From contig CP089462.1 of NCBI GenBank assembly GCA_026636295.1, positions 62,001-126,000 on the forward strand: DNA of 64,000 nt, in the 5' to 3' direction. The notes beneath the pieces are model-generated. The model searched no databases. It was not told where the DNA came from and saw only the letters and a program-made list of their open reading frames with translations. The DNA comes from Medakamo hakoo. Lineage: Eukaryota; Chlorophyta; Trebouxiophyceae; Coccomyxaceae. This document shows positions 1-64,000 of the stretch, piece by piece. Each line of letters opens with the position of its first letter. The first letter of the stretch is position 1. The translations under genes and the position numbers were made by a program.

Positions 1-918
1 TGAACAGCCAGGCCTTCTTGGACCCGCTGGCCGGGTCCTCGTCCACGCGGCCGAGGAAGCCGTACACAGGCAGGCCGTCGATGGAAAACTGAAAGTACCA
101 GTTGGCCAGGACGGCGTCCCTCAGCTGCCGTACTTCGGCCGGGGTGAGCGTGCGGGCGCACAGGTGGGAGGGCGCGCCCACATCGGAGCGGAAGGCCAAG
201 GAGTAAGGGGACGCGACGCGGCGGGAGCCGTCGACGGCCTGTGTGTGTTGGAGTGGGGAGGGGGGGGGGAGGGGTGAGGGCCGGGCAGAGAGAAGGGTCG
301 CGGCGCGCGCAAGGGGAAGAAACGCCGCGGCGCGGCGCGAAGCCGTCCCACCGCTCTCTTGTCCTCCATTCCCATGCCCATGCCGCAGGCACCGGGTTCG
401 TCCAGGCGCCAGAGGGTGCGGCACACCCTCATTGCACGCGCTTCCCATTGGTGCCGACCGCCCAAGTAAATGCGATGGAGCCCTCCGCGCGACTTTGAAA
501 AAAGTCGCGTGGTCGCGCCCACACACCCCTCCACCCCCATCCACACCGGAAAAAACTCACCCCTCCCAGGCCGCCAGTCTTGTGCTTCAGCGAGGCCGGC
601 GGGCAAAAGGGCAGGGAGTAGTAGTTGTACGTCTCGCTGTTGAATGGAGGGGTGCGTTGAGAGAAAAAAAAACAAACAAAACGACGCGTCGGCTGAACCA
701 GAAAACGGACGGCACGCCCGCACGCCCGGGAGGCCACTTGGCAGCGCTCACCTGGGGTTCTTGAAGGGGCCAACCTTCATGGCGAAGACGGTGACAGGGT
801 CGTTGTCGGTGAACGCCGCGCCGGCTTTGTCGGCGGCGGAGGCCGAGGGCGCGAGCAGGGTCAGCAGCAGCAGCAGCAGCGCGGCCCCGGCGGCCGCGGC
901 GGCGCGGGGGCCGGCCAT
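1..918 (-). CDS. TM9SF/nonaspanin (EMP70) family protein, N-terminal part, cut by window edge
   Basis: Three exons are visible on the minus strand: 752..918, 561..636 and 1..238, and the gene continues left of the window. The start at 918 opens an Ala/Leu-rich signal peptide. It is followed by DNDPVTVFAMKVGPFKNPSE, then TYNYYSLPFCPP, and then ASPYSLAF and WYFQFSIDGLPVYGFLGRVD. These match the lumenal N-terminal domain of transmembrane 9 superfamily proteins, which have nine membrane spans and act in Golgi/endosomal sorting. Phases agree: exon 1 ends in phase 2, exon 2 in phase 0. Only the lumenal domain lies here, so the membrane spans cannot be checked. The gene is divergent from the stomatin-like gene, with about 210 bp between start codons. 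The family call is confident; the subfamily looks closer to the TM9SF1/plant TMN11-12 group. Confidence 0.88.
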
Positions 919-1131
919 GGTGTGTGGCCTGGTGATGTGTGAGCGGGCCCAGGGACGAAGGGGTGGAGGAAGGCGCGTGTGCCCAGCAGTGCGCAGCCGT
1001 GCGCGCCCCTCTTCTCGCCGTGTGAATGGAGGTTTGATGCAGGGGGAGAGGGCCGGTGGTCGAGGGGGGAGCGCGCGCTGGCGCTGGCCACACCTGCGTT
1101 TGCAGAAAACACACGCACACAGCCGCCCACC

Positions 1132-2843
1132 ATGCGCCGGGCCCTCCCTCGCCTGGCCAGGGCTCTGGGCCCTGGCCGCTTGCTGACACCGGCTGGAAGC
1201 CCCAGCCTCTCGCTGCCGTCGCCCGCGAGCGTCCTTCCACCCGCAGCCGCGGCGACCGCGGCGCGCACGCTCGCCTCGACGCCCTTCCCAGCCGCCCGCG
1301 GCGACTACGGCGCCTACTTCCCGCCGCCGGGCATGAGCAGAGGGGGTGGCGGACCCAGCGAGCCGGGCAGCCTGTCTTATGTCAACTACGGCTTTCGGTG
1401 CGTGGGATGGTTTTTTGTCGGTGCGGCATTGGTTGCCTCTGCCAACCTGGGGGCCGGGGCCCACCCTGCGCACCACCCTCCTCCCTCCCATCACCACCGC
1501 CCTCCCCTGCCAAAAACACAAACACAGCATCGTCCCCGAACAGACCGCGATCGTCGTGGAGCGCTTTGGCAAATTCCTCAAGGTCCTCAACCCGGGCTTC
1601 CACGTCCTCATCCCGCTCGTCGACCGGGTGGCGTACGTGCACAGCCTGAAGGAGGCGGCCATCCCGATCCCCGACCAGGCAGCGATCACCAAGGTGAGGG
1701 GGAGTTTTTTTGCCGCCAGGGTTTTTTTTTTTCGCTGCAAGGGTTGTGGCGCGCCGCCGCCTCTCGCGCGCCCTCACACACACACGCCGCCCGGCCCCTT
1801 CCCCCCAACACACACGCAGGACAACGTCACCCTGTCCATCGACGGCATCCTGTACGTCAAGGTCGTCGACCCGGTCGCCGCCTCGTACGCGGTCCAGGAC
1901 TGGCGCTTCGCCGTCACCCAGCTCGCGCAGACGACCATGCGGTCGGAGCTGGGCAAGATCACGCTGGACAACACGTTCGAGGAGCGGGAGGCGTTGAACG
2001 CGGCCATCGTGCGCGCCATCCAGGACGCGGCCCGGGACTGGGGGCTGACGTGCCTGCGCTACGAGATCCGGGACATCGCGCCGCCGCCCGGCGTGCGCGC
2101 GGCGATGGAGCTGCAAGCCGAGGCCGAGCGGCGGAAGCGGGCGCAGGTGTTGGAGTCTGAGGGCGTGCGCCAGTCCGCCATCAACGTGGCGGAGGGCGGC
2201 AAAGCCCGGGCGGTCCTGGAGTCGGAGGCCGAGCGCGTGGGCGCGGTGAACCGGGCGGCCGGCGAGGCGGCCGCCATCCGCGAGCGGGCGGCCGCGACGG
2301 CGGAAGGCCTGGAAGCCGTGGCGGCGGCGCTGGCGCGGGGTGGGAGCGAGGCGGCCGCGCTGCGCGTCGCGGAACAGTACGTGGCCGCGTTTTCGAATTT
2401 AGCCAAGGTGCGGAGGGAAGGAGGGAGGGGGTGGGTGTGGGAGGAGGGGTGGGGGGCGGGTGGGAGGGGCCGCGCACCAGACCCCAACCCTTGCGCTGCG
2501 CCATCCCTCTGTTTTTTTTCATCTCTCACCGCACCCCCGCTCTGTTTTTCCCGTCCAGACCAACAACACGCTCATCGTCCCGGCGTCCGCCAACGACGCC
2601 GCCTCCATGGTCGCGACGGCCATGTCGATCTTGAAGGGCGGGCCGGGCGGCGGCGGCGGCGGCAGTGGAGGGAGCGGGGCGCGGGTGCCCCTGCCGTTCA
2701 CACGGGCGGTCTCCGCCCCCAACTCCCTGCCACCACCACCACCTCCACCACCACCGCGCCGGGCTGCTGCCGCCGCGACGTCGGCCGGCCGTCAAGCGCC
2801 CCCGCCCATCCTGTCGCTGAGCAAGGACGCGGCCGTGGCGTGA
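1132..2843 (+). CDS. Mitochondrial stomatin-like protein 2 (SPFH/prohibitin domain)
   Basis: Four exons (1132..1397, 1528..1693, 1820..2407, 2559..2843) give 434 residues with consistent phases. The first about 60 residues are Arg/Ala/Ser-rich without acids, as in a mitochondrial presequence. The SPFH core then reads [31 protein letters not shown] and [20 protein letters not shown], followed by LRYEIRDI and the [16 protein letters not shown] coiled-coil segment. This closely follows SLP-2/STOML2, a scaffold of the inner mitochondrial membrane that binds cardiolipin and prohibitins. After the SPFH part comes the family motif [13 protein letters not shown], then [10 protein letters not shown] and a Pro/Ala/Gly-rich tail of about 70 residues with weak conservation. 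The start codon has CCCACC before ATG, a context shared by several genes here. Confidence 0.93.
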
Positions 2844-3204
2844 AAGTTGTGGAGGGAGGGAGGGGGAGGGGAGAGAGTGGGGGACGGGGGCAGCACCCCG
2901 CATGTAAGGAGAGAGAGGGCAGGAGACGGGGGCGCCGACCTGCTGCACGGAGGGGGCGTGGGCTCCGAGAGAGCGTCGCACGGCTTTCTCACACACGCCC
3001 TCACGCGCGTCTCCTCCCCACACTCATTCATTCTGCGGTCGCAGGGCGCGCCTAGCGCGTCCCCTGTTCTCAATTACCAGAGCACCTGATTTAAAAAAAA
3101 AGGAATAAAAATAAGGAAAAAAGCCGGCACTCTCCAGCCCCCCCTCCCCTCCGCCCGTGGGTGCGCTGCCTCCCTTCGCGTTCCGCCGCCACCAGCCCCC
3201 CCTC

Positions 3205-5160
3205 TCAAGCCGCCAGCGACCGCGCCGACCGCGCACCGCTCTCACCGCACTCCTCTTCCTCCACAGCCTTCCCACCGCTCCCGCCCTCCCCCCACCCGAG
3301 CAGCTTGGCCGCCGTGGCGTTGACGCCGCGCCCGATGCCCGTGAAACGCAGGCACACCCACATGTCCAGCAGCTCCAGCGTCCAGGGCGCCCAGGTGGGC
3401 TGGGCGATGTAGACGTGCGGGGAGGAGACGCCCGGCACGCCCTTGCCCGCCCCGCCCCACCGGGCTTTTGCGCCGCCGACGGCCTGGTAGGCGTACAGGC
3501 CGTTGCCGCACGTCCGCAGGAACAGGTGCGCGTCGCGCAGCAGGCGGGCGCGGCGGTAGACTTCGGCGGACAGGTCGTAGACGGGGGACAGGCCCAGGGT
3601 GAAGAGCGCCGGGGCGGGCGCGGACGGGGGCGCGCCCGGCCGCGCTGCCGCGTCCAGGTCTGCGCGCGCGGCGTCCATCGCGGCCGCGTACAGGGCTTTG
3701 ATTGTGCCGTGGTGGGCCGCCTCCCGGGCCTGAGACACGGCGGGGCAGTAGCCCACGATGCGGCCGCCCTTCCACAGCGGGTCGCAGAGCACGAAGGCGT
3801 CCAGGGTGGCGGGGGTGATGGGGGTGGGAGCGGGCGCGCCCGTCCCGCCCGCCGCCTGCTTGGCCGTCGCGACAAAGAGCCGGGCGTGGCCGCCGCCCTC
3901 GCCCAGCTGCACCGTCTCCCAGTCGATGGCCCGGGCAAAGCAGCGCAGGCGGCGGTCGGAGACGGCTTTGCGCCCGACCCAGGCGCCTGGGCGTGGCGGG
4001 GAGTGGTGGGCGTGGCGTGGGGAGGGGTGAGTGACATAGATGCGGGGACGCCCCCCCCGCCCCCCTCCGCGCCGCTCCCACAGACGCACCCGTCAGCCCA
4101 GCCAGCGCGGCCCGCTCGCCGCCGCTCAGCTCCGTCACTTCCCGGATGTCGCACCGGGCCAGGGCGGCCTTGATGTCCACCTTGAGTTTTTTGGCCCGGC
4201 CGCCGAAATTGAATTCCTGTGCGGGAAGAGGGAGGGAGGGAGGGGGGGGGGGCGTGAGACAGGGAGGGGGAAGAACGGGGGCTGGCGGCCGGGGGATCCC
4301 CATCCCATCATCCCCCACCCCACACTCACCCTCAAGTCGATGACCGTCTCCGCGCCAAAGTCATTCACGAAAAAACCGCCCTGCTTGTCCAGCACAGCCG
4401 CAAAGTCAGCGCTCGCATGCCAGAACTGGGCCCGGCCGGGGTGGGCCGCACAAAAGGCCGCGGCCAGGGCCGGCCAGTCGGCCCGGTCCGCGAGCGGGTC
4501 GCCGACGGCCATGGCCACGCGCCGCCCGTACCCGGCCGCATCGCACCAGGCCAGGGCGCCGTCGATGCCCGTGTGCGGTGCATCAAACCGCGCAATGAAC
4601 CACTCAAACTCCGGGTTGATGGTAGTAGCCGCGGACAGGGAGCCGTCGCCGTGCAGGCGGAGCAGGCGGGCGACCTCTGCGGCGCGCGCGGCGCAGGTCT
4701 GCGCATCGGGCGGCGGGCGGCGCGCCTTGGCCTCCGCCAGCGCCTTTTCATTCCAGGCTGGAGCCCCGGTCAGAGCGTTGACTAGGCGTGAGACGCCCGC
4801 CAGGATAGTGAAGCACAGCCAAAAGATGAGCGTGCCGGCGTAGGTGGCGGCGCGGAGGAGGGCCGGCTTGGCGACCGGCCACAGAGCCGCGAAAGCCATC
4901 GGCAGCGCTGCCGCATGCGTCGCCTTGGCCGGCCGGGCGGCGGGCTGTTGAGGCTTTGGCTGCGCTGGCCGAGCAACCGTCTTCTTCTGCGCCTTTGGCG
5001 GCTTGGGTTGGGGCGGGGACGCGGCCCCCGCGCCCGGCCGGCCGGGCGTGGGTGGCAGAGGGACGCGCGCCGCGGCCAGCACCGCCACCGTCCGCGGCGA
5101 CTTGAAGTCGTCCAAGGACTCAAGCGCCAGTGGGGGGACGACCAGGGCGGTTGCAGCCAT
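3205..5160 (-). CDS. DUF2156 (lysylphosphatidylglycerol-synthase C-terminal-like) membrane-associated protein
   Basis: Three exons (4330..5160, 4090..4216, 3205..3986) encode 579 residues. After a Pro/Lys-rich N-terminus, a hydrophobic stretch at about residues 95-125 (TLIFWLCFTILAGVS) could anchor the protein in a membrane. The rest resembles the DUF2156 fold, a double GNAT-like domain of bacterial MprF/LPG synthase. Seen here are TINPEFEWFI, FGAETVIDLREFNFGGRAKK, LKVDIKAALARC, a segment resembling the family's R..vGYC region, GTIKALYAAAMDAA and FTLGLSPVYDL. In bacteria the fold transfers aminoacyl groups from charged tRNA onto lipid; the substrate here is unknown. A C-terminal part (ANATAAKLLGWG) lies outside the domain. 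The ATG at 5160 follows an unrelated reading-frame extension that lacks similarity, so it was chosen as start. Domain call fairly confident, function inferred only. Confidence 0.72.
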
Positions 5161-5370
5161 CGTGGCAACTGCCAAAAGGTGCGGGCGGGGGGCAGGTGTG
5201 CGGGCTCGGCACGCTAACGCCAGCCTTTTTTTGTGTTTACTAGAGTGTGTGTGTGAGGCCACCCTCTCACCTCCCCCCCTCCCATGGATGTGGCAAGGCA
5301 ACGCTCCGTTGGCCCCCGGTCGACAGACTTTACAACGCCAGAAACAAAACACCCCAACCCCCACCTCTCA

Positions 5371-6747
5371 TCACGCCACGCCCAGCGAGCCCTGGCTGAC
5401 CAGCGACGTCGGCGCATTCCACACCGCGTCAGCGTCCCGCGGGGTCAGCGCTTCCGCCGCGTCCCAGTACTCGGCGCCCTCCGTGTCCACCAGGCGCCAG
5501 TGCCGGGCCGGGTTGAAGGCCGCCCAGGACGCGGGCGCGGACAGGGAGGGCGACAGCGGGGACAGGGGCGGCGGTGGAGGCGGCGCCAGGAACCGGGGCG
5601 AGGCGGCGGCCCGCGGCGAGACGGCCAGCGGGTTGGGCGCCTCAGGCGCGCCGGGCGCGGGCAGCTCGCAGGCCGGTGCGCCCCCGTCCACGACCCTCCC
5701 GCCCAGCGCGTCCGCAGCAAACGCGATGAACTTGGCAACCAGGGCTTGGAACGAGGCTTCCATGGACGTTTCGATGACGGCCCGGATGGGCGGCGGCAGC
5801 GGCAGGTCGGCCGTGTCGACGACGGCGGAGTAGGACACGCGCGAGGACGGGCGGCCGGCGGCGGGCGCGGGCGCGGGCGTGGTCGTCGGGCAGATCCGCA
5901 TTGTGTACCGCATGACGACGGCCGCGGGGGCCAGGCGCGACCACTTGATGCGGGTCTCAATGTCCAGCTCGCGCAAGGTGGCGCGGCGGACGTGGCCTTC
6001 CTCAATGTTCATGGCGGGCGCGACTGTTTTTTTTTTTTGGGTTGGTTGGAGGGATGGATGGGTTTTTTCTGTGTAGAGCGCGCGTCCCGGTCCCTCCAGG
6101 CTGGATGGCACGCACCCCCACCCTCGCGAGCGAGACCTCTTCCTGCCATTGAACGTACGCTTGGTGAGCCAGCCGTCGCCCCAGTCGGGCGGCATGCGGT
6201 AGGCGAGCGCGCGGACCGCTGGCAGTGCCGGGTCGAGCGGCTGGTCGGCGCAAGGCACGACGGCGGCATCACTCCCCCCGCCCTTCTTGGCAGGGCGAAA
6301 GCCACCTTTTTTAGACGCCGCGGCCAGGGCGGCATTAGCGGCCTTTAAAGCGGCGGCGACCGCGCCCGCGTCCGCGCCGGGGCCCTGCACAGCCGTCCAG
6401 TCGCCCACGCGCACGTCCAGCATGCCGCCCGGGTGGTTGCCGCCGTGGCAGGCGGCGTAGGTGTCGGAGCCGCAGGCCAGGGCGAAAAAGGTCTGTGGTG
6501 GAGTAGTGTGAGGGTTGGAGAGGGTTGGGCAGTGAGGCGGCCGCGGGCGGCCGCGGGGAAGGTGCGGGCGGGGAGGAGGTGAGAGGGACGAGAGGGCGCC
6601 AGGTTGGCCAGTGCGCGCTCGGCGGCCGATGCGTTGGCCCCTCCCCCGTCGCCGCTGCCACGCCATGCTCCACCTCTTCTCGTCAGCCGAACGTACCTCC
6701 GCGTCGACACCAGTGACGGTGCGGTCAATGATGGAGGTGCGCGGCAT
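5371..6747 (-). CDS. START/VASt-like lipid-binding domain protein (tentative)
   Basis: Three exons (6697..6747, 6159..6492, 5371..6023) give 345 residues; the splice sites are in register (phase 0, then 1). The protein opens MPRTSIIDRTVTGVDAE, then TFFALACGSDTYAACHGGNH. Later it reads MLDVRVGDWTAVQG, RALAYRMPPDWGDGWLTK and the strand series LRELDIETRIKWSRLAPAAV and VVMRYTMRICPT. It ends with a helix-like segment, PIRAVIETSMEASFQALVAK. This order (i..T..gv..ffal, R.l.y..P, v.t.., long C-terminal helix) resembles VASt/START domains that bind sterols or other lipids. There is no transmembrane segment or GRAM domain. The C-terminal 90 residues are Pro/Ala-rich and end in FNPARHWRLVDTEGAEYWD. The alternative is an unrelated helix-grip fold; a profile search would decide. 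Confidence 0.5.
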   Translation of the reverse strand: MPRTSIIDRTVTGVDAEVRSADEKRWSMAWQRRRGRGQRIGRRARTGQPGALSSLSPPPRPHLPRGRPRPPHCPTLSNPHTTPPQTFFALACGSDTYAACHGGNHPGGMLDVRVGDWTAVQGPGADAGAVAAALKAANAALAAASKKGGFRPAKKGGGSDAAVVPCADQPLDPALPAVRALAYRMPPDWGDGWLTKRTFNGRKRSRSRGWGCVPSSLEGPGRALYTEKTHPSLQPTQKKKTVAPAMNIEEGHVRRATLRELDIETRIKWSRLAPAAVVMRYTMRICPTTTPAPAPAAGRPSSRVSYSAVVDTADLPLPPPIRAVIETSMEASFQALVAKFIAFAADALGGRVVDGGAPACELPAPGAPEAPNPLAVSPRAAASPRFLAPPPPPPLSPLSPSLSAPASWAAFNPARHWRLVDTEGAEYWDAAEALTPRDADAVWNAPTSLVSQGSLGVA

Positions 6748-7123
6748 GGTCGTGCGAGGTCCTTCAGGGGCTTGACTCGTCTCCTTGGATGGTGCAAGCG
6801 CGAGCGCTAATGGGGGAGCACTGCTGTTTGCACGCCGGCAGACAGGGCGGCGCGTCCGAGCCGTGTCCCACGCTTTCGCAGTGGGTGACGTGTAAGCGGC
6901 GGGGGTGGCGCTCAGGCTGTGTCGCACACGAGCGAAACAGCCGTGCGGGGACGGCGAAAAATAGCAAAGCACACACACACACAGCCTGCAATCACACGAG
7001 TGGGAGCGCGCCATCCCACACCTCCCCTGCCCCGCCCGCCCGCCCTCCTCCCACGAGCCGGGGTGGGGCCGCCTCCGGCCCTCCCCTCCCCCACACCGCA
7101 CCCCCCACCACTCTCACCCGCCC

Positions 7124-8629
7124 TCACTCCACCCCAAACTTGAGCTGCCACACCCGCTTGAACGCCCCGCCAGGCCGCAGCACGCACTGCGGGAAGTTGG
7201 GGTGGTGCATGAAATCGGAAAAGTCCTGGGCTTCCAGCGCGAAGCCGGCGTACTGCGGGTAGCGCAGCCCGCCCTTGCCCGCCACGCTGCCGTCCAAGTG
7301 GTTGCCCGTGTAGAATTCCAGGCCGGGCGCGTTGGTCCACAGCTCCAGGGTGCGGCCGGATTCAGGGGCCGAGAGCTTGGCGGCAAAGCGCGGGTCGGGC
7401 CCCACAGCACAGTCGACGGTCGCGGCCTTGGCGGCGGGGCCATCCCGCCCAAACAGCACGTACAGCAGGTCGTACCCCGTCGCGCCCGGCTCCGGGTTGG
7501 GGATGGAGGCGAAGCGCGACCCGATGGGCGCCGGCGTCGTAAAGTCAAAGGCCGTGCCGGCGACGGGCTTGATCGCGCCCGTGGGCAGCAGCGTCGTCGA
7601 GTCCAGCTCCGTGTAGTAGGCGCCCTCGATTTGGGCGACCGTGGACAGGATCGTCCCATTGCCCTGGCCGTTGAGGTTGAAGTAGGAGTGCTGGGCCAGG
7701 TTGAGGGGCGTGGCCGCGTCCGACGTGGCTTCCATGACGGCCGTCAGCGTGTTGGTGTCGGGGGACAGCGTGTAGGTCACGGCCGCGTCGACGGTGCCGG
7801 GGAAGCCCTGGTCGCCCGCGGGGGAGCGGTACGTGTACTTCACGGACGACGGCGTCTCCTCGGCCAGCGTCCACACCTGGTCACCCCAGCCCTTGCCCGC
7901 GCCGCCGTGCAGGGCGTTGCCGTGCGCGTCGTTGGGCGTGAGCTTGACCGTGCGCCCGTCCAGCTCGAATTCCGCGCCTTTGATGCGGTTGATGACACGG
8001 CCCACGACGACACCAAACTTCTGGGTGTTGACGTTGTAGTCCTACGTTTTTTTTTGGGTGTGTGTGTGTGTGTGCGTGCGGGAAAGAGTCGGGGGGCGGA
8101 CGAGGGGTCGTGGGTCGGTCCCCCCTCACGCGTCCTCCAGGACGCGCCCCGCCCGCCCACCACCTCCTCTTCTCAGCGTCTGCCTGTCGCCAAAGGGCCC
8201 ACTCACATTGTACGCCGCCGCGTCGTCAAAGCCCAGGACGACGTCCGCGGGCGCCCCGTGCCGGTCGGGGACGACCAGGCGCTGGATGGCCGCGCCGCCT
8301 GGCGCAAAGGTCACCTCCATGCCGGCCGAGTTTTTCAGGGTGGTGGCGGCGGCCTGGAGGGGGGGGTTTGGTTGTGCGTGCGCGCGCGTGTTTGGGTAAG
8401 CGTGCGGGTGGCAGGGTGGCCGTGGGTCGGCACCGGCTCGTTGTGCGGGACGGGTTGGAAGCGCGCAAGAAAAAAGCGGCCCCGCGGGCGAGGTGGCACA
8501 GGCGCGCAAGTGAGCGGCATGCGGCGCCGCGCGGCCCGGTGCCGCCCCCTCCTGCCACAAATGTCCTCTCTAGAAGGGAGGGCAGGCACTCACCGTCCCA
8601 GCGAGGGCCGCCAAAAGCAGGGAGCGCAT
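7124..8629 (-). CDS. Aldose 1-epimerase (mutarotase), secreted or luminal
   Basis: Three exons (8594..8629, 8207..8353, 7124..8041) give 366 residues. The first exon encodes only MRSLLLAALAGT, the core of a signal peptide. The galactose mutarotase fold follows. Visible marks are GRVINRIKGAEFELDGRTV, NDAHGNALHGG, QHSYFNLNG, DLLYVLF, LELWTNAPGLEFYTGNHLDG, GFALEAQDFSDFMHHPNFPQ and the closing CVLRPGGAFK. The His of the HSYFN motif and the Glu of ALEAQ correspond to the acid/base pair that interconverts alpha and beta anomers of aldoses. The length matches the family (about 340-370). The last intron ends in an A-run before its TAG acceptor rather than a pyrimidine tract. The gene shares a 184 bp divergent promoter with the La protein. 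Confidence 0.9.
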
Positions 8630-8813
8630 GGTCGGCAGGGCGTGGAAGGGCGTTCGCGCGAGTAGCCGCTGTCGATGCAAAGAACGTGTGCAGTGAGGCG
8701 CGACGACGGGCGGCGAGTGTGCTTCACACTGCCCAACAAGCCGGGGCAGCAGCACAGCACACACGCCCACCCTCCTTCTGTTGCCGTCCTTTCTTCCTTT
8801 CACCTGGAACACC

Positions 8814-10413
8814 ATGACGTCTGCTCCTCTGTCAGACGCCACTCAGGCTGCCGTCCTCAAACAGGTGCGAGCGAGCGGGAACGAGAAACAAAGAGCGGCG
8901 GGCGCTAGACCTAGCAGTGCATTCGTCGCCGGCCGCCGCGCCCATCCACGCCCTTCGCCAGCCCATCAGCGGTTGTGATTGATCGCACACAGTCCTGTCA
9001 CAGTCAGGGAGCACGCTTGGGTGTGTGGGAGGCGCGTGGATTGCTGCACCGGCGCCACCCCACACAGAGCCAAGCCGCCGGCGGCCGCCGCTCCGCTCTC
9101 CCTGACCCCCCCCCTGTCCTTCCCGCCTCCCCTCTCTTCTCCAGGTCGAATTCTATTTCTCCGACTCCAACGCCCCGCGCGACAAGTTCCTGCTGTCCCA
9201 AATTGAGGCGGACCCCGAGGGATGGGTGGATCTGGCGCTGGTCTGTTCTTTCAGCCGGATGGCGGCGCTCCTGGGCCTCGGCCGCGGGCGGGCCGCGGCC
9301 GACGCGCCGCCACCGCCCGACAGCGTCCAGACGTCCGGCGGCAAGGCCGTCCCGCTGTCCACCCTGTCCGCCGTCGCGGACGCCCTGCGCGCGTCTACGG
9401 CCGTAGTCGTGGACGAAGCCGGCCGCCGCGTGCGCCGGTCCAACCCGCTGCGCCCGGCGGCTGAGGTCGCGGCCGAGGCCGACGGCCGCTCGCTGTATGC
9501 CACGCCCTTCCCGCACGACGCCAGCCTGGACGGGCTGGTGTCCTTTTTCGAGGCGGCAGCAGCTGCTGCGTTCGAAAAGAGCGCCGGCGCGCCGCCCCCA
9601 CCCCACGTCGCGTCCGTGCGCATGCGGCGCCACCTGGCCTCCAAAGATTTCAAGGGGTCGGTCTTTGTCGAGTTTGCGTCCGAGGCCGCGGCGGCCGCCC
9701 TGCTCGCCGCCGCGCCGTCCGCCGACGCGGCCGCCGACCCCGCCACAACCGTGTCCTCGTACCCCGCCTGGTTGGTGCATGACGGCGCGCCCGTGCGGCT
9801 GGAAGCCAAAGCGGCCTTTGTGTCTCGGAAGCTGGCCGACCGCAAGGCGAAAGCTGAGGCGGCTGCGGCGGCGGCCGCGGCCGGCGGCGGCGGCGACGCT
9901 GCTGCCGCCGCTCCCACGCCCGCCACGCCCGCCACCGCTGAAGCCGGCGGCACGCCCGCCGCGGGTGACGTGACTTATGAGCCGAACAAGGTCGTGTCCT
10001 TCACACTCGCGGCCGACGCGCCCGGCACCGCCTCCTTGTCGTACGGCGAAGTGAAGGCCGCGTTTGGCGGCCGCAACGCGGGCGTCCTCTTTGTCGAGTA
10101 CGAGGACGGGGCGGGCGCTGGGGCCGTCCGCTTCCGCACCGCCGACGACGCCGCGGCGGCGGTGGCAAAGGCGGAGGCGGAGGGCGATGGGCTGCAGCTG
10201 GCCGGCGGGCGGGCGGCTGTCTCCCTCCTCAGCGGCGAAGCCGAGCAGCAGTACTACGCCCGTGTCAACGCGGCGCGCGTCCGGTCTGAAGCGGCTGGTG
10301 GCGGGGTGAAGCGCCCTCGTGACGGTGGTGGGCGCGGCGGCGGGCGCGGGCGTGGGCGTGGTGGCCGTGGCTTTGGTGGGCGTGGGGGTGGCGGCAAGCG
10401 GGCGCGCGTGTAA
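8814..10413 (+). CDS. La-type RNA-binding protein (La motif, two RRM-like domains, RGG tail)
   Basis: Two exons (8814..8864, 9145..10413) give 439 residues, and the short first exon reads MTSAPLSDATQAAVLKQ. The La motif follows as VEFYFSDSNAPRDKFLLSQI, then EADPEGWVDLALVCSFSRM and STLSAVADALRAST. An RRM (about residues 120-230) begins SLYATPFPHDASLDGLVSFF and includes FKGSVFVEFAS. A second RRM-like domain (about 275-370) includes VSFTLAADAP and AGVLFVEYEDGAGAGAVRFR. The tail is KRPRDGGGRGGG plus a short RGG/RGRGG run ending in KRARV, probably a nuclear signal. Genuine La protects the 3' oligo-U ends of RNA polymerase III transcripts. The La motif plus xRRM-like second domain favours genuine La or a La-related LARP7-like protein; I cannot separate these two. 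Confidence 0.88.
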
Positions 10414-10619
10414 ATTTTCATGAAAACGGAGAGAGCGTTGAGTCTGCATGAGGCCAGTCTCCCACGGGCGCGGGTGGAAGGCTTTGACACTTGTAGCGGC
10501 CGATGAGGAAAACGAAAGAGAGAGAGGGTGGCCTGGAGGTTGCGCGCCGCTGCGAATTCACTCCCCTTTTCATCCCACCACGACGCGCCCACGGGCCTGT
10601 CCTTTTCTCGCACCCACCC

Positions 10620-13220
10620 ATGCGCGTGCCCAGCCTCACGGCGCGCCCGTCCTCCCGCCTCGCGGCGCGGGCGGCGGTGTCCGCGCCGCGATCTCGGGCG
10701 GCCGGCGCTCCCATCTCCGGCACGCGCGCCACGGCGCTGCCAACAGAACCCGCCCGGGCGCCGTCCCAGCTCCGCGCCGGCCGGGGCGACGAGCTTGACC
10801 TGGCGGACGAGGACGTTGACCTGGACGACCTGGATGCGGACGAGCTCGCGGGCTTGGAGGCCGAGCTGGCCGCGCTCGAAGGCGGCGGTGGGGACGGTCC
10901 ACCACCCGCGCCGCCTGCACGCGCGGCCGTGCCACCACCTCCACCCGCTGAGGCCGACGACGAGGAAGAGGCCGCCGACGAGGAGGACGCCCCGGCTCCC
11001 GCGCCCGTCGTCGCGGCGCCCGTCCGCGCTGCTGCGCCCGCTCCAGTCGCTGCATCCGACCAGGCAGCAGGCGACACAGCGTCCGACGCCGACGCCGATG
11101 ACCTCCTCCTCGCGATGGACGACCTGGACGACGTGGACGCGGCGGCCGAGGCCGAGTTCGTGGCCGAAGCCGTCGCGGCCGGGGGCGGGTCCCTCGCCCG
11201 CGGCCTCCTGGCCCTCGACCCGTCCATCGAGGGCGAGCCCCTCAAATTCCTGGACCTGTGCGAAGCCTATTGGACCGCGCTCAAGACGCAGGCGCCCAAG
11301 CGTGGGCTGGCTGTGCTGAAGTCGCACAACCGCAAGCTCGGCGCGGTGCCCACCTTCGACGTGGCCGTGTGCGGCGGGACGCTGGGCCTCATGCTCGCCA
11401 CCGCGCTGCAGGCCCGCGGGCTGAGGGTGTGCGTGATCGAGCGCCGGGTCGTCCAGGGCAGGGCCCAGGAATGGAATGCGGCGGATGAGGAGGTGCGCGT
11501 CCTCACGGAAATGGGGTTGCTCACCCAGGCCCAGGTCGACGCGGCGGTCGTGACCAGGTGCGGGCCCATGCGCGTGGCCTTTGCGGGCGGCGACCCGCTG
11601 TACCTGGGCGGCGCCCTCGACCGCGGCGTCTGCCCGAGGACCCTGCTGGCCAGCCTGCGGTCCCGGTTTGAGGCCGACGGCGGCGTCATCATGGAGCGCA
11701 CGGCCTTCAGGTCCGCCGACATCTTCACCGACGGCGTGGCCATCAAAGTCAAGCGGGACGCGGGCGCCGACGCGGCCGACCTGTCCGACGCGTCGCGCCC
11801 ACTCGCCGTCGCAGCGGCCGCGGTTGGGGGTGGGCCGTCGACGGCGTCGGAGCCCGCGTCTGGGTCAGAAGAAGACGAGCTTGAAGACGCCGAAGGCGAC
11901 GAGCCAGCCTCCAAAACCCGGCCGGACGCGGCCGCGCGCGCCGCGGCACGGACCGCCGCCCGCGCCGCGCGCGCGCGCCGCCCGGCCCGACCGGACGAGG
12001 TCACCGCCCGCCTGGTCGTGGACGCCATGGGCAACTGGTCGCCCATCGTGAAGGCTGCGCGGCCGCCCTCCAAGCCCGATGGCGTGTGCCTGGTCGTGGG
12101 CACGTGCGCGTCGGGTTTCCCGGAAGACCTCAACGCGGGCGGCGGCGATTTCCTGAGGTCGGTCGACGACGCGAGCCCCACCGACGACTGCGCCTGGCTG
12201 TGGGAGGCTTTCCCCGCCGAGGGTGAACCCACGACGCGCACGACGTACATGTTTGCGTACATGGACGCGGACAAGCGGCGGCCGACCCTCACGGCGGCCC
12301 TGGACCGGTACTTCAGCCAGCTGCCGGCCGTTGAGCCCGGCACCCGCCTGTCTGAGCTGTCCATCAAGCGCGTCATGTGCGGCGTGCTGCCATCGTATTC
12401 CCCCGCTCCCCTGCGCCCGCCCGCCGACCGCGTGGTCCAGGCTGGAGACGCGTCGGGTGGGGCGTCACCCCTGTCCTTTGGCGGGTTCGGAGCCATGCTG
12501 CGCCACCTGCCGCGCCTGGCGGCTGGCATCGACGACGCCCTGGCGGCGGGCGACGTCTCGCAAGCCGCCCTGTCCCGCCTCCAACCCTACCAGCCGTCGC
12601 TGTCCGCCAACGCCCTGTTCGCCCGGGCCATGCGCGCCGGCGTCGGATCCATCCTGCCGCCCAAGGGCTCGCCGGCCAAACCCCGCCCGGGCGCGTCCCT
12701 GCCGGGCGACCACATCAACCGCCTGCTGTCCGCCCACTTCCGCGTGCTAGCCGGGCTGGGCGTCGGCGCCGTGGGCGCTGTGGTGCGTGAACGCACGCGC
12801 CCCGCCCTGCTGGGCGCGTCCATGGTGGGCATGGCGCTCATCGCGCCGGTCACGATCTTGAGGACGCTGCCCACCCTGGGCGCGGGGCCGCTGCTCGCCT
12901 GGTTTGGCCACTACACCGCCCTGGTCCTCTACTCCGTCCTCCGCCTGCTCACCTACCCGCTGCGGTCGCTGGTCTCTGGCCCCATCGCCGGGCTGGCCCC
13001 ACTGGACGCGGTCGCGTCCCGGCCGGGCCCCGCCGCCCGCGCCGAACGGGAAGCGCGGCTGTCGGCCGCGGGCGCGCCGGGCTGGGCGCGCAGGGCGGCG
13101 GTGGCGTTGCGGCGTGGCCTGGAAGCGCTGGATGTGGGGAGCGGGCATGACGGATCCACGGAGGGCGTGGTCATGCTGCCGGAACCGGCGAAGCGGCGGT
13201 CGCCTAGGAAGAAAGCGTGA
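10620..13220 (+). CDS. CRUP: CruP-type FAD-dependent lycopene cyclase paralogue, plastid-targeted
   Basis: A single exon of 866 residues. The N-terminus MRVPSLTARPSSRLAARAAV looks like a plastid transit peptide and is followed by a long acidic, Asp/Glu-rich spacer to about residue 215. The FAD fold starts at about 245 with DVAVCGGTLGLMLATALQAR and VCVIERR. CruP-specific blocks follow: AQEWNAADEEVRVLTEMGLL, LVVDAMGNWSPIVK, CLVVGTCASGF, RTTYMFAYMDADKR, VVQAGDASGGASPLSFGGFG and LQPYQPSLSANALFARAM. The C-terminus carries two hydrophobic stretches, consistent with thylakoid association. CruP is conserved in oxygenic phototrophs and has been linked to carotenoid and oxidative-stress phenotypes. An Ala/Arg/Glu-rich insertion at about residues 380-460 interrupts the core. 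An in-frame ATG at 10503 would add 39 residues; the transit-like context favours 10620. Confidence 0.92.
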   Translation: MRVPSLTARPSSRLAARAAVSAPRSRAAGAPISGTRATALPTEPARAPSQLRAGRGDELDLADEDVDLDDLDADELAGLEAELAALEGGGGDGPPPAPPARAAVPPPPPAEADDEEEAADEEDAPAPAPVVAAPVRAAAPAPVAASDQAAGDTASDADADDLLLAMDDLDDVDAAAEAEFVAEAVAAGGGSLARGLLALDPSIEGEPLKFLDLCEAYWTALKTQAPKRGLAVLKSHNRKLGAVPTFDVAVCGGTLGLMLATALQARGLRVCVIERRVVQGRAQEWNAADEEVRVLTEMGLLTQAQVDAAVVTRCGPMRVAFAGGDPLYLGGALDRGVCPRTLLASLRSRFEADGGVIMERTAFRSADIFTDGVAIKVKRDAGADAADLSDASRPLAVAAAAVGGGPSTASEPASGSEEDELEDAEGDEPASKTRPDAAARAAARTAARAARARRPARPDEVTARLVVDAMGNWSPIVKAARPPSKPDGVCLVVGTCASGFPEDLNAGGGDFLRSVDDASPTDDCAWLWEAFPAEGEPTTRTTYMFAYMDADKRRPTLTAALDRYFSQLPAVEPGTRLSELSIKRVMCGVLPSYSPAPLRPPADRVVQAGDASGGASPLSFGGFGAMLRHLPRLAAGIDDALAAGDVSQAALSRLQPYQPSLSANALFARAMRAGVGSILPPKGSPAKPRPGASLPGDHINRLLSAHFRVLAGLGVGAVGAVVRERTRPALLGASMVGMALIAPVTILRTLPTLGAGPLLAWFGHYTALVLYSVLRLLTYPLRSLVSGPIAGLAPLDAVASRPGPAARAEREARLSAAGAPGWARRAAVALRRGLEALDVGSGHDGSTEGVVMLPEPAKRRSPRKKA

Positions 13221-13328
13221 GGTGGAGGGGGGGGCGGCGGTGGTGGGGTGGTGGGGGGTGGTTTTGCATCTGCTGTCGTCGGTTTTGTTTTGCTCGTCTG
13301 GGTCTTTGCAAACCCCACGCCGGCCCTC

Positions 13329-14441
13329 TCACCCTCTCCTGGCCGCGGCTGCCGCCGCCGCCGCCGCCGCCGCGGGCAGCACGTCCAGCGCCACCGTCTT
13401 CAGCGTCGGCATCGCTTCACTGACCGCGACCACCCTGCCGCGGGCGTCCAGCACCTGCCACGGCCCCGGGTAACACCGGAACAGCGACCCGCCGCCGCTG
13501 CCCTTGAAGTTGTGGATGTAGTACGCCGTCTGGAGGAGGGGGAGGACCCGCCGGCCCGCCGCCGCGACTTTAGGGTAGAAGAGCGGCGGGTAGTACCCGG
13601 ACCGCACGCGGTCCAGCTCCCCATTCCAGCAGAGCAGCGGCGTCTGCGGCGCGCCGACGACCAGGTCGGCCACCGCCAAAAACTCGTTGACGTTGAAGGA
13701 CGGGTACGCCGCGACGAGCAGCGTGTCGGTGTCGGCCACCCGGGCGACGACGTCCCGCTTGGCGATGTCCAGGCCCATGTCCAGCAGCGGCGTCGGCGTC
13801 GTCAGGTGGTCGACGATGAACCCGTGGCTGCCGGGCGCGAACGACGCCCGCACGCCCGCCGAACCGGCCGCTGGGTCCATCCCCCGCCCACGCGTCACCG
13901 TCCGCGCCTCGGCCGCGTCCGGGAAAAACACGCGCGTGCTACCCGCCTGCCGGTCAAACTCGCGCAGAAAGTCGCGCAGCAGGAGCGCGCTGTACGTCAT
14001 TTCATTGGCGCCCTCCGCGTCGCCCGCCACGGCTGTGACCGAGGATGGCGGGATCTCCACCTCCAGGAAGCGGGCGCCGTCTTGCAGGGCCGCGCGGGCG
14101 GCTGCCCGCGCCGCCCGCACGGCGGACGTCAGGTCTCGCGGGAAGGGCTGGAGCTTCATGCCCGGGTCGGGCGGGACGGGCGTGGACGGCGACGGGCCAG
14201 CGCCGCGCGCGGTGTCGCCGCCGCCAAACAGGCCGTCGAAGAAGCCGGCCCGGGTGTGGACGGCCGGGCGGGTGCCGGCTCGCCCATGCTGCTGGGCCGG
14301 GGGCAGGGGGCGGGCGGGCGGGCGGGTCGGGCGGGGCCGCGCGCGCAAGCTGGGCGATGGCGGCCCGCCCGTGGCCTGGCCGGGCCTCGTCAGCGCAGCC
14401 GGCCGCGTCGACTGGGAGGCTAATGAATCGCAGAGCGCCAT
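13329..14441 (-). CDS. DUF1995/LPA3-like plastid protein
   Basis: A single exon of 370 residues on the minus strand. The first about 85 residues are Ser/Arg/Pro-rich with few acids, as in a plastid transit peptide. Then comes AGFFDGLFGG, a pattern common just before the mature part of algal plastid proteins. The core matches DUF1995: PPDPGMKLQPFPRDLTSAVR, ARAALQDGARFLEVEIPP, NEMTYSALLLRDFLREF, TRVFFPDAAEA, TLLVAAYPSFNVNEFLAV, PLLCWNGELDRVRSGYYPP and QTAYYIHNFKGSGGGSLFRC. Plant members include LPA3, which assists photosystem II accumulation, but DUF1995 is a larger family and the exact role is inferred. The extreme C-terminus is a polyalanine run. The gene is convergent with CruP, 108 bp away, but no functional link follows from that. 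Confidence 0.82.
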   Translation of the reverse strand: MALCDSLASQSTRPAALTRPGQATGGPPSPSLRARPRPTRPPARPLPPAQQHGRAGTRPAVHTRAGFFDGLFGGGDTARGAGPSPSTPVPPDPGMKLQPFPRDLTSAVRAARAAARAALQDGARFLEVEIPPSSVTAVAGDAEGANEMTYSALLLRDFLREFDRQAGSTRVFFPDAAEARTVTRGRGMDPAAGSAGVRASFAPGSHGFIVDHLTTPTPLLDMGLDIAKRDVVARVADTDTLLVAAYPSFNVNEFLAVADLVVGAPQTPLLCWNGELDRVRSGYYPPLFYPKVAAAGRRVLPLLQTAYYIHNFKGSGGGSLFRCYPGPWQVLDARGRVVAVSEAMPTLKTVALDVLPAAAAAAAAAAARRG

Positions 14442-14608
14442 GGGGACAGGCTGGCGCTGTATGGGGGCGCCTGGCGCTGTGCGCGGTGCGCGTTTCCCGG
14501 GCGAACAGCAGAGAGAGCCGCTGGCACGCGAGAGTATGGCTTGATTTCGGCTATGCGCCTCGCTGCACTCTGCTCTTCCTATTTTCCTCCGGTCCGGGAC
14601 ACCGCACC

Positions 14609-15607
14609 ATGGTCTCCCTCCGCTCCGGCCGGGGCGAGGCCGCGGGCGCCTCTGACCCGGCCGCATCGCCCAGCCCACGCCGTCCAACGGCCGAGCTGCA
14701 GGTCGGGCACCCGTCGTCCCCACCCCGCCGCCGCACGGCCGCGTCCGCCGCCGTCGGGGCGTCCCCGCCGCGCCGCCGCCGGCAGGCAGGCGCGCCTTCT
14801 CCCCCATCACCCGCGCCAGCACGACCAGCAACAGACACTTGCCTAGCCCAGACCATGCTGGCCGCCCTGGATGCCGCATTTGGAGGGGAGGAGGGCGGGC
14901 GTGACACGCATGCGCGGGCCGGTGACGGCGGCTCCGACGCGTTCGACCTTGCACGCTCCACCTCTCCCTCGTCCGACGAGGACGAGGAGGTGGAAGAGGC
15001 AGGCGTCGCCGACGGCGGCACACCACCCCCTGCCATCGTCACGCCATGGCGTCCTTCCCTGCGCCTGCCACGCCCGCAAAAGGCGTCCACCGCCGTCGCG
15101 GCACTTGCCTCGCGCGCGCCGCCCGCGCCTGGCCCGCCTGCCCCGCTCGGCGCGGAGGGCCGCGTCCTGACGCTCCCGCCGCCCGCGCCGCCGGCGCCGT
15201 CGGCGGACAAGCGTGCCGCAGCCGCCTGGTTTGCCCTGCCCACCCCGCCCGGCGGCGTCCTGACGGACGAACAGAAGCGGGACTTGAGGCTGTTGAAGCT
15301 GCGGGGCGCGCTCGACCCCAAGCGCCACTACCGGTCGGCCGACTCCAGCAAGCTGCCGACGCGCTTTGCGATCGGCACCGTCATCGAGGGTGCTGGCGAA
15401 TGGCACTCCGCGCGCCTGTCCCGCAAAGCCCGTGGCCGCACGCTGGCGGACGAGCTGATGGCCGACGCGGGCGCGGCGGCCGTGCGCAAGAAACGGTATG
15501 GCGCGCTGCAAGCCGAGGCGGGGCGGTGGGCGGGGAGGAAGGGGTCCAAACCATCCATTGGTGGCGCGCCCCGCTTGAAGCGGCGCAAGCCCAAGCCCAA
15601 GCACTGA
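14609..15607 (+). CDS. FCF2: Fcf2-type pre-rRNA processing factor
   Basis: A single exon of 332 residues with the start context GCACCATGG. The N-terminal two thirds are disordered, basic and Ser/Pro-rich, with an acidic patch (SSDEDEEVEEAG). The Fcf2 domain fills about residues 205-305. It reads WFALPTPPGG, LTDEQKRDLRLLKLRGALDP, KRHYRSADSSKLPTRFAIGT, VIEGAGEWHSARLSRKARGR, TLADELMAD and KKRYGALQAEA. This is nearly the full family signature. Fcf2 is a nucleolar SSU-processome factor needed for early 18S rRNA cleavages; the animal relative is TdT-interacting factor 2. The C-terminus is Lys/Arg-rich, fitting nucleolar targeting. The long AC microsatellite begins about 170 bp past the stop codon, on the convergent side. 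Confidence 0.93.
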   Translation: MVSLRSGRGEAAGASDPAASPSPRRPTAELQVGHPSSPPRRRTAASAAVGASPPRRRRQAGAPSPPSPAPARPATDTCLAQTMLAALDAAFGGEEGGRDTHARAGDGGSDAFDLARSTSPSSDEDEEVEEAGVADGGTPPPAIVTPWRPSLRLPRPQKASTAVAALASRAPPAPGPPAPLGAEGRVLTLPPPAPPAPSADKRAAAAWFALPTPPGGVLTDEQKRDLRLLKLRGALDPKRHYRSADSSKLPTRFAIGTVIEGAGEWHSARLSRKARGRTLADELMADAGAAAVRKKRYGALQAEAGRWAGRKGSKPSIGGAPRLKRRKPKPKH

Positions 15608-15941
<334 letters not shown>

Positions 15942-16667
15942 TTAAAACTCCAGGCGCCGTTGTGTGGCGTCGGCTACCCCGGCCAGGGGCGTCGACGCCC
16001 CCGACCCAGCGACCGACGACGCGGCGTCGGCCCAGTCCTCTTCCTCGTCGACGGTCGCAGTGATGGCGACGTCCTCTTCCGCGGCCAGCGGCGGCGAGGG
16101 CGGCGACGCCGGGCGGACGGGCGCGGGCGTGGTGGCCGCGGCCGCGTGGACAGACGTGGCCAGGAGCGCCGGGGCGGGCGGCGTGCCGGGCGCGGCCGGA
16201 GCGGCTGGACCCGAGCCGAACAAGACTTGGTTGGCCGCCTTGATGGGCGAGGAGATGGCGGCGGGCGCCGTCTTTTTGAGCGTCCTGTCGCGAGAGGCGG
16301 CGGGGTGGGGTGGGGTTGGAGGGGATGGATGGAGGACGGGGGTGAGCGGGGGAGGGAGGGCGAAATTCGCCCTCTCCTCCCCCGACAGGAGTGGACGAGA
16401 CCGAACAGGACGAGCCCGCTCGCGGTTGATCGCACGCCCATTCCACGCCCACAGCATGGGATGGGCGGGCTTTAGCACGCCGTTGGCCGGCTGCGGGTGG
16501 CCGATCAGGGTGGAGGCGGGCGGCCGTGGCGTGGCCGCGCCCTGTTTTTTTTTGTGCGCATGCCCTCGCGACTTTTTTTCTTACTAGACTCACCGGGACA
16601 GGCCTTCAACGACGCCGGCGACGGCGCCCGCGCTCCAGTACAAGGGTTCAGCGAGTAGTGTGGCCAT
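15942..16667 (-). CDS. Small orphan protein, function unknown
   Basis: Two exons (16594..16667, 15942..16284) join in phase 2 to give 138 residues. The N-terminal 55 residues look structured: MATLLAEPLYWSAGAVAGVV, then EGLSRTLKKTAPAAISSPIK and KAANQVLFGSG. The rest is Ala/Pro-rich with an acidic stretch (AAEEDVAITATVDEEEDWAD) and ends in ATQRRLEF. The hydrophobic turn at residues 9-22 is too short for a certain membrane span. I do not recognise the family. The splice sites (CCG|GTGAGT and GACAG|GACG) and the GC-rich third positions support a real gene, but a start or exon error is possible. Confidence 0.5.
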
Positions 16668-17416
16668 CGTCTCAATTGCGGGCTTGGGTGGGCAAGGGGG
16701 GAGAGGCCGAGTGCTTGCGAATTTTTTTTTATGTGTGAAGAAGACGAGGAATCTCGCTTCTGGGTGCTCGCTGCAACCCGCTGCTCTCTCTCTGCCTCAG
16801 TGTTGCGATCCGCGGGGGACACCCGCGGACAAACCGTGTCTCTTTTGCACGGCCGCACAACCTCTCTCCACGCCCCACCCCACACCACTCCAACTCACCC
16901 ACCTTCTAAAAAAAAGGAAAGCGGCCGCGTAGGCGACGCTGCCTCTCTTTTTCTTTCGAGTACGCACCCTCTCCGTCCGCCTCTAAAGGGCCGAGAAAAA
17001 GCACACGCCACCACCACCCCCCACACGCACGCACGCTCTCTGAGTTTGTTAGGGGACGAAGACAGGGATGGAGCCAAAAAGGGAGGCGCCGCAGGGAAAG
17101 GGAGTGATCCCCCGGGCTGCCGCTGTAAACAGTGTGTGGGGGAGTGATGGAAAAGCAAACAAAAAAACTGGGCAGTCGTTGGAAAGAAAAAGGAAAGAAA
17201 AAGCAAGCGGCGCGTGTCCCCAGGAGCCTTGGCCGTGGGGGGCGCACAGAGGCCGGCCGGCAGGCGCGGCCAGCTGCACCATCCCCCACCCCCGGCGCGG
17301 GCGCCTTGACGAAAAATGGGTCTCAACTCCACGGCGGGGTGTGCGTGCGTGCGTGTGTGTGCACCACCACCCCGCCTGGAGGGAAAAATCGCCTCACCCA
17401 CACCCACGTGGGTCAG
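16668..17416. other. Intergenic region upstream of the orphan gene, no gene seen
   Basis: About 750 bp between the start of the small orphan gene and the stop of the MYB gene. It holds A-rich and T-rich runs, purine-rich stretches and a perfect 8-bp hairpin at 16809..16829 (TCCGCGGG, a 5-base loop, CCCGCGGA). No frame has codon use like the neighbours, and I see no tRNA or snRNA signature. It probably contains the promoter of the orphan gene and the 3' UTR of the MYB gene. Confidence 0.6.
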
Positions 17417-18907
17417 TCAGGCCGTGAACCCGGCCGCCACGCCCGGCGGCCCGCCCCCGCCCACGGCCGCCATGGCCGCCGCCGCGGCCGCGGGCAGGGA
17501 CACGCCCGCCCGGGCCAGGTCGTCTTGCATGGCCTTTTGGATGTCGGCCGCGCTCGGCGCGCCGCCGCCGCCGCCGCCGCCGCCCGGGCTGGCCATGTCG
17601 TGGATGGACGACCGCCGCTTTTCCTTTTTGGACGCGTTGGCCAGCCGGATGAAGTACTTCTGGGCGTGGGACGCGACCTGGGTGGGCGTGCGGGAGACGA
17701 CAAAGTGGCGGGAGATGGACCGCCAGTCGCCCTTGCCAAACTTGGCCAGGCCCAGCAGGAAGAGGCGGTGCTCCTCCTCCGACCAGGGGACGCCCTTGCG
17801 GGGTTCGACGCCGCCGGGCGGGTGGTGGGGGAGGGGGACGCCCGCGCCAAGGGCGGCCGGCGGCGGGCCGCCGTGCGCGGCGGCGGCGTGGCCGGGCCCC
17901 CGGCCGGGCGGCGCCGCGTAGGCGGCCGCTGCAGCCGCGGCCGCGGCCGCGGCCGCGGCGGCCGCGGCCGCCGCCGGCGCCGGGCCCGCCGGCTCGGCCG
18001 GGTAGTCCGGCAGCGGGATGAGGCCGGCCTCGATGTTGGAGATGTCCTCCTGTGTGAGTGTGCGCGGATGATGTGGTGGGCGGAGGGGGAGTGAGGGTGC
18101 GGCCGTGGTGGGGAGGGCGCGGCGACTGCGTGCGCGCGAAGAAACACGCAGTTCTCTCACCTCTAGCAGGGTAAGTCGGTCCCGGACGGCGGCCACGTCC
18201 CGCTTGGGCAGCTTGGCCGCAATGAGCTCGACGCTGTAGTGGTGTGTGTGGGTAGGATGGGGGCGGCGTGAGCGCAACTGGGGCGCCGAAACGCGGAGGC
18301 CAGCACGGGGGACAAAAACTATCAAGCGCTAGCCAGAAAATCGGCGCGGACGCAGAGCGCGCTGCTCCGCCCGCTTTCCACAGCCACTCACCGGTCGGGC
18401 GCGCCCCAAAATTCAGCCAGGACGGCTTCCAGGGTCTTGTCCTCTTCGAAACTGTGTGTGGATGGGCGGATGGTGTGGCGGGTGAGTGCGTGAGACGGGC
18501 CGGAGGGGCACGCCCAGCCACGCAGCCGTTTTGGGGCGTCGAAGCGCCAAGCACGCAGTCGCTTGCGGGGGAGGGGGCCAGGCCGGCCAGGAACCGCGGT
18601 GATCGGAGGGGTGTCGCCCTCTCATGGCGGGGTCAGAGCCCCAAGGCTGGGCCTTGAGGGTGTGTGTGGCCGCGCCGACAGCCGGGCCGGCCGCTGCCGG
18701 CCGTCTTTTTGCGCGCCAAGCAAAAAAAAAACGCGCTCCGCCCCCGACGGCGGCCTCCATGCGGCCGCCCGGCCTTTGGACTTTGCGGTGCCCGCACAGG
18801 GCCGCCCAGGCGTCCAAACGCCCCCGCTCCGCTTTCATTGGGGGCACGCACGTCCAATCATCCAGCAGGGCTGCACTCATTGCGTCGTGCGACATGACGT
18901 GGGGCAT
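17417..18907 (-). CDS. DIVARICATA/MYBS-type MYB transcription factor (SHAQKYF class)
   Basis: Four exons (18852..18907, 18392..18451, 18161..18233, 17417..18049) with phases 2, 2, 0 give 273 residues. The first MYB/SANT repeat is rebuilt from the three small exons: [40 protein letters not shown] and [20 protein letters not shown], running into GLIPLPDY as in plant DIVARICATA proteins. After a polyalanine linker comes the second repeat at about residues 140-195: [51 protein letters not shown] and KRRSSIHDM. This repeat binds I-box/TATCCA-like elements in plants. The C-terminus is Gly/Ala-rich. The [13 protein letters not shown] form favours a green-lineage host over the CCA1/RVE-like forms of stramenopiles. 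Confidence 0.85.
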
Positions 18908-19136
18908 GGAAAGTGCGTTTTTGTGCGAGTGTGGTGTGCTTGGGGGTGCGTCGGGGCCGGGGCGCCGCCCGTTGAAAGTAGTGAGCGACTGTGCGCGCTC
19001 TTATCCATCCCTCACCCTGTGCGACCCCCCCTCCCAGCCCACTCCCCGCTGCACAGGGTCTCCCTTCCCTCACATGCACGGCCCCCGCGTGCTCGCTCAG
19101 GCACACACCACACCAAAATAGAGAAAATCTCTACCC

Positions 19137-20273
19137 TCAGCCCTCCGTGCGCGTGTCACATGCCCCCCTCCCCCTCCCCCCCCCCTCGCCCTCCCCGCCA
19201 TCGTCGCTCTCACTCCCCAGGCAGGCCACCCACGCCGGCTCCACCCCGCGCCCGCCGTCCGCTTCCACCAGGTCGTACCCGGCGTGCGCAACGACCACCA
19301 GGTCCGGGACGGGGACCGGGTCGTCGTCGCGCCCGTCCTCACTCAGCAGGCTGGACAGGGCGGCGCCGAAGCAGCCGCCCCCACCCGCGCCGTCCCCGCC
19401 GTCCCCCCCCGGCGGGGGCAGAACAAACAGCACGGGTTCGACCTCCTCCGGCGGCGGGTCGCCTGCGCCGTCGCCGCCGTCGCCGCCCTCCTCCGCCACG
19501 GGCCCGGCCAGGCCGGACGCGTCCTCCACCCGCGCCACCCCGCCGGGCGGCTCCCCCACCCAGAAATTGACGAGGAGGGTCGCCCGCCAGGCGTGTGGCG
19601 GGGAGCTCAGCACGCCGTGCGCGCGGTTGCCCGCAAACGCGGCGACGGCGTTGGCACGGGGGAAGGCAAGGGCGACCGCGGTCGGGTGGGGCGGGGCGGG
19701 ACACGCCGGCGGGTCGTCGGGCCCGCCCGGCGGCGGCCAGCGCTGGTCTTGGATGGCGGTCGGGCCGAGGCGGCGCCCGCCCTCCCCCCCGCCACCCCCG
19801 TCCCCGCCGCCGGCGCCGCCGCCCGCCAGGTACAGCACGCACCCGACGGCCGGGCACCGCATCACCCCCGCCTCCGCCATGGACGCCTCACACTTGTCCC
19901 AGTGGAAGTCCAGGCCGCGGCCGCCGCGGTATGTCTGGCACCAGACCTCGGCGCCGGACCAGGCGGGCGGGAGGACCGGGCCGCCGTCGCGGCCGCGGCC
20001 GGGGGGGCGGCCCCGGCCGGCGCTCAGTTCTGGGCCGACGATGCGGGCGTACAGCGCGGCGACGGCCTGTTCAAAGGCCGTGACCGGCGGGGCGTCGCCG
20101 GTCACCACACACCGCGGCACCCAATAGTTGGGCGGGCGGGCGGCCAGCGCCTCGGCGTCGGCCGCGAGGCGGGCCGCGAGGCCGGTCGGCAGGGCGTGCC
20201 GCCAGTACCGGGCCAGGCGCGCGTTGGCCGGGTCCAGGCCGGGCGCGGCCTCGCTGCCTGGCGCGGGCGGCAT
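19137..20273 (-). CDS. 2-oxoglutarate/Fe(II) oxygenase-like protein
   Basis: A single exon of 378 residues starting at the ATG at 20273. Visible are ARYWRHALPTGLAARLAAD, a segment VWCQTYRGGRGLDFHWDKCE with the HxD pair, VMRCPAVGCVLYLAGG, GPTAIQDQRW, then AVALAFPRANAVAAFAGNRA followed by HGVL, and RATLLVNFWVGEPP. The order HxD, then GxxH about 100 residues later, then an R..L..N.W strand, fits a double-stranded beta-helix dioxygenase with a distal His and an oxoglutarate-binding Arg. The substrate is unknown. The region after the fold is acidic, Gly/Asp-rich and likely disordered. The nearest relatives are probably plant and algal proteins of unknown function; the assignment rests on motif spacing only. 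Confidence 0.62.
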   Translation of the reverse strand: MPPAPGSEAAPGLDPANARLARYWRHALPTGLAARLAADAEALAARPPNYWVPRCVVTGDAPPVTAFEQAVAALYARIVGPELSAGRGRPPGRGRDGGPVLPPAWSGAEVWCQTYRGGRGLDFHWDKCEASMAEAGVMRCPAVGCVLYLAGGGAGGGDGGGGGEGGRRLGPTAIQDQRWPPPGGPDDPPACPAPPHPTAVALAFPRANAVAAFAGNRAHGVLSSPPHAWRATLLVNFWVGEPPGGVARVEDASGLAGPVAEEGGDGGDGAGDPPPEEVEPVLFVLPPPGGDGGDGAGGGGCFGAALSSLLSEDGRDDDPVPVPDLVVVAHAGYDLVEADGGRGVEPAWVACLGSESDDGGEGEGGGRGRGACDTRTEG

Positions 20274-20480
20274 TGGCTTTGGGGACGGGGCCGCCGCGCT
20301 GGGGACACGCGCCCGGCCACAGTGTGTGGCATTTACTAGTAGTGCCTGCGCTGCACTCGCACACGCGCATGGGCCTGCACACACCCATCATTCCTACAAA
20401 ACCCGCCACCCACCCTCCGTCGCATGGCCAGCCGTGCCTGCTGTCAGGCCGGACCGACCCACCCTTCCAGCAGCAGCACC

Positions 20481-21470
20481 ATGCGCGGCGGCGGCGGCGC
20501 CGTCGCTGCCGCCCTCGTCCGCAGTGCACGGGCGCTCGTGTCGCCAGCGCCGGGCGGGCGCGTGGCCTCGGCCGGGCGAGCACATTCGTCCGCCGCGGCC
20601 GGGGCCGGGCCCGCCTGCGCCGCGCACGCACAGCGTCGCCACGCGGCATGCTTTTTGCGGTCCGTGCACGCGGCCGCGACGCCGTCTGCGTCTTCGCCCC
20701 CGCCCTCCACGGCCGGGCCCGCGCCTGCGTCCCCGCCCGCCGCGCCGCCACCCCCGCCCTCCCCAGCCCCGTTTGTCAGCGCCCGCCCCCTGGGCCTGCC
20801 CCGCGCAGCCAAGGAAGCCGTCCTGGGCGGGCAAAAGGGGTGCGTCGTCTGGTTCACCGGCCTGTCCGGCGCGGGCAAGTCCGCGGTCGCGGAGGCGGTG
20901 GAAGCCGCGCTCGCGGACCGGGGCGTCGCGTCCGCGCTGCTGGACGGCGACGCGCTGCGGAACGGCCTGTGCGCAGGCCTGGGCTTTTCCCCCGCCGACC
21001 GGTCCGAAAACGTGCGCCGGGCGGGGGAGGCCGCCCTGCTGGCCGCCGAGGCGGGCCTGGTCGCCCTGGCCGCCCTGGTCTCCCCCTACGCGGCCGGGCG
21101 GGACGGCGTGCGGGCACGCGCCGCGGCCGCGCGCGGGCGCCCCGTCCCCTTTGTCGAAGTCCACGTGGCCGCGCCGCTGGCCGTGTGCGCGGCCCGGGAT
21201 GCCAAGGGGCTGTACGCCGCCGCGCGGGAGGGGCGGCTGCCGGGCCTGACGGGCGTGTGCCCGACCGCGCCGTACGAAGCGCCGCCGGCGCCCGACCTGC
21301 GCTTGAGCGGGGAGGGTGACGTGCGCGACGCGGCCGGCACGGTCGTGGCGTATCTGGAGGGCGCGGGGCTGATCCCTCCCGCTGACAGCGGCTGTGAGGG
21401 CGGGCGCCGAGGCGCCGCCAACAACGCGGTGCCCCGGCCCGCCCGGGCTGTGGGCCGGGAGTGTAAGTGA
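20481..21470 (+). CDS. Adenylylsulfate (APS) kinase with organelle transit peptide
   Basis: A single exon of 329 residues. The first about 110 residues are Ala/Arg/Pro-rich and resemble a plastid or mitochondrial transit peptide. The kinase domain has the P-loop CVVWFTGLSGAGKSAVAEAV, LLDGDALRNGLCAGLGFSPA, DRSENVRRAGEAALLAAEAG, LVSPYAAGRDGVRA, FVEVHVAAPLAVCAARDAKG and LTGVCPTAPYEAP. All typical APS-kinase blocks are present. The enzyme phosphorylates adenosine 5'-phosphosulfate to PAPS, the donor for sulfation. The domain is alone, without ATP sulfurylase. The ATG at 20481 sits in a CAGCACC context and was preferred; an in-frame ATG at 20424 would add 19 residues. The C-terminal about 40 residues are non-conserved. 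Confidence 0.93.
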   Translation: MRGGGGAVAAALVRSARALVSPAPGGRVASAGRAHSSAAAGAGPACAAHAQRRHAACFLRSVHAAATPSASSPPPSTAGPAPASPPAAPPPPPSPAPFVSARPLGLPRAAKEAVLGGQKGCVVWFTGLSGAGKSAVAEAVEAALADRGVASALLDGDALRNGLCAGLGFSPADRSENVRRAGEAALLAAEAGLVALAALVSPYAAGRDGVRARAAAARGRPVPFVEVHVAAPLAVCAARDAKGLYAAAREGRLPGLTGVCPTAPYEAPPAPDLRLSGEGDVRDAAGTVVAYLEGAGLIPPADSGCEGGRRGAANNAVPRPARAVGRECK

Positions 21471-21638
21471 GAGGGAGAGAGAGACAGAGACAGTAGGAAA
21501 GATTTTTTTTTTGTAGTCCACACACACACGCCCCGTTCTCTCTGCTGCTGCGGCAAGAGAAGGAGCTCTGCACGCGCTCGCTCCTCTGCCCCTCCTCCGG
21601 TCTCACGCCCAGCTGCGCCCTCTCCTCACCGGGCGGCC

Positions 21639-22970
21639 ATGCAAGGTGGAACAACGAGTGCGCAGCGCCTGGCCGCGCACGTTTTTTGTTCAACTTTCGA
21701 CGCTCGGACAGCTCACACCCCGTCCCCATCCCACCCACACACAGCCGCCCGGCCCACGCCCAAGCGGCCACGGCCACGGGGAGACGAGCTGTACGATGTC
21801 CGGGACACGGGCCGGGCCAGCACGTCGTCGAGCGGCGGTCTCCTAGGCCCTGCCACGGCGCGGCGCGGCGGCGGTGCGTGCGCGGCGCCCGCCGTCGCTG
21901 CCACCGCCGCCGCCGCCGCGGCCTGCTCACCCGACAGCGGCGTGCGCACGTCCAAACGATTTCTCAGTGAGGTGAGGGTGCGGCTCACGGTGGGTGGGGG
22001 GCGTGGAGGGCGGGCGCTGTGAGGGGGCCGAGGCGGGGGAGGAGCGAGGACGCCGCCATTGGCTTCTTCTTCAGCGGGCTGCCCCCCCCCCCCCCTCCCA
22101 CAGAACCTCGCGTCCGAAGTGCTGCGCCTGCGCGTCGCCGCGGCTGCTGCTGCCGCCGACATCCCCATGGCCTCGCCCGCTGGCGCGACATCTACAGCAG
22201 CGACGACAAGAGGCAAGGCCACGCCCGCGGCGCCGTGCACGGCGACGCCTGCGGCGGGCGCGCGCGGCCGCGCCCACCACCACCACCACCACTCCCCCGC
22301 CGCGCCGGCCGGCTTGAGGTCGCCCGACCCCATCCCACGCCCGTTCGCGTCGCCCTCCCGGGTGTTTGACCCTTTCGCCAGCGAGTCCGGGCGGCGGCAG
22401 GTCGCCGGCAGGTCGCCCGTGGGGCGGCGCACAGGCCGGCGGCGGCGCGGCGGCGCGCGTTTGGGGCTGGCGTCGCCCGACGACTCTCCCTCCCCGCTGG
22501 GCGCCGCCCCGCCACAGCCCACCACGGCCGCCGCCGCCTTGGGCGGCTTGGGCGGACTGGCCCTGACGACGGCCGGGCCGGCCTGCCGCCTGGGCGGCGT
22601 GCCCGGCTTGGGCGGCGCGGGCGCGGCGCCCGGCCCGCCCGGCTCCCCCTCGGACGACGTGTGCGGCGGCGGCGACCCGGCCGCGGCGACGGGCGGGCTG
22701 GACCTCCGCCGCACGGCCATGATGCGCGCGCTGCTGCAGCGGGCCGACGGGTGCGGCGGGCCTCCCGCACCGCCGCGCGCCCCCGGCGCGCCCGCGACGC
22801 GGGCCCGGCGGTTTGAGTGCGGGGCGGGCGGCGGGTCGCTCCTGACCGCGCGCTTTGCCGCGCTGGGCAGCGAGTGCGGCGGCGGCGGCGGCGGCGGCGG
22901 CGCCGCCGCCGCCGGGCCTGGCTTCCCTCCTCCGCGGCCGCCGCGGCCGTCGTGGCCGCCGCGCGGGTGA
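21639..22970 (+). CDS. Disordered Pro/Ala/Gly-rich orphan protein
   Basis: Two exons (21639..21971, 22104..22970), joined in phase 0 at AGTGAG|GTGAGG and CCCACAG|AACCTC, give 399 residues. Most of the protein is low complexity: polyalanine, a His run (GRAHHHHHHSPAAP), Arg-rich and Ser/Pro patches. Around the junction a short helix-like segment reads SKRFLSENLASEVLRLRVAA. The C-terminal third has repeated Gly/Leu turns, then RRTAMMRALLQRADGC and RRFECGAGGGSLLTARFAAL, which may be short linear motifs. I do not recognise the family. The N-terminal part (TPSPSHPHTAARPTPKRP) could contain an unrecognised intron, since the sequence ending in CACACACAG at about 21744 looks like an acceptor. Confidence 0.5.
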
Positions 22971-23139
22971 GCGGGGTAGGGCGCGCGCGCGTGTGTGATC
23001 AGGCAAAAAAAAAAACACAGGCAGAGAGAGTGTAGAGAGTGGTGGGTGTCCGTCGCTGTGTCCCATCACACCCACCCCCCAGTCCACCCCCACCCGCCTC
23101 CCCCCCCCTGCTCACGCCCGCCAGCCCGCGGTGTCCCTC

Positions 23140-23471
23140 TCAATACCGCGTCGCCGGCCGCATGGGCCGCTTGGCCAGGACGGGCGAGCGCGGCGCCGCC
23201 AGGGAGGACGCGCCGCCGTCCCCGCCGCCGCCACCGTCGCCGCCCCGGCGCGCCCCCCACCGCCCGCGGCGCAGGGGCGACGCCTCAAACAAGCCCGCGC
23301 GCGCGCGCACCGACGCGGGCTGGTAGGCCGGGGAGGGCGGCGCCGGCTCTTCCGCCGCGGCCGCGGCCACGGCAGCCGCGGCCTCGTCCTCGCTGACGAC
23401 GGCGGCGAGGAGGGCGGCTTCCGCTTCGTGCAGGGCGGCGGCGTCGGCGGCGGCGGTGGCGGGGCCGGCCC

Positions 23472-23505
<34 letters not shown>

Positions 23506-25869
23506 CACCTGCTGCTGCCGCCGCTGCACCTCCAGCGCGGCTTCCGCGGCCGCCGCCCGGGCCAGGGCCGCGTCGCGCTCCGCTTCCGCCCGGGCCAGGC
23601 GGCCCTGGAGGGCCGCCGCGCCGGCCGTCGCCATGGCCGCCGCTTCCTCGGCCGCCCGGCGCGCGGCTTCCGCTGCGGTGAGGGCCGCCTCCCACCGCGC
23701 GGCCTCCTGGCCGGCGGGCGGCGGCAGGGCGCCGGGCGCCGGCCGCCCCGCCGCCGCCGCGGCGTCGGCCACGGCCTCCGCCGCCACCGCGCGCCGCCGG
23801 GCCGCGTCCGCCTCGGCTTCCGCTTCCTCGGCCCGGGCCAGGGCGTGCCGCGCCGTGTCGAACGCGGCCGCCGCCCGGGCGTCGGCTTCGGTCGCCCGGT
23901 CCGCCGCCGCCGCCGCCTCGGCCCTCGCCGCCGCCGCCTCCACGCGGGCCGCCCGCAGGGCGGCGCCCAGGACTTCGGCCGGCGTCAGGGCGGCGTCCAT
24001 GCCGCCCGGCTGAGACCGGGCCCGGGTGAGCGCGTCCAAGCGCGACGCCGCGTCGGCCGCCACTCGCTCGGCCAGCGACGCGCGCGCCTCGGCCTCGTCC
24101 AGGCGGGCCAGCAGGTCGCGGACGTGGGGGTGGGCGGACGGCGGCGGCGGCGGAGCGGGGACGGCCGCGTCTGCGCCGTCCTCACCAGCGACGACGGAGC
24201 CCGCGACGGCCAGCGCGTCCAGCGCGCGCGCCGCGCGCGCGTTGGCATCCCGCACCTCCCGCTCCAGGCGGGCAATGTCGGCCGCCGCCGCCCGGGCCGC
24301 TTCGTCCGCGGCCGCCCGGGCTTCGCGCAACGCATCGTCGGCCGCAGACGCGCGGGCCGACGCGTCTTCCGCGGCCGCGCGCAGGCGGCCGGCTGCGCCG
24401 TCGGCCACGCCGCGCTCGGCCTCGTACGCGGCGACGCGCGCGCGCAGCGACGTCAGCCGGGCGGCGGCGCCCGCCGGGTCGGCCGCCACAGCTTCGGCAG
24501 TCCAGGCCGCGCCACGCACGGGCGTGGGCGGGGCGGGCAGGCCGGTCACGCTTCCGGCGGCGGCCAGCACGCCGTCCGCCGCCGCGCGCGCGGCGTCCGC
24601 GTCGCGCCGCGCGGCTTCGACCGCCGCCGCCGCGTCAGCCAGCGCCGCCTGGGCTTCCGCGGCCGCGGCCACAGCCTCGTCCCGGGCGGCGGCGGCGGCC
24701 TCAGCCTCGGCCGCCGCGGCGGCGGCGCCCGCTTCAGCGCCTTCCAACCGCGCCCGCAGCGCCTTCACCTCCGCCCGGTACCGCCTCGCGGCGGCGCCCG
24801 CCTCGGTGACCTGGGCCGTCAGCCGGGCTTCCCGGTCGGCCGCGGCGGCGGCGGCGCCGTCGGCGCGCGCCGCGCGGTCGGCCAGGGCGGCTTCCGCGGC
24901 CGCCGCCCGGGCGGACGCCCGCTCCGCGTCGGCGCGGGCCGCGTCGGCCGCGTCGCGCGCTTCCGCCGCCACCGCTTCCGCGTCGGCCGCGCGCGCGCGC
25001 GCCGCCGCCACCTCGCCCTCCGCCGCCGCCGCCCGGGCCCGGGCCGCGCCCGCCTCCTCCTCCGCAGCGGCCGCCCGCGCCCGGGCCGCCGCGCTCTCGG
25101 CTTCGGCCGCTTCCGCGCGCGCTGTCGCCGCGCCCGCCGCGTCGGCTTTGCGCGCCGCGCGCCCGCGCGCGCCTTCGACCTCCGCTGCGCGGGCGGACAG
25201 GGCGGACTCCAGGCGGGCAATGGCGTCGTCCTTGGCTTGCAAAGCCGCTTCCCAGGCCCGGCGCGCGGACGCGGACTTGGAGACCAGGCGCAGGTGTTGC
25301 TGGCGGAGGGCGAGCGCCTCGCCGTCCGCGGCGTCCAGCGCGGCGCGCAGGCGGGCCGCCTCAGCCAGGCGGGCGGCCAGGTCGTCCACGGTGTCGGTCG
25401 TGGCCTGCAGGCGGTGGTGGGCGTTGCACCGTTCACCTCCGCCCACCGGAGAGGAGGCGGCGACGGCGTGCAGGGCGTAGGCGGCGTGGGCCGGGAGCTG
25501 CCGGGCGAGTGGGATGGGATGGGGCGTGGTTGTGAGGGGGGCGGTGCGCGCGGGACTGTTTTCGACGGCCCTCCCACCCTCTCCGCTCGCTGTCTTCTGC
25601 CCGCATGTGTATTCAATGTACCTCGCCCTTGGCCGGCGCGGGCCCGTGGCTGTTGGTGGGGTGGGTGGTGTGTGGCGTGTGTGAGAGAAACGAACGCAGC
25701 TGTCGGTTCCCAGAATGCGGCGCAAAGGACGAAAAAACTCCGCGGCGCAGCCTGCCCGCCGCTCTCAAAAAACTCACCCGACCCCGCCGCTGAGCGCCGG
25801 TGTCACCAGCCCCAACGCGCGCTCGGCCTCCTCCAGGGCGGCGTCGATGGGACCATGAGAGTCGGACAT
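23140..25869 (-). CDS. Long Ala-rich coiled-coil protein
   Basis: Three exons (25778..25869, 25622..25649, 23140..25497) give 825 residues. The 28-nt middle exon keeps the frame (GHGPAPAKGE across the joins). The N-terminus MSDSHGPIDAALEEAERALG is followed by LPAHAAYALHAVAASSPVGG, and then by more than 600 residues of heptad-like Ala/Arg/Glu-rich sequence. It starts near TTDTVDDLAARLAEAARLRA and continues through LESALSARAAEVEGARGR. The segment is extremely rich in Ala and Arg, with breaks at Pro/Gly-rich spots. The C-terminal about 80 residues are basic and end in VLAKRPMRPATRY. Such proteins include centrosomal, flagellar and Golgi tethers; no specific family is recognisable. The opposite strand is open for more than 900 codons because of GCN/CGC codon symmetry, and I regard that as a shadow. 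Confidence 0.75.
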
Positions 25870-26197
25870 TTTTTTGTGTCTGCGTCTTTTTCAAAGCGGC
25901 GCGCGGGGGCGCTGGCAAGGGATGGTGTCACTCGCCGAGGCGAGTGACCGGTGCACGGGCCTGAGAGGCCCTGCTGCGTGTTGGGCCCGCCCTGCTCACG
26001 TCGCGCGAGCGTATGTGTGTGTGTGTGTGCGGGCGAGCGGCCGCCGCGTTGCGTCCACGGAAAGAAAGAGTGACCGGGTCCCCGGCCCTCTCTCCTCACT
26101 TCTCCGTTCGTTCGACGAGAGCGACCTGCGCGCCTCTCGCGCTCGCCGCTCCTACCCGCGCCACACACCCACAGTCCACCAAGCAACAAGCCACACC
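25870..26197. promoter_or_regulatory. Bidirectional promoter region of coiled-coil and beta-tubulin genes
   Basis: The 328 bp between two divergent start codons contain a perfect 10-bp stem with a GA loop (25927..25948, arm GTCACTCGCC), then a 6-bp stem at 25957..25971 (GGGCCT, loop GAG, AGGCCC). A short TG run follows at about 26012..26028. No TATA box is evident. That both genes are driven from here is inferred from their positions; the hairpins could act in DNA or in a 5' leader. Confidence 0.45.
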
Positions 26198-28467
26198 ATG
26201 CGCGAAATCGTGCGTTTGACTGGAGGACTGGGCGGCGAGGCCACGGGCGCGCGCAAACGCCGACGCCGCGTCCGCTCGCTCAATGGCGCGCCGCGAGTGC
26301 ACGACGACGCCCGCGTGCTCTACCCCGCCCGCCCCGCCCCCGCGCTCACCCTTCCTGTCCCCGCCTCTCGCACCCACACCAGGTCCACATCCAAGCCGGC
26401 CAGTGCGGCAACCAGATCGGCGCCAAGTTCTGGGAGGTCGTGTCCGAGGAGCACGGCGTGACTGCCGACGGTGCGTTTTTCTTTTTGCTTTTGCCTGTGC
26501 GGCGGCGTCGGCGGTTTGCCTGTCGGCGGTTTTGCTGTCGCGGCGGCGGGCTCGTGCGCTCGCTGTCCCTTCCGCCCCTCGTAGACGGCGGTCTGGACGT
26601 CTGCGCGTCGTTCGGCGGGCGGACGAGGGCCGGAGCACGCCGGCCTGGGGCGCCGCCCTCTCTTCCTTCCCTCCCTTTTGCACCGGCCCATCTTGCCGTC
26701 TAAACGCTCCCCCCCCTCCTCCCCCGCCCCTCACCCCACGCTCCAGGCGCGTACGCCGGCGACTCCGACCTGCAGCTGGAGCGCATCAACGTCTACTTCA
26801 ACGAGGCGACGGGCGGCCGCTACGTGCCGCGCGCCGTGCTCATGGACCTGGGTGCGTTTGGGGAGGGGAGAAGGGGCGCAGCCCTCGGCGGCGAGGTGCC
26901 TCCCTCTCCCCGCCTCTCACGCGCCCACCTCCTCCCCACCCCCACACAGAGCCCGGCACCATGGACGCCGTCCGGTCCGGGCCGTTTGGCGCCATCTTCC
27001 GGCCGGACAACTTCATCTTTGGCCAGACCGGTGCGTCCTTGCTCCTTTTTTTTTCGTGGGCCCCCGCGCGGCTCCATGCGCGCCGCTGGTGCGGTGCGCG
27101 CCGCGTCCTTTCGGCCGTTCCCGGGATGGGTGGCGACGGCGTTCCTCCCGCCTCTTCCGGTGCCAAGACGTCGGCCCAGCGCCGACGTACTCATACCACG
27201 TGGTGGGAGGGGTGCTGGATGGCCGCCGCGCCCGCGGCGGCCGTCCGAAAGGCGGCGCTGCGGCGAGAGTTTCGACGTCGCCGCCACGCCTCCCCTCCGC
27301 CCCCCTCCCCCGCCCCGCTCCCCTCCCCTCCCGTCCTCCCGCCCCTCCCCTCCCCTCCCCTCCCCTCCCGCCCTCACGCCCCGCCCTCCCCACCCCGCTC
27401 CCCCGCCCACGCCACCGCTCGGCACAGGCGCCGGCAACAACTGGGCCAAGGGCCACTACACGGAGGGCGCCGAGCTCATCGACTCCGTCCTGGACGTCGT
27501 CCGCAAGGAAGCCGAGGCGTGCGACTGCTTGCAGGGCTTCCAGGTCGCGCACTCGCTGGGCGGCGGCACCGGCTCCGGCATGGGCACGCTCCTCATCTCG
27601 AAGATCCGGGAGGAGTACCCGGACCGCATGATGATGACCTTCTCCGTCGTCCCCTCTCCGAAAGTGTCGGACACGGTCGTGGAGCCGTACAACGCGACGC
27701 TGTCCGTCCACCAGCTGGTGGAGAACGCGGACGAGTGCATGATCCTGGACAACGAGGCGCTGTACGACATCTGCTTCCGCACGCTGAAGCTGACCAACCC
27801 GACGTTTGGCGACTTGAACCACCTCATCTCCGCCGTCATGTCGGGCGTGACGTGCTGCCTGCGCTTCCCGGGCCAGCTCAACTCGGACCTGCGCAAGCTG
27901 GCCGTCAACCTCATCCCCTTCCCCCGCCTCCACTTCTTCATGGTCGGCTTCGCGCCCCTGACCTCGCGCGGCTCGCAGCAGTACCGCCAGCTGTCCGTGC
28001 CGGAGCTGACGCAGCAGATGTGGGACGCCAAGAACATGATGTGCGCGGCCGACCCGCGCCACGGGCGCTACCTGACGGCGTCCGCCCTGTTCCGCGGCCG
28101 CATGTCCACCAAGGAGGTCGACGAACAGATGCTGACCGTCCAGAACAAGAACTCCTCCTACTTTGTGGAGTGGATCCCCAACAACGTCAAGTCGTCTGTG
28201 TGCGACATCCCGCCGCGCGGCCTGAAGATGGCCGCCACCTTTGTCGGCAACTCCACCGCCATCCAGGAAATGTTCAAGCGCGTGTCCGAGCAGTTCACCG
28301 CCATGTTCCGGCGCAAGGCCTTCCTGCACTGGTACACGGGCGAGGGCATGGACGAGATGGAGTTCACCGAGGCGGAGTCCAACATGAACGACCTGGTGAG
28401 CGAGTACCAGCAGTACCAGGACGCGTCCGCGGAGGACGGCCTGGACTACGCCGACGACGAGCTGTGA
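26198..28467 (+). CDS. TUBB: Beta-tubulin
   Basis: Five exons (26198..26209, 26383..26470, 26747..26851, 26950..27030, 27428..28467) give 441 residues. The first exon encodes only the autoregulatory tetrapeptide MREI, whose codon set ends at the splice donor. Diagnostic blocks are [40 protein letters not shown], the GTP-binding [51 protein letters not shown] and the C-terminal [20 protein letters not shown]. It forms alpha/beta heterodimers of microtubules. The last four introns are in phase 1 except the first (phase 0). Intron 4 (27031..27427) carries a CCCCTCC-type pyrimidine repeat. The acidic tail is shorter than in Chlamydomonas. The sequence is highly conserved, so the exon model is reliable. 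Confidence 0.98.
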
Positions 28468-28937
28468 GGCGGCGACGACGCACGCACGCACGGGGGCGAG
28501 GCGTGGCTGCATACACGGTCTAGCCGTCACACCCTGCGTGGTGTGTATTACGTCGGGCGGGGCGGGGGCGGGCGCGGGCGCGGCCTGGCCGCCCCGCACT
28601 AAAAAAGACGAAAAAAAAACCGGTGGTGTTTTTTCCTTTTCCCTGTTTCAACACTCACCAGTCTGGAGGGGTTTTAAGAAGAGAGAGTGATTTTCCATGG
28701 GTTTATGCGTGAGAGTGGGAGTGGGAGAAAGGGAGAGGATTGGGCGTGCCCGTATGTGTGTGCGTGTGAGAGAGAGAGAGTGAGAGTGGGTGGCGCGTTT
28801 CCGTGCTCGAGGATGGGGACGCAGGGGTTGGGCCCGCCGGCGCACCACTTGCTAGTTTCTCTCGCAAGGCGGCCCGCCCCTGCCGCCTTCCCTTTCCTTT
28901 CCACCGCGCGCGCTGGGCGCGCCACACACAGTCCAGC
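28468..28937. other. Intergenic region between beta-tubulin and TRM6
   Basis: 470 bp between two genes on the same strand. It includes the tubulin 3' UTR, with no TGTAA-type polyadenylation signal such as volvocine algae use, and A- and T-runs at 28600..28640. A purine-rich GAGAGA tract lies at about 28765..28790, followed by the presumed TRM6 promoter. I see no open frame with native codon use and no RNA gene. Confidence 0.6.
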
Positions 28938-30716
28938 ATGCAGGCCACCGCCCCGCTCGACCTGGCACGTGCCCCAGCAGCCACGACGGTCGTCGTCGAC
29001 GCGGCCAATGCGCCGCCGCCCGAACAGCAGCGCTGGCCCACGCCGCCGCCGTGCGTGCCCGTCGTGCGTGAGGGCGACGCCTTCATCCTGGACATCAACG
29101 GTGACAGGCAGGCGCTCATAAGGGCGCGGGCGGACGGGTGAGTTGTGGAGGAAGGGACGGTGGACGGCAGGCGTGCGCTGCGCCGGCGGCGGCCGCCGCC
29201 GCAACCTAGCCACCGACCCACCCGGGCTGTGAACATTCTCACGACGGAACGCCCGCGCCCACCTTCCCGCCCCCCTTCACACACCCCACCATACTCCAGC
29301 ACCGTCAAAGTTGGTGGCCGGCCCTACTCCATGGCCCCCTTCATCGGCGCGCCCTTCGGCGCCTGTTTCGAGGTCGCGGGCTCCGCCCTCGTCCGCACGC
29401 GCCGGCCGTGCGACGTCCCAGGCGACTGGGAAGCGGAGGCGGGCGCCGTCGCGCCCGACGACCGCAACAACGCGGGGTTGGGCCTGGGCGGCGACGGCGC
29501 GGCCGTCCAGGCCCTGTCCATGGCGGAGATCGAGGGCATGAAGGACGCGGGCGTGCGCGGCCCCGCGCTCGTCGCCGCGCTCACCAAGCACTCGGCCACG
29601 TTCAGCGACAAGACCGCGTTCGCCCAGGACAAGTACGTCCGGCGCAAGGCGCGCAAGCACGTTTTGAGGGCTGTGCTGGTGCGGCCGACCGCGCGCGCCC
29701 TGGCCGTCATGTACGCGGCCAAGCATGGCGGTGGGCCGCGCGCGGCCGTCGGCGGCGGCGGCGGGTCGGGCGTGCTGCGCCCGGACGCGCTGGCGCTGCT
29801 GCTGACCGCGGCCAATGTGGGCGCGGGCGCGCACGTCCTGTGCATTGACGGCGTGGGCGGCGTGCTGGCCGCCGCCGTCGTCGAACGGCTGGGCGGCCAC
29901 GGCCGGTGCGTGGTCGCGGCGATGCCGGGGGCCGCGGCCGGGTCGGCCGCCGGCGCCGACGGGGCCGGCCTGCCCGCCAAGACGGTCCGTGGGCTGGCGT
30001 CCTCGCCCGCGCACGAAATGGTGCGGGCTCTGGCTGTGCGGGATGCGGGCGTGCGTGACGCGCTGAGAGTGGTGCCGTTGGAGGCGCTGCTCGGTCATTT
30101 GAAGGAGGGCGACGGAGGAGGCGGAGAGGGCGGACTCGAGCCGCCGCCCAAGAGAGCGCGCCAGGGCGCGGACGAGGCGCCCACGACGGCCACCAGCCCC
30201 GCCACTGCCGCCGACCGGGCGTCCGCCCGGGGCGGCTTTGACTGCCTGATCGCGGCCGCGCCCGCCGTCCACCCGGGCGCGCTGGTGTCGGCCTGCCTGC
30301 CGCTCCTCGCGCCGTCGGCGCCGTTTGCGCTCTCCGTCCCGGCCCTCGCCCCCGCCGCCGACGCGGCCATGGCCCTCCAGACCTCCAAAGCCGCCGTGTG
30401 CGTGGGCCTGGGCGAGCCCTGGTGGCGCGCCCACCAGGTCCTGCCCCGGCGCACGCACCCGGCCATGTCCATGAGCGGGACGGGCGGCTGGATTCTTTCG
30501 GGAACGGTGCTGGCGCGCGGCACGCGCGCGGCGGCGGCGGAAGCCCGGGCGGACGCGGCTGTCGCGGCTGCTGCCGCCAAAAGGGCGAAGAAGGCCAAGC
30601 ACGGTGGTGGAGGTGGTGGTGGGGGTGGGCGGCGGGGTGCGGCCCAGCCGCCGCCGCCGCCGGCGGTGGCGGCGGCCGCGGCCGCGGCCGACACCGGGTG
30701 CGAGCTGTCCGAGTGA
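28938..30716 (+). CDS. TRM6: tRNA (adenine58-N1)-methyltransferase non-catalytic subunit TRM6
   Basis: Two exons (28938..29137, 29300..30716), joined in phase 2, give 538 residues. The family signature is VREGDAFILDINGDRQALIR, then TFSDKTAFAQDKYVRRKARK, LRAVLVRPTARALAVMYAAK, VLRPDALALLLTAANVGAGA and HVLCIDGVGGVLAAAVVERL. The Rossmann-like half lacks the catalytic SAM site, as expected for TRM6 (Gcd10). TRM6 pairs with TRM61 to make m1A58 in tRNA, including initiator tRNA, in the nucleus. Acidic/Gly-rich spacers interrupt the C-terminal domain (DCLIAAAPAVHPGALVSACL). The tail KRAKKAKHGGG is a probable nuclear signal and is followed by Gly, Pro and Ala runs. A decayed copy of part of this gene lies at 33186..33330. 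Confidence 0.88.
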
Positions 30717-31030
30717 CTGTGTGATGATAACACTGTACATCTGTTTTTCGATCTTCCGCTTCAGCGGGTGGTGGTGGACGGAGGGTGTTGATGCTCTCTT
30801 TACACACGCATAATCCCAACAGGCATCAACGCCTCTCTCTCTCTGTCTTTGCATGGACGCTCGGTTCATGCAAGCAAAGGAGAAAAAAAAGGCCAGAATT
30901 CCATCACTCTCCACGCAACAAAAAAATCACTTACTGCTGTGAGCGTTGCGCGCGCAGCAGGGCGTAGCAGCCGTTATTTGTCTCCCTCCGGTCCCAACCT
31001 CTCGCCCAACTTCTCGCCCGTCCCACCTTT
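30717..31030. other. Convergent intergenic region, no gene seen
   Basis: The 314 bp between the stops of TRM6 and the secreted orphan contain a (CT)n run near 30835..30845 and A-rich patches around 30888..30930. Base composition is less GC-rich than in flanking coding DNA, as expected for two facing 3' UTRs. No RNA gene or conserved frame was recognised. Confidence 0.6.
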
Positions 31031-32566
31031 TCAGAAAGACACGTAGCCCCACGCGCCCGCGCACGTCGCGCCGTCGATCTCGTTGCACGCCCACTCGCCC
31101 GAGGCGGAGCAGCCGACGCAGGAGATGTCGCCGTTCAGGGCGGTGAAGAAGTGGCCGGCCCACCGGCAGATGCCGCCGCCGGCCGTGCCCTGGACCGCGA
31201 CGTCGCCGGTCGCGTCGACTTCGCCGGCGAGCAAGCCGGTGACGGGGACGATGTCGAAGGAGAATGAGCCGGTGACGTTGGACCGGGTGGACGGCGCGCC
31301 CACGGGCGTGGCCGTGAAATTGAAGGTGCCGGAAGCATACGGCAGGACGTCGACGCCGGCGCAGGGCCCGCCCCACCGGCCGACGGGGGACTTACCGAAC
31401 AGCGGGATGTTACACGGCCCGTTCGCGCACAGCGGGCACTCGGTCCAGGCCGCCTCGACCTCGGCCACGTCGGACGCGCGGCACGCGGTGATGGCGGTCG
31501 CCGTCACGACGCGCGCGGCCGCGGCGTGCGCGGCGGACACGCCCACCACCTGCGGGCTGGCTGGGCGGATCTGGTAGAGGATCCGGTCCAGCACGGCGCA
31601 CGATTGCAGGAAGCCCGTCGGCTTGCAGAAGGTGACAGGCGCCGGCGCTTTGCCGGCCTCGGCCGCGCGGGCGGCGACGTGGCCCGCCTTCAGCTCTTCG
31701 AACGCTTCCTTGGCGGTCTTGTGCGGGAAGAGCGCGCCCTTCGTGCCCGCCGGCAGGGCCTTGGCCTTGGCGGCCAGCTGGGCCGGCGTCAGGGCGTCGG
31801 CCAGGAGGCGGCGCCCGCCGCCGCCGCCGCCCAGCTGGACAGTGAACTCGCCCAGGTCGCCCGTCGCGGTGTTGGCCCACTGGATCCGGACGGAGTTGCC
31901 GTCGGGGGACAGGACGAAGGACAGCTGGAGGTCGCCCACGTACCCGTAGTAGGACCCGGTCCGGGAATCAAAGGCGGCAAAGCCTTCCGTGTTGTCGCAT
32001 GCCGGGAACAGGGTCCGCACGCCCGTCAGGCCGACCTCGCCACCCGACACGACGACGCCCTGGTACGCGCCGGCCAGGACAAACTCAATCGCTTCCTGCA
32101 CGACGGTGGCGTCCAGCGCGTCCGTCGCGGTCGCGACCGCGCGCTCGACGCACGACAGCGGCGGGTCGCCGCCCTTGCCCTTGGCTGCCGCGACCTTGTC
32201 GACCAGGCCTTCCAGCGCGGACTCGGCGCGGTCGACTTTGCGCTTGATGAAGCCTTCGACCGCGTCGGCCTTGTCGGACAGGCTGTGGACGGCCTTGGCC
32301 AGATGGGCGTCGTCCTTTTGTGGGTGGGTGTGGGTTGTGGATATGTGTGGTCGCGTGGGCGTCAGCGTTGCTGATGGGCTTTTTTTTTTGAGACGCGACG
32401 GACGAGCGAGTTGGGTCCAGGCGGGGGAGGGGGGGGGCTGTTTTCATCCAGCCAAAAACGACACACACACACACACACACAAAATTCAACGCACCATGTC
32501 CGTGGCGGCGACGGCGCCCAGGGAAGCGGCGGCCGCGAGCAGGGTCAGGCCGTGGATGAGGCGCAT
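31031..32566 (-). CDS. Secreted Cys-containing protein of unknown family
   Basis: Two exons (32495..32566, 31031..32314), joined in phase 0, give 451 residues. Exon 1 is a clean signal peptide, MRLIHGLTLLAAAASLGAVA. The N-terminal mature part is helical (HSLSDKADAVEGFIKRKVDR, then ALEGLVDKVAAAKGKG). Next is a beta-rich section with VRTLFPACDNTEGFAAFDSR, TGSYYGYVGDLQLSFVLSPD and ANTATGDLGEFTVQL, and a linker containing RRLLADALTPAQL. The C-terminal about 200 residues hold about ten Cys (for example TECPLCANGPCNIP, ISCVGCSASGEWACNEIDG) and strands such as GTFNFTATPVG and GSFSFDIVPVTG. It is probably an extracellular or cell-wall protein. The second-intron acceptor region is unusual (CACAAAAG|GAC). 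No family is recognised. Confidence 0.7.
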
Positions 32567-34151
32567 TGTGTGTGCTTGTGGTTTTTGTGGTCTGTGTGGG
32601 GTGATTAAGAGGACCGCCGCGTTTTTTTTTTTTTTTAGCCAGCGCGACCTAATTTTGCCAACAAGCAAGCGACGGTTGAGCCATTTCCGCGCTCAATGGA
32701 CCCTCCCGCGCCCGTGTGGGCCCTAGCCTACACGTCGGACCGTGTGTTTAGCTGTTTAGAGCGCATTAGGCGCGCGTGCATGCCTAGAGCGCGGAGTGGG
32801 GACGGCGTAGAGGAGTGCGAGCGCGAGCGAACAAACGTCGCGACCTCAGCGCATGTGCTGCGTCCTCTTTCATGCTCCGCTGCGCCCGCGCAGGCCGCTC
32901 TCTTGACCCTCCATTACGCCTGACGGATTGCGACATGCCTGGAATCTTGAATACGAGGGTGAAGCGGAGTGTGCGCTCCCTCTTCAATGCGGCACGTACC
33001 TTCTTGTCTTTGTTTTTTTTTGTTAAACGAGTGAGACAGAACCACAAAACAGGCGTTTTCTGTTTTTCCAAGACAACCCTTTTTTGCCGTCCTATGGCGC
33101 CCCCAACCTTTTCAACGCCTCACTCCGACAGCCCCATCAGCCCCAGAATCTCCGGCACCGAAATGTAGAGATAAACCAGCCCGACCGGCGGCGGGTCGGG
33201 CGTGCTGCGCCCGGACGAGTTGGCGCTGCTGTTGACCGCGGCCAATGTGGGCGCGGGCGCGCACGTCCTGTGCATTGACCTCCGCTTCCCGACGCACGGC
33301 CGGGGGTGACAGGTGCGTTGTTGCTTTACACACGACGCCTCCATCCCCCAGGCGGCAATCAAAGGGACGTGGGCGGAAGCACCGTTTTTTCAACCATCAA
33401 AACACTCGAGGTGCAGGCCCAGGCACGCCATCCATCCGCACTCCAGCGCCATGCACGACGCACCACGGGCGTCTATAACACCCGCGACGCCGCCAGGGCC
33501 GGATCACGGACGACAGGCGGTCGGGCCACGCCCACCTCGGTGTCCGGTTTTGAAAGGGGGACAAAAAATGACAACGCAAAACGGGCACAAGAGCGCGGGC
33601 CCGCGCTCGTTCCAGTGTTCGTCCAAACCCCCAGGCGTGCAGCAAGGCCGCGCCCCCTCGTGCGTCACGCCCACTTCTAGCCACCCGCACACGCCGCCGC
33701 CATCCCGAGCCGGTCGCGGAACGGAGAAGGTGAAGCCGCGGCGCAGGACCGTCCTAGAGTGGCCACAGCGCGTTGGTCTCCCCTTTCCCCCGCACGCGAC
33801 CAGCCGCGGGCAGCAACGGGCGAGCAGGGGTGCTGGAGGGAGGAGAGAGAGAGGGGTGGTCAGAAAAGACCGCGGCGCGGCCTCGCCCGCGCGCCCAACG
33901 CGGGCTCAGACGACATGAAAAGGGCAGGCCCGGCCATGCCCTCCAAAGTTTTTTTAAAAAGTGTTTGTATGTCCGCCGCGTGCACGTGCGCGTGACGCGG
34001 GGCTGGCCGGGGTTGGGAAAGGAGTGGGGTAGTGGCGGAACCGTGCACAAAATCACGCGGGTCACGCCCGCACCCTCACACCCGGCCAGCCACGCGTCTC
34101 CACAGGTCCGGAACGCGGGGACGTAGGGATAAAGAAAGCGGCGTTTGCATT
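32567..34151. other. Gene-poor 1.6 kb stretch with a TRM6-derived fragment
   Basis: This is the largest gap without an intact gene. It is less GC-rich and contains T-runs (32620..32637, 33010..33020). Apart from the TRM6-like fragment listed separately, I see no frame with native codon use, no conserved motif and no terminal repeats. The 32640..33100 part is composed differently from the surrounding DNA, and its origin is not apparent. It also contains the promoter of the secreted orphan. Confidence 0.6.
33186..33330 (+). pseudogene. Decayed fragment duplicated from TRM6
   Basis: Positions 33186..33279 align without gaps to 29756..29849 in the TRM6 gene, with 3 mismatches over 94 bases. Two of the three are synonymous C-to-T changes in Leu codons; the third would turn Ala into Glu. 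Weaker similarity resumes after a deletion, where RCVVA is encoded again near 33312..33326, matching TRM6 GRCVVAAM with a small insertion. The fragment lacks the start, both ends and any splice context, so it is a truncated duplicate and not a gene. The high identity suggests a recent copy or gene conversion. It lies 3.4 kb downstream of its parent and in the same orientation. Confidence 0.85.
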
Positions 34152-35320
34152 TCAGGCCTCGCCGGCTTCGTCGGCCTCGCCCAGGACGAAGACGGACTGC
34201 GTGTTTGGTGGGGAGCGTGTGTGTGTGTGTGTGTGGAGGGAGAGGGTGAGAGCGTGATGGGATGGTCGGATGGGTGGACGGAGCAAAAAAAACCACGCCG
34301 CGGTCGATTCCCTTCAGGGCTCTGCACGCAGAAACGCACCTCGCCGTCGGCCTCGCCGTAGAAGACAGCCTCGCCAGCCTGTGAGCGCCGCGAAAGGAAG
34401 GAAAAAAATGGGGGGGGGGGGCGTGAGAAAAATGGAGGGGTGGTTTTTTTTTTTGGTGCGCGACCCGCGCCCGCGCCCGCGCCCGACTCCCGTCTCTTAC
34501 CTCGTCCGCCTCGCCAAAGTAGACGGCCTCACCGGCTTCGCCGGCCTGTTGATGAGAAAAAAACAAAGACATGTGTGAGTGCCATGGCCGTGTTTTTTCG
34601 TCTTGGATGGAGAGACCGCGCCACCCCACACCCCCCTCGTCTCTTCTGCCCGGTCCCGCCCGCCACACACCCAATCCCCTTACCTCGTCCGCCTCGCCCA
34701 GGACGTAGTAGACGGCTTCACCGGCCTCGTCGCTCTCGCCCAGGATGACCAGGGACTCGCCCGCCGCTTCCGCGGCTTCCGCGGCTTCCTCGGCGGCCCA
34801 CTGGCGCAGGGCGCGGCCCATGCCCACGGACGCCCGGGCGGAGATGGGGTGGGCGGCCGCGGAGGCGGCGCCCAGGGCTAGGGCCAGGGCGGCGATCTGG
34901 TTTGAGGGAGTGAGGGAGTGGGGGGTGTCCGTGAAAATGAGGAGGCCAGGCGGGGGCCCGTGGGTTGCAAGCCAGGGACACGCGCGGCGCGCGGCAGCGC
35001 GCGGCAGCGCCCTTTCGCGCCGCGACCAGCGGCCCGCGCGCGCTCCGCCTTGCGCTCCTCGGCTCATGGCGCACTAGCCGCCCAAACGCGGCCCAGTCAC
35101 GCTCACGAGGGCTCGAGCAGCCCAAGAGCCGACCTGCACACCAGGAAAGGGCGGTGCGCCCCGACTTGGCGGCGCGAGGGCGAGTCATGCGTTCCTCGTT
35201 CGTTCGCTGCAGCGTGCGGCGGCGCGCGCGCGCGGGCTGATGGGAGCGGGCGCAAACAGGCAAAACGCAGCCGCTCCCTTCCTCCGTCCCCGCGTGGGCA
35301 CGCACCGTAATGAACTTCAT
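34152..35320 (-). CDS. Small secreted acidic protein with exon-encoded repeats
   Basis: Five exons (35306..35320, 34684..34896, 34501..34545, 34340..34378, 34152..34196), all split in phase 0, give 118 residues. The signal peptide spans the first join (MKFIT, then IAALALALGAASAAAHP). A helix-like Ala/Glu stretch (RQWAAEEAAEAAEAAGESLV) leads into ILGESDEAGEAVYYVLGEAD. Exon 3 encodes AGEAGEAVYFGEADE, exon 4 AGEAVFYGEADGE and exon 5 SVFVLGEADEAGEA. Each short exon is thus one copy of an A-G-E-A-V-(Y/F)-GEADE unit. There are no Cys residues and a strongly acidic charge. The protein may be extracellular or vesicular; no family is recognised. All donors are GTGCG or GTAAG and every acceptor ends in CAG, so the model is well supported despite the tiny exons. 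Confidence 0.72.
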
Positions 35321-35648
35321 ACTGTCTGACGGGTGGTGGGCAAAAAAAAGGCCGGCTGTGGATGGGTTGAGAGAGTGGAGGGTGAGGGCGCGCCTGGCCT
35401 GGAAGGATAGACGAATTGGGCGCGTGCCGGCGGCCGAGGGGCTTGGAAGCCGGCCGCGCCCACGCATGGAGAAGCGAAGAGCGTGCAGACGACCTGGCGC
35501 TGGCGGGCGGCGGGAATGTGGCCGCGGATCGCCGGCAAAGCGCGGGCTACATGCAACAAGACCGCACCTAAGAGGGCTAAGTGTGCTGTGCGAGACGCCA
35601 CAACCTTCCACCCAGTCTCTCCCACATCATCCGGTCTACCACACACAT
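35321..35648. other. Upstream region of the exon-repeat gene
   Basis: 328 bp between the stop of the F-box gene and the start of the small secreted gene, both on the minus strand. It should hold the F-box 3' UTR and the promoter of the small gene. Composition is mixed, and no repeat or RNA gene was recognised. Confidence 0.55.
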
Positions 35649-36788
35649 CTACTCTGCGCCCTCGTACCCGGCAATGAACGCCCGGCCTAACCTGCCGCCG
35701 CCCCACATGCCCTCGTCCTCCTCTCCACCACCACCCCCGCGCGGCTCTTCTTCCGCCGCCACGCCGTCAAACACGAGCCCGCTCAGCGGGCAGATGGCCG
35801 CGCCCGTGGCTCCATCCACGCGCGCGGCATCGCACCGCCGCGCCCCGCACACGTGCCCCCACCCGCACGCCTCGCACACGTACAACGGCGGGCCGCCACC
35901 GCTGGCCAGGCGCACGAAAGATGCGGCGGCGGTGGCGCAGGCGCCGCGGTGGGGCGTGCGCAGCGACGCGGCCGCAGCAGGCCGGCCGCCGGGCAGGCCG
36001 CGGGACGCGCGCCAGGCCGCCACACGCTCGGCTGGGGACGCGCCGGCGGGCACGGCGGCGGCGGCGGCGACTGCAGCGTCGTCGGCCGCTCGCGCGCCCA
36101 ACCCCGTGGCGGCCCGGTGCTTTGGCGGGGGCGGCGGCGGGCGCGGCCAGGGCGGGCGTTCGGAGCGCCGCGCCACGGCGGCCTGGCGGAACACCTCCGC
36201 CACCATGCCGGTGGCCGTGCCGCCGCCGGGGCCGACGTCGGCCGCGTCGGCGGCCGCGTACCGGCGCCGCCACACGGCGCCCGGGCGGCGCGCGCGGGCG
36301 GTGGTGGCCTGTGGCGGCAGCGGCGCCGCCGCCGCCTCACCCCCGTCGCCGAAGAACGCGGCCCACGCCGCCTCGTCGTCTCCGTCGCCGTCGTCGGCGT
36401 CTTCCTCCTCCTCGCCGCCTTCTTCCGCCGCCGCCGCCGCGGCGGCCGTCAGCCCGGCCGCGCCCCACCGCAACTCGTACAGGCCCTTCCACAGGTCGAC
36501 GACCGTCTCGGCCGCGTCGCGCACAGCCTTGCACGCGCAAGACGCGGCCGCCAGGTCGGCGGCGGGGAGGGCGGCGAGGATGAGGAGGAGCAGGTCCAGG
36601 GGGAGGGAGGCGAGGGTGGTGGCCGACGCGGCGGCCTCGGCGCGGGGAGGCCGGCCCGCTGGAGGAGGAGGCGCCAGGTCGGGCCGGTCGTCGCCGTCCC
36701 GCCGCCCGCCCTCCTCGGCCACCGCCCCAGCCTCACCCCGCCTCCGCCGCTTGCGGGCATGTGAGTGCGTGGCTGCTGATGCCTCCAT
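35649..36788 (-). CDS. F-box protein with C-terminal Cys/His cluster
   Basis: A single exon of 379 residues from the ATG at 36788. After a basic signal-like start (HARKRRRRG) the F-box spans about residues 50-95: ATTLASLPLDLLLLILAALP, AADLAAASCACKAVRDAAE and TVVDLWKGLYELRWG. F-boxes bind Skp1 in SCF ubiquitin ligases. A long Ala/Glu/Asp-rich spacer follows. The C-terminus contains LYVCEACGWGHVCGARRCDA and AAICPLSGLVFDG, spaced as a possible C-C-H-C-C-C zinc site that would act as the substrate-binding part. An in-frame ATG at 36872 would add 28 residues. The gene is divergent from the Tepsin-like gene. The F-box is likely, the zinc module inferred. Confidence 0.75.
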   Translation of the reverse strand: MEASAATHSHARKRRRRGEAGAVAEEGGRRDGDDRPDLAPPPPAGRPPRAEAAASATTLASLPLDLLLLILAALPAADLAAASCACKAVRDAAETVVDLWKGLYELRWGAAGLTAAAAAAAEEGGEEEEDADDGDGDDEAAWAAFFGDGGEAAAAPLPPQATTARARRPGAVWRRRYAAADAADVGPGGGTATGMVAEVFRQAAVARRSERPPWPRPPPPPPKHRAATGLGARAADDAAVAAAAAVPAGASPAERVAAWRASRGLPGGRPAAAASLRTPHRGACATAAASFVRLASGGGPPLYVCEACGWGHVCGARRCDAARVDGATGAAICPLSGLVFDGVAAEEEPRGGGGGEEDEGMWGGGRLGRAFIAGYEGAE

Positions 36789-36961
36789 GGGTGTCGGCGG
36801 CAGTTCAGCCCCGGTGCCCAGCCGCGCTCCCCCAGCGGGCCTGAGCTCTTTCGACTGTGACGGACAGGCCATTGGCCCGCGCACTCACTCGCGCGCACTC
36901 TCCCTTTTTCGGTCGTGCCAGGCGCGCGCCATCAACGAAGGGGAGGAGGCCGCCGCCCGCG

Positions 36962-39188
36962 ATGCTGTCCTCGGCAGCCTCTGCCATCGCCACCCGGCTC
37001 AAGCTCGAGGAAGCGACGACGTCCAAGGATGACGTGACGCCAGGTGCGCGCGGTGAAGAGGAGTGAGAGACACACCAGGCGCACTCGAAAAAAAAACGAC
37101 CGGTGCTACTCGCGGTGTGCGACACAGCCACGGGCGCGAGAGGCGCACCACCTGTGTGCCCTTTTCGACCGGGGTCTCAATACCTCATGCCACAGTCTGG
37201 GCGTCGCGGAAGCCCGGAGAACGACCGCATCCCACTCCCGGCCTCGAAAAAAAGCCCAAACAGCGCGCGCCGTGGGCCGTGCCCGCTCGCCTCACACTCC
37301 AGCCCTCCCCACCCCCCCCACCCCGTCCCCACCCCGTCCTCCAGTCTACCTCGTCGACCAGGTCGTCACGCTCGCCACGTCCTCCTCCGACGGCGCCGCC
37401 ACCGTCCTTGACTTCTTGCTGCGCAAGCTGGCGTCCACCAGTCCCGTCGTCAAAGCCAAAGCGCTGCGCTTGGTGAAAGCGTGTTGCGCGGCCGGGCCGT
37501 CTGAGTTCCGGCGCCGGGCCGCCCGCGTCGCCGCGGGTCCCGTCCGCGAACTGACGCACTACCAGGCCCCGCCCGACCCGCTGGTGGGAGACGCGCACAA
37601 CGCGCGTGTGCGTGCGTCGGCCAAAGAAGCGCTGGAGGCCGTCTTTTCGGCGGCGCCCGCGCCCAAGCCGCCTGGCAGCGGTGGTGGCGGCGGCGGACTC
37701 GGCAGCGGCGGCGCCAGCTCCGGCGCCGGCCGCATCCAGGGCTTTGGCTCCAGCTCGGTTGGTGGGGGCGGACACAGCGCTGGAGGCTACGGCCCGCCAG
37801 GCGTCAGCGGCGCGGGCGGCTTCTCCTCCACGGCGGCCGCGGCGGGCGGCGGCGGCATGGTCGGCTTTGGCAACCCGCGCTTTGAAAACGGGCGCCACGG
37901 CAGCGCCGCGCCTCCGCCGCCCAACCTGACCACCGCGCGCGGCGTGCTGGAAGCCGCGGCCCGGGGGGCGGCCGCCCTGGCCACCAGCGCGGCGGGCGCG
38001 GCGGCGGCGCTGGCGGCGGAGCACGGGATCAGCCTGCCGGTGAGCGGCGGCGGCGGCCTGGGCGGCGGCCTGGGCGGCGGCGGGCTCGGCCGCCCCGCCG
38101 GCCTGGGCGGCCCCGCCACCGCCCTGGGCGGCGCGCCCGGAGGCTACGCGGGCGGGCCGGGCTCGTACGGCCGACCCGGGAGTGCGGGCGCGCCGTCCCC
38201 ACCCCCACCCCCCTGCCCGGCCGTGGCCGCGCCGCCGCCGCAGCCCGGCGCGCGCGAGGAGGCGCTGGTCGACGCGCTGTGCGCGCCCGGCGGGCTGCGC
38301 GCCACGCCCACGCCCGCCGAGCTGGCCCGTTTCGTCGACGGCGTCGCCGCCGTGGACGGCGCCGCCGTCGCGTCCCACCTGCGGGCGCGAATGGCGTCAC
38401 CCGCCTGGCACGCCCAGGCGCGCGCGCTCGCAGCCCTGGAGGCCCTGATCGCGCAAGGCTCCTCGTCCGCCGCGGGCGCGGTCGCCGTGTCTTTCCAGGC
38501 CGACCCGGCGCCGGTACTGGCGGCGCTGGAGTCGCCGCAAGCGGCCGTGCGCGGCGTGGCGGGCCGGGTGGCCGGGCTGCTCGGCGTGACTGCCGGCGCG
38601 GCCGCGCCCGGTGCGCCCAGCGGCGGCGGCGGCGGCGGGTCGGACTTGTTGGGCGACCTGCTCGCTCCCGCGGCGGCGGCGGCGCCGGCGCCCGCGGCGC
38701 CAGCTGCTGTGCCGGACTTGTTGGGCGGCCTGGGCGGCGGCGGCAGCGGGGCGGCGCCGCCGCCGGCCCCGCCGACCGACTTGCTCGCGGGCCTGTCAGT
38801 CTCCGCGGCGCCCGCCGCCCCCGCCGCGGCGGCGCCGCCGCCCGCGGCCGCGCCGCCCGTCGACCCTTTCGCCGCCCTCCCGGCGGCCAGGGCACCCGCG
38901 CCAGACCCGTTTGCGGTCGCGTCCACCCCCACCCCGCCACCACCCGCCCCGCTCAACGCCACCGGCGGGTCGGGCGACCTGCTGGGCTCGTCCGGGCCGC
39001 CCTCGCGGACTGGCTCCGGCGGGATGGCGGGTGCGCCCATGCGGGGGGCCGGGGGCGGCGGTGGCGGCCCGCCCATGCGCGGCGGCGGTCGCCCGCCCTC
39101 CAACCTGGGCATGGTCACGGCCGCGTCCGCGGACCTGAGCTTTGATTTCGTGTCGGAGCAAATGAAAAGCCTGGCCGGGAAGAAGTGA
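36962..39188 (+). CDS. ENTH-domain AP-4 accessory protein, Tepsin/MTV1-like
   Basis: Two exons (36962..37043, 37345..39188), joined in phase 1, give 641 residues. The ENTH domain covers about residues 5-130: ATRLKLEEATTSKDDVTPVY, LVDQVVTLATSSSDGAATVL, DFLLRKLASTSPVVKAKALR, FRRRAARVAAGPVRELTHYQ, PPDPLVGDAHNARVRASAKE and ALEAVFSAAP. The block VVKAKALRLVK and the HYQAPPDPLVGDAHN segment are typical of Tepsin and plant MTV1 rather than epsin. The rest is Gly/Pro-rich with repeated DLLG(D/G)LL and DPFA motifs, which commonly bind clathrin-adaptor appendages. A second helical region lies at about residues 380-480 (REEALVDALCAPGGLR). The end, LSFDFVSEQMKSLAGKK, resembles short AP-4-binding peptides. 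The role in trans-Golgi vesicle sorting is inferred from the family. Confidence 0.85.
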
Positions 39189-39248
39189 GGGTGGGTGCGT
39201 GGGTGTGGTGGTTTTTCAGGCGCTGTAACAACCTCCCGTCCACCTCTC

Positions 39249-41170
39249 TCATTCCCCGCCGCCCAGCGCCTCCTCCACCAGGGCCACGTCCCGCCCATCC
39301 CGGGCCAGCAGGCCGCGGATGCGGGCCAAAGCAGCTCCCTGCTCCTTCAGGACGGCGTACGCGTCGCGGAGGGCGGCGCCGTCCAGGCCGCCGCCGCCGC
39401 CGCCGCCGCCAGGCCCGCCACCGCCACTCCCACCGCCGCCGCCGTTGGCGGGCCCGCCCGCCCGGAGCCGGGCCGCGGCAGCCAGCCCCGCCGCCCGGCC
39501 TTCCAGCCCGCCGGCCGCGCCCGGCGCGACGATGGCTTCCGCCCGGGCCAGCTCCGCGGACAGCGACGCCACGATCGAGCGCGACGCGCGGGCGGCGCCC
39601 GCCGCGCGCTCGCCGCTGACGCCAGCCCCGCCGCCCGGCCCGCCGCCCACGCCGGCGTACCGGGCTTCCAGCGCGTCCACGTGCCGGCAGACGGAGAGCA
39701 GGCGGGTGGCCAACGCCGCTTGCGTGCGGCGGGCGGCGGCCAGGCGTTCCGCGACGACCGCGGCCTGGCGGCGCGAGAGCGCGGCCGCCGCGTCGGCGGC
39801 CGCGGCCGCGCGGGTGGACGCTTCGTCCAGGGCGGCCCGCTGGGCGGCGCGACGGGCGAGCAGGGCGGGGAAGCCAGAGACGGGGACGGGCCACAGGTCG
39901 GAGGAGGGAGACGGCTGCTGCTGCGCGGCGCTGGCGCCGCTGCCGCCGGGCGTGGCCACCAGCGCGCCGCTGCCGCCGGCGCTGTCGCCGGACACGCCCG
40001 CCCGGGCGAGCGCGTCCCGCCACTTCAGCTCGTCCACGCCCGCGGGGCGGACGCGGGCGGCCGGGTCGGGCACGGCGTTGAGCAGCAGGGCGGTGAAGGG
40101 CGCGGCGGCGGGGGCGACGGGCGGCGGCGCGCCCGGCTGCTGCTGCTGCTGGGGCGCGGCGGCGCCGCCCGCCGCCGCGGTGAACGCGCTCCTCAGCCCC
40201 TCCAGCTCGCGCACGGCGGCGGAGACTTCGGCCGGTTGGGGCGCCGCCGGCGCGCCGCCAAACAGGCCGCCGCCGCCAAAGCCCAGGCCGGGCTGGGCTG
40301 GCTGGGCGGGGAAGAGCGGCGCGGGCGCGGGCGTGGCCGCGCCAAACAGGCCGCCGGCGGCGGGCGGCGCACCAGGCGCGGCGGACGCAAAGGAGAACAG
40401 GCCGCCGGGTGCGGGCGCGGACGCTGCCGGCGCACCGAACAACCCGCCACCGCCGGCCGGAGGGGCGGGCGTGCCAAACAGGCCGGGCGTGGGCGCAGCG
40501 GCCGGCGCGCCAAAGGGCGTGGGCGCGGCGGGCGTGGGCGTGGCGGCGGGCGCGCCGAACAGGCCGGGCGTCTGCGCAGGCGCCGCGCCAAACAGCCCGC
40601 CCCCCGGAGCCGCAGACGTGGCCGGCGCGCCCAGCGCGCCAAACAGGCCACCGCCCGGTTGTGGTGGCGCGGGCGTCGCGGCCGCGCCGCCAAACAGTGA
40701 GCTCTGCCCCTGTTGCGGTTGTTGCTGTTGCGCGCCGCCAAACAGGCCGCCGCCCGCCGTCGATGCTGCTGGAGCAGCCGCGCCAAAGCCAAAGCCGGTC
40801 GCGGGCGTGGCGGGCGGGGCGCCGCCGAACAAGCCTGTTGGAGGGGCGTTGAGGGATGGATGGAGGTTGATGAGGAGGAGGGAGCGGGTTTTTCGTCCGC
40901 CGTCGCGCGCGCCGCTTCCTTTCCCCCCCAAAAAACTCGCCTGCTCCGGGCGTCGCCACCGTCAGCCCTAGCTGGGGCGTGGAAGTCGTCTTGGCCAGGC
41001 CGCCAAAGGGCGTGGCAGCCGGGGCCGGGGTGGCGGCGCCGCCAAAGGAAAACGCCTGTGTTGCAAGGGGTTCGATGCGTGAACGGCGCGTGAGTTTTTG
41101 ATGATGATGATGGGGCAGGAGGGCGCGCGATTTTCCTGGGCGCGTGGGCGGGGCCGGGCGGACGCACCAT
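39249..41170 (-). CDS. NUP54: Nucleoporin NUP54 (FG repeats plus coiled-coil domain)
   Basis: Three coding exons: the ATG alone (ending at 41168), 40941..41055 and 39249..40834, giving 567 residues. The protein begins MAFSFGGAATPAPAATPFGG, as animal NUP54 begins MAFNFG. About 230 residues of GLFGA/FGAP-type FG repeats follow. The structured domain begins near VSAAVRELEGLRSAFTAA and includes APFTALLLNAVPDPAARVR, VDELKWRDALARAGVSG, LARRAAQRAALDEASTR, TRLLSVCRHVDALEARYAG and the closing ARIRGLLARDGRDVALVEEA. NUP54 sits in the central NUP62-54-58 channel complex of the nuclear pore. The second intron (40835..40940) uses a GC donor. The placement of the first exon depends on the consensus ATG|GTGCGT and on the family N-terminus. 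Confidence 0.85.
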
Positions 41171-41307
41171 GGTCGCGTGCGCACGGAGGGGTGAGAGTGG
41201 GGGCGGTGCGTGGCTCGAGGCGACGACGCACACACACCACTTCCCCGTTCTTTGTTTCGTTGAATGGGGGGGGCGAGCGTGCTGGTTTCGCGCTTCACTC
41301 CCAATAC

Positions 41308-44300
41308 ATGCCGCAAGCCGAGCCGCTCTCCACCCTCCTGGGCCGCGGCTCGTCGTCGGCACCGGCCCTCCGCCGCATCGCGTTTGTGGAAGGTCCACCG
41401 GACGTGGCACCCGCCCCAACCGGCGTGGACATCTTGCGGCTCGGGCCTGCGGTGAGGTCTTGGTTTTCTTGCGCGCAGGACTAGACTCGTCGTCGTGCGA
41501 AACCAATGTCGCCACTCACCCGCCCTCCCCCCCAAAAAACCAACGCCACGCGCACCACGCAGGAACCGGCCGCCACCATGCCGCCACGGCGAGCGGCTGG
41601 CCCCCATCCAGACCCACAGCCCATGAAGAAAAAACGGCGCACCGAAGGCGGCGGGTCCAGTCCGCCCACCGGCGGCGGCGGCCGCGCCGGCACCGGCGCG
41701 GCGGCCGGGCCGCGGCGCGAACTCTTCCCCTCATCGGCCGTCCGCTTGGACTGGGCGCCCGGCCGCAAGACGGTGAGTGGGTGGTGGGTGGACCTGCCTG
41801 TCCGGCTGTGCGGCGGGATCAATGGGCGTTGGTTTGTGGCGGCCGTGGGGGTGGTGGTGGTGGGGCAGCCTCTCCGCGCCTGTCCGTGTTTGCCAGCGAC
41901 CCGACACAAACCTGCGCCCACCCACCCTCTCACCCCTTTTTTTGTTGTCCAGGGCGCCGGCCTGCTCAACCTGGGCAACACGTGCTTCATGAACTCGGTC
42001 CTGCAATGCCTGACCCACCTGGCGCCCTTTGCTGAAGCGATGCTGTCGCCCGCGGGCGCCGCGGCGGCGGCGGCGCCGCGCGCGGGCGACGCGGCTGCGG
42101 CACGCGCGCCCACCCGCGCGGCCGCCTCGTCCATCTTGAACGCCGGCGGCGGGGAAGCGCACGACGCCCTGCGCATGACGCAGGCGCACGTCGTCCGCGC
42201 CCTGGCTGCGGGTGCACGGGGGCGCTCGCTGTCGCCCGTGCCGCACGCCAAGGCGCTGCGCTCGGTCAGCCGCAGGTGAACATGCTGATTTTCCTTCCTT
42301 CCCTTTTGCTTTCCACCATCGTTGTTCGCGGATGAAGAGAAACACACCCTGGGCGCGAGCCGCATTGCGCGGCGATGAAGCGCTCCTTTTTTACAGTCAT
42401 AGTTACGCCGACGCGACGACGAATCCCTTTTTTACCCTCCTTACTGCTTTTTGCGTGGGGGAGGAGGGGTGGGGGGGTGGCCCGCCTCCCTTCCCTCACC
42501 CACTCCCACCCCCACCCATTCCCTCAGCTTCCACCTGGGCCGCCAGGAAGACGCGCACGAGTACCTGGTCGCCCTGCTGGACGCCATTCACGAGGCGTGC
42601 CTGGCCCGCGTCCCGCGGCCGGCCGCGCCCAAGCCGGCTGGGCGCGGCGCGCCGCCACCCCCCGTCCCCCCCGTCCCGCGCGAGCTGGCCGACACGTCCC
42701 TCATCTACCGACTGTTTGCGGGGCGCTTGCGCTCGTCCGTCCGGTGCTGCGCGTGCGGCTACGTGTCCACGACGGAACAGCCGTTCACGGACGTGGCGCT
42801 TGACATCATGGGCCGGGGCGGCGGCGGCGGCGGCGGCGCCGCCCACCACCGCCCGGGGTCGGCCGGGCCCGGCATCTCCCTCACGGACGCGCTGTCCTCT
42901 TTCACGGCGGGCGAAGTGCTGGCGGGCGACAACGCGTACGCGTGCCCTGCCCAAGGCGGCGCGCGCGTCCGCGCCATCAAAACCGTGTCCATCCAGGACG
43001 CGCCGCCGATTTTGGTCCTCCAACTGAAACGCTTTGAATACGCGGCCGCCGGCCGCAAAATCTCCAAAAAAGTGGACTTTGACACGCGCCTGGACCTGGG
43101 GCCCTTCACGGCCGCGGGCGTGGATGCGGGGCCCAAAGGCGCCGCGCCGTCGCTGCCGTACACCCTGGCCGCCGTCCTCGTGCATTCCGGCCACTCGGTC
43201 CACGCGGGCCACTACACCGCCTTTGCCCGCTCCCCGTCCGAGGGCGGCCTGTGGCACCACTTTGACGACGCGGCCGTCTCGCAAGTCGCTGAGCGAGTCG
43301 TCCTGGCCCAGCGGGCGTACATGCTGTTCTACGTGCGGGAGGGCCGGGCCGGCGGGCGGGCGGCGGGCGGCGGGAGCGGCGGCGTGGCCGCGCGCCCGCC
43401 GCCGGCCAAGGCAGCGCCGCCCGCCCCTGCTCCCGCGCCGCCGCCGCCCCGCCCCGCCTCTCCGGTGCGCCGGCCGGCGGGCGGCTCCCCTCCGCGCGCG
43501 GGTGCGGCCGCCGCCCGCCACCGCGGCGGCGCGGGCGTCAGGTGAGGTGGACGCAGGGCCGTGGGGGACGGGGACGGGGGGGTGGGTGGGCACAGGCACA
43601 GGCACACAGGCGCAGGCACACACCCACCCACACACACACCCACACACACGGCGCCTGGGCACTGGGGTGGGGCGGCGGGGAGAGGCATGACGATCCGCAC
43701 TGGGCACCGAGGCGCTGCGTGCGCCGCGACACATGAGCCGACACTGCACACTTGCCGTCGGGCCTCAGAAACCCGGCCGACCGACCTCTCTCGCGCCCCC
43801 ACCCCCTCCCGGCCGTGTGTGTGTGTGTGTGCCTGCGTGCCCGGCGTTAGCTGCAGGGGGCCCCCTGCAGCTCCCCACTCACCCCCCCCCCCCCGCCCCA
43901 TCCCTCCAAACCAACAGCCGCCTGGGCGGCTCGCCCTCTGCCCTGGCTGTGTCCCCGCCTCCCCTGGGAGGTCGGGGTGCCCGCTTCCTGCGCGTGGCTC
44001 GCGGCCTGATCGGCCTGGGCCGGCCCCGGGCGAGCAGCGGTGGCGGCGGCGGCGGTGGTGGTGCGGCCGCGCCGCCGCCGCCGCGGCCGGCCTCGCCCAA
44101 GGCGCCGCCGCCGCCCGTCCCCGCCCCTCAGCCCATGCGCAAGAAGCCGCTGCCCGTTCCGCCGCCCCGCCCACCGCCGGCCGCTCCAGGCGAGCGCCGG
44201 GCGGCGGGCGCGGCCGCGGCGGCTTTCCTGCTCGGCGCCGACCCGGCGAGCGCCGCGGGCGGGTGGGGCGACGACGCCCGCCACCCATCCACCTCCGCCT

Positions 44301-44683
44301 CGCCGCCTCGCCAAGCCACGAAGGCCATGAAGCGCGCCCGCGAATACGACGAGCTGGACGCGGAATACGACGCCGGCAAGTCAAAAAAAGTCAAGGACAA
44401 AGCCGCGGTGGCGGCGCGCGCGGCCGCGACTGCGGCCCTGGCCGGCGCGTTCCAAGAAGAGGCGGAAGCCCGGGCCCGCGGCGGTGGCGGCGGTGGGTTT
44501 TCGCCCGGACGCGGCCGTGGTGGCGGGCGGTTTGGCCGGGGCAGTGGACGTGGGCGTGGCGGGCGCGACGGCGGCCGCGGCGGCGGGCGTGGTGGAGGCC
44601 GCGGCGGCGGTCGCTTCTCCCGCGGCAGCGGGCGCGGTGGTGGTCGTGGTCGTGGCCGGGGCCGGGGTGCCGCCGCGTCCTGA
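41308..44683 (+). CDS. Ubiquitin-specific protease, USP36/UBP-like, with C-terminal RGG tail
   Basis: Five exons (41308..41451, 41563..41772, 41953..42275, 42528..43541, 43918..44683) give 818 residues. The peptidase C19 domain starts near residue 118: GAGLLNLGNTCFMNSVLQCL (catalytic Cys), then SFHLGRQEDAHEYLVALLDA, SVRCCACGYVSTTEQPF, PPILVLQLKRFEYA, HSGHSVHAGHYTAFARS (catalytic His) and GLWHHFDDAAVSQV (Asp). USP36 and Ubp10-type enzymes are nucleolar and act on ribosome-biogenesis substrates. The C-terminal KRAREYDELDAEYDAGKSKK resembles the WDEEYD.GK.KK segment of that group. An RGG/GRGRGG tail of about 70 residues follows. A perfect Kozak context at 41578 is an alternative start that would drop 53 residues. 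Confidence 0.85.
43849..43872. repeat. Perfect 24-bp palindrome
   Basis: The two 12-base arms, AGCTGCAGGGGG and its exact complement, meet without a spacer. The palindrome lies in the last intron of the USP gene (43542..43917), between a TG run and a C-rich stretch. Its centre is a GGGGG/CCCCC step. Confidence 0.95.
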
Positions 44684-44882
44684 AGAATTCCCTTTCTTTT
44701 CCTTTTTTTGTGTGTAGCACTGGTGAACGCAATGAAAAGCCCTGTTTTTTTATTGGTTGCACGCTCTCTCTTTCTCTCCATCCTTGTTTGTTTCCGCTCG
44801 TTGTTTCCCGCTCTCCATCCATCCGCCCACCCATCCACTCCCCCCATCCCATTTTTGTCTCTCTCTCTCTCTCTCCACACGC

Positions 44883-47800
44883 TCACCCAAAAAGCGTCCC
44901 CAGGTCCACCCACCGGTACGAGCACGCATCGCGCAGCGCGCCCGCCGCCGCCGCGCCCGCTTCCAGCGCCGGGCGGATCGCCGCCAAGCGCCGGTTGGCT
45001 TCCGCAGGGTCCAACGGCTCGGCCGGCGGTCCGCCCGCGACCAGGCCGGCCGGGCGGCGCGCCGCCACGGCCGCCTTCCGCACGGCCGCCGCCACGGCGC
45101 GCGCCGGGTCCAGGGCCCGCCACACGGCCGCGACGCGGGCGTACGCTTCCGCTTCGCCCAGGTCGCGGACCATGCGGGCGGTGGACGGGGCGCGCGGGTC
45201 GGGCGGGCACGACCCCCAGCCGCCGCCGCCCGCCGTGTCGGGTTTGAGCGACACGTCGCGCGTCCGCCCGCCGCCGCCCGCCGCCAGGAGCTCGTCGTCG
45301 GGCGACGCGCCCGCGTCGTAGTACGCGACAATGGCGGCGCGAGCAGCCAGCGCCGCCGCGTTGGCGACGGCGGCGGGCGGCGGCGGCGGGGCGGCCGGGT
45401 CGTCGGGCGGGGCGAGCGCGCGCTCCGCGGGCGCCGCGCCGGCCGCGACGCGCTCGGCGCCGCCAAACGCCCACCCGTCCTCGCGCCCGTCCGGACCCGG
45501 GCGGGACCGCGGCAGGACCAGGGGCGGGCACCGCTCGAAGCGGGCGTCATCGTCCAGGAGCGCCCCGCCGCCCAGCATGGCCGCGTCCCGGGCGGCGGCG
45601 GCGGCGGCGGCGGAGAAGGCCGCGCCGCCGGCGCCGCCCCCACCACCGCTGGCCCGGAATTTCGCGGCGTCGAGCCCCAGGCACTCGGCCAGCGCGCCCG
45701 CGTCCGTGCCTTCAATGGGCGCGCACAGCCGGGCGACGACCGGGTGGACCTGGTGGCCCAAGTACCATTCCGCGTCCGGGATGAGCGCGCCGCCGGACGC
45801 CCGGATCTCGTCCGGGTGGAACGCGCGCGCGGCCATCGGCTTGCCCGCGAGCCGGCCGGGCGGGGCGGCGGCGGCAGCGGCCTTGCCGCCGCCCTCCTCC
45901 CCACCACCACCACCCTCCGCCGCCGGCGGCGCGTTTTCCTGGCCCGCGCCCGGCCCGTCCACGCAGATGACGTACGGCACGGTCTCGCCCTGCCGCGTGC
46001 CGTCGGCCTGGCCGCCGCCGCCCGCCGCCGCCCGCCGCAGGGCGACCTGGACGTGCGGCTGGCCCGCCGCGTCGGGGTAGTCGCCCGGCCGCTTGGTCAG
46101 CTGCTTGGTGATGACAAACTTGTGGAGGGGGGCGTCCCCGCCCCGCACCGCGGCCGCGACGCACCGCAGCCTGTCGTGGATGGCCGCCACCACGTCGTCG
46201 CGCTGGGCGCCCGCCGCCAGGATGGCGTCCAGCGCGTAGTTGCCCGCGTCCTTGGCGAGCGGGCACCAGTCGCGGCGCACGATGTCCAGGCCCTTGGCTT
46301 CCCGCACCTCGGCGGGCGGGCCGCCGCCGACGCCCGCCTCCAGCTTGACCGCCGCGTACTTTTTCTTCTTGAGCAGGAGCAGGCGCGCGAACACGCCGTC
46401 CAGCTCGATCTCCAGGGTGCGGTACCGCTTGTTCACCTCCCGCTTGATGCGGCCGCCCAGGCCCAGCGCGTCGCCCAGGTCGGCCGTCCCCGTCGCGACC
46501 ATGATCGAGTCGGTGTCGCCGTACACGACGTCCGCGCCCAGGCCGCCCTGCACCAGGTCCACCGTGGCTTGCAGCACTTCGCGCCCCTGCTGGGTGACCA
46601 GCTCGGCGACGGGCCGCGCGTAGAAGCGGGAGTGGGTGAAGCCCAGGCACCCGTACATGGAGTTGGCCGTCAGCTTGAGGGCTTGCTGCCGGATGTCGAG
46701 CTGGGACCGGCGCGTGCCGTCGCGCTCCGTCTTCAGCATGTCCTTGACGGCGCGGCGGCGCTGGACCAGGCCCCGAATGACGGTGGGCAGCAGGGCCGCG
46801 CCTTCCGGCCCCGCCGGCGGCGGCGGCAGGGGCGTCGGCCCGCCGGCCGGGTCCGGCTCGACCGTCGTGAAACAGATGTCGTACTCCTGGATGATGGACG
46901 GGTAGAGCGAATTGAAGTCCAGCAGCAGGACGTACCGGTCGTACAGTCCCTTTTTGGGTTCCAGGACCAGGCCGCCGGCGTACTGGGGCCCCTTGGCGGC
47001 GGCGGCACCGGCTGCCGCCGGCCCGCCGCCGGCCGCGGCGGCCAGGCGCTCGCGGTCGCGCGCGCTGCGCCGGTCCGGGCACAGCATCTTGCGGGCGTGC
47101 AGCTCGTGCAGCAGCAGCATTTCGATGCGGCCCGCGCGCTGGCCGGCCAGGGCGCGCGACCACAGGGACCCGGACAGGCAGGCCAGGGCGCGGGTCAGGG
47201 GCAGGGCGTTGAGGTGGGTGGCCAGGCCCAGGGCCAGCCACGCGTCGCCCTCGGCGTGCTTCACCAGGCGCAGCAGCGCGTCGGGCCCGCCGTCGTACGC
47301 GGCCGCCACGCCGCCGGGCGGCAAGTCCGACCGGGCCTGGCCCAGCAGCACGCGCGCCATGGTCGTCAGCGTGTAGTCGACTTCGCGGACCAGGTCGCGC
47401 GACGCCAGGTAGGTGTCGGCGAGCAGGCGGCCGGCCAGGACGGCGGCCAGCCCCGGCGACGCGCCGCCGCCGCCCGGCCCGCCCCCGCCGCCGCCGCCGC
47501 CGCCGCCCAGGCCGCTGGGCGGCTTGGACCGCTTCAGCCGGCCCAGGCGGGACCAGCCGGGCGCCTTCAGGGCCAGGCACCGGTGCAGGAGGACGTCCAA
47601 GTCGAAGGCGGCGGCGTTGTGGCCGACCAGGACGTCGGCGTCCAGTTCCTTCAGGCGGGCGAGCGCGGCCGTGAGCAGCGCCTTTTCGTTCGGCAGCGCC
47701 GACAGGGCGGGCCCGCCCACCACGCCGCGGGCCATGGGGGAGGCGTTGACGCCCGCGACGGCCGCGTCGAAGCCGGGCGGGAAGGGGCGGCCTTCCAGGC

Positions 47801-50174
47801 GGCGCACGATGGAGAAGGCGCGCAGGCGGGCCGGCGTCGACCATTCCGCCCGCCCGACCGGCCGGTCGGCCGGCAGCGACTTCAGGTACACGACGGACAG
47901 GCCCGCCACCTCGTTGGTCTTGGCGGTCGGGTGCAGGGCCGTCGTCACCTTGATGGCGGCCGCGACGAGCGGCGGGGGCGGGCGGGACTCGGCGTCGGGG
48001 GCGGGCGAGACGGCCTTGGGCCCGCGCACGCGCACCTCCAGCCCGCACCACGACACCTGGTCCCGCTCCGCCACGGGCGCCGCGCCCGCCAGCGTCAGCC
48101 AGACCGCGCCCTTGACGCGCCGCTTCAGCAGGAAGGCTTCCAGGGCGGACGTGTTGCCGCCAAAGGCCGCGACGAAGTGGTCGCCCGCCAGGCCGGCGGG
48201 CAGGGCGGGCGCGGCCGCGGGGTACCGCGCTTTGACGACCCACTGGGGGCCCTTGGGCACGGCCACGCCCGGCGGCGCGCCCACGCCCGGGTACGCCCGC
48301 TTGACAGGCTTGAGCGTGAATTTGGTCACGCCCGCCGCCGCCAGCGCCGCCCGGATCTCGGCCTTGGCCGGGCCCGCCGCGGCGTGGAGGGCCGCGAGCA
48401 GCGCGCCGCGCGCGGCGTCGGCGGCCGTCGCGAGTGACGCGTCGTCGGGCGAGGCGGCCGACGCAGCCGCGGCAGCGTCGGCGGCGGCTTCCGCCTCCGT
48501 CACGTCCGCCCCACTGAACGTGCCCGGGTTGAGGACGAAGCAGACGGACCGGGTGCAGTCGGGCACGATCGCGCAGGCGGAGGTGTACGCGCCCGAGTCG
48601 GCCGGCGGGCGGGCGGCGGCCGCCGCGTTTTTGGCGACTTTGCCGAACAGGAAGACGGTGCCGGGCGCGGCGACGTCTTCCACGGCGTCGATGAGGAAGA
48701 AGGGCAGGCTGCCGTCGGCGGACAGGGGCAGGGACGCGGAGGACGCGGACGGGGTGGTGGCGGTGGCGGCGGCGGCCGCGGGCGCGGGGTCGGCCTCAGC
48801 CTTCACCCCCGCCCCCTCCTCCTCCGCCGCCGCCGCGGCCACGGCCTCCCACCCAGCCGCGGGCGCGGCAGTCGCGGGCGTGGGCCCGGCTTCGGCAGCC
48901 GGCACGGCCGGCGGCGGCGTGGCCAGGGCGGCGGCGGGCGCGGGCGCGTCCGCCGCGAGCACGCGCGCGACCGCGTTGTGGTGCGACGCAGACGGCCGGC
49001 GGGCGTGTGGGGGAGCGGAAGGCGCTGAGGGCGTCGCGTCCGCGGGCCCGGCGTCGGCGGCGTCCGCGGGCTCGTCCACCCCCGGCTCCGCCTCGGTGGC
49101 CGCGGCGGGCGCGGCGTCCAGGCCCGCCGCGGCGGCCAGGCGCGACGCCGTCGCGGGCGGGCGGCGCGGACCGAGGACGGCCGCCGCCGCCGGGCGCGGG
49201 GCGGTGGCGGGCGTGGGCGCAGGCGCAGACGGGCCCGCACCGCCGCCGCCGCCGCCGCCCACGCCGCCCAGGATGTCGTCCAGCAGGGCGTCTGCGGCGG
49301 CCGTGTCGACGGGGCCGTCTGCGGCGCCGGCGGCTTTTTTGGCGCCGCCGCCGGCGCCCGTCCCGGCCGCCGCGAACATTTTGGAGATGCGAGCGCGCTG
49401 GGCGGCGGGGAGCGGGACGGCGGCGGCCCGCTTCTTGGAGCCTGTTGGCGGGGTGGGGAAGGCGTGTGCGCGTGTGTGAGGGGGCGGGAGGGTGGGGCGC
49501 GGGTCGGGCAAGGTGCGCGGCCGGAAAAAAAAAAAAAACTCGCGCACCTTTCTTCTTCTTCTTGTCGTCGTCGCCGCCACCGCGACGACCGCCACGGCGG
49601 TCGTCCTCCTCCTCGCCGCCCGCCCAGTCGTCCTCCTCGCCGATGTCGACGTAGCCGGCGCCGTCGTCGTCGACGACAAAGTCGCCTGTGTTTTGGTGTG
49701 GGAGGCAGTGAATTCAAACAGCTCCCCGCAAAGACAAGGGCGGCGGGAACGCGAGTGGCGGCTTTCTGAGCCTGCCGCGCCCACCAGCGAGTAGCTGACG
49801 CGCCTTGCTGCCCATCGGATGGAGCAGACAGGGCTGCGCGACGACACAACCCTCTCCCATCCGCGTCCGCCTTTCAAACAACGCGGCTGTCTTTCACGCC
49901 GCGCTCCATGCGCTCTTCCGTCCGCCGCCCGCCACACCCCCTCCCAAAACAACGCACCTCCCTCACGCCGGCGTTTGGCCACGAGCTCCGCGTACTCGTC
50001 CTCGTCCACCACGTCGTAGACGGCGCCCTCGTCTTTCAGTTCAAAGGCGTCGAGCCGTTTTTTCGGGCCGGCATCGCCGCCGGCGTGGTCACCACGGCGC
50101 AAGGCCGCCAGTTCGGCCAGGGCGGCCGCGCCGCGCTTGGGGCCGCGTTCGCGCCGGCCCCGACCGGAGTCCAT
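44883..50174 (-). CDS. POLA1: DNA polymerase alpha catalytic subunit
   Basis: Three exons (49958..50174, 49548..49685, 44883..49441), joined in phase 1, give 1637 residues. The N-terminus carries the pol-alpha N domain: VYDVVDEDEYAELVAKRRRE, then GDFVVDDDGAGYVDIGEEDD, and RARISKMFAAAGTG. The exonuclease-like domain is inactive as in the family (DVLVGHNAAAFDLDVLL). Family-B polymerase motifs are LLLDFNSLYPSIIQEYDICF (about residue 960), QALKLTANSMYGCLGF, VVYGDTDSIMVATG (about 1090) and LLLKKKKYAAVKLEAG. The SLYPSIIQE(Y/F)(D/N)ICFTT form is diagnostic of alpha. With primase it starts every Okazaki fragment. The C-terminal about 225 residues align to the dual zinc module but retain almost none of the cysteines. 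Ala/Pro-rich insertions enlarge the protein beyond the usual about 1460. Confidence 0.95.
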   Translation of the reverse strand: MDSGRGRRERGPKRGAAALAELAALRRGDHAGGDAGPKKRLDAFELKDEGAVYDVVDEDEYAELVAKRRREGGALFWEGVWRAADGRAHGARRERQPRCLKGGRGWERVVSSRSPVCSIRWAARRVSYSLVGAAGSESRHSRSRRPCLCGELFEFTASHTKTQATLSSTTTAPATSTSARRTTGRAARRRTTAVAVVAVAATTTRRRRKVREFFFFFRPRTLPDPRPTLPPPHTRAHAFPTPPTGSKKRAAAVPLPAAQRARISKMFAAAGTGAGGGAKKAAGAADGPVDTAAADALLDDILGGVGGGGGGGAGPSAPAPTPATAPRPAAAAVLGPRRPPATASRLAAAAGLDAAPAAATEAEPGVDEPADAADAGPADATPSAPSAPPHARRPSASHHNAVARVLAADAPAPAAALATPPPAVPAAEAGPTPATAAPAAGWEAVAAAAAEEEGAGVKAEADPAPAAAAATATTPSASSASLPLSADGSLPFFLIDAVEDVAAPGTVFLFGKVAKNAAAAARPPADSGAYTSACAIVPDCTRSVCFVLNPGTFSGADVTEAEAAADAAAAASAASPDDASLATAADAARGALLAALHAAAGPAKAEIRAALAAAGVTKFTLKPVKRAYPGVGAPPGVAVPKGPQWVVKARYPAAAPALPAGLAGDHFVAAFGGNTSALEAFLLKRRVKGAVWLTLAGAAPVAERDQVSWCGLEVRVRGPKAVSPAPDAESRPPPPLVAAAIKVTTALHPTAKTNEVAGLSVVYLKSLPADRPVGRAEWSTPARLRAFSIVRRLEGRPFPPGFDAAVAGVNASPMARGVVGGPALSALPNEKALLTAALARLKELDADVLVGHNAAAFDLDVLLHRCLALKAPGWSRLGRLKRSKPPSGLGGGGGGGGGGPGGGGASPGLAAVLAGRLLADTYLASRDLVREVDYTLTTMARVLLGQARSDLPPGGVAAAYDGGPDALLRLVKHAEGDAWLALGLATHLNALPLTRALACLSGSLWSRALAGQRAGRIEMLLLHELHARKMLCPDRRSARDRERLAAAAGGGPAAAGAAAAKGPQYAGGLVLEPKKGLYDRYVLLLDFNSLYPSIIQEYDICFTTVEPDPAGGPTPLPPPPAGPEGAALLPTVIRGLVQRRRAVKDMLKTERDGTRRSQLDIRQQALKLTANSMYGCLGFTHSRFYARPVAELVTQQGREVLQATVDLVQGGLGADVVYGDTDSIMVATGTADLGDALGLGGRIKREVNKRYRTLEIELDGVFARLLLLKKKKYAAVKLEAGVGGGPPAEVREAKGLDIVRRDWCPLAKDAGNYALDAILAAGAQRDDVVAAIHDRLRCVAAAVRGGDAPLHKFVITKQLTKRPGDYPDAAGQPHVQVALRRAAAGGGGQADGTRQGETVPYVICVDGPGAGQENAPPAAEGGGGGEEGGGKAAAAAAPPGRLAGKPMAARAFHPDEIRASGGALIPDAEWYLGHQVHPVVARLCAPIEGTDAGALAECLGLDAAKFRASGGGGGAGGAAFSAAAAAAARDAAMLGGGALLDDDARFERCPPLVLPRSRPGPDGREDGWAFGGAERVAAGAAPAERALAPPDDPAAPPPPPAAVANAAALAARAAIVAYYDAGASPDDELLAAGGGGRTRDVSLKPDTAGGGGWGSCPPDPRAPSTARMVRDLGEAEAYARVAAVWRALDPARAVAAAVRKAAVAARRPAGLVAGGPPAEPLDPAEANRRLAAIRPALEAGAAAAGALRDACSYRWVDLGTLFG

Positions 50175-50336
50175 GATGCTCGGAAGGAAGGGCTCTGTTT
50201 GTTGCTCCGTCTTGTTGCCGCGCAAGTTTTTTATGTTCCTTGTGCGCGCGCGCGGGCCCGCTTGGAGAGAGTGACCAGAGGCGAGTCCCCCTCGCGCCCG
50301 GCGGCTTGTTTTTTTTTTGTTCACCGCTGCTGGACC

Positions 50337-51646
50337 ATGCTCGCCCTCGGCATCGAGGGTTCCGCCAACAAAGTCGGTGTCGGCATTGTCCGTGATGACG
50401 GCACCATCCTGGCCAACCCGCGGAAGACGTGCGTTGTGGCAGTGGGGCGGGCCGGCGGCTTTTTTTTTTGCGAGGCATGCCTCGCGCCGACCCCCAAACC
50501 ACTCACGCACCGGTCTCGCCCGCCCCACCACCCGTCCCACACCACCCTCACCACCCTCCTGCCACACACAACACACACTCTCCCACAGCTTCATCACCCC
50601 GCCCGGCACGGGTTTCCTGCCCCGGGAGACGGCGCTCCACCACCAGGTAGCGAGGAGGGGGCGCGGGCGCACACGAGCGGGGGGGGGGAGGCACCTAGCA
50701 CGGACGCCCATGCACTCACGTTTTCCGTCCCCCCCCCCCCCCAAAAAAAAAACTCACACAGGAGCACATCATCGCCCTCGTCCAGGCCGCCCTGGCCGAG
50801 GCCGGCGTCTCGCCGGCCGACATCGGGTGCGTCGCCTTCACCAAGGGCCCCGGCATGGGCGGCCCCCTCGTCTCCTGCGCCGTCGCCGCGCGCTGCCTGG
50901 CCGCGGCCTGGCGCGTCCCGCTCATCCCCGTCAACCACTGCGTCGGCCACATCGAGATGGGCCGGGCCGTGACGGGCGCGGCCGACCCCGTCGTCCTGTA
51001 CGCGTCCGGCGGCAACACCCAGGTCATCGCGTACGCGGGGCGCCGGTACCGCATCTTCGGCGAGACGATCGACGTGGCGGTCGGCAACGCGCTCGACCGC
51101 GTCGCGCGCCTGTTGGCCCTGTCCAACGACCCGGCGCCGGGCTACAACATCGAGCAGCTGGCCAAGGGGCCGCCGGGTGGGCCGGCGCCCAAGCTGCTGG
51201 ACCTGCCGTACGCCGTCAAGGGCATGGACGTCAGCATGTCCGGCATCCTGGCGTCGGTGGAGGGCATCGTCGCACGGGACGTGCCGGCCGGGCGCGCGAC
51301 GCCCGCGGACGTGTGCTTCTCCCTGCAGGAGACCGTGTTTGCCATGCTCGTCGAAATCACGGAGCGGGCCATGGCGCACGTGGGCGCGGCCGACGTCCTC
51401 ATCGTCGGCGGCGTCGGCTGCAACGCCCGCCTGCAGGAGATGATGGGCTCCATGGCGAGTGAGCGGGGCGGCAAACTGTATGCGATGGACGACCGGTACT
51501 GCGTGGACAACGGCGCCATGATCGCGTGGCCCGGCCTGCTGGCGTTGCAGAGCGGTGGGCGGGGGGCGGTCGGGGTGGAGCTGGGGGAGAGCACGGTGAC
51601 GCAGCGGTACAGGACGGACGAGCCGCTGGTGACGTGGCGGGAGTGA
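50337..51646 (+). CDS. KAE1: tRNA N6-adenosine threonylcarbamoyltransferase Kae1/OSGEP
   Basis: Three exons (50337..50428, 50589..50646, 50762..51646) give 344 residues, the normal length for the eukaryotic/archaeal type. Blocks seen are [74 protein letters not shown] (metal-binding His pair), [67 protein letters not shown] and [18 protein letters not shown]. Kae1 is the catalytic subunit of the KEOPS complex that makes t6A37 in ANN-decoding tRNAs in the cytosol. It is divergent from POLA with 162 bp between start codons. The second intron is short and ends in A-runs before CACACAG. Confidence 0.97.
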
Positions 51647-51862
51647 GAGGGTTGTGCGCACGCGCGGTGGTGGGAGGGGGGGCGTAGAGTCCTTTTGTTA
51701 GAGGGGGAGCCTTGGCGCGGCCCGTGCATTGCTTTGTTGGGCACACACACACACACACGCACGGGACTCGCCCCTCCCGCGCGCGCGGGGCGTGGCGACC
51801 TGGCCTCCGGCCCTCGCAGGCTCACCGCGCCAGCCGGGGGGTCATCGTGGCTGAAGCAGGCG

Positions 51863-52891
51863 ATGGACGCTGCCGCCTCGTCCGGCTCGGCGGGCGGCGC
51901 CCAACCCCGGCCGCCCGACCCGGACGACCACCCGCCCCACTCGCGCCTCTTCTTCGTCGTCCCGCGCACGGCCGACCCGTCCGCCCTGACCGCCGCCCTG
52001 GCCGCCATGCCGGGCTTCCAACGCGCCGACACAGCGCACGTCGCGGCCAAGGGCGTGGCGTACGCCAAGTTCGGGCGGGCGTCCGCCGCGCTCGCGGCGC
52101 TGGAGGCCGTCGCGGACGCGGGCGGCCTGCTGGCCGGCCACCGGGTGAAGTGCATGGTGGCCGCGCCCCGGACGGGGGGCGGCGGCGGCGGTGGGGGAGG
52201 CTCTGGCGGCCTGGGCGGCGCCCCGGTCCCGGGCGCGGTCCCGCCCCCTCCCGCCGGCCGGCCGCCCGCCGCGCCGTCGCTCGCGCCGGGCGGCCCGCTC
52301 GGCAGCGGTGGCGCGCCACCCCCGCCGCCCCCGCCAGCATCCGGCCTGGGCCTGGGACCCCTCACCGCGGGGTTTGGTGGCCTGGGCTGGAGCACGGGCG
52401 GCACGCCGCCGCCCACCCTGGCGCCGCCACCGCCGCCGGCGCCACAGCAGCAACAGCAACCCGCTCGGTCGGGGAGCTGCGCGTCTGCGGGCGGCGGCGG
52501 TGCCGCCGGCGGCGCGGGCCCGTCCACCCGCTCCCGCACCGCCGGCGCGAGCAGCGGCGCCAGCGGCGGCGGCGGCGGCGGCGGTGGTGGGCCTCCAGGC
52601 TGCCGCCTGTACGCGGTCGTCCCCCGCACCGCGTCCGCCGACGGCCTGGCCGCCGTGTTTCGCGGCGCGGCGCCCTGCCCCGACGCCTTCACCGGCCTGG
52701 TCTTGAAGCGCGACCGCGCCACGGGCGCGGCCCGCGGGTTTTGCTACGCGCATTACACGTCTCCAGAAGCGGCGTCAGCTGCGGCGTCCCGGCTGGACGG
52801 CACGGAACTGCCTGGCGGGGGCGGCTTCCGCCTGAAAGTTGTGGTCGCCGAACCGCGCGGGCGGGGCGGCGCGCGCCGCGGCGGCGGCGGG

Positions 52892-52923
<32 letters not shown>

Positions 52924-53836
52924 GCAGCACCCGGCCAGGACGCCGCCCCTGCCGCCCGCCGCCCCGGCGCTGCTGCCGCCTCTGCCACCTGCGACGCAAA
53001 CCTCGGTCCAGGGCGATGGCGGTGACGGCGCCGCGACGCGCCCGCCTGGGGACGAGCGCGACGCGCGCGGCGGGTCGCCGGGCTCGGACGAGTCTGAGCC
53101 GTCCGCGGCCGGGCCCGCGGCGGGGGAGAGTGACGACGAAGAAGACGAGGTGCGGCACCTGCCGCCGCACCATCCGGGCGTACAACGCCCGCGGCCGGCG
53201 GCGTCGGACGAGTCTGGCACGGTTGCGGCGGCCGCGGCCGCCGCCGCTGCTGCAGCCGCGGCCGCCCGCCGCCGCCGCGGCTCGCCCGACACCGACGCCG
53301 TCGCGGCCGTGCGTGAGGGACTGGAACAAATGAGCATCCCTCACGACGGCGCGGCCCTGGCGCCCGGGTACGGTCCAGCAGCCGAAGCCGCGGTCGCGCG
53401 CGTGCGGGCGGCTGCGGCGACCGGGCGGCCAGACGGTGGTGGTGCACCGCCCGCGCCCGCGCCCGCGGCGCCGCCGCCCGCGCCGGCTGGAGGCGGCGCC
53501 GCCGACCCGCCGCGCACGCTGTACACCGTCTTGGACAGGCCGCTGCCGGCCTGGGCCTTGGAACACGTCCTGTCCCGCTTCGGTCCAGTGGGCGGCGTGG
53601 CGCTCAGGCCGGGCGACGCCCGGTTTGGCGTCGCGACGTTTGCCGACCCGGCCGCCGCGGCCGCGGCCGCGGCGGCCCTGGACGCGACGACGCTGCTGGG
53701 TGCGGCGCTGGGCGCGTCCCTGGTGGACCCGCTGGCCGGGGCGGCGGACGATGGTGCGAGCACGCAGCAACAGCAGCAGACGCCGCAGCAGGCCGGGCCG
53801 TACTCCAAGCGGCCCCGGATCGGTGGGGGCGTGTGA
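51863..53836 (+). CDS. RBM45-like RNA-binding protein with three RRMs
   Basis: A single exon of 657 residues starting at MDAAASSGSAGGAQ. RRM1 (about residues 25-100) reads HSRLFFVVPRTADPSALTAA and KGVAYAKFGRASAALAAL. RRM2 (about 245-330) reads CRLYAVVPRTASADGLAAVF, GLVLKRDRATGAARGFCYAH and YTSPEAASAAASRLDG. RRM3 (about 550-620) reads RTLYTVLDRPLPAWALEHVL and FGPVGGVALRPGDARFGVAT. The HSRLF..V and KG.A..KF.R.S.A signatures recall RBM45/Drb1, a three- to four-RRM protein. Between RRM2 and RRM3 is a disordered, acidic and Gly-rich spacer. An upstream in-frame extension exists but has no ATG with a good context. The RRMs are clear; the orthology to RBM45 is tentative, and a polymorphic plant-type RRM protein is the alternative. 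Confidence 0.7.
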
Positions 53837-53993
53837 TGAGACGAGGGCTTCATTTTTTTTCAGAGCCGAGGCTGTGACGAGCCGAGAATAGCCGACGGCG
53901 CGCGCGCCACACTCCTGCAACGCAACGAGAAAAGGCGAGCACGGGGGCTCCTCCCTCCGCCTGCTTCGGCGCCCTCTGTCCGCGGGACGTGTG

Positions 53994-54015
53994 GCAGATA
54001 CGCCGGCGTATCTGC
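53994..54015. repeat. Perfect 22-bp palindrome with outer inverted arms
   Basis: The 11-base arm GCAGATACGCC meets its exact complement without a spacer. Outside it, GCGGGAC on the left pairs with GTCCCGC on the right, with a five-base GTGTG bulge on one side only. The whole could form a cruciform or an RNA hairpin of 18 pairs. It lies 158 bp past the RBM45-like stop and 77 bp before the Ig-like gene. Confidence 0.93.
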
Positions 54016-54091
54016 GTCCCGCTCCCGCGCACAGAAAGCCGGGCACCGCCCTCGCCTGTGCTCCCTCGCGCGACGAAAAACGCGCCTCGCC

Positions 54092-55669
54092 ATGCGTGCC
54101 GCGCGCCGCCGCGCATCCCGCGCCGGCCTCGCCTGCGCCCTGCTGGCCGCGGGCGCCGGATTGGGGCGGTGCGCAGGTGACGCAGGTGACGCTTCTTCTG
54201 TGCCGGCGAGGCTGAGCAATGAGACGGCGAGGCTCGCCGCCGCCGCCGCGCCGGCACCGTCCCTGTCACCGGCGCAGCGGCAAGAGGCCGCCGCGCTCGG
54301 CCTGCGCGACCCGGCGACCGCCGCCGCGTTTTTCGGCCTGGACCCGCCGGTGCCGCACGTCGCCGACCCGGCGCCCGTGGCCGAACGCCCGCCGCTGGTG
54401 CTGAACGCGGCGCCCATGCCGGCGGACGCGCCGCCGCCGACGCCGACGCCGCCGCCCACCGCCCCGCCGCTCGCGTGCGCCCTCACCGTCTCGGCCGACC
54501 TGCCGCCGGCCGGCGCGCCCGTCCCGGCCTGCTCACCCGTGACAGTCTACGCGGCGGTGACCGTGCCGGGCGGCCTGCCCGCCGGCGCGCCCCCACTGGA
54601 CGGCTTTGTGACGTTTGCGACGGACGGCATCGCGGCGACGGCCCCCCTCCGCCTCATCCCGACCTCCGACGCGGCGGCCTCCATCTCCGCGACCGTCACC
54701 CGGTGGCGCGTCCACCCGGCGGGCAAGGACGACACGCCCTCCACGGGCGCCGCCCTCACCGCCTGGTACTCCCCCGCCGGCGGCAATTCCTCCGCGTGCG
54801 TGGCCGGGTCGTCCGCGCCGCTGGCTGTGCCGGTGCGCCGGTCCACGCCGGTCGTGTCCATCACCCCCAACCCAGCCACGCTGGCGAAAGCGGTCAACTC
54901 CACCTGCGACCTGAAAGACCTCCACGCCCGCGTCGCCGTCGCGGCGGCGGGCGGCGTGACGGATTGCGCCACGCCCACGGGCCTGGTCCAACTGCACGTG
55001 GTGCCCGGCGACGTGAGCGACGTGGTCGCCGCGAATGTGCTGCCCGCCCTGTCGCAAGCCACCAAGGCCAAGGCCGCCCAGATCGCGGCGGCGGAAGTGA
55101 CGGCGGCTGCGCTGAAGGCCAGTCGCACCGCCGCGGAGAGCGGGTCGTGGAAAGCCGCGGCCGCGGCCGGGTTTGACGGCGCGCGCGAGGAGGCGGTGTT
55201 GCTGGCCCTGGACGGCGCGGCCGGGCTGGCGGGCAAGGAGGCGGCGGCGGCGGGAGGCGGCGGCAGCGGCGGCGCCGCGCCCGACCCGTCCCAAGCCCAG
55301 CACGCGGCGGACATCGCGTCGGGCGGCGGCGGCCCCGCCGGCCTGCTGGACCGCGCGCGCGCCGCCCTGCCCGCCCTCCCGCCCCTGCCCTTTGGCCGCC
55401 GCCGCCGCCTGTTGGGCCCCATCAAGGCGGCCATCGACTCGCGCGCGTTCGCCCACCGCAAGGTGGGCGCGGGCGTCCTGCTGCCGACCCAGCTGCTGCC
55501 GGGCCAGCCGGGGCACGCGCTGATCGTGCCGGTGGCGGGGGGCGTCAAGCCCCTGCTGTGGGCGGGCCGGCCCTACACGCTCGTCGCCCAGTACGGCGGC
55601 GACGACAACTTTGAAAAGGCGGCGGGCGTGGGCGCGCTCGTCGTGGACAGTTCCTGCCCGCTGGCGTGA
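54092..55669 (+). CDS. Secreted protein with Ig-like (bacterial type) repeats
   Basis: A single exon of 525 residues. The N-terminus MRAARRRASRAGLACALLAA, followed by GAGLGRC, is a signal peptide. After a Pro-rich linker, a beta-rich domain reads LACALTVSADLPPAGAPVPA, PVTVYAAVTVPGGL, LDGFVTFATDGIAATAPL and TAWYSPAGGNSSACVAG. A middle part, VVSITPNPATLAKAVNSTCD, begins a second unit. The end has PGHALIVPVAGGVKPLLWAG and RPYTLVAQYGGDDNFEKAAG. The Y.L.A.Y.GD.NF..A pattern matches the closing strands of Ig-like domain 3/5 families common in bacterial and algal surface proteins. A helical Ala-rich insertion lies at about residues 330-440. It is probably a cell-surface or wall protein; the number of domains is uncertain. 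Confidence 0.65.
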   Translation: MRAARRRASRAGLACALLAAGAGLGRCAGDAGDASSVPARLSNETARLAAAAAPAPSLSPAQRQEAAALGLRDPATAAAFFGLDPPVPHVADPAPVAERPPLVLNAAPMPADAPPPTPTPPPTAPPLACALTVSADLPPAGAPVPACSPVTVYAAVTVPGGLPAGAPPLDGFVTFATDGIAATAPLRLIPTSDAAASISATVTRWRVHPAGKDDTPSTGAALTAWYSPAGGNSSACVAGSSAPLAVPVRRSTPVVSITPNPATLAKAVNSTCDLKDLHARVAVAAAGGVTDCATPTGLVQLHVVPGDVSDVVAANVLPALSQATKAKAAQIAAAEVTAAALKASRTAAESGSWKAAAAAGFDGAREEAVLLALDGAAGLAGKEAAAAGGGGSGGAAPDPSQAQHAADIASGGGGPAGLLDRARAALPALPPLPFGRRRRLLGPIKAAIDSRAFAHRKVGAGVLLPTQLLPGQPGHALIVPVAGGVKPLLWAGRPYTLVAQYGGDDNFEKAAGVGALVVDSSCPLA

Positions 55670-55792
55670 GAGGGGCCTGAGAGAAGAGGGAGGGGAGGGA
55701 GGGCGCGCGTGCATGTCTATGTCCCCCGGCCGAAGTAAGACAAACAAAAAACACAAAGATGACACACACACACACACGCTCTCGCCTTGGCT

Positions 55793-58700
55793 TCACGCCC
55801 CCTCCACCCAGGAGTGGCCCTCACCCAGCAGCCCGCCCGGCACAGCGGCTTCAACCACGTCCAGCAGCGCGGACGACAGGACGGCCGTGACTTCGCGGCG
55901 GCGGGACGCGACGAAGTAGTGGTCGCCGTCCGGGATGGGGACGAGGCGGAAGGAGGTCGGCGGCGGCGGCGGGTGCTGAGCCGCGCCGCCGCGCCCGTCC
56001 TCGCCGCGCCCGTCCTCGCCGCCCTCGACACCCTGGTCCACGAAGCGGGACCACTGGCCGACGGCGCCGGGCGCGATGGTCGCGTCCCGGCCGCCCTCAA
56101 AGGCGAGGACGACGGCCAGGCCGGAGCCGCGCCCGCCCAGGCGCGGGCGGTCTGGCGGCGGCGCAGCATACGACACGGCCATGAGAATGTCCGCGACGCC
56201 GATGGGCGCCACCCGGTCGAACAGGCGGGGGTTGGCCTCCATGTCAGCCACGCCAGCAAAGTTGCCCTTGCGGAAGACGGACATGACGACGGACCGCGGC
56301 AGGGACCGCCAGCCGCGCAGCTTGGCAGTCGCGGCCGAGATGGTGGACGCGGCGTCGCGCCCGGCGCCGCCGTCGTCGCCCGGCGCCACGTACAGCTTGG
56401 CCACGGCTTCCGCGTACAGGTCCGGCGGCGACACGGCCGCGACGGCCAGCAACAGGGGGGCCGGCTCGCCCGCGGCCGCGGCGGCGGCGGCCAGCTCATA
56501 CGCGACGATCCCGCCCAGGCACGCGCCGAAGAGGGCGTACGGCGTGCCGTCGCCGCGGGAGCCGATGGGCAGGCCGGCCAGCAGCTGGGCGGCCAGGGCC
56601 CGGGCGTCCTCGGCGGGCGGCTCCCCGCGGCGGCGGCCCCGCCCCGGCAGCTCGACGGGGCAGACCTGGACGCACGGGGGCAGGAGCGCGCCCCACCCGC
56701 CGTAGACCGCCTCGGACACGCCGCCCGCGTACGGCAGGCAGAACAGGCGCAGGCGGACGGTGGACGGGGTGGGCGCGATCCAGGCGGACCAGGACGGTGG
56801 AGGGGGCGGGGCCCGGGCGGTGGAGGAGGCGGGAGGGCGGTCGGCCGCCGCCGCGGCCGCCGCCGCTGCCGCCGCCGCCGCGGCCGCGAGGGTCGCGACG
56901 GTGGCCGCCCCACCCGCCGCGGCCGGCAGGTCGACGCCCAGCTCGGCCCGCAGGCGGGACCGCAGCTCCAGCGCCGCCAGGGAGTCGAGGCCCTGGGCGG
57001 CTAGAGGGGTGGACGGGTCGGGCGTCGAGCCGGTCAGGGCGGTGACGGCGGCGGAGATGGCGGCGGCGGCGGCGGCGGGCGTGGGCGGGCCACGTGCGGG
57101 CGGAGGAGGAGGAGGAGGAGGAGGGCGTGACTGCGGCGCGGCCGCGCCCCCGCCCCCCACCACCTCGGCCAGCAGGGCCGGCAGCTCAGCTCCCGCGCCC
57201 ACCGCCGCGTCCGCCATGCCGGTCCAGTAGGCTTTCGGCGCGGCGCCCAGGACGCCGGAGGGCAGGCGGCCGCCGGCCGTCGCAGAGACGGCGGCGGCGA
57301 GGAGCGACGCGCCGGCGGCGGGCGGGAGCACGCCGGGGGCGGCCGCCGTCGCGCGCGCCGCCAGGCCCAGCCCGCCCCACGCGCCCCACTGGACGGTGGT
57401 GACGGGGAGGCCCGTGCCTGCAGCCGCGCCCGCCACAGCTTCCAGAGCCGCGTTCGCGCCGGCGTACGCGGCGTGGCCCGCATACCCGGCGACGGCGGAG
57501 ACGGAGCCAAACGCGAGGGAGGCCGCGAGCGGCGCGGCAGGGCCGCCCAGCGCGGCGCCCAGCGCCGCCCAGGCGGCCGTTTTGGGGGCCGTCACCCGGC
57601 GGGCGAGCGACGGGGCGTGGGCCACCAGCTCAGCTCCGGCTTGGACGCCCGCCGCGTGCAGTAGGGCGGCCGTGCGGGTGGCGGAGCGGGCCGCGGCGGC
57701 CGCGACGCCCGCCGCGTCGGCTGCGGACGCCGCGTCGGCCGCGCGCGCGCACACCAGGCCGCCGCCCGGCCAGGTGGCGAGGGCTGCCGTGCAGGCCGGG
57801 TCGCCCTGCCCGCTGCGGCCCAGGAGCGTGACGGTGGAGGCGTGGGGTGTGGCGTGCGCGGCCCACCGGCCGGCCAAGAGGCCGAGCCCGCCCAGGCCGC
57901 CAGTGATGAGCGTGGCTGAGGGTGGGGGGCGGTCCAGGCCACGGCGCAATCCCGAACAGTCCGCGTGCTCGCGGTCGTAGGACAGGCGGGGGGTCAGACC
58001 TATGCCAGCGGACGTGGACGGGTGCGGGCCAGGCGCGCCCGCAGCCCCGGCTCCAGTGAACCGCAGGCCGACGGGGCCGGACAGGCGCGACGCGCACGCG
58101 TCCACAGCCGCGGCGCGCCCAGCCAGGGCCGGCGCTTCGTACGCGAGGTTGGCCAGGGCGCCCGACGCCGCAGACGCCGCGGCGCGGGCTGTCATGGGCA
58201 TGGACGGCCGCCCAGGCCCGCCCATCCCCTCTCCGGTCGTGTGCAAGAGCAGGGAGGCGGGCGACGGAGGCCGGGCGACCGCGCGCGCGACGGCCGCGAC
58301 GCCCGCGGCCGGGCCGGAGGGGGAGGGGCGGCGGCGCGCGGCGCGCGGCCGGCCGACCCGCCCCGTCACCACCGGCTCGTCCGCCAGCCAGGCCACGCCG
58401 TACGCGGCCTCCAAGCCAAGCGGCAGAGGACGCCGGCGCGCGGTCCACGCCAGGCCAGTGCCGGTGGCGGCGGGCGCGCCCCCGGCGAGCGAGGCGCGGG
58501 CGCCGCCGCCCGCCGCCCAGGCGGGCGGGGCGGGCCAGAACGCCCACGCGTCGGCGGCGGCCATGGCCCGCCCGCCGCCGGCCAGGACGGTTGAGGCGGC
58601 TGTGTGGCCAGGGTGCAAGACGTAGGCGGCCGCGTCCACGGCCGCGGGCGCCAGGGACGCGACGGCGGCCGGCCGGGCGGGCGGGCAAAGCCGGGAGACG

Positions 58701-61700
58701 CGGCGGGCGAGCAGCGGTGGCGGTGGCGGTGGCGGCGGCGCACGGCCGCCCTCGCCGCACGCCACCACGGCCGCGGTCAGCGCGGGCGGGCCGTCCGGCC
58801 CGCCCACCACCACCCGGCCCGACGCCGTGTCCACAGCCGCGACGAGCGCGCCGAGCGGCAAGGCGGGCGCGCTCCAGGCCAGGCCGGACAGGGTCAGGGG
58901 GGCGGCCGCGCCGCCGCCGGGCAGCAGCGACCCGCACGCCGCGGCCGCGACTTCCAGCAGGGCGGCCGCGCCGTCGGACGCGCCGTCCCGCCAGGTGGCC
59001 AAGCGAGGTGCGAGCGTGGAGCAGGAGCAGAGGACGCGGCCGCCACTCGCGTGGACGCCGGCCAGGACGGCGGCGGCCCGGGCGAGGGGGAAGGGGAACG
59101 CGCGCGCCCGGCGCCAGGCCAACCCCAACCCTGCTGCATCGGCGCCGCAAGCGCTGCCGGCGCCGCCGCCGCCACCGCCCAGCCCCACGACCGCGTGCGC
59201 GTTGACGCCAGACATGCCGAACGCGGACGTGCCGGCGGTCAGAGAGGACGCGGATGACGGCACGGACAGCGGCACGGCACCGCCGGCACCGCGGCCGACG
59301 TGCGGGGCGGGGGCGGTAGGCGAGGACAGACTCTGTGACCAACCCTCCAACGCACTGGAGACCTGGGGGTTGAGCGTCCGCAGGTGGGGCGTGCCCGGCA
59401 CGGCGCGGCCGGCCAAGGCGCCCGCGACGACCAGCAAGCCCGCCGCGCCCGCCGCGCCCTCTGTGTGGCCCAGCGCCGCTTTGGGCGCGACCAGGTGCAG
59501 GCGGGAGGGCGCGGCGGACCGCCGCGGGGAGGCGGCCAGCGCCCCGCCCGCCGCGCCGACTTCGATCGGGTCGCCCAGTGGCGTCCCCGTCCCGTGCAGG
59601 GCCAGGACCGCGGGCGGGCGCCCGCCTCCCGCCCTGTCGAAAGCAGCGTGGAGCAAGGCGGCCTGGGCCGGGCCGGACGGCGCGGTCAGGCCGGACGCCC
59701 GGCCGGCGTGGTTGACGGCCGTGGCCGCGAGGACGAGGCGCGGCGCGGGCGCGCGCGCGCCGGGGGCAGCAGCCTGGTCCGGCGGCAACGCCCGCAGCAC
59801 GACGGCCGCGACGCCCTCCCCACGCCCGTACCCGTCCGCGCCCGCGTCCAAGGCCCGGCACCGCCCCGCCGGGCTCAACGCGCCCAGCGCGCACACCGCG
59901 GCGCTGGTCTCCGGCCGCAGCAGCAGGTTGACGCCGCCGACCAGGGCGGCGGCCGCGTCGCCCGCCCGCAGGGCGCCCGCGCCAAAGTGGGCGGCGACCA
60001 GGGAGGAGGAGCAGGCCGTGTCCGTGGAGGCGGCGGGGCCGCCCAGGCCCAGCGTGAAGGCGGCGCGGCCGACGAGGAAGGCCGGGCCCGCGCCGGTGAT
60101 GGCCTGGGGCGGCGGCGCGGCGGGGTGGTGGTGCGCCCCGCCGCCCGCGCCAGGAGGAGGGGCCGGCCCCGCGCCGGCGGTGTGGGGCCGCCCCCCACCC
60201 GACACCGCGCCCACCAGCAGGTCCAGGTACTCGTGGTACATGGCCCCGACAAAGACGGCGGTGGAGGGGCGGTGGAGCCCGCCGCCCGCCACGCCGGCCA
60301 GCGCGTCCGCGCCGGCCTCCAAGAAGGCGCGGGCCTGCGGGTCGGTCGCGGCCGCGTCGGCCGGGGACAGGCCCAGGGCGGCCGCGTCCACGTCCAGCGG
60401 GGATGGGGGCAGCGCCAGCCAGGCCGCGAAGCGGGTGTAGGACGGCGCGCGCAGGGCGGCGGACGCCGGCGCGCCCCCGCCGGCAGACGGGTCGAACGTT
60501 GGGTCGACGTCCCAGCGGTCGAGGGGGACGGGCGCCGCGCCGTCGGGCGTGGTGGCCGACGACCAGGCGGCGGTCCACCCAGCCGGCTCGACACCCCTCC
60601 CACCGGGCAAGCGGGTGGAGGCGGCCGCGATCTCGACGGCGGGCGCGGCGGCGGGCGTCGCGGCCGTGAGCGACGACGGCACAGGCCGCGGCTGGAGTGG
60701 GGGCGGCGGGGGTTGAACACCGACGCGCCGCCCCGCGTCCCGCCCCACCGCCGCCAAGGCCGCCGCCATGGCCCGCGGCGTCGGGTGGTCAAACACAAAG
60801 GTGGCGGGGAGGTCCACGCCCGTGCGGGCGGCCAGGGCGGACCGCAGCTCGACCGCGCCCAGGGAGTCGAGGCCCGCGTCGGCCATGAGGGGCGTGTCAG
60901 GCCCGGCGGGGCCGACGACGGCCGCGACGGCGTCTAAGACGAGAGCTAGGGCGGTGGCACCGTCCAGGGCCGGGGTGGAGGGCGGGCCAGCCGGCTGCAC
61001 AGCGGCCATAGCCGCCGGTGGTGGCGGCGCGAGCGCGGCAAAGAGCGGCGGGACCGCCCGTCCGCCCGCCGCGCGCTCGGCCAGGCGGCCCCAGCTGAAG
61101 GACGCGACGAGCGGCGAGCCGCCGGCCACGGTCCCGCTCTCCAACCCGTCGAGCAAGCGGCCAAAGGCCGCCAACCCGACGGCCGGCTCCAGGGCGCCCA
61201 TGCCCGCCCGTTCCAGGCGGGCGAGCGACCGGCCGTCGCCAGCCATGCCGCCCGCCCACGCGCCCCACTGAGCCGACGCGGCGGGCACGCCCGCGTCCGC
61301 ACGCGCGTCCGCCCAGCCTTGCAGCGCGCCGTTGGCGGACGCGTACGCGGCTTGGCCGGGCGGGCCCAGGGCGGCGGCGGTGGAGGAGAAGGCGAGCAGG
61401 GAGGCGAGGGGAGTGGCCGCGGCCGCGGCCGAGAGCGCGGCCGCGGCCGCGCCCTTGGGCGCGGCCGACGCGCGCAGGGACGCCAGGGTGAGTGCCGGCA
61501 GGGTTGCGTCGGCCAGGACGCCGCCCGCGAGGACGAGGCCGGTCAGGCGGCGGGTGCATGGCATGGACGCCACCACGCTGCGCACGTCGGCTGCCGCGCC
61601 GGCGTCGCAGGACGCGGCGGTGACGGGCGCGGCGTGGCTGGCGTCCGCCAGCCGCGCGCCGTCGGCCCGGCCGCCGCCCCGGCCCAGCAGCAGCACGCCC

Positions 61701-64000
61701 ACGCCGCGGCTGGTCAGAGCGCGCGCAGCCAGGCGTCCCAACGCACCCGTGCCACCCGTGATGGCGTGCATCGATGCGTGAGACGGCACGCAGGAGAACG
61801 CCGCCGCCCGCCGGGCGGGCGTGAGCTGGGGCGTGGCGGCCGCACCACCGTCCGCGCGCGTGCCGGCCGGCGGCGCCGCCCCGGCCGACAGCGGGTCGGC
61901 GTGGGACACAGACCAGGCGACGCCGCCACCACCACCACCAGCTTCCGCCGCCGCGACGCGGACGAGCGCCGCGACCGCCTGGGCGGCCGGGCCGGCGTCG
62001 CGGGTGGCGAAGGAGCGCGGGGCGCCACGCTGCGCGGCCGCGACGGCTGCGGCCGCGGCCGCGGCCGCAGCCGTCGCCTGGCGCGGCAGGCGGGTGAGGG
62101 CGGCGCGCGTCCGCGCAGTCACCGGCTCCACCACCCGCCACTCCACGTCCCAGGAGACGGGCGACGGCCGGGTGGGGGTGGCGGCGGCAGGGCGACGCGC
62201 CTCCTCTGCCGCCGGCGCGCCCAGCACGGCCGTCGCGAGCCCGGCCGCCCTGGTTGGTGCCGGGCAGCCGGCGCCGTGCCCGCCCACCAGGGCGTGCGTG
62301 CTGGTGCTGTCGGCTCCAGCCGCGACGACGGCGTGGCCGTGCCAGGCCGCCCGCGTGTGAGCCGACAGGGCCTGGTGGTCGACCGCGGCAAAGGCGGCCA
62401 GGCGGGTGGGGACGCGCGGCCGGCGCCCGCCGCCCTCCCCCACCGCCGCGCCCGCGTGGAAGGCGGCGTCCAAGGCCGCGGGATGGGTGGCCCCCCACGC
62501 CGTGGTGGGGACGGGTGCCAGGGCAGCGACCGCGCCCGCCGGCGGCGCGAGGGTGTGAGCCGGGATGAGAGGGTGGCGGCGGCGTGCGTGGCGGACGGGC
62601 GTCGGTGGTGGTGGTGGCGGGCCGCCACCGCCCCCGTCCGTCGCGCACCGCACGAGCCGGGCCGTGAAGGCCGGGCGACCGCCGCCCACAGCCAGGGCGA
62701 CGGCACCGCTGGTCGTGTCCACGTCCAGGGTGATGGCCGGTGCACCGCCCAGCAGGACGGCCGACGTGAAGGCCGCGCCCGCCAGCGCCAGGCGTGGCTG
62801 CGCGGAGGGCGGGTGAGGCGCTTCGAGCGAGGCCGCTCCCGCGCCCAGCCCCGCCGCCAATAGCGCCGCCGCGGGCAGCAAGGCCGACCCGCGGACGGCG
62901 TGGTCGGACAGCCAGGCTAGAGCCGGGTGAGACAACGCCCGTCCAACGTCAAAGCGGGCCGTGGGCACCGCCGGAACGCTCACGGCCGCGAGCAGCGGGT
63001 GCGGCGCGCCGGCAAACCAGCAGCGCACCCGCTGGAAGGCGAGAGGAGGGGCAGGCGGCCCGCCGCCACTCCCGACGCCCACAGCCCGGAGGATGGCGTG
63101 CGCGTTGACGCCGGACATGCCAAAGGACGATGTGCAGGCCCGGGCGGTGAAGGGCGAAGCAGCGGCGGCAGCGTGAGGCAGGCCGCCCGCGCCGCGCGGC
63201 AGGTGGGCTGCCGCGCTCGCAGCGCCCGCGCCCTTTGCCGCCGCCGCCCGACTCCATTCGCCCAGGGCGGACCCGACGTGCGGGTTGAGGGTGCGCAGGT
63301 GGCGGGTGGGCGCGCCCGACCGCCCACGCACGCCCGCCGCCGCCAGCAGCAGGCCCGTCAGGCCGGCCGCGCCCTCGGTGTGGCCAAACCTGGCCTTGGT
63401 GGAAGAGAGCGGCAGGGTGGGTGGCGCAGCAGGGCCAGACCCCACCAGCGCGGCCGCCAGGGCCGCGACTTCGATGGGGTCGCCCAGCGGCGTGCCCGTG
63501 CCGTGGACGGAGGCGGCGGCCAAGAGAGGCGGCCAAGAGGAGGCCAGCGACGCGAGCGCGGCCCGGACGAGCGCGGTTTGGGCCGGGCCAGACGGCGCCG
63601 TCAGCGACGCGGACCGGCCGTCCTGGCCGACAGCGGACGCGTCTAAAAGGGCCAGGGATCCAGCCACACGATCCTCACCCGCCGGCACCAGCAGGCAGGC
63701 CGTGAACGCCTCGCCGCGGCCGTACCCGTCCGCGGCCGCGTCCCAAGTGCGGCACCGGCCGACGGGGCTCAGCGCGCCCAGCGCGCAAATCCCGGCGGTC
63801 GTCTCGGCGCGGAGCAGGGCGTTGACGCCGCCAATGACGGCGGCCGGGGTTTCGGATGCTGCCACCGCAGTCCGGCCCAGGTGCGCGGCGACCAGGGAAG
63901 AGGAACAGGCCGTGTCCGTGGACACGCACGGGCCGGACAGGCCAAACGTGAAGGAGACGCGGCCGACCAGGTAGGGTGGCCCGCTGCCGACAAAGGCGTG
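55793..64000 (-). CDS. Multimodular type I polyketide synthase, AT-less, C-terminal part (continues off the right edge)
   Basis: One intronless frame of 2735 residues, open at 64000. Numbering residue 1 at the window edge, the domains are: end of KS1 (1-305; active Cys in DTACSSSL near 32), DH1 (about 330-590; DHAVRGSALLP and HPAALDAAFH), KR1 (about 745-920; ITGGTGALGRLA, Tyr in QAAYASANGAL), ACP1 (DAGLDSLGAVELR, Ser near 1046), KS2 (about 1120-1615; DTACSSSLVAAH, HGTGTPLGDP, KAALGHTEG), a DH-like region without the catalytic motif (about 1640-1890), KR2 (about 2030-2230; LITGGLGGLGLLA, Tyr in HAAYAGAN), ACP2 (QGLDSLAALELR) and a thioesterase from about 2417. No acyltransferase lies between KS and the next domain in either module. 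The thioesterase motif is GACLGG. The KS, KR, ACP and TE calls are strong; the product is unknown. Confidence 0.95.
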   Translation of the reverse strand, partial: HAFVGSGPPYLVGRVSFTFGLSGPCVSTDTACSSSLVAAHLGRTAVAASETPAAVIGGVNALLRAETTAGICALGALSPVGRCRTWDAAADGYGRGEAFTACLLVPAGEDRVAGSLALLDASAVGQDGRSASLTAPSGPAQTALVRAALASLASSWPPLLAAASVHGTGTPLGDPIEVAALAAALVGSGPAAPPTLPLSSTKARFGHTEGAAGLTGLLLAAAGVRGRSGAPTRHLRTLNPHVGSALGEWSRAAAAKGAGAASAAAHLPRGAGGLPHAAAAASPFTARACTSSFGMSGVNAHAILRAVGVGSGGGPPAPPLAFQRVRCWFAGAPHPLLAAVSVPAVPTARFDVGRALSHPALAWLSDHAVRGSALLPAAALLAAGLGAGAASLEAPHPPSAQPRLALAGAAFTSAVLLGGAPAITLDVDTTSGAVALAVGGGRPAFTARLVRCATDGGGGGPPPPPPTPVRHARRRHPLIPAHTLAPPAGAVAALAPVPTTAWGATHPAALDAAFHAGAAVGEGGGRRPRVPTRLAAFAAVDHQALSAHTRAAWHGHAVVAAGADSTSTHALVGGHGAGCPAPTRAAGLATAVLGAPAAEEARRPAAATPTRPSPVSWDVEWRVVEPVTARTRAALTRLPRQATAAAAAAAAAVAAAQRGAPRSFATRDAGPAAQAVAALVRVAAAEAGGGGGGVAWSVSHADPLSAGAAPPAGTRADGGAAATPQLTPARRAAAFSCVPSHASMHAITGGTGALGRLAARALTSRGVGVLLLGRGGGRADGARLADASHAAPVTAASCDAGAAADVRSVVASMPCTRRLTGLVLAGGVLADATLPALTLASLRASAAPKGAAAAALSAAAAATPLASLLAFSSTAAALGPPGQAAYASANGALQGWADARADAGVPAASAQWGAWAGGMAGDGRSLARLERAGMGALEPAVGLAAFGRLLDGLESGTVAGGSPLVASFSWGRLAERAAGGRAVPPLFAALAPPPPAAMAAVQPAGPPSTPALDGATALALVLDAVAAVVGPAGPDTPLMADAGLDSLGAVELRSALAARTGVDLPATFVFDHPTPRAMAAALAAVGRDAGRRVGVQPPPPPLQPRPVPSSLTAATPAAAPAVEIAAASTRLPGGRGVEPAGWTAAWSSATTPDGAAPVPLDRWDVDPTFDPSAGGGAPASAALRAPSYTRFAAWLALPPSPLDVDAAALGLSPADAAATDPQARAFLEAGADALAGVAGGGLHRPSTAVFVGAMYHEYLDLLVGAVSGGGRPHTAGAGPAPPPGAGGGAHHHPAAPPPQAITGAGPAFLVGRAAFTLGLGGPAASTDTACSSSLVAAHFGAGALRAGDAAAALVGGVNLLLRPETSAAVCALGALSPAGRCRALDAGADGYGRGEGVAAVVLRALPPDQAAAPGARAPAPRLVLAATAVNHAGRASGLTAPSGPAQAALLHAAFDRAGGGRPPAVLALHGTGTPLGDPIEVGAAGGALAASPRRSAAPSRLHLVAPKAALGHTEGAAGAAGLLVVAGALAGRAVPGTPHLRTLNPQVSSALEGWSQSLSSPTAPAPHVGRGAGGAVPLSVPSSASSLTAGTSAFGMSGVNAHAVVGLGGGGGGAGSACGADAAGLGLAWRRARAFPFPLARAAAVLAGVHASGGRVLCSCSTLAPRLATWRDGASDGAAALLEVAAAACGSLLPGGGAAAPLTLSGLAWSAPALPLGALVAAVDTASGRVVVGGPDGPPALTAAVVACGEGGRAPPPPPPPPLLARRVSRLCPPARPAAVASLAPAAVDAAAYVLHPGHTAASTVLAGGGRAMAAADAWAFWPAPPAWAAGGGARASLAGGAPAATGTGLAWTARRRPLPLGLEAAYGVAWLADEPVVTGRVGRPRAARRRPSPSGPAAGVAAVARAVARPPSPASLLLHTTGEGMGGPGRPSMPMTARAAASAASGALANLAYEAPALAGRAAAVDACASRLSGPVGLRFTGAGAAGAPGPHPSTSAGIGLTPRLSYDREHADCSGLRRGLDRPPPSATLITGGLGGLGLLAGRWAAHATPHASTVTLLGRSGQGDPACTAALATWPGGGLVCARAADAASAADAAGVAAAAARSATRTAALLHAAGVQAGAELVAHAPSLARRVTAPKTAAWAALGAALGGPAAPLAASLAFGSVSAVAGYAGHAAYAGANAALEAVAGAAAGTGLPVTTVQWGAWGGLGLAARATAAAPGVLPPAAGASLLAAAVSATAGGRLPSGVLGAAPKAYWTGMADAAVGAGAELPALLAEVVGGGGAAAPQSRPPPPPPPPPARGPPTPAAAAAAISAAVTALTGSTPDPSTPLAAQGLDSLAALELRSRLRAELGVDLPAAAGGAATVATLAAAAAAAAAAAAAAADRPPASSTARAPPPPPSWSAWIAPTPSTVRLRLFCLPYAGGVSEAVYGGWGALLPPCVQVCPVELPGRGRRRGEPPAEDARALAAQLLAGLPIGSRGDGTPYALFGACLGGIVAYELAAAAAAAGEPAPLLLAVAAVSPPDLYAEAVAKLYVAPGDDGGAGRDAASTISAATAKLRGWRSLPRSVVMSVFRKGNFAGVADMEANPRLFDRVAPIGVADILMAVSYAAPPPDRPRLGGRGSGLAVVLAFEGGRDATIAPGAVGQWSRFVDQGVEGGEDGRGEDGRGGAAQHPPPPPTSFRLVPIPDGDHYFVASRRREVTAVLSSALLDVVEAAVPGGLLGEGHSWVEGA

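Follow-up and report, generated by a model that had tools for sequence, protein, structure and literature searches.

The giant polyketide synthase frame and its last modules

The minus strand of the window (the whole stretch of 64,000 nucleotides of Medakamo hakoo DNA that was analysed) carries at 55793-64000 an open reading frame, here confirmed as the 3' end of a larger polyketide synthase (PKS) gene that is cut by the window edge. The host is a trebouxiophyte alga, a member of the chlorophytes. Past the window the gene continues as a single stop-free frame of 13,646 codons (C1:117793-158733), in which a residue-level map from our own HMMs places ten KS modules with their carrier proteins on one polypeptide, the arrangement of a type I modular (noniterative) PKS. 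The first-pass annotation had described two consecutive modules without acyltransferase (AT) domains and had proposed a search for more modules upstream; modules 9 and 10 do lack an AT, and the gene has ten such modules in all; a second gene, on C16, adds six.

The HGTGT motif is kept in all KS domains (10/10 in the C1 PKS, 6/6 in the C16 PKS), a [GA]xDS carrier site follows every module of both, and the KS active Cys is invariant in all nine modules aligned, out of the 16 in the two PKSs. The pieces of PKS sequence that were checked hold no N and hence no assembly gap, also not between KS and DH; the published M. hakoo assembly is long-read, with 247-fold coverage. A database relative shares 61% identity over 56% of the searched region and has the same thioesterase (TE) motif, and the Monoraphidium minutum protein P0147 shares 41% over 27%. 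The sequence itself shows that one type I PKS of M. hakoo, with ten modules and no interruption, ends at this locus. Module 1 contains a C-methyltransferase (Pfam), and no AMP-ligase was seen at the N-terminus, where the 5' exons were read by eye.

Within 55793-64000, Pfam detects a KS, a PKS_DH_N match barely above the cut-off, two KR, two ACP and a TE, and our own HMMs give KS9-DH9-KR9-ACP9 followed by KS10-KR10-ACP10, to which Pfam adds the TE. The features are as follows (window positions, all on the minus strand).

55793..64000, minus: codons 10,912-13,646 plus stop, the 3' part of the AT-less type I PKS frame with ten modules, which runs on beyond the window to C1:158733
63299..64000, minus: KS of module 9, C-terminal part, the N-terminal part lying beyond the window (TACSSS 63913-63893, HGTGT 63505-63491)
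62999..63298, minus: KS-DH junction of module 9, about 100 residues, with the remaining KS (SSFGMSGVNAH) and then the post-AT-linker-like FQRVRCW, 23 residues past NAH
62717..62998, minus: N-terminal subdomain of the module 9 DH, with the active-site motif HAVRGSALLP at 62902-62873
62485-62456, minus: D motif HPAALDAAFH of the same DH, further on from the N-terminal subdomain
61253..61768, minus: KR of module 9 (Pfam, own HMMs)
60755..60940, minus: ACP of module 9, GLDSL (Pfam, own HMMs)
59393..60577, minus: KS of module 10 (TACSSS 60019-59999, HGTGT 59596-59582)
57911..59392, minus: KS-KR interval of module 10, 495 residues, with linker motif WRRARAF 29 residues past NAH and no AT signal
57374..57910, minus: KR of module 10 (Pfam, own HMMs)
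56879..57058, minus: ACP of module 10, GLDSL (Pfam, own HMMs)
55796..56758, minus: terminal thioesterase, similar to the stand-alone (type II) kind, with GDH close to the C-terminus

Module 9 is thus KS-DH-KR-ACP, as first annotated, and its DH retains both HxxxGxxxxP and the D motif. In the case of module 10, KS, KR, ACP and TE are present, but neither DH motif occurs between KS and KR, so that the '(DH)' once assigned there is at best a dead remnant. The remainder of this interval is presumably a degenerate DH, without HxxxGxxxxP, together with the structural part of the KR. An AlphaFold2 model of the KS-linker-DH segment of module 9, with nine M. hakoo modules as input, reached a mean pLDDT of 36 and was discarded. 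The TE has a Cys in place of the GxSxG serine (codon 56521-56519, within GACLGG), and this site aligns with GHSMG of PDB 3qmw; P0127 is a close database relative of this TE.

The second giant PKS, on C16, has six modules. A carrier domain opens its protein, and no thioesterase closes it; the C1 protein begins with a KS and ends with a thioesterase. At the end of the C16 frame lies a Nup98-type domain that is cut short at its cleavage site. Six PKS proteins were found as database relatives of this tail; none of the six has the Nup98 family in its precomputed Pfam list (Pfam was rerun for P0122), and in three of them that were compared by BLAST the tail aligned with KR and ACP parts. Among the papers listed, none joins polyketide synthase and autopeptidase.

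Absence of the acyltransferase and the shortened KS junction

An AT was found neither in the ten C1 modules nor in the six on C16. Pfam gives no AT match in 55793-64000 at E up to 1, GHSxG is absent from every translated piece of either giant frame, and an AT profile (107 sequences, filters off) yields five matches, all with negative bits and a best i-E of 2.6. Domain annotation of the full gene beyond the window, which had been called for, finds no AT in any piece by Pfam or AT profile, and the upstream AT that might have served both modules in cis was found by neither, nor by a six-frame search of the genome with the AT family, 5' exons included, which gave no match near the C1 or C16 PKS gene; the first-look filter of this search reads exon by exon, and an AT split over small exons could escape it.

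The KS-DH junction of module 9 is the site that an AT would occupy in a cis-AT module, and the earlier statement that there is no room for one there agrees with the distances. From KS end to DH start there are 101 residues in module 9 and, over the 13 modules of the two genes whose DH is recognisable, 87-116, compared with 447-578 in 59 AT-containing modules of 43 database PKSs and 202-353 in 25 AT-less modules of 11 database proteins. The AT-less gaps counted were 33, or 32 when KR and ACP matches may intervene; an AT-less module of 238 residues inside the AT-containing protein P0131 was kept out of the 25.

The distance from NAH to the post-AT-linker motif points in the same direction, being 20-29 residues in 11 of the 15 M. 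hakoo modules examined (C16 module 5, whose junction runs across the end of a sequence piece, was left out); the strict motif misses modules 1, 3, 6 and 8 of C1, where degenerate versions are visible by eye. With database PKSs sorted by whether the protein has an AT match, not organism by organism, the median is 443 in AT-containing PKSs, where 107 of 254 KS ends gave a value (102 without motif, 38 without NAH, 7 at the edge) and six of the 107 lie below 350, and 167.5 in AT-less, non-algal-looking PKSs, where 38 of 106 did so (46 without motif, 18 without NAH, 4 at the edge). Five algal-looking proteins with 13 KS ends gave two values, six ends being without motif, four without NAH and one at the edge.

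A bacterial-type trans-AT PKS is defined by an AT-docking/adaptor remnant between KS and DH, and the KS phylogeny of such PKSs follows substrate clades. By the KS-DH and NAH-motif distances, this remnant is absent from the M. hakoo modules. Judged from this anatomy, both the AT and the stretch retained by bacterial AT-less modules are gone, and the post-AT linker motif is left. This excision pattern, that is, how the loading part was removed, is a new lead; the available part of the text of Shelest 2015 (PMC4661987) contains none of the terms docking, linker, ankyrin and nucleoporin.

Free-standing acyltransferases and the proposed loading of the modules

Since a giant PKS without its own loading part must be served by a separate loading enzyme, the anatomy suggests that the M. 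hakoo ACPs are loaded by an AT in trans. The proposal of trans loading in the first-pass annotation is supported by the AT-less modules, the lack of a cis AT, the known chlorophyte precedent and two free-standing ATs in the same genome, which passed the first look of the six-frame search:

C1:1102333-1103049: plain FabD-like MCAT (six-frame genome search)
C3:738433-740408: ankyrin-repeat malonyl transacylase (ankyrin-MCAT), ankyrin repeats N-terminal (genome search, exons read)

Free-standing malonyl-CoA:ACP transacylases had been expected with a conserved GHSLG; the motif is GLSLG in both, and GLSxG is reported for stand-alone ATs of symbiotic dinoflagellates in the available text of PMC6361889. 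The plain MCAT is a malonyl transacylase by sequence, its search query lacking the first exon and including an in-frame intron.

The second protein joins ankyrin repeats to a malonyl transacylase that carries both the Ser and the His motif, and its family occurs in many chlorophytes, including Chlamydomonas (CHLRE_02g088250v5), among the matches listed (120 of 1594). GLSLGE or GLSVGE is found in 89/89 best rows of its relatives, and the GxFHT histidine motif of the M. hakoo protein is invariant in 26 hand-picked aligned proteins, 20 of which start with MPR(D/N)..G... In the model, residues 1-18 are coil, at only moderate confidence (pLDDT 72-80), which is weak evidence against a presequence. 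Against human mitochondrial MCAT, the AT part scores 258 bits (Chlorella protein) and 204 and 201 bits (M. hakoo exon), against the best bacterial FabD 203 and 160 bits, and against DisD 150 and 120 bits. By these scores it is closest to human mitochondrial MCAT and not to bacterial PKS trans-ATs, so the ankyrin-MCAT may be the mitochondrial MCAT of M. hakoo.

P0085 also belongs to the ankyrin-MCAT family; from its label, Chlat1, it is presumably a protein of the streptophyte Chlorokybus, and in the portions of literature available no statement of a type I PKS in Chlorokybus was found. In the sources as far as available, ankyrin-MCAT and reported PKSs coincide in the same species for Chlamydomonas reinhardtii and Monoraphidium neglectum, and in the same genus for Chlorella, Coccomyxa, Auxenochlorella and also Chloropicon, for which the source leaves the PKS type unstated. 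Ostreococcus and Micromonas, which possess AT-less PKSs according to the available text of PMC4661987, are not among the named matches listed (120 of 1594). Literature searches returned nothing for Cre02.g088250, nothing joining ankyrin, trans-AT and Chlamydomonas among the papers listed, and nothing joining PKZILLA and acyltransferase; malonyl-CoA, ankyrin, green algae and transacylase together gave only unrelated matches in the text available.

We regard the ankyrin-MCAT at C3 as the best candidate loader, with a probability of roughly 0.6. A free-standing malonyl-CoA:ACP transacylase would malonylate the ACP of each module, acting repeatedly in trans; the KS would condense, KR, DH and ER would process the chain according to the content of each module, the methyltransferase of module 1 would add a C-methyl group, and the C-terminal Cys-type thioesterase would release the product chain. 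The most likely loader would be the ankyrin-MCAT, a eukaryotic-type MCAT that would work in the cytosol, a location suggested by its conserved N-terminus, into which a cleavable targeting peptide would hardly fit; there, the PKS ACPs would be its obvious acceptors. Bacterial trans-AT PKSs obtain AT docking from the region after the KS, and in M. hakoo the ankyrin part would supply docking in place of this lost region.

A possible but unlikely alternative is that the plain FabD-like MCAT, which would then also serve fatty acid synthesis, loads the ACPs in trans and that the ankyrin-MCAT acts elsewhere, e.g. in mitochondrial fatty acid synthesis. The plain enzyme is indeed the other malonyl transacylase of the genome, and the resemblance of the ankyrin-MCAT to the human mitochondrial enzyme fits such a division of labour, but FabD-like MCATs of algae are thought to reside in the plastid, and the conserved N-terminus of the ankyrin-MCAT, at its moderate model confidence, is unlike a mitochondrial presequence. 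The fabD gene of C. reinhardtii, Cre14.g621650, is listed in the accessible part of PMC8448359 with the codes C and CP, taken as chloroplast.

It is rather improbable that both MCATs load the PKS, or that an unrecognised acyl donor does so (a divergent AT, a split gene or ACP self-malonylation): the genome search, being exon by exon, passed only two candidates at first look, which leaves space for such a donor, but there is no sign of a third AT and both known ATs are ordinary MCATs by sequence. That the C1 PKS is a decaying relic, its missing ATs being due to decay, would agree with the dead DH of module 10 and is very unlikely in view of the 13,646-codon frame without stop, the KS His and ACP motifs intact in every module and the 61% identical relative. 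Least credible of all, and rejected by the AT profile and the position of the linker motif, is a cis AT that serves all modules from the 5' exons, read by eye only, or from modules 4, 7 and 10, where long KS-KR intervals of 476, 553 and 495 residues would nominally give enough room, for the unfiltered profile finds nothing significant there, the motif lies 22, 21 and 29 residues past NAH, the genome search has no AT near the 5' end, and a similar KS-KR distance in DH-bearing modules (e.g. 520 in module 2) indicates that a degenerate DH and the structural KR fill these intervals.

Beyond the ankyrin-MCAT as candidate loader, a broader and quite speculative scheme, which we consider improbable, would be a third feeding route in green algae, in which AT, adaptor and docking region were excised as one piece with the post-AT linker left behind, and a mitochondrial-type malonyl transacylase gained ankyrin repeats and became a roaming loader; the C16 and C1 proteins might even form one 16-module line, with the C16 Nup98-derived domain, cut at its self-cleavage point, docking onto C1.

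Comparison with known trans-AT systems

AT-less multimodular PKSs with an AT in trans are typical of chlorophytes and form clade 9 of Shelest et al. 2015, with CrePKS1, VcaPKS1, CvaPKS1/2, CsuPKS1 and the PKSs of Micromonas and Ostreococcus, according to the available text (PMC4661987). Like the C1 PKS, they are huge single proteins of the same phylum with many modules and no integrated AT, for which an AT in trans was proposed; that text, as far as available, leaves the free-standing AT gene unnamed. Most algal trans-AT PKSs are described there as being without a C-methyltransferase, and in having one the C1 PKS differs from them and resembles CsuPKS1 of Coccomyxa. Its N-terminus, where reading by eye showed no AMP-ligase, is a further difference from the chlorophyte PKSs.

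Bacterial trans-AT PKSs (e.g. the PksN-named P0212, and the free ATs DisD, PksC, PksE and BaeC in the PDB) share with M. hakoo the AT-less modules and a free-standing malonyl transacylase, and some have a methyltransferase inside modules. On the other hand, the stretch from KS to post-AT linker motif is about 145 residues longer in AT-less non-algal modules, and DisD and PksC are more distant from the algal candidate loader than human mitochondrial MCAT and FabD are. With the region after the KS lost, the AT must locate its module by a route other than in bacteria, and such altered AT-module recognition matters for understanding and engineering trans-AT lines.

Symbiotic dinoflagellates also have monofunctional GLSxG ATs, in many genes, and fusions of their trans domains with ankyrin, HEAT or PPR repeats are frequent, a likeness to the ankyrin-MCAT by description only (available text of PMC6361889). 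The enzyme type is already known from green algae, and the ankyrin-MCAT as likely loader is a new lead. CHLRE_02g088250v5 and its relatives offer one conserved, testable loader candidate, in an alga whose PKS1 is linked to the zygospore wall (Heimerl 2018, as cited in the available parts of PMC9832785 and PMC12633428).

Two giant synthases without acyltransferase domains

The window spans C1:62001-126000, and its minus-strand open frame at 55793-64000 forms the final fifth of a single 13,646-codon frame on contig C1 of Medakamo hakoo, which encodes a giant type I polyketide synthase (PKS), and its modules M9, cut inside the KS, and M10 are the ones visible in the window (AT, acyltransferase; KS, DH, ER, KR, MT, ACP and TE, other PKS domains). 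The first-pass annotation had assigned KS-DH-KR-ACP and KS-(DH)-KR-ACP-TE to these modules, and both architectures hold, with the DH of M10 dead; the search that it proposed for upstream modules yields eight more, M1 to M8, in the same frame. A second giant PKS is encoded on contig C16. The C1 architecture combines Pfam scans in pieces with a map made with purpose-built profiles.

Architecture of the two giant PKSs
C1:117793-158733, minus strand: C1 PKS frame
M1: KS-DH-MT-ACP-ACP
M2: KS-DH-KR-ACP
M3: KS-DH-ER-KR-ACP
M4: KS-KR-ACP
M5 and M6: each KS-DH-KR-ACP
M7: KS-KR-ACP
M8 and M9: each KS-DH-KR-ACP
M10: KS-(dead DH)-KR-ACP-TE
C16:308601-334607: C16 PKS frame, 8,669 codons; carrier domain, six modules, C-terminal Nup98-type domain

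All six C16 modules carry KR, ACP and DH (weak in the first), and the fourth also has ER. HGTGT is present in 10/10 C1 and 6/6 C16 KS domains, the KS active-site Cys does not vary among the nine modules aligned, and HxxxGxxxxP is retained in 5/7 C1 and 5/6 C16 DH regions. By eye, two putative short introns with GT...AG ends lie 5' of the C1 frame; a putative Ser/Pro/Arg-rich first exon ends in ...VPPSR and would join WAADAGWFD..., and the second putative intron splits the first KS just before GPCVAIDTACSAS. The C16 PKS opens with a carrier domain (C16:333603-333860, piece L038), where a short intron-like interruption of the frame is seen by eye, unlike the C1 PKS, whose first domain is a KS; the C16 and C1 proteins could follow each other, in this order, in a single line. 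Four KS loci beyond both frames (C5:339844, C8:333002, C16:104395 and C16:156295) presumably encode fatty acid synthesis enzymes. In M1, a C-methyltransferase is followed by two tandem ACPs (C1:155485-155988, piece L006); the AT-less database protein P0129 also has an MT and tandem ACPs. MT domains are rare in algal trans-AT PKSs, according to the accessible text of PMC4661987.

No AT was detected in these modules. Pfam finds no Acyl_transf_1 at E up to 1 in any piece of either giant frame, a six-frame genome search with the AT family gives no match in either gene, a 107-sequence AT profile run with filters off returns five matches whose bit scores are all negative (best i-E 2.6), and GHSxG is absent from the translated pieces. 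The stretch between the KS C-terminal domain and the DH is 87-116 residues long in the 13 modules of both genes with a recognisable DH; it is 447-578 residues (median 536) where an AT lies between (59 modules, 43 database PKSs), 202-353 in AT-less PKSs (25 modules of 11 proteins, bacterial where named) and 91-116 in seven modules of the presumed algal AT-less proteins P0121, P0122 and P0129. Pfam, profile, motif scan and gap lengths agree with the earlier reading that neither an AT nor room for one follows the KS. The circumstances that would have spoken against it are likewise absent: Pfam, the profile and the six-frame search reveal no upstream AT in cis, and the fetched pieces of the PKS frames contain no N bases, hence no assembly gap.

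The genome comprises 16 contigs and 15.64 Mb (C1, 1,473,234 bases); the genome paper gives 16 nuclear contigs and 73% GC for this trebouxiophyte, and the accessible part of its main text has 0 occurrences of 'polyketide'. Across the PKS part of the window (56001-64000) the plus strand shows base AT skews between 0.23 and 0.34, exceeding every other 2-kb bin (next, 0.17). Judged by eye, two other frames are presumably a DNA polymerase alpha with family B polymerase motifs (window 44883-50753, minus) and a Kae1/OSGEP protein (window 50699-51646, plus).

Free-standing acyltransferases and proposed loading in trans

The whole-genome AT-family search, which also answers the annotation's call for free-standing enzymes, yields two loci, C1:1102333-1103049 and C3:739455-740372. 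The former is a plain malonyl-CoA:ACP transacylase (MCAT), whose best PDB matches are human mitochondrial MCAT (168 bits) and Xanthomonas FabD (162), for a query that leaves out the first exon and includes an in-frame intron. The latter is preceded by ankyrin exons, read by tblastn with a Chlorella vulgaris protein.

Ankyrin-MCAT parts located by tblastn
C3:738433-739143: ankyrin exons, MPRDLTGCGRYPPQP...LLSRGADP...DYGLD
C3:739434-740408: AT part

Among the best 120 of 1594 matches, ankyrin and AT occur in one protein in Chlorella, Micractinium, Myrmecia, Parachlorella, Auxenochlorella, Monoraphidium, Chlamydomonas (CHLRE_02g088250v5), Gonium, Tetradesmus, Raphidocelis, Bryopsis and Pedinophyceae, in a transcriptome with the taxid of Chloropicon maureeniae, and in a member labelled Chlat1, which we take to be the streptophyte Chlorokybus. 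In the best 89 of 1594 matches, 67 show one or more of three ankyrin-region signatures and 22 have an MPR start, several of the remainder being short gene models; the active-site region reads GLSLGE in 87 and GLSVGE in two. MPR(D/N) begins 20 of 26 hand-picked aligned proteins, the others beginning later or reading MHRD or VGRD. An AlphaFold2 model of the Chlorella protein (mean pLDDT 88, pTM 0.57) places residues 1-18 in a coil, the blocks that make up residues 1-20 averaging 72 and 80, so the predicted N-terminus is neither clearly packed nor clearly loose. By sequence and fold, human mitochondrial MCAT is the PDB protein nearest to the AT part, ahead of FabD and of the PKS trans-ATs DisD, PksC and BaeC; the green-algal family looks descended from a mitochondrial-type MCAT whose presequence side was replaced by ankyrin repeats.

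We favour, with a probability of about 0.6, the reading that the ankyrin-MCAT loads the PKS in trans. Without a cleavable lead sequence, a malonyl transacylase would be expected in the cytosol; plants and algae are not known to have a type II FAS there, so PKS carrier domains would be its natural acceptors. The ankyrin-MCAT coincides with reported PKSs in the same species in Chlamydomonas reinhardtii and Monoraphidium neglectum, and in the same genus in Chlorella, Coccomyxa, Auxenochlorella and Chloropicon; the accessible text of PMC4661987 covers C. reinhardtii, M. neglectum, Chlorella and Coccomyxa, and that for Chloropicon primus gives 12 polyketide synthase genes of unspecified type. Loading by the plain MCAT instead is unlikely. 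The mitochondrial-type ancestry of the ankyrin-MCAT weighs against the favoured enzyme, as do its Chlorokybus-labelled member, the accessible Chlorokybus literature containing no PKS statement, and the lack of named Mamiellophyceae, which possess AT-less PKSs (PMC4661987, accessible text), among the best 120 of 1594 matches.

Chain, release and the Nup98-type tail

Since KR occurs in 15 of 16 modules, DH in most and ER in only two (C1 and C16 together), the chain should carry many double bonds and hydroxyls but little saturation, provided that each module acts once. The C1 TE aligns with the stand-alone thioesterases RifR and PDB 3qmw, the latter presumably RedJ, and at the nucleophile position (window 56521-56519, minus) it reads GACLGG versus GHSMG, with Cys for Ser. 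ENA protein P0127 (61% identity over 56% of the searched region) retains GACLGG. Some lactone- and lactam-forming TEs have Cys at this position, and release of the C1 product may therefore differ from hydrolysis. The related Chlamydomonas PKS1 has been linked to the zygospore wall (Heimerl 2018, cited by PMC9832785 and PMC12633428 in their accessible text), and for M. hakoo, too, a tentative first suggestion is that the product is part of the wall.

At its 3' end the C16 PKS frame encodes a divergent version of the Nup98 autopeptidase domain (Pfam 3e-18), which shares 42% identity with M. hakoo Nup98 on C5 over 133 residues.

C16:308601-309014 (piece L036:2601-3014), minus strand: Nup98-type domain (Pfam)

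The C5 protein reads SVDHF-SRYGL, with the usual HF-S cleavage site, and the C16 copy reads KVDGF followed by a stop; the site's His and Ser are thus both missing from the copy, which terminates at the point where matured Nup98 would. The tail is a possible inter-protein docking domain. Codon-position GC is mostly gene-like across the junction with the ACP, where a possible intron of ~52 bases (GTGAGT...CTGCAG, by eye) would, if real, shift the frame, so that the fusion is a candidate. Precomputed Pfam lists of six PKS relatives of the tail piece, chosen at 0.55-1.75 times its length, a range below longer PKSs, contain no Nup98 domain.

Excision geometry and known systems

The first-pass observation is right, and its interpretation, that AT would be supplied in trans, is right in kind; such AT-less systems are already known in chlorophytes. 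What this analysis adds is the genome-wide count of AT-less modules, the geometry of the excision, a candidate loader, and side findings concerning the TE and Nup98-type tail. The words docking, linker, ankyrin and nucleoporin do not occur in the accessible main text of Shelest et al. (PMC4661987).

In classical PKSs an aromatic-basic motif (YPFQRxRYW and similar) lies 3' of the AT. We take this motif to be the post-AT linker. Its distance from the NAH at the KS end, measured with one regular expression for all groups, has a median of 443 residues in AT-containing PKSs (107 of 254 KS ends giving a value) and 167.5 in AT-less, non-algal-looking ones (38 of 106). It is 20-29 residues in 11 of the 15 M. 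hakoo modules examined, the remaining four having degenerate versions of the motif; in five algal-looking database proteins, two of 13 KS ends give values, 21 (P0129) and 24 (Monoraphidium minutum P0147). In the M. hakoo modules the AT and its adaptor thus appear to have been lost together with the segment that AT-less modules of bacteria retain, so that no bacterial-style docking region is left, while the linker appears to have closed up on the KS. This geometry suggests a cis-AT ancestor, which fits the displacement model for AT-less algal PKSs of Shelest et al. (PMC4661987, accessible text).
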